From contig QZLH01000359.1 of NCBI GenBank assembly GCA_003833135.1, positions 153,736 to 172,204 of the forward strand: a stretch of 18,469 bases of DNA, written 5' to 3'. The position numbers and the translations under genes were made by a program. The stretch is from Oehlia diaphana. Its lineage: Eukaryota > Glomeromycota > Glomeromycetes > Glomerales > Glomeraceae. The notes beneath the pieces were generated by a model. It saw nothing but the letters and a program-made list of their open reading frames with translations, was not told where the DNA came from and searched no databases. Below, piece after piece: positions 1 through 18,469 of the stretch. The stretch's first letter is position 1, and each line of letters starts with the position of its first letter.

Positions 1-245
1 ATTAAATTCGGTAAAATGTCCATTCAGAATATCAGGGTTCACGATATTGGAGTTTGGGATAAATTAATTCAGGATAAAAGAATTCGGGAAATCGGATGTT
101 TCATATAATTCCAGAAATTGAGATTCGGGAAATTGGCATTTGGTAAATGGAGTTTCAGGAAATGATCAATTTCTGGAAATAGGCATTCAGAAAATTGGAT
201 TTGGGAAAAGGTATATTCAGGAAAATAGTATTCAGAAAATGGTCT
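1..245. repeat. degenerate minisatellite, ~14-20 bp unit
   Basis: About 14 imperfect units resembling ATTCAGGAAATTGG follow one another from the window edge to about 245 (for example near 81, 122, 183 and 225). Spacing varies and units differ at several bases, so the array is old. It starts at the window edge and may extend to the left. I see no coding frame in it. Confidence 0.6.
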
Positions 246-890
246 GACAAGGAAATTCGTGGCATTTATTAAATTTATGACAATTAAATTTCACGGGATT
301 CTTGTAAAAATTTATTAATCAATTTATAGCTTTTATCTTTTTATTTATTAAATTTAAATTACAGTTAATCTAGTCCTAAGCCCTAACCAAAATAAATAAA
401 TACTACATAATATTTACTATATTATATACTGTAAATAAATGCTGAACTATAAATTTAATAATAATTGCCGCGAATATAAATATTATATTCAAATTATGCG
501 ACAAATCTGTGGTATAATTTAAAATTTTTTCCTTGTAGTTAATGAATAATTAAAAATAATAAAAAAATATATTATTATATCTTTAAAGTAAAATCTAGCC
601 TTTATATGATATGAATTTACAAAATTGAATCATAGTATTTAACTTATTTAAAATATATGAAAAATTTTTTAAAAAAAATTTTTTTTTTATCCGAATTCCG
701 GGTCAATCTTACCATTTTTTATCCGGATATTTATCCGGGTAAAAACCGGATACCTAAAAAAAAAATTTATCCAGGTTTATCCGATTGAATCCGGAAATGG
801 ATCGAAACACTACCGGCTACCTGACAACCCAACAATAAAATTTCTCAAGTGTTCCGTATATTTTGAATTTTGCTGTAATTGCCCACAAGC
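246..890. other. A+T-rich intergenic with CCGG hairpin cluster
   Basis: No gene is visible. Between about 690 and 830 the sequence TATCCGG and its complement CCGGATA recur. The best pair is TATCCGG at 732-738 with CCGGATA at 746-752, a 7-bp stem with a 7-base loop. The rest is featureless A+T-rich DNA. Confidence 0.5.
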
Positions 891-919
891 TGAACTAAAC
901 CAAATTGGCTTCTAACCTG

Positions 920-939
920 AAGCCAAGCCGAATTGGCTT
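920..939. repeat. short inverted repeat AAGCCAA/TTGGCTT
   Basis: AAGCCAA at 920-926 and TTGGCTT at 933-939 form a perfect 7-bp inverted repeat. It sits in a locally G+C-richer stretch (900-955) with further GGCTTGG/GGTTTGG copies. It may be a repeat remnant; no function is inferred. Confidence 0.5.
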
Positions 940-1105
940 GGTTTGGCGTGGCTTGGACTTAACAACACATATAATTGGTAAAATACTGTATTATTTTCTG
1001 ATGCATTATAATTCGCAAGTTTACATAATCCTATATATACTACCATTCCAATATGTAAATCTCGATGAATTAGTTATTATTATGAATGGGTTCAAGTCCC
1101 TTTAA

Positions 1106-1890
1106 AACATCACATAAAGCCCTAATTTTTTTTCCGACTTAATTTATTATAATTTACGTCTAAATAATTCATAAACTTCCATTTTTTGCATATTCTAAGA
1201 TCACTATATTACTTTTTGTTTCTGGATTCTTGAGCCATTCCATAACATCTGTTAATCTACAATTATAATATATTAGTAAATATTAAATTTTTAGAGAATA
1301 TCTAAATTATTAAATTTTTTATACCACATTCATAAATTCTAATGCAACATTTTTGGAATTATTTAAACTTTTCAAATTAACAAACATTTTCCAGTTTTGA
1401 TGTACTCTATCTCAATAATTAATCCAAATTGTTTCATACCTGTTTTGCAATATATTTAATATTAAAGGTATTCATTCTAATGTTTTTTTTTTTTGCATTG
1501 TGATGAGCTAATATCTGAATTTTTTTAAATAAATTCATCAATATCATTTTACAACTAGTCTAATTTTCAAGATTTTGCTGAAAATGTATTGTGTTTACAC
1601 GTATGTCATTGACGTATGATGACCGAATTAATCTAATACCTTTGGTATAAGTATTCATTAAAATCTTAAAAATGAATTCAGGTCAATAGAATGGTTTTAA
1701 CAAAATTTAAATCGTACAAATAGTTTTTTGTGTCACTGTGGCGCAGGTTATTTCAATAGTCACAATTTGAACTCAGATGATGCAACGACAGGTTCCGAAG
1801 TATTACCTTCAAGAATCAACTGAAAATTTAAAAAAAGGGATTTGTTGCATTTAAATATTAAGTCTAAAGTACTAATAAAATCAATTCCAT
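1106..1890. other. intergenic, nothing recognised
   Basis: A+T-rich DNA with stop codons in all frames at short intervals. No RNA gene, repeat array or coding fragment was recognised here. Confidence 0.5.
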
Positions 1891-1893
1891 AAA

Positions 1894-2330
1894 TCACCAA
1901 TAAATATTTTCTAAATCTGGATTTCCTCTAAAATATACGATAGTCATTCCAAAATCCAAATCATCTTCAAGAGTGCCTGAGAATACACATAAATTTTTCG
2001 TTTGTCTAAAATGTTTATTTAAAAATTCATTATCAATTTCAATCTCATTATTAATAGTCAAAAGGTAAAAATCTAAAGTTAATTTTTTATTAATATCACA
2101 ACCTAAACCAATTGATAAAAAAATCCAATTAAACTTGAGAACCAAAATTTACTTTTTTCATGATCATTTTCATTATTTTAAAAATAATTTTTGGATTTTT
2201 ATTATCATTTTCAAATTTATTATTTATCCATTCATTTAGAATTGTTTCAAAATTATTAAAATTTATTAATTTCAATGATTTTATGATAAAAATCTTTTAA
2301 ACTATTTTTTAAAAAATTTTCTTCATCGGT
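1894..2330 (-). pseudogene. frameshifted Sel1-repeat protein fragment
   Basis: The longest open part (2145-1894) reads GLGCDINKKLTLDFYLLTIN and continues about 50 residues to a stop. That segment fits the Sel1-like repeat pattern (G-x-G-C-x-x-N-x-x-x-A-x-x-x-Y) seen in many kinase/Sel1 proteins of Rhizophagus. Further upstream on the same strand, other frames carry the expected preceding sequence: NEWINNKFENDNKNP near 2240-2190 and KSKFWFSSLIGFFYQ near 2155-2110. Joining them needs at least two or three single-base shifts within about 200 bases, so the copy is broken. Sel1 repeats are solenoid scaffolds for protein contacts. No start, kinase domain or splice sites could be defined. Family recognition is from memory of the repeat pattern and is moderate. 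Confidence 0.55.
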
Positions 2331-2400
2331 TGATCATTTTCTATTCTTAACGTTTTGACATATTTTCTTATATTTTAATTTGTTTTTTAATAAAAAAGGT

Positions 2401-4010
2401 TTTGATAAAGATGAATTGGTTCTTTTTTTTTCTTTTTTTTTTGAAGTATAATAATAATTTTTGAAATCTTTAAATAACCTTAATTTGTATTATATACAGT
2501 AAAATGATATCATTATCCGCAGAAAACCCATCCTTTTTCCGATCGTTACGGCTTTACGCCATATTCCTTATGTTCCACATGCGTTGCAATGCTTGCAGAT
2601 TTTTTACTAATTTTAATTAAATGATCTTTTTGTTTAAAATTGGACCTCAGCAACAATAATTTAGATAATGAGAAATTTATTTTGAGGAAATTGATTTTCA
2701 GGTTTTTTCTCAATGGTAAATGGGAATTTTATAGGCTTTTAAAATTTTTTTTTTTTTTTTTTTGAATTATATCAAATTAATCCAAAAATAGACTAAAAAT
2801 AGTTCTTGACAATTAATTTGATACAACAATTTAACAAGGAATATATTATACTTTGGTTAATATTTAATTGTTGTAATAATACTTTCTTTGTCGAAACTTT
2901 TTATAGCGCAGTACAATTACAAAAATTCTGTTATTCGAACCTTTTTTTAATTTCTCTTTTTAGATATTCTTTACCATATTGCCGTATAATTTATGTTTGA
3001 TATTCGTGTATTGTTAAATTAGACGACGTACAATAAAATTTAATTAGAGTCTCGGTTACACTCAAATTGATTCGACAAATAATTTGTTGCAAAAATTAAT
3101 TTGTTTCAAATTTTTTTATTCTTTCTATTTGAATAATAATTTTAACAGTATAATAAATAAACGTAATAAATAAACGTAATTAATGAAAATAAAATTATAA
3201 GTTCGCATTCGATTGAATGGCACATGCGCAGTAATAATTCGTATGAGAATGTTTCACTTCGTAGAAAAGTTCAAAATATATGAATTTAGAAAAAGTAATT
3301 ACTCAAGTACTTCCACTATAAAAATTTTCATAGAATATAATACTAACGTGAAAATACACCATTATGTTTGGTTATAAACATTATAACATAACAAAATTTT
3401 GGAATTTTGAAAAATATTTTCTATTCGTAAAAAATTAAATAGATGATGTCCTCTCATAATATTGAACATATAAATACAGTATAAATTTTTTTTTAGATTT
3501 TATTCATTTTAAAATAATGAGAAATCAATAGAAAACTATTAGGATTTATCAACATTATCAAAAATTAATTATTAATCATATTATGGAATCAATACTTTTG
3601 CTGACATAATCTTATATACAGTATTAAAGAAAAAAGAGGAAATTATTTCAAACAAGCGGAAGATATAGTAAGATTATTAGCGTTAGTTTTCTACGCAAAA
3701 TAATTGGTTGTTTTAACTTGCACAATAGCTTACATTTCTTTTCTATGACTGTCAATTTAATATTTTTTTCACATACGAAATCATCATCAAAATCATCAGC
3801 AAAACACAAATCATAGTATATAAATTTTTAATCAAATAGTTCGATTTTAGTAGCAAAATCCACACTATCTGCCACGTGCCGCCATTCCTTTTAAAATTAA
3901 TTTTTTTAATTATTAATAATAATCATATTAAAAATAATCGCGAACTTTTCTAATTTGAGATTACTGCAGATAAATTACAATTTACAATTTTCATTGCATT
4001 GTTATTATAT
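2401..4010. other. long intergenic stretch, no gene recognised
   Basis: Mostly A+T-rich with long T runs (2424-2442, 2746-2763). A pocket at 2514-2600 is roughly half G+C, clearly above its surroundings, and could be a relic of another element. No coding gene, tRNA or clear repeat structure was found otherwise. Confidence 0.5.
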
Positions 4011-4012
4011 TA

Positions 4013-5542
4013 TTATTGATTCAATAACGATAAGTGAATGAGCTGTTTATCTACAATAAATGTTTCAATTTCCTTAATCATATAATTTCCATTATCACCT
4101 AAATTATCATTATAATTACCACACTTATTATTAACACATAAATTACCATTTTTCATATATAATGAACCACCGAAATTAAATCCATAATTATATTCATCCG
4201 ATATAGCTTTAGAATGATTTAATACACAGCTTATTTTCATATTTTGTGTATCATCGCCATTTTCAAATGAGAAAATAAAGTTATCTGATGAATAATAATA
4301 CTTGTCATCGCCATCTTTAAATATAAGATTATTATCTCCTATTGAGTTAAATCCAATAGAACTATACCCACCAAAGACTTTTTTCGAAAACAAAGGTTTA
4401 ATCAAAACTAAACTTGCTACTTGTCCATTGCATTTAGTTTTAAATGAATGATTATTAATTCTATTATAATTTGTATTATGATAAATAAGTTTGAACTTAC
4501 AATATGAATCATTTATAGTACGATAATCTTTTTTATTAATCCAATTAACGATTATATTGGCAAGTTTTGGCTTGATAATCTTTGATTCAAATATTCCTAT
4601 TCTAGGTGGTAAAATTGTTATTGTTGGTAAAACACCCTTAAAATAAAAATCTTCAATTTCTTTATAAATATTATCAGGAAAAATATCTTTATAAGGTTGG
4701 ACTTTATTTAAAAAGTCAATAGGAGAGATTCCTACAAATCGAATAAGAGGAATAAATTGATTCAAGGTATTTTTTAATGCCTCATAATTTTCATCATTCC
4801 AATTGGATTTAACACTATTTTCATTTCTCAAACCGGGTGTTTGTTCAATACCCCATTTAATTAAACAATCCCAAGCGACATCATCTTCAATCTGAAAATC
4901 ATCTCGTTCAAGTAAACTATAGAGAATATCTTTATTTAATGAGAAAAAGGTTTTTGAGGTAATAAATGGTTGAGAGTTTTCACAAATAGTTTCAAAACAA
5001 AAATTATGTAATTTCTTGCAACTCGCAAATTTATTAAGAATCAAAACGGAATTTTGTTGAACCCAACTTTTTTTTTGTTCAATTAAGTAATCTTGTAAAT
5101 ATTCTACTAATTCTTCAAGAAGTAGTTCGTCAGATGCTGCTAAAAGTCCAAGAATATCTTCACATAACTGTTCTGATAAATCAAGTACCCCTGTATAAAT
5201 ATATCTTTTAAAAAAAGAGTAATTGCGAAATTTAGGAATCAACTTAACTTGAAAATCTTAAAGATGATAGATGATATATACAGTAACTTACTTTAAAATC
5301 ATCTCGAAAACTATTGGAGTGATATTTGGTTTATGAAACATAATTATATTATTCTTCTTTGTAACCCATCTAGTTGATAAAGCACTTTTAAAATAAGGAG
5401 AACGAGCACGTAAAATTATTGTGTGTGCTTGAAATTCTTTCATATTTAGGTTTTCACCAACTTGAATAATGACATTAAAATCATCACTATCAATTAATAT
5501 TAAGGAAAAGTCATTTGAAAGACTAGGATAAAAAGTTGTCAT
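4013..5542 (-). CDS. BTB-BACK-TLDc domain protein
   Basis: Two exons, 5542-5292 and 5204-4013, join to a 480-residue protein ending just before 4013. The 87-nt intron has donor GTAAGT (5291) and acceptor AAAAG (5206-5205). The join reads FEMILK|YIYTG across the conserved BTB helix, which fixes the frame. Domains: BTB about residues 16-120 (NVIIQVGE, then FQAHTIILRARSPYFKSAL), BACK about 128-250 (W-D-C-L-I-K-W-G), TLDc about 293-468 (SLVLIKPLFSKKVFGGYSSI; YNYGFNFGGSLYM; ETFIV). BTB-BACK proteins commonly act as substrate adaptors for Cullin-3 ubiquitin ligases; TLDc domains are tied to oxidative-stress resistance and V-ATPase binding. The specific target is unknown. The gene stands alone, with no neighbour within 2 kb upstream. 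The ATG at 5542 is the first in frame and directly precedes the BTB fold, so little is missing. This architecture is heavily multiplied in Rhizophagus. A TATA-like run lies about 90 bases upstream. Confidence 0.88.
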
Positions 5543-5628
5543 TTTTTTTTTTGGTGAAAATTAATATACACGTTTTACTATAACAGATAAACTTTGTGGA
5601 AGCAAAACTTTAACTCCGGAATAAAAAA

Positions 5629-5640
5629 AATATATATAAT
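5629..5640 (-). promoter_or_regulatory. TATA-like element upstream of BTB-TLDc gene
   Basis: An alternating TATATATA run lies about 90 bases upstream of the ATG at 5542. In DNA this A+T-rich such runs arise by chance, so this is a weak positional suggestion only. Confidence 0.2.
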
Positions 5641-6984
5641 GACACAAATGGAAAAGACACGCAGTTACTCATATGAAGATTTCATGATTGATTAATCATA
5701 ACTCTATTTTGATCAAATAATATTAACAAATCAAGTTTCAGATTATTCAGTTAGTAAAATGATAATTAGGTTGTATTTTTATTTTATTTATCTTATCATA
5801 AAAACCAGAGAAATAATTAGCACGTTGTGCAAGATTGAACTGGCTTGTCGGTCATTTTGCAGATTATTTAGATTATTTTTACTAATTTTTTAATCCGATC
5901 TAATTTTTTTTTTAAAAAAATAAATACTTGAAGATTTAAAACTTTTAATCATAACCAAATTTCAAGATCATAATTTGTTCTTTAGTTTAATAATTTATTA
6001 CAATTAATAGATAATAAATATTTCCTTAACTTACAGTATGTAATAACTTGCTGCCTATTTTATTTTTTTAAAGGATAACTTGTATTAACTATTAATACAA
6101 TATACATTATAACATATAATTTTATTAAAAAAACAAAGTTTATTATAAAAATATGGCTGCAATTGAATTTGGGGAACATTTAATTAATCACAAAAGATAA
6201 GTTAATTAATAAGAAAAAAAGTTTACATAGAGGAATATTTGCGCAAAAATTATAATAATTTATAGGTGACTGGTGACTTATTACCGGGCAATATACTGTA
6301 CTTGTGCAATAATATACTTGATGAAAATTTGTAGTTCGGCACTTATTTACTATTCGAATCTCAACAGGGTCAGAATTACGTAATTTCGCCTGGGTCATTG
6401 AAAAAAGGAAGGATCTTAAATTTGCCTATTAAATCTAAAAATGGATAAGTTAATTTATCGAAAATTTGGATGAAGCTTAATATAATAACTTAAGTTTGAT
6501 TACAGCTAAAAGTGAGGTTATGAATGCCATTTTAAGTTTTATATTAAAGTTAATTTTATTATTTTTCTCTAAGTAAACTTGCAATAAAAGCAAAGGGTTT
6601 AATTATACTTTTTCGGTAAATTTTATTATCTATTTTTGGACGTGATCTGCAAATTCTGGCCAAATTTAATGTCAGCCAGCATTACTATGATTGCAAACTT
6701 TAATTCTGTCGCTAAATTCTTCATTCAATTTGTTAAAATCATTAACTAAAACGTTACTCGAAATCATTGAACCAGTTAAACTATCTGTCGCTTCAAGATA
6801 ATTGTTCATCCTCTGAATGAGAAGAATTAGCGTCGTTATTTGCCGTCTTTCGAATTCCCGATTTCACACACAATATAAATAATAATCATGTACATGGTAC
6901 AATACGATTTTACTTTGCTTAGTTAAAAAAAATTTAGATCACCCTTTAAAGGAAAGAAATAATTAATCATTGTTGTATTTTTAA
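5641..6984. other. intergenic, no supported gene
   Basis: No gene is supported. TTTTGCAGAT near 5855 and ATCTGCAAAT near 6646 face each other as a short inverted pair with partly similar flanks (GGCTTGTC against GTCAGCC), possibly the decayed ends of an old element. A 72-codon minus-strand frame at 6398-6180 has no recognisable family. Confidence 0.35.
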
Positions 6985-7115
6985 CTAACTATAATTTTCA
7001 AAATTTTTCCAAATATTAGAATTGTAATTTCCTTGACAAATAGTCTTAATCTTATAGCAAAGTTTGCGACTTAAATTACGATTTTTTTCTTGTATAATAA
7101 TACCATCATCTAAAA
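6985..7115 (-). pseudogene. orphan 3' exon-like fragment
   Basis: After a good acceptor (TTTTTTCTAG ending at 7116) a frame reads LDDGIIIQEKNRNLSRKLCY and continues about 23 residues to TAG at 6987-6985. The amino-acid usage is protein-like and lacks the I/F/Y/N homopolymer look of noise. A GTGAGT donor at 7168-7163 could bound a 53-nt intron, but the sequence before it gives no convincing exon. It may be the last exon of a lost gene. I do not recognise the family. Confidence 0.3.
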
Positions 7116-7629
7116 CTAGAAAAAATAATATATTAATATATCAATAATAGTAACGAAATTTGACTCACATTATTCACTTTAACTCACGAGCTGAGCAAAA
7201 AAAAGGTTAAATTAATAAAAATAAAAACCTCATAATAATCCAACTGCACAAAAACATCTAATTAGAATCGTTCTAGAACAAAAAATAAGAAAACGAGAAT
7301 AAGGTAAACTATTTTATTTCGTTTAAAAAACCTTGCTATCTGGTTTATAATTTTTAAAGGAGTTTAATCTTTTTAATTGTAAAAAGATTTTATTAAGTCA
7401 ACTCGAACAATCTGGCCTAAATATTTATTATTTTTCAGCTATTAACCGTTAAAAGAAGTAAAAGAAGTAATGCGAATAATTCACTTATTTAATTTGTGAT
7501 TTAAGAATGAAGACAGAATCAAAAAAGTTCATAAACTGATTTAAACATGTCGTTGATATGATAGATTTCCAATCTCTCCATAAAACTAATAATACTAATT
7601 TTTTTTAATTCCCGCATAAAAGATATTTT

Positions 7630-7808
7630 GATTGTAATAGAATAAATAATAAATTAATAAAGAATATAGTAAAATAAATTATAATAAAAATGAATTATTG
7701 TAAAATTGAATCGTTTAAATTAAGTAAAAATCGATTGCACGTGATCAATCAAAGGTTAATCGATTTGGGATCTCGCATCATTATAACTTTTTAAGTCGAT
7801 TAAATTCC
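7630..7808. repeat. dispersed flank repeat R, copy 1
   Basis: This segment matches 17729-17896 closely (shared AATAAATTAATAAAGAATAT, then AATCGATTGCACGTGAT, then a GTCGATTAA end) and matches 14057-14147 partly. It contains the inverted repeat AAATCGATT (7728-7736) / AATCGATTT (7758-7766) with CACGTG between the arms. Copies lie at the edges of both duplicated gene units. Confidence 0.65.
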
Positions 7809-8242
7809 CTAAATAACAACAGATTTACCAAGATTTACCAATTCCAATTTTTGTTAATTTATAGATTTCTGATTATATTTATTAATTCAAAATTAATCAC
7901 GATCTTGATAATATCAATATTAAAGTATTTATTTATAAATGATACAAAGGCTCAGAGACTATGTTAAGTAAGCTATTATCATAATTAACGAACCATTTAT
8001 TGTAGCCTACATTAAACTTGACTATTGACATCGTCAGATTCGTCTGGTTAATTCGGAATATGGCTTGTAAATTAGTCTCTTATTATCAATAACAAACCAA
8101 ATTACTGTTATCAAATTTTCAAATAAAATATTTATTAACAAAATATCATTTAGTTATTTTTGCAGGTTAAACGAGTTATTTTACTCTAATAAAGAAATAT
8201 TATCATCTAAACCAAATTAATTTACATTTTTGTACTAACGAT

Positions 8243-10774
8243 CTAGTTTCCAATAAGTCGTTTGCCTTTTCCCATAGAATTTAGAAATAAAAGATATACA
8301 GTTTCCAAGAACTGAACATATGGATGAAGTCGTTCTTCACGATGTGTACTTGGTATAATATAAGTCCACAAGCGAACTGGTAAAAAAACCAAATCCATGA
8401 GCGTTTGAGACGGTGGGCATTGATCGTAACAGGAACAAAGCACACCATTGGCGATAACTGACCCAGCTCGTGTGTAGAAACTAATGTACTCATCGTGTAA
8501 TTCCTGTATAAAAATATTAGGGTAATTAATTATCAAGAAAAATATTAACTTTTACAGTATTAATAAAGTTTAAAAACTCACTATTGTTACATCATCCACA
8601 AAGACTGAAACTAGTTTATTGTTATCATCTGATACCAAAATCTTTGTTTCTCCAGGACGCAGATCTTTGGCGAATATTATTGATAAATTTTCATCAAAGA
8701 CATAATGAGTAGTTGTGAGCCGCAATTGACCTAAAAAAAAGGAGAATAGATCATAAGAATGAATAATTTATTTATTTGTTAAATTACAAGCAAACTATCT
8801 CCCAAAAAATACCTTTAGATCCATCCGGTCTAGTAAAGTTGACTTTAGCAAACTTTTCTTCATGCTCGAGTTTTCCAATGTGAGCAATAAGATAAACTTC
8901 TGAATATTCATCAATACCATTTCTTACGTTTGATAGCACTCGATCCCCTGTTTGAAGTTCTGACATTTTAATAATTCTTCCCGATTCAAGTTTGACTTGT
9001 GTTTCAAGCTCGAAACAACTACTGGAAAGTTCATCCACTCTTTTTTCTAGGGCTTCTATTTTTATGAGAAGAGATCCCACTATCTCCTTTATTTCCTTTT
9101 TTTGTCTTTCTTTTGCTTGTCTCTCATCTTCTGCTCTCCACATCTCATATTTTGCCAATGCATTTATTTCACCTTCTCTTCTCCTACTTTCATCATATTT
9201 TCTTTTTCGTTTCTCTTCCGCTTCTTTCGCAATTCTTGCATTTTCTTCTTGTTTTTTCCGAGCTTTTTCGAGTAATTCATTTGTATACACTCCATCTATG
9301 GAAATAATATGATTCCATAATTCTCTGAGACGTTGTTGATGCACACGATTATCAGGCGGGAAAATATCAGAGTTCGGAGAAATAGCCCACCGATTACCCA
9401 TGGAATTGATGAAATCCTTAAATTCTTTATTCCAAGACGATTTTTTAAAATTTTCAAGATTTTCAGTTTGCTTTTTGTCACAAAACGAAAAGACAGTTAT
9501 CATATATATGAGCGCTTCATCTCCGAGAAATAATTTTATTTTGTTAACCATTTCCTTTTGTTCTATCGTGAACCGTTTGGCTTCTATAAACAACTTTTTA
9601 AATATATACCTCTCTATTGTGAATGTTATCATTAGTATTCTCACTTACCAATTACAAACAATATGGCCTTAATCCCATAAGAACATTTTCGAATAGTTCG
9701 AGCAATTTCTCCTAGAGTAACTTCGTTGGGGTTATCAGTGTCAAAAATTCCTGGCGTGTCGATAACGTTATAAGTTTTATTATCAATTTGTATTGTCGCA
9801 AAACCAGATTGTTTAGTGATGGATGACTAATCATTTTACGAGTTAGAAATAGTAGTAAATAAAATTATTTAAAAAATAGGGTACATTATTTTTATACTCA
9901 CAAAGCTACCAGAGACAGGAAAAGTCGGGTTTTCAGATTCGGAAGTTTTCAACAATAAATTCCCTAATGTGCTTTTACCCGCGCCTTTCAAACAAATGTA
10001 TAGTATATTTTCAATAAAAAAAAAATTCAAATTGTTAATAAGAAAGACACAATATCAAGGCATACCCGTTTTTCCAATTAAGAGTATGGCAGGTGCGTCA
10101 ATAATGTCAATATCCAATAAATACGGAATCGGTTCAGGTCTAAAGAGTGCAAATTGATAAGTACTGTATTAAGAAGTATAAATTTCGTGAAAAACGATTT
10201 TATATTCTCAGTCCTTACTTATTATCTGCTATAATTATCCAGTTCAAAGGAATAATTGATTTACTAAAGAGAAATGATGTTTAATCAGAAGTTCGAAAGT
10301 AGAAGTTACCTAATAGAGTATAAATATATTAATATAATTAATATGCAAAGCAAAAGTAGGTAAATTACAGTATTATACATTTATGCGATATACCTAGAAT
10401 GTTGGGTCCATAAAATATCTTTGAGGTAAATTAAAATATATCAATGAAAATTAATGCGAACGAACTCTTACAAAAATTTTCGAGCATTAAGAATAATTTC
10501 TTACAAACGCAATGAATAAAATTAAAATAACTAAAATAATTAAAATTAGATTAGTAAATGGCTTATTTTGTCCAATTTGCCTAGTAGATTGGTTATTAAT
10601 AGTAGGCCGTTGAGATTGTGAACTTTGGCGTTGTCTATTTCTTAATACTAGTCATTTTATTGAAATAAAATTGGAAAAAATATTAAAATATATCAAAAAA
10701 AAAAAAAAGGAAATACCGTAATAATAATGTAATAATAATAATAATAATAAAATAATACCTGTATAATCCCTCAT
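8243..10774 (-). CDS. GIN1: GIN1-like AIG1 GTPase-Hint protein, copy A
   Basis: Ten exons: 10774-10759, 10647-10505, 10418-10394, 10225-10219, 10139-10066, 9984-9902, 9826-9649, 9583-8813, 8730-8582, 8503-8243. All inferred introns are GT-AG and the frame stays open, giving 568 aa. Residues 1-38 are basic; 39-53 form a membrane segment (LILIILVILILFIAF). The AIG1/GIMAP GTPase domain follows: P-loop GKTGAGKST 86-94, DTPG 139-142, a degenerate G4 (CDKKQ 210-214) and NRWAISP 239-245. A charged coiled coil spans about 278-362. The hedgehog-type Hint domain has nucleophile Cys365 (context SSSCFELET), GDRVL near 388, T438-T-T-H441 and NGVLCSCY ending near 508, then a hydrophobic tail resembling the sterol-recognition region. 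This order matches GmGIN1 of Glomus mosseae. By family, Hint cleaves its own N-side peptide bond; activity here is inferred. The residue before the Cys is Ser rather than the usual Gly. The 5' exons (microexon 4, exon 3) are the least certain part. Confidence 0.82.
8504..8581 (-). other. intron 9 of copy A, unusually conserved
   Basis: The 78-nt intron between the two last Hint exons has donor GTGAGT and acceptor TACAG. Its 63 nt nearest the acceptor are identical to copy B, and the identity continues into exon 10 to 8463, giving 104 identical nt. The remainder of exon 10 differs at about 19 of 261 positions. Confidence 0.75.
10225..10393 (-). other. microexon 4 and AG|GT junction, copy A
   Basis: Exon 3 ends in phase 1 and exon 5 begins needing two preceding bases. 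The only solution that works in both paralogs is a 7-nt exon ATAATAA (10225-10219) with GCAG before and GTAAGG after. Within the intron before it, TTAG directly abuts GTAACT (10311-10304), a zero-length or recursive-splice-like site that copy B also has. This is inferred from frame and splice consensus, without transcript data. Confidence 0.45.
10720..10757. repeat. (TAA)n microsatellite in intron 1, copy A
   Basis: A run of AAT/TAA trinucleotides lies directly inside the first intron next to the donor of exon 1. Copy B has the same repeat in the same place (17017-17048) with a different unit number, as expected for a paralogous microsatellite. Confidence 0.75.
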
Positions 10775-10912
10775 CGTTTTTTCTCAATAGATTTTCAAAG
10801 TTAAAGTTCGAGGGATAGAAAATTTTTGTATTTGTGATTAGCATGTGAACAAAATGCATTCTTTTTCTAAATCTGGATAATAAGATGATCGACATACTCT
10901 TATATGATCGAT

Positions 10913-10918
10913 CACGTG
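10913..10918. promoter_or_regulatory. CACGTG E-box upstream of copy A
   Basis: CACGTG in the context GATCGATCACGTG lies 139 bases upstream of the copy A ATG. The same GATCGATCACGTG occurs at the matching place upstream of copy B. CACGTG is the site of bHLH regulators in fungi; its use here is inferred from conservation only. Confidence 0.4.
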
Positions 10919-10943
10919 TCCAATTTCACAATTTTTTTTAGCT

Positions 10944-10959
10944 ACGGTATTAAAATTTT
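10944..10959. repeat. target-site duplication, left copy
   Basis: ACGGTATTAAAATTTT here is repeated exactly at 13237-13252. The two copies bound the decayed retroelement. Four to five bases at the T end are ambiguous because they run into the poly(T) tract. Confidence 0.75.
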
Positions 10960-10960
10960 T

Positions 10961-13236
10961 TTTTTTTGTTAATAACGCGCATTTTTTATTTATATTATTT
11001 CATTATACAATTTATAGTATAAAAAAAAAATACATAGATCGAAATACTATCTACTAACTCCATATCAATTATGGATGTATTAATAAAATTAATACTAAAT
11101 AAAAGCATACTATCTAAAAATGTAAATCCATTATAAACTATATAAGTCTGGTCTGCCCCATATACTTTGATAAGGACGGTTAACTAATAAACTATTACTA
11201 AATATGTTGCCTGTTATAATTTCTTTTTTTATTCTTTTTGTATTATTATCATATTTTTTTGACTTTTCTTCACTATTTTCAACTACCTCCGTTTCCAGAT
11301 CAGCTGTATTAATTGTACGTTTACGCTTTTATCAGTCTTTGTTCATTAATCTTACTGCATCGGACTAACCAAATCTCCTTCCTTATATTTAGATAACACT
11401 GTTCCCATATTTCTTCTAATACTTTGCGTTCTTCTTTAGAAACACATAGTTTGTAAAGCTCATTGTTAAATAAACCTCTCGTTACTTCACGTAATCGTAA
11501 CTGTCCTCCTAGTATCAATACTTTGGATGGCGCCCATAAAGTTTTATAATCTCTTTTGCCAGAGTTCTTACAATTTTATAATTATCTTTTCACCTTGTTC
11601 TTGAACTTTTCTTCTATACCAATCAAAGTGTGAATTAAGATATCATATTCGGATTTTTCATTATCCCTACACACCCATATATGTTCCCAGGACTCTACTA
11701 AAGCTTCACACCTAAGACATACATCAGTAATAATATGACCACAATTTCTTTCAAATAAAATGTCGTACGTCGGCAAAATTTTAAAAAAATTTTTAATCTT
11801 GTACGACCTTAATGCATTATCTTCTACTTCTGTAAATTTTTTATTCGATGATGTTCCCTTTTGTAAGTAAGAAATTAAATGTATTCTTCCAATTAATTTC
11901 TTGTAATTCGTTAAGATGAAAATAATGAAATGATAAAATACCCAAGCTTTTTAATATAATTCCTATAGTCATCATATACTGTATTAAATTCTTTTTCCAT
12001 CTTAACGTATAAATGTTAGAAGCTAAATCCACGAGTCCAATTTTTATTCTAAACAAACGTAAGATCGTCATCTGGGATCTCAACGTAAGTATTTGAGTAA
12101 TTTTTATCAATCGGTGTATCTTAATTTAATACTGTTTTATTTTGTATCATTCCAATTTATTATTAACCTATTGAACAAATGAGGTCTTAATAAAAATTAA
12201 TTTTTGGAATTTTTATAATTTTATATAATATGCAAATGATCCTGTCTTCATGATTTTCTATTACATTTTCCCTTTGTCTATCGTATACGTCAACCAATCT
12301 ATGGTTATATTTTTATAACTTACTATCTGACATATAAACATAAAATCTATGGTTCAACTTTTTTCTATCACTATCTTCTAATGAAATCTAATAAGAATTT
12401 ATCTAAACCTATTCTTAATTAAGCGCCTCTTTTAACCATTAATAATAATACTAATAGTCTAATACCCCGTGTAAACTTGCTTTTATCTTATCGATTTCTT
12501 GTAATTGTATTTCAAAATAAAAATGTGTATCATCCAGGTCAGTCATTTGCCTCTGAATTAATCTTAACAGTATGACGATATATTTTTCTTTTTATTATTC
12601 CAATAACATTTTTCTTTATTGATTTTAGACTTTACGCTGAAGTCAGATCTTCCTCTTCAACAATTCGGGACATTAATCCTTTCAATTTGTGGACGTCAGC
12701 TGTTTCTCCATATAAAAATTGATCAATAAGTTCAATATTATTATTATGGTCTACCTCATTATTATTTAATAAATCGTACAAGTCTCTTGCCACTTTATTT
12801 TTATGATTAATATTATCTAGCGTTTCATATGGTTTAATTACCTCAACTCCCGAATCCATTTTTTCTTTTCGATATTCTATTATTCTCGCTCAATTATCAT
12901 TATTTAAATAGATTCAACATTCACTTCTTTGCGTTTGTTTATTTCCTTTTTGTACGTTCTTTTCACATCCCTGACATTTGATTGCATTATCTATTATCCA
13001 ATGCACTCCTATATTTTTATAATACTATATTTACCAAATATAGTTTCATTACCATCACCAATCCAAGTCACTAACTGGTTTTTTCCTAAATTTTCTTCAT
13101 TATAAATATTAATTTGTTTTTCCTTGAATGATCAGTCTTTATTCATATTATAGTATTTTCTAGACAAATTTCTACTTCCATCATTATCTGTTACTAATTT
13201 TAACAAATTATTATACCACTGAGGTATTTGCCTTAC
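10961..13236 (-). mobile_element. 5'-truncated non-LTR retrotransposon (LINE-like)
   Basis: On the minus strand the element ends in a run of A (T run 10956-10967 on the plus strand) directly against a 16-bp target-site duplication, the usual signature of target-primed reverse transcription. Its other end begins inside coding sequence, so the 5' part including reverse transcriptase is absent. Copy B appears to lack the element: sequence matching both sides of this insertion (TTTCACAA..., then TTTATTTGATCAATAAGTAAA) lies together at about 17350-17390. The insertion is therefore younger than, or specific to, this copy. Class assignment rests on these structural marks and the zinc-motif coding remnant. 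Confidence 0.72.
11145..13236 (-). pseudogene. decayed retroelement ORF, C-terminal part
   Basis: Collinear coding pieces in shifting frames run along the minus strand. They include IPQWYNNLLKLVTDNDGSRN (from about 13227), LVTWIGDGNETIFGKYS, VHWIIDNAIKCQGC, an 75-codon piece at 12859-12632, RFYVYMSDSKL near 12345, a piece at 12110-11841, LPTYDILFERNCGHI with CLRCEALVESWEHIWVC (C-x2-C-x8-H-x3-C, near 11720), EERKVLEEIWEQCYLNIRKE near 11430, and a lysine-rich end with VNRPYQSIWGRPDLY near 11150. At least four frameshifts or in-frame stops separate them (for example two TAA codons just after 11582 and a shift near 11855). The zinc-type motif and the trailing IRKEIWLVRC resemble the C-terminal regions of LINE polyproteins abundant in Rhizophagus. 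The piece near 12345 could be a relic of the RNase H strand, but this is uncertain. Confidence 0.6.
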
Positions 13237-13252
13237 ACGGTATTAAAATTTT
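13237..13252. repeat. target-site duplication, right copy
   Basis: Exact 16-base copy of 10944-10959 at the 5' boundary of the minus-strand retroelement. Immediately beyond it, homology to the copy B upstream region resumes (TTTATTTGATCAATAAGTAAA). Confidence 0.75.
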
Positions 13253-13503
13253 ATTTTTTATTTGATCAATAAGTAAATGAATAAATACATATAAATAATG
13301 GGCCAATGATAATTCAAAATTCTATTAATGTTTCTCAATTTGATTTCTAATAATTAAAAATGTTGATATCTTTTTTATTTAATTTAATTATCATTTTGAT
13401 CTAATAAAAAATAGAATACAAATTAGGCATAAATAAAAACAGTTCTTATAGCTAATTACATCCGGAAATTATCTTAAATGTAATTTGAAATGTGTAATCC
13501 TAT

Positions 13504-13590
13504 GTAAATTTACACAAATAACACAAGTTCACGTAAATTTTCATAAGATAAGATTATGTATATTTACACAAATTTACGTAAGTTTACCCC
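13504..13590. repeat. imperfect TTTACACAAA/ACGTAAATTT repeats
   Basis: Related words (GTAAATTTACACAAAT, ACGTAAATTT, TTTACACAAATTTACG) recur over about 85 bases. ACGTAAATTT (13531-13540) and AAATTTACGT (13570-13579) form a perfect 10-bp inverted repeat. It ends just before a G+C-richer stretch at 13588-13620. No function is assigned. Confidence 0.45.
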
Positions 13591-13759
13591 TCCGTCGCAT
13601 GGTTAGTGGTTACGCCTAAGAAAATTTCCTGATGTAGTTATTATTATAAAAGTTTATCATTTATGCTCGATTTTAAGAAATGTCAATTTGAAAAGATTCT
13701 ATCAAACAAATTAAAATTCCATTTAGTAATTTAATAATTAACTTTAATATTTTTTTTCA

Positions 13760-13999
13760 TTAATCAATACCTGAAAATTCCGTGCTAATTATTTTATCAT
13801 TTCGTTCATAATAATCATCAGAATTTTTCGGTTCAGGAAGCTTATCAAAATTAAGCAATCTACTTGCATAAACATGCGTTTTGTATGATAACCACGATAA
13901 TCCTAAATTAGTTGAAGTTATGCTATTATTTAGTAAATTGCTCATTCTATCGGCTTTTCTAATTTGTCGTTGATAAACTCCATGGGTTAAAAATTTCAC
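13760..13999 (-). pseudogene. kinase-type C-terminal tail fragment
   Basis: A 79-codon frame contains HVYASRLLNFDKLPEPKNSD followed by DYYERNDKIISTEFS and a stop. The Y-x-S-R-L-L-N-F-x-x-L-P-E-P-x-N-S-D-D-Y-Y pattern is the characteristic C-terminal tail of a large kinase-like family in Rhizophagus. No kinase catalytic motifs (HRD, DFG, APE) lie upstream within reach, so this is a detached remnant. It lies between the two duplicated units. Recognition is from memory of the tail pattern and cannot be verified here. Confidence 0.5.
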
Positions 14000-14056
14000 T
14001 AATTTTTGTTGCCGTTGATCGATTTAATGGGTTTGCATCTAAGCAACTTTAAATAA

Positions 14057-14147
14057 CAATAAATTGATCAATCAAGATTAATCGATTTTCGAATTTTGAT
14101 CGATCACGGATAATTACGGACCAATTTTTTGAGTCGATTAAATCCTT
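14057..14147. repeat. dispersed flank repeat R, copy 2 (partial)
   Basis: Shares TTAATCGATTT, GATCGATCACG and the terminal TTTTTGAGTCGATTAA with the copies at 7630-7808 and 17729-17896. The 5' part of the repeat is missing or too diverged to align by eye. Confidence 0.5.
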
Positions 14148-14555
14148 ACTAGTTAACAGCTTTACCAATTATTATTATATTTATTTAATACATTATTTAA
14201 GTTCATCATATAATTTACAAGTTTTATTAATCATGCATCTTGATAATATCAATATTAAAGTTATACTCTACAAGTTTTTTTTTTTTTATAAATGTTACCA
14301 AGGCTCAGGGACTTTGCTAGGTAAGCTATTACCATGATTAACGAGCCAGACGTAGTCAATAAAAATTTTTACATTTTATTTTATTTATTATAGAATCTCT
14401 TATTATCAATAACAAACCAAATAAATTTTCGAATAAAATAAATTTATTAACAAAATAATATTATTTAAATATTTTGTAGGTCAAACAAATTATCTTACTC
14501 TAATAAAGAAATATTATTATCTAAACCAAATTTATTTACATTTTTGTACTGATGT

Positions 14556-17125
14556 CTAGTTTTCAATAATTCGTTTGCCTTTTTCCATAGTATTTATAAA
14601 TAAAAGGTATACAGTTTCTAAGAACTGGACATATGGATGAAGTCGTTCTTCTCGATGCGTACTTGGTATAATATAAGTCCACAAACGAACCGGCAAAAAA
14701 ACCAAATCCATGAGCGTTTGAGACCGTGGGCATTGGTCGTAGCAGGAACTAAGTACACCATTGGCGATAACTGAACCAGCTCGTGTGTAGAAACTAATGT
14801 ACTCATCGTGTAATTCCTGTATAAAAATATTAGGGTAATTAATTATCAAGAAAAATATTAACTTTTACAGTATTAATAATATATATAGATTAAAACTCAC
14901 GATTTTCACATCATCCACAAAGACTGAAACTAGCTTATTGTTATCATCTGATACCAAAATCTTTGTTTCTCTAGGACGCAGATCTTTAGCGAATATGATT
15001 GATAAATTTTCATCAAATACATAGTGAGTAGTTGTAAGCCGTAATTGACCTAAAAAAAAGTAAAAATATGAAAATAGATAATATAAATAAATAATTTTAC
15101 TTTAGTAAATCATAATAAAATCTAATAAATAAAATGCCTTTAGATCCATCCGGTCTAGTAAAGCTGACTTTAGCAAACGTTTCTTCATGCTCGAGTTTTC
15201 CAATGTGAGCAATAAGATAAACCTCTGAGTATTCATCAATGCCATTTCTTATGTTTGATAACACTCGATCCCCTGTTTGAAGTTCAGACATTTGAATAAT
15301 TCTTCCCGATTCAAGCTTGACTCGTGTTTCAAGTCCGAAACAACCACTAGAAATCTTATCCATTTTCTTTTTTAGGCTATTCATATATTTAAGTAGAAAT
15401 TCCTTTATATCCTCGATTTCCTTTTTTTGTCTTTCATTTGCTTCTCTCAAATATTCTGAAAACTGCTCCATATATTTTGCCCTTGCCTTTTTGTCGCCTT
15501 CTTTTCCTATAATTTCATCGTATTTTCTTTGTAGCTCCTCTTCTGCTTCACTCACAATTATTTCATTTTCCTTTTGTCTTTTTCGAGCATTCTCGATTAA
15601 TTCATTTGTATACACTCCATCTATAGAGACAATGTGATGTCGTAATTCTTTGAGACATTTGTTATGTACAAGGCTATTAAACGGGAAAAGTTCTGGGTTT
15701 GGAGAAATAGCCCACCGATTACCCATGGAATTGACTAGATCCTTAATTGGTTGATTCCAAGAAGACATAAGATGTTCGGGTTTACTAGTCTGTTTACGGG
15801 TACAATGCGTAAAGACAGGAATCGTGTATTGGAGGGCCTTTTTACCGAGAAATAATTTTATTCCGTTGACTAATTTCCTTTGCTCTTCCGTGAACCGTTT
15901 GGCTTCTATAAACAACTTTTTAAATATATCTCTCTATTGTGAGTGTGATCATTTGTATTCACACTCACCAATTACGAATAATATGGCCTTAATCCCATAA
16001 GCACATTTTTGGATAGTTCGAGCAATTTCTTCTAGGACAACTTCGTTGGGATCATCGGTGTCAAAAATCCCTGGCGTGTCGACAAGGTTATAAGTTTTGT
16101 TATCGATTTGTATTTTCGCAAAACCAGATTTTTTAGTAACGGATGACTAATAATAATTTAAAAGTTAGAAAGCTAGTATAAATAAAATTATTCAAAATAG
16201 AGTACATTTATTTTTTATACTTACAAAGCTATCAGAGACAGGAAAAGTCGGGTTATCATTTTCAGAGGTTTTTAATAACGAGTTTCCTAATGTGCTTTTA
16301 CCAGCACCTTATAAACAAATGAATTATATATCTTCAATGGAAATAAATATAAATGACCAAAATAAAAACGCAATATCAGGGCATACCTGTTTTCCCAATT
16401 AAAAGTATGACTGGTGCATTGATATTCGATAATCGCAGTATCGGTCTAGGCCTAAAGAGTGAAAATTGATAAGTATTAAAAAAGTACGAAATTTGAAAAC
16501 GGATTTTATATGTTTCTTACAAATAATCTGCCATAATTATTCAGATAATAGAAATAATCGATTTATTAAAGAGAGGCAATATATAATCAAAAGGTCAGAA
16601 GTAGAAGTTACCTAATAACATAATAAATATTAGTATGTAAAGCAAGAGTAGGGAAAATTATAGTATTATGCGATATACCTGAAATGTCGGATCCGTAAAA
16701 TAACTTTGAAATAAAATTAAATATATCAATTATTTATCAATTGCAAATTAATGTGAAATATTATTTTAAAGTTTTCGAGCATTAAGAATAATTTCTTACA
16801 AGTTTAAATAACGCAAGAATTAAAAAAAATAAAATTGGCCATTTTCCATAAGTTATTATTTTATTTTGACTAGTAAATTGGTTATTAACAGTAGGTTGAG
16901 ATACAGAACGTCGATGTTGTCTATTTCTTAATGCTAGTCAATTTATTGAAATAATACCGGAAAAATATATTAATATGTATATGTCTTTATCAAAAAAAAA
17001 AAGAAAGAAAAATGCCATAATAATAATGTAATAATAATAATAATAATACCTGAATTAGTGGTGTCTGACATTCCACTTCCACTAGCTCTAGTTGAACGAA
17101 GATTTGTGGCTGTATCATCCCTCAT
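14556..17125 (-). CDS. GIN1: GIN1-like AIG1 GTPase-Hint protein, copy B
   Basis: Ten exons: 17125-17050, 16933-16800, 16703-16679, 16527-16521, 16451-16387, 16307-16225, 16146-15969, 15905-15138, 15049-14901, 14816-14556, giving 581 aa with an open frame. A basic Ser/Thr-rich N-terminus leads to a membrane segment at 57-70 (WPILFFLILALFKL). The GTPase domain has P-loop GKTGAGKST 100-108, DTPG 153-156, a G4-like CTRKQ and NRWAISP. A charged coiled coil follows (about 292-374), then the Hint domain with the canonical cleavage context Gly377-Cys378-Phe, GDRVL, T451-T-T-H454 and NGVLSSCY ending near 521. Intron 8 begins G|GCATTT, a GC donor where copy A has GT. If that site is not used, the frame runs on to a stop at 15097, and the protein loses the T-x-x-H and C-terminal Hint blocks. 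Exon 1 is 60 nt longer than in copy A, in phase. Probable role as for copy A: a membrane-anchored GTPase releasing or modifying itself through Hint chemistry. Confidence 0.78.
15137..15138 (-). other. GC splice donor of intron 8, copy B
   Basis: The exon end TCTAAAG is followed by GCATTT; the same exon end in copy A is followed by GTATTT. The acceptor (TTTTTTTAG before GTCAATT) is conserved. GC-AG introns are used at low frequency in fungi, but usually with a donor closer to GCAAGT than this one. Confidence 0.7.
16521..16678 (-). other. microexon 4 and AG|GT junction, copy B
   Basis: The 7-nt ATTATTT (16527-16521) is bounded by GCAG and GTAAGA, matching copy A in position and phase. A longer alternative exon would include an in-frame TGA in copy B, and its AG acceptor has become AA, which favours the 7-nt choice. 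TTAG abuts GTAACTT at 16613-16608, as in copy A. Confidence 0.45.
17017..17048. repeat. (TAA)n microsatellite in intron 1, copy B
   Basis: AAT/TAA trinucleotide run next to the exon 1 donor, the counterpart of 10720-10757. Confidence 0.75.
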
Positions 17126-17274
17126 CGTTTTTTCTTAATAGATTTTGTAAACTTTCGAGGATAGAAAATTTTTGTATGTGATTACCATTCCAATGCATAT
17201 AAACAAAATGCATAACTTCCTAAATTTGGATAACAAGGCGTATTATATAATGATCAACATATTCTTATATGATC

Positions 17275-17286
17275 GATCACGTGATC
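17275..17286. promoter_or_regulatory. palindromic E-box GATCACGTGATC upstream of copy B
   Basis: A perfect 12-bp palindrome centred on CACGTG lies about 150 bases upstream of the copy B ATG. Copy A has the same site with the last bases changed (GATCACGTGTCC). A conserved position in both promoters suggests, but does not prove, a regulator site. Confidence 0.42.
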
Positions 17287-17365
17287 AAAATTTTTACATA
17301 AGTTAGCGCAATTTTTAATATACCGTACAAAACACTGTCTGACTGTCATTTCACAAATTTTGGTT

Positions 17366-17728
17366 TTTTTATTTGATCAATAAGTAAATACAAAATAAAT
17401 GAATAAATTCAACATTTCCTTCACTCGTCCATTTTTGATTCTAATAATTTAATAATGTCGTACGCAATATGACTCACATGACTCACGAGCTTGTAATTGA
17501 AAAAATGATAAACATATTTATTTATTGAATGTATTATTATATTCATTGTAAAAATAATTAATATATTTTACGCATAAAATTTTATATCAAAGATTAACAA
17601 TTGGCAATTCACATGATGATCAGAGGTTAGTATTTTTTCTGATTTTCTGAAGGAGGAAATTTTACGTACTAAACATTAATAAAAAATTTGAAAGCCACCT
17701 TACCTCTTTATATATATTTCGGGATCCT
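17366..17728. other. upstream flank of copy B, no gene
   Basis: Begins with sequence matching 13253-13280 (the part of the copy A flank beyond the retroelement). TGACTCACATGACTCACGAGC near 17470 resembles 7161-7191. No coding frame was recognised. Confidence 0.45.
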
Positions 17729-17896
17729 TGTAGTATAACAATAAATTAATAAAGAATATAGTAAATAAATCATACCGTAATTAAAAATGAAATGTGAATT
17801 TTTATAAAAATCGATTGCACGTGATTAATCAAAGGTTAATCGATTTTTGATCCACGCATCTTCGATTCCTCGATTGCAACTTTTTGAGTCGATTAA
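17729..17896. repeat. dispersed flank repeat R, copy 3
   Basis: Nearly collinear with 7630-7808, including AAATCGATT, CACGTG, AATCGATTT and the GTCGATTAA end. Homology stops where the terminal inverted repeat at 17898 begins, suggesting that the inverted-repeat segment inserted into this copy. Confidence 0.65.
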
Positions 17897-17897
17897 G

Positions 17898-18055
17898 GCC
17901 GTTCTCAAGCTATGCTTAAGAATTACAATAAATTGAAGCAAAAATAAATAAAAATGGCATCAATACGAGAAAACATGCCACAAATTAGGAAATATAGCTT
18001 TTTTTAGCCAATCAAATCGTTTGATGAATCATTAAGGGAGGTGCTTGAAAACGGC
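17898..18055. mobile_element. MITE-like element 1
   Basis: GCCGTTCTCAAGC (17898-17910) and GCTTGAAAACGGC (18043-18055) are inverted repeats matching at 12 of 13 bases, 158 bp end to end. The interior has no coding frame and contains an ATCAAA/TTTGAT pair. Target duplication is unclear. The size and structure fit a non-autonomous DNA transposon. Confidence 0.5.
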
Positions 18056-18186
18056 TTTATCAATTTTTGGCGTAACAGAATAATTATTTAACATTATTTA
18101 ATTCATCGAGTTTATATGGTAATTTATAAGTAGAGTTTTTGATTACAAATTTATTCATTGAATACACGCTCAAAATTTGATTATGA

Positions 18187-18288
18187 GCGTTCTCAAGCAT
18201 CTCCCTCAATATGATTGAATGATGATGTCATTTTGCTCAAGTATCACAATCAATAGAAATATCAATAGAATTAAAAGCTTGAGAAAGC
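18187..18288. mobile_element. MITE-like element 2
   Basis: GCGTTCTCAAGC (18187-18198) pairs with GCTTGAGAAAGC (18277-18288), 11 of 12 inverted. Its left end plus about 15 further bases (ATCTCCCTCAA) matches the right end of element 1 in inverted orientation, so both belong to one family. The pair may also be one rearranged copy. Confidence 0.4.
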
Positions 18289-18469
18289 TTTTTTTTTTGA
18301 GCTACATGATTTCATTTGGTTACGAATTTTTTCAGATAATTATTTTCATAATTTTACCATGCCTAATAAGAGACCCACCGAAAACAAAAATTCTACAACT
18401 CGGTTATTGAACCAACTTTTAATACTACTTCTTTTAACGATCTTACAAACATTCATCTCTTGTTGCAAC
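18289..18469. other. right edge, nothing recognised
   Basis: A T run and A+T-rich DNA follow. A plus-strand frame here (18219-18410) is rich in I, F and S with no motif and overlaps the inverted repeat, so it is not called. Confidence 0.4.

Follow-up and report, generated by a model that had tools for sequence, protein, structure and literature searches.

The window, by which we mean the whole 18,469-nucleotide stretch of Oehlia diaphana DNA analysed here, carries a tandem pair of minus-strand genes, A (8243..10774) and B (14556..17125). Each encodes, in the same order, an N-terminal membrane segment, an AIG1/GIMAP GTPase, a coiled coil, a Hedgehog-type Hint domain and a sterol-recognition-like tail. 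The features that a preliminary description had listed were found in both copies in the order it gave, on the minus strand and in open spliced models, and its two domain assignments are borne out by Pfam profile search. AIG1 (PF04548, cut-off 27 bits) scores 112.7 bits in A and 113.7 in B, with the P-loop and DTPG located, and Hint (cut-off 29.7 bits) scores 68.9 bits in A (profile positions 11-207 of 213) and 67.7 in B (10-207), gene A having been scanned as a core without some 65 N-terminal residues. The Hint pieces stay below cut-off when exons are scanned singly and rise above it once spliced. For the Hedge domain (PF01085), neither the core of A nor B gave a match with an E value of 0.01 or lower, and the C-terminal junction of an intein (His-Asn, then extein) is absent from the end of the Hint domain, which finishes in S-C-Y-D, the recognition region and then the stop coming after it.

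The duplication unit spans 7892..10918 (copy A) and 14226..17283 (copy B), with no strand assigned, and its copies are 77.5% identical over 3178 columns. Further relatives in the same genome agree with the earlier suggestion of a tandem family: the retrieved loci hold at least 16 distinct C-terminal Hog exons, six on contig C143, four on C715, two on C358 (the contig of the window), two on C40 and one each on C1125 and C700. The C715 loci (L001-L003, L005-L007), with their four C-terminal Hog exons, form a second AIG1-Hog group. In-frame stops in several matches from this genome may reflect introns or decay. Elsewhere in the window, a BTB domain (5288-5560, 33.7 bits) is followed by a BACK domain (4013-5257, 32.2 bits) on the minus strand, probably as one gene in two exons (4013-5560). 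Fragmentary minus-strand frames at 11131-14023, between the copies, are possibly decayed repeat sequence; six were scanned, and none exceeded a Pfam cut-off.

Gene models and a GC donor at the Hog junction

Gene A comprises 10 exons (10774-10759, 10647-10505, 10418-10394, 10228-10219, 10139-10066, 9984-9902, 9826-9649, 9583-8813, 8730-8582 and 8503-8243) and encodes 569 aa; its spliced frame is open from ATG to stop, and all introns are GT-AG. The start has been corrected to 10774, and the frame requires the 10-nt microexon at 10228-10219, suggested by R. irregularis P0008, after which the N-terminal exon joins were modelled. An apparent splicing fault, with exons 3 and 5 out of frame, was dropped once P0008 pointed to this microexon. 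The exon 8 acceptor adopted is the one used by P0001.

Gene B has 9 exons (17125-17050, 16933-16800, 16703-16612, 16451-16387, 16307-16225, 16146-15969, 15905-15138, 15049-14901 and 14816-14556) and encodes 601 aa in a frame open from ATG to stop; an alternative model of 581 aa, with exon 3 ending at 16679 and followed by a 7-nt microexon at 16527-16521, is likewise open. The intron after 15138 is GC-AG. The deposited Rhizophagus diaphanus protein P0001 is gene B, identical outside one mis-spliced stretch, and it lacks the T-x-x-H motif because the model reads through the GC donor. Motif scanning of loci retrieved from the window's genome found 11 corresponding Hog junctions, of which three (in loci L009, L012 and L015) have GC donors; mis-splicing near this junction affects the deposited models of L012 (P0001) and L015 (P0015). 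P0015, the second R. diaphanus model, is without the His46 segment, although the corresponding exon in the genomic sequence of L015 encodes it. These are the two deposited models compared with DNA, and in both the missing residues are encoded; gaps in deposited models should therefore not be taken for loss unless the DNA has been checked.

The membrane segment and the wider family

The N-terminal hydrophobic segment is a call from hydropathy. In gene A it lies in the exon at 10505..10647 (minus strand; FTNLILIILVILILFIAF), with a best 19-residue Kyte-Doolittle mean of 2.87 over exons 1-2; in gene B the exon at 16800..16933 (minus strand; ILFFLILALFKL) supplies most of the segment, which continues into exon 3, and the best 19-residue window, with a mean of 2.07, spans the exon 2-3 join. 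A P-loop could be recognised in 47 sequences, namely B plus 46 proteins from the searches, two of these being from fish. Six of the 47, B and P0001 included, reached the hydropathy threshold at the N terminus, and exons 1-2 of gene A likewise reach it. P0002 and P0010, in which the P-loop pattern failed, have a similar N-terminal stretch by eye. All proteins with this stretch are from Rhizophagus. Most other scored relatives begin shortly upstream of the GTPase and have no membrane segment, and this close start fits a cytosolic family.

Topology is a difficulty for the interpretation developed below. Under the positive-inside rule, the positively charged N-terminal tail ahead of the membrane segment would put the GTPase in the lumen, an odd location for a GTPase, which counts against our best explanation.

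A search with the gene B protein returned 73 relatives among 7996 scored candidates sharing most words with it, and extended to fish GIMAP-type GTPases. With the Hog part of P0005 as query, 66 relatives were found, the named ones all from Glomeromycotina genera and the rest unnamed environmental proteins. The Hint domain of R. irregularis P0061, at 102.8 bits, scores above those of A and B.

Catalytic positions, position 46 and the tail

Cys1, T-x-x-H and S-C-Y are kept in both genes, with B also aligned against Drosophila. The predicted nucleophile, Cys1, lies at 9015..9017 in A and 15340..15342 in B, and cleavage is expected directly before it; T-x-x-H (block B) lies at 8705..8716 in A and 15024..15035 in B, where the GC donor has kept it out of the deposited annotation (all minus strand, placed by alignment). 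At the position of D46, the general base of Hedgehog, Drosophila has Asp and both A and B have His. The His codon is at 15205..15207 in gene B (minus strand), reached without gaps from Cys1 in the alignment with the Drosophila Hint domain, and at 8880..8882 in gene A (minus strand), which aligns identically to B there.

A profile alignment of 76 rows (A, B and 74 returned proteins) indicates how general these features are. Position 46 is His in all 66 readable glomeromycete-type Hog domains, which are A, B, 58 named glomeromycete proteins and six unnamed environmental ones; the other 10 rows are gapped there. Cys1 is kept in 71 of the 71 rows with a letter, five rows being without it; T69 in 61 of 63 (the exceptions are Arg and Glu) and H72 in 62 of 63 (Tyr), 13 rows having no letter at either position; and C143 in 67 of 68 (Phe). 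Faulty annotation of the kind seen in P0001 may explain the exceptions and gaps, or else real loss. His was also encoded in 12 of 12 N-half Hog exons found by motif scan of the window's genome, contig C715 included.

A wider search, seeded with one Drosophila and four fungal Hogs and covering proteins of about 110-350 aa, allows comparison beyond the fungi; nematode, protist and plant Hogs were not visibly sampled by it. Among the matches listed (120 of 166), 112 new proteins comprised 87 with Asp, 24 with His and one with no letter, the Asp tally becoming 88 if the Drosophila query is included. The 24 His proteins listed were 22 that look glomeromycete, nine of them so named, and two that look insect-like: P0160, from the beetle Asbolus verrucosus, and the unnamed P0148. 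Because of these two, His46 is not unique to fungi; it is fixed in the sampled glomeromycetes and not exclusive to them. Nematode Hogs may vary at this position too.

The residue directly before Cys1 is Gly in B and Ser in A, and across 64 motif hits it is G in 27, S in 18, D in 14, R in two, and K, N and P in one each. The 14 hits with Asp, from a set made up of gene B and P0001-P0084, differ from Hedgehog, which has Gly.

The tail occupies 8243..8398 in gene A and 14556..14711 in gene B (both minus strand). Homology predicts a helix-loop-helix in it, by way of P0089, a relative whose own tail is predicted to form helices at 177-183, 185-193 and, after a loop, 205-229, with mean pLDDT of 74-87 in the tail blocks. 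P0089 and P0005 stand in for A and B in the structural models. AlphaFold gave P0089 (89 rows) a pLDDT of 86.5 and a pTM of 0.81, with a Hint fold followed by helix, short loop and helix; P0005 (61 rows; pLDDT 81.8, pTM 0.55) shows a GIMAP-like GTPase, long helices, a Hint fold and a low-confidence tail. The architecture, the conserved catalytic positions, the Asp-to-His swap and the tail are read from the sequences and these predictions. Animal Hogs retain a helix-loop-helix recognition region, and in human SHH eight of 40 loop residues suffice, according to an excerpt of PMC7906309.

Comparison of A with B gives dN/dS of 0.135 for the Hog part (204 codons), 0.36 for AIG1 (204) and, over 92 codons, 0.91 for the coil. 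Since dS too is lowest in the Hog part, at 0.239, and the two copies of the last intron are 98.7% identical, the 3' end has probably been homogenised by gene conversion, and some of the low Hog dN/dS may come from that. The contrast with the coil nonetheless argues for maintenance of the Hog domain. The coiled coil (9293-9018 in A, 15618-15343 in B) is nearly unconstrained between the copies and flanked by two conserved domains.

A candidate reaction and its relation to known systems

From these features we infer cleavage, sterol transfer, the identity of the sterol and an effect at the membrane. The precursor would run from N-terminal membrane segment through GIMAP-like GTPase and coiled coil to a C-terminal Hog domain. 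Cys1, aided by T-x-x-H, would attack the preceding peptide bond to form a thioester; the helix-loop-helix tail would hold a sterol, likely 24-methyl- or 24-ethylcholesterol, which His46, in the place of Asp46 of Hedgehog, would activate. The activated sterol would displace the thioester and the Hog domain would depart, leaving the GTPase-coiled coil with a sterol ester at its C terminus and thus a second hold on sterol-rich membrane. We lean towards this account, in which self-cleavage after the coiled coil moves a fungal sterol onto the new C terminus of the GTPase, as somewhat better than an even bet on the sequence evidence. The broader version, a lineage-wide Hedgehog-type reaction in arbuscular mycorrhizal fungi that uses His for Asp46 and attaches a 24-alkyl sterol to the C terminus of an intracellular GIMAP-like GTPase, is tentative and in its entirety rather doubtful.

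The earlier idea of a GTPase that sheds or lipidates itself survives in part. Lipidation is plausible, with Cys1, T-x-x-H, SCY and the tail all kept; shedding does not fit, since the Hog domain is C-terminal and the GTPase has its own N-terminal membrane segment, so that cleavage would free the Hog domain. Nor would the chemistry simply be that of animal Hedgehog, whose catalytic Asp is His in A and B. As far as the literature covered, activity after a His swap is known from Drosophila Hedgehog only, where the engineered D46H protein is active and accepts more sterols. The swap predicts broad sterol tolerance; His46 might also support hydrolysis or another nucleophile, which counts against our explanation. 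So do the variable residue before Cys1, the relatives without some catalytic positions, and the in-frame stops among genome matches.

In a rival reading, the Hog domain only cuts itself off, by hydrolysis or thiolysis, freeing the GTPase from an inhibitory tail and adding no lipid. Animal Hogs do hydrolyse somewhat, and thioester formation persists in D46A domains (partial text of PMC13060885); the variability before Cys1, with Asp in the minority of motif hits given above, points the same way. We consider it unlikely, as the tail, with its Hh-like motifs and predicted helix-loop-helix, is conserved, and as position 46 is fixed as a base-capable His and is not drifting. Alternatively, His46 may mark an altered substrate and the adduct may be another hydroxyl lipid. 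The wider substrate range of D46H in Drosophila agrees with this, as does the treatment of C. elegans Hog in an excerpt of PMC2362128, where cholesterol transfer is called unclear and the region is renamed adduct recognition region; the tail nevertheless retains Hh-like motifs, and the major sterols reported for R. irregularis include 24-alkyl cholesterols, which makes such an adduct improbable. Least probable is an inactive structural or interaction module, consistent with deposited relatives that miss catalytic positions and with the literature covered in part, which describes no glomeromycete Hog activity, yet at odds with two copies that keep those positions, with a Hog dN/dS that is the lowest of the three parts and with the missing residues of P0001 and P0015 being encoded in the DNA.

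If the broader version is true, Hedgehog chemistry would be at work outside animals and on a protein that is not secreted, its active site would tolerate a range of substrates, and proteins of the membrane-anchored subgroup would be held at each end. Sterol attachment by Hog domains, if real here, would no longer be confined to secreted ligands of animals and would extend to a GTPase of symbiotic fungi. No statement about His46 of glomeromycete Hogs appeared in the literature text searched, though the JACS 2019 D46H paper, the 2002 GmGIN1 paper or figures such as published Hog alignments may show it; if there is no earlier report, D46H was made in the laboratory before the natural His46 was noticed.

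The AIG1-Hog architecture itself is already known. GmGIN1 of Glomus mosseae, which dates to a 2002 paper as cited in an excerpt of PMC2362128, joins an AIG1-type GTPase to a downstream Hog domain described as bona fide, the resemblance that the preliminary description had pointed out, and is noted there as being without a signal peptide. Portions of PMC8778642 report in 2022 that the AIG1 + Hint (C46) family has expanded in Glomeromycotina and that the other fungi analysed there do not have it; with the fusion and its expansion both on record, the phrase "new signalling mode" overstated the novelty. AIG1/hedgehog-like transcripts of R. irregulare sat in a host-dependent co-expression module (PMC6956056, in part), and the meeting of two isolates in planta induced a gene named Aig1, with no Hint or hedgehog mentioned in the excerpted text of PMC7490403. 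What we add is the observation on His46, together with corrections to the gene models and the recognition of a membrane-anchored subgroup.

In their predicted proteins, A and B share the AIG1-then-Hog layout of the GmGIN1/C46 family, and unlike most of its scored members they have an N-terminal membrane segment. P0022 of Funneliformis mosseae, which we do not equate with GmGIN1, is 58% identical over 80% of B and has His46, in a deposited model without the Cys1 segment. Several GIMAPs carry C-terminal hydrophobic anchors; where such GTPases (GIMAP2, GIMAP7) may have an anchor, A and B have a coiled coil and a Hog domain. Hedgehog proteins proper have the Hedge domain that A and B lack at the threshold given above, and the Hedgehog Hog domain (1AT0) has Asp46 where A and B have His. 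The closest Hint structure to the predicted fold is 6TYY, Drosophila D46H, tied with 1AT0 in another comparison; by sequence 6TYY scores 3.5 bits above 1AT0, and the longer wild-type chain 6TD6 is highest. A and B thus share His46 with 6TYY, which is a laboratory mutant of an animal protein, whereas theirs is natural and fixed in the sample.
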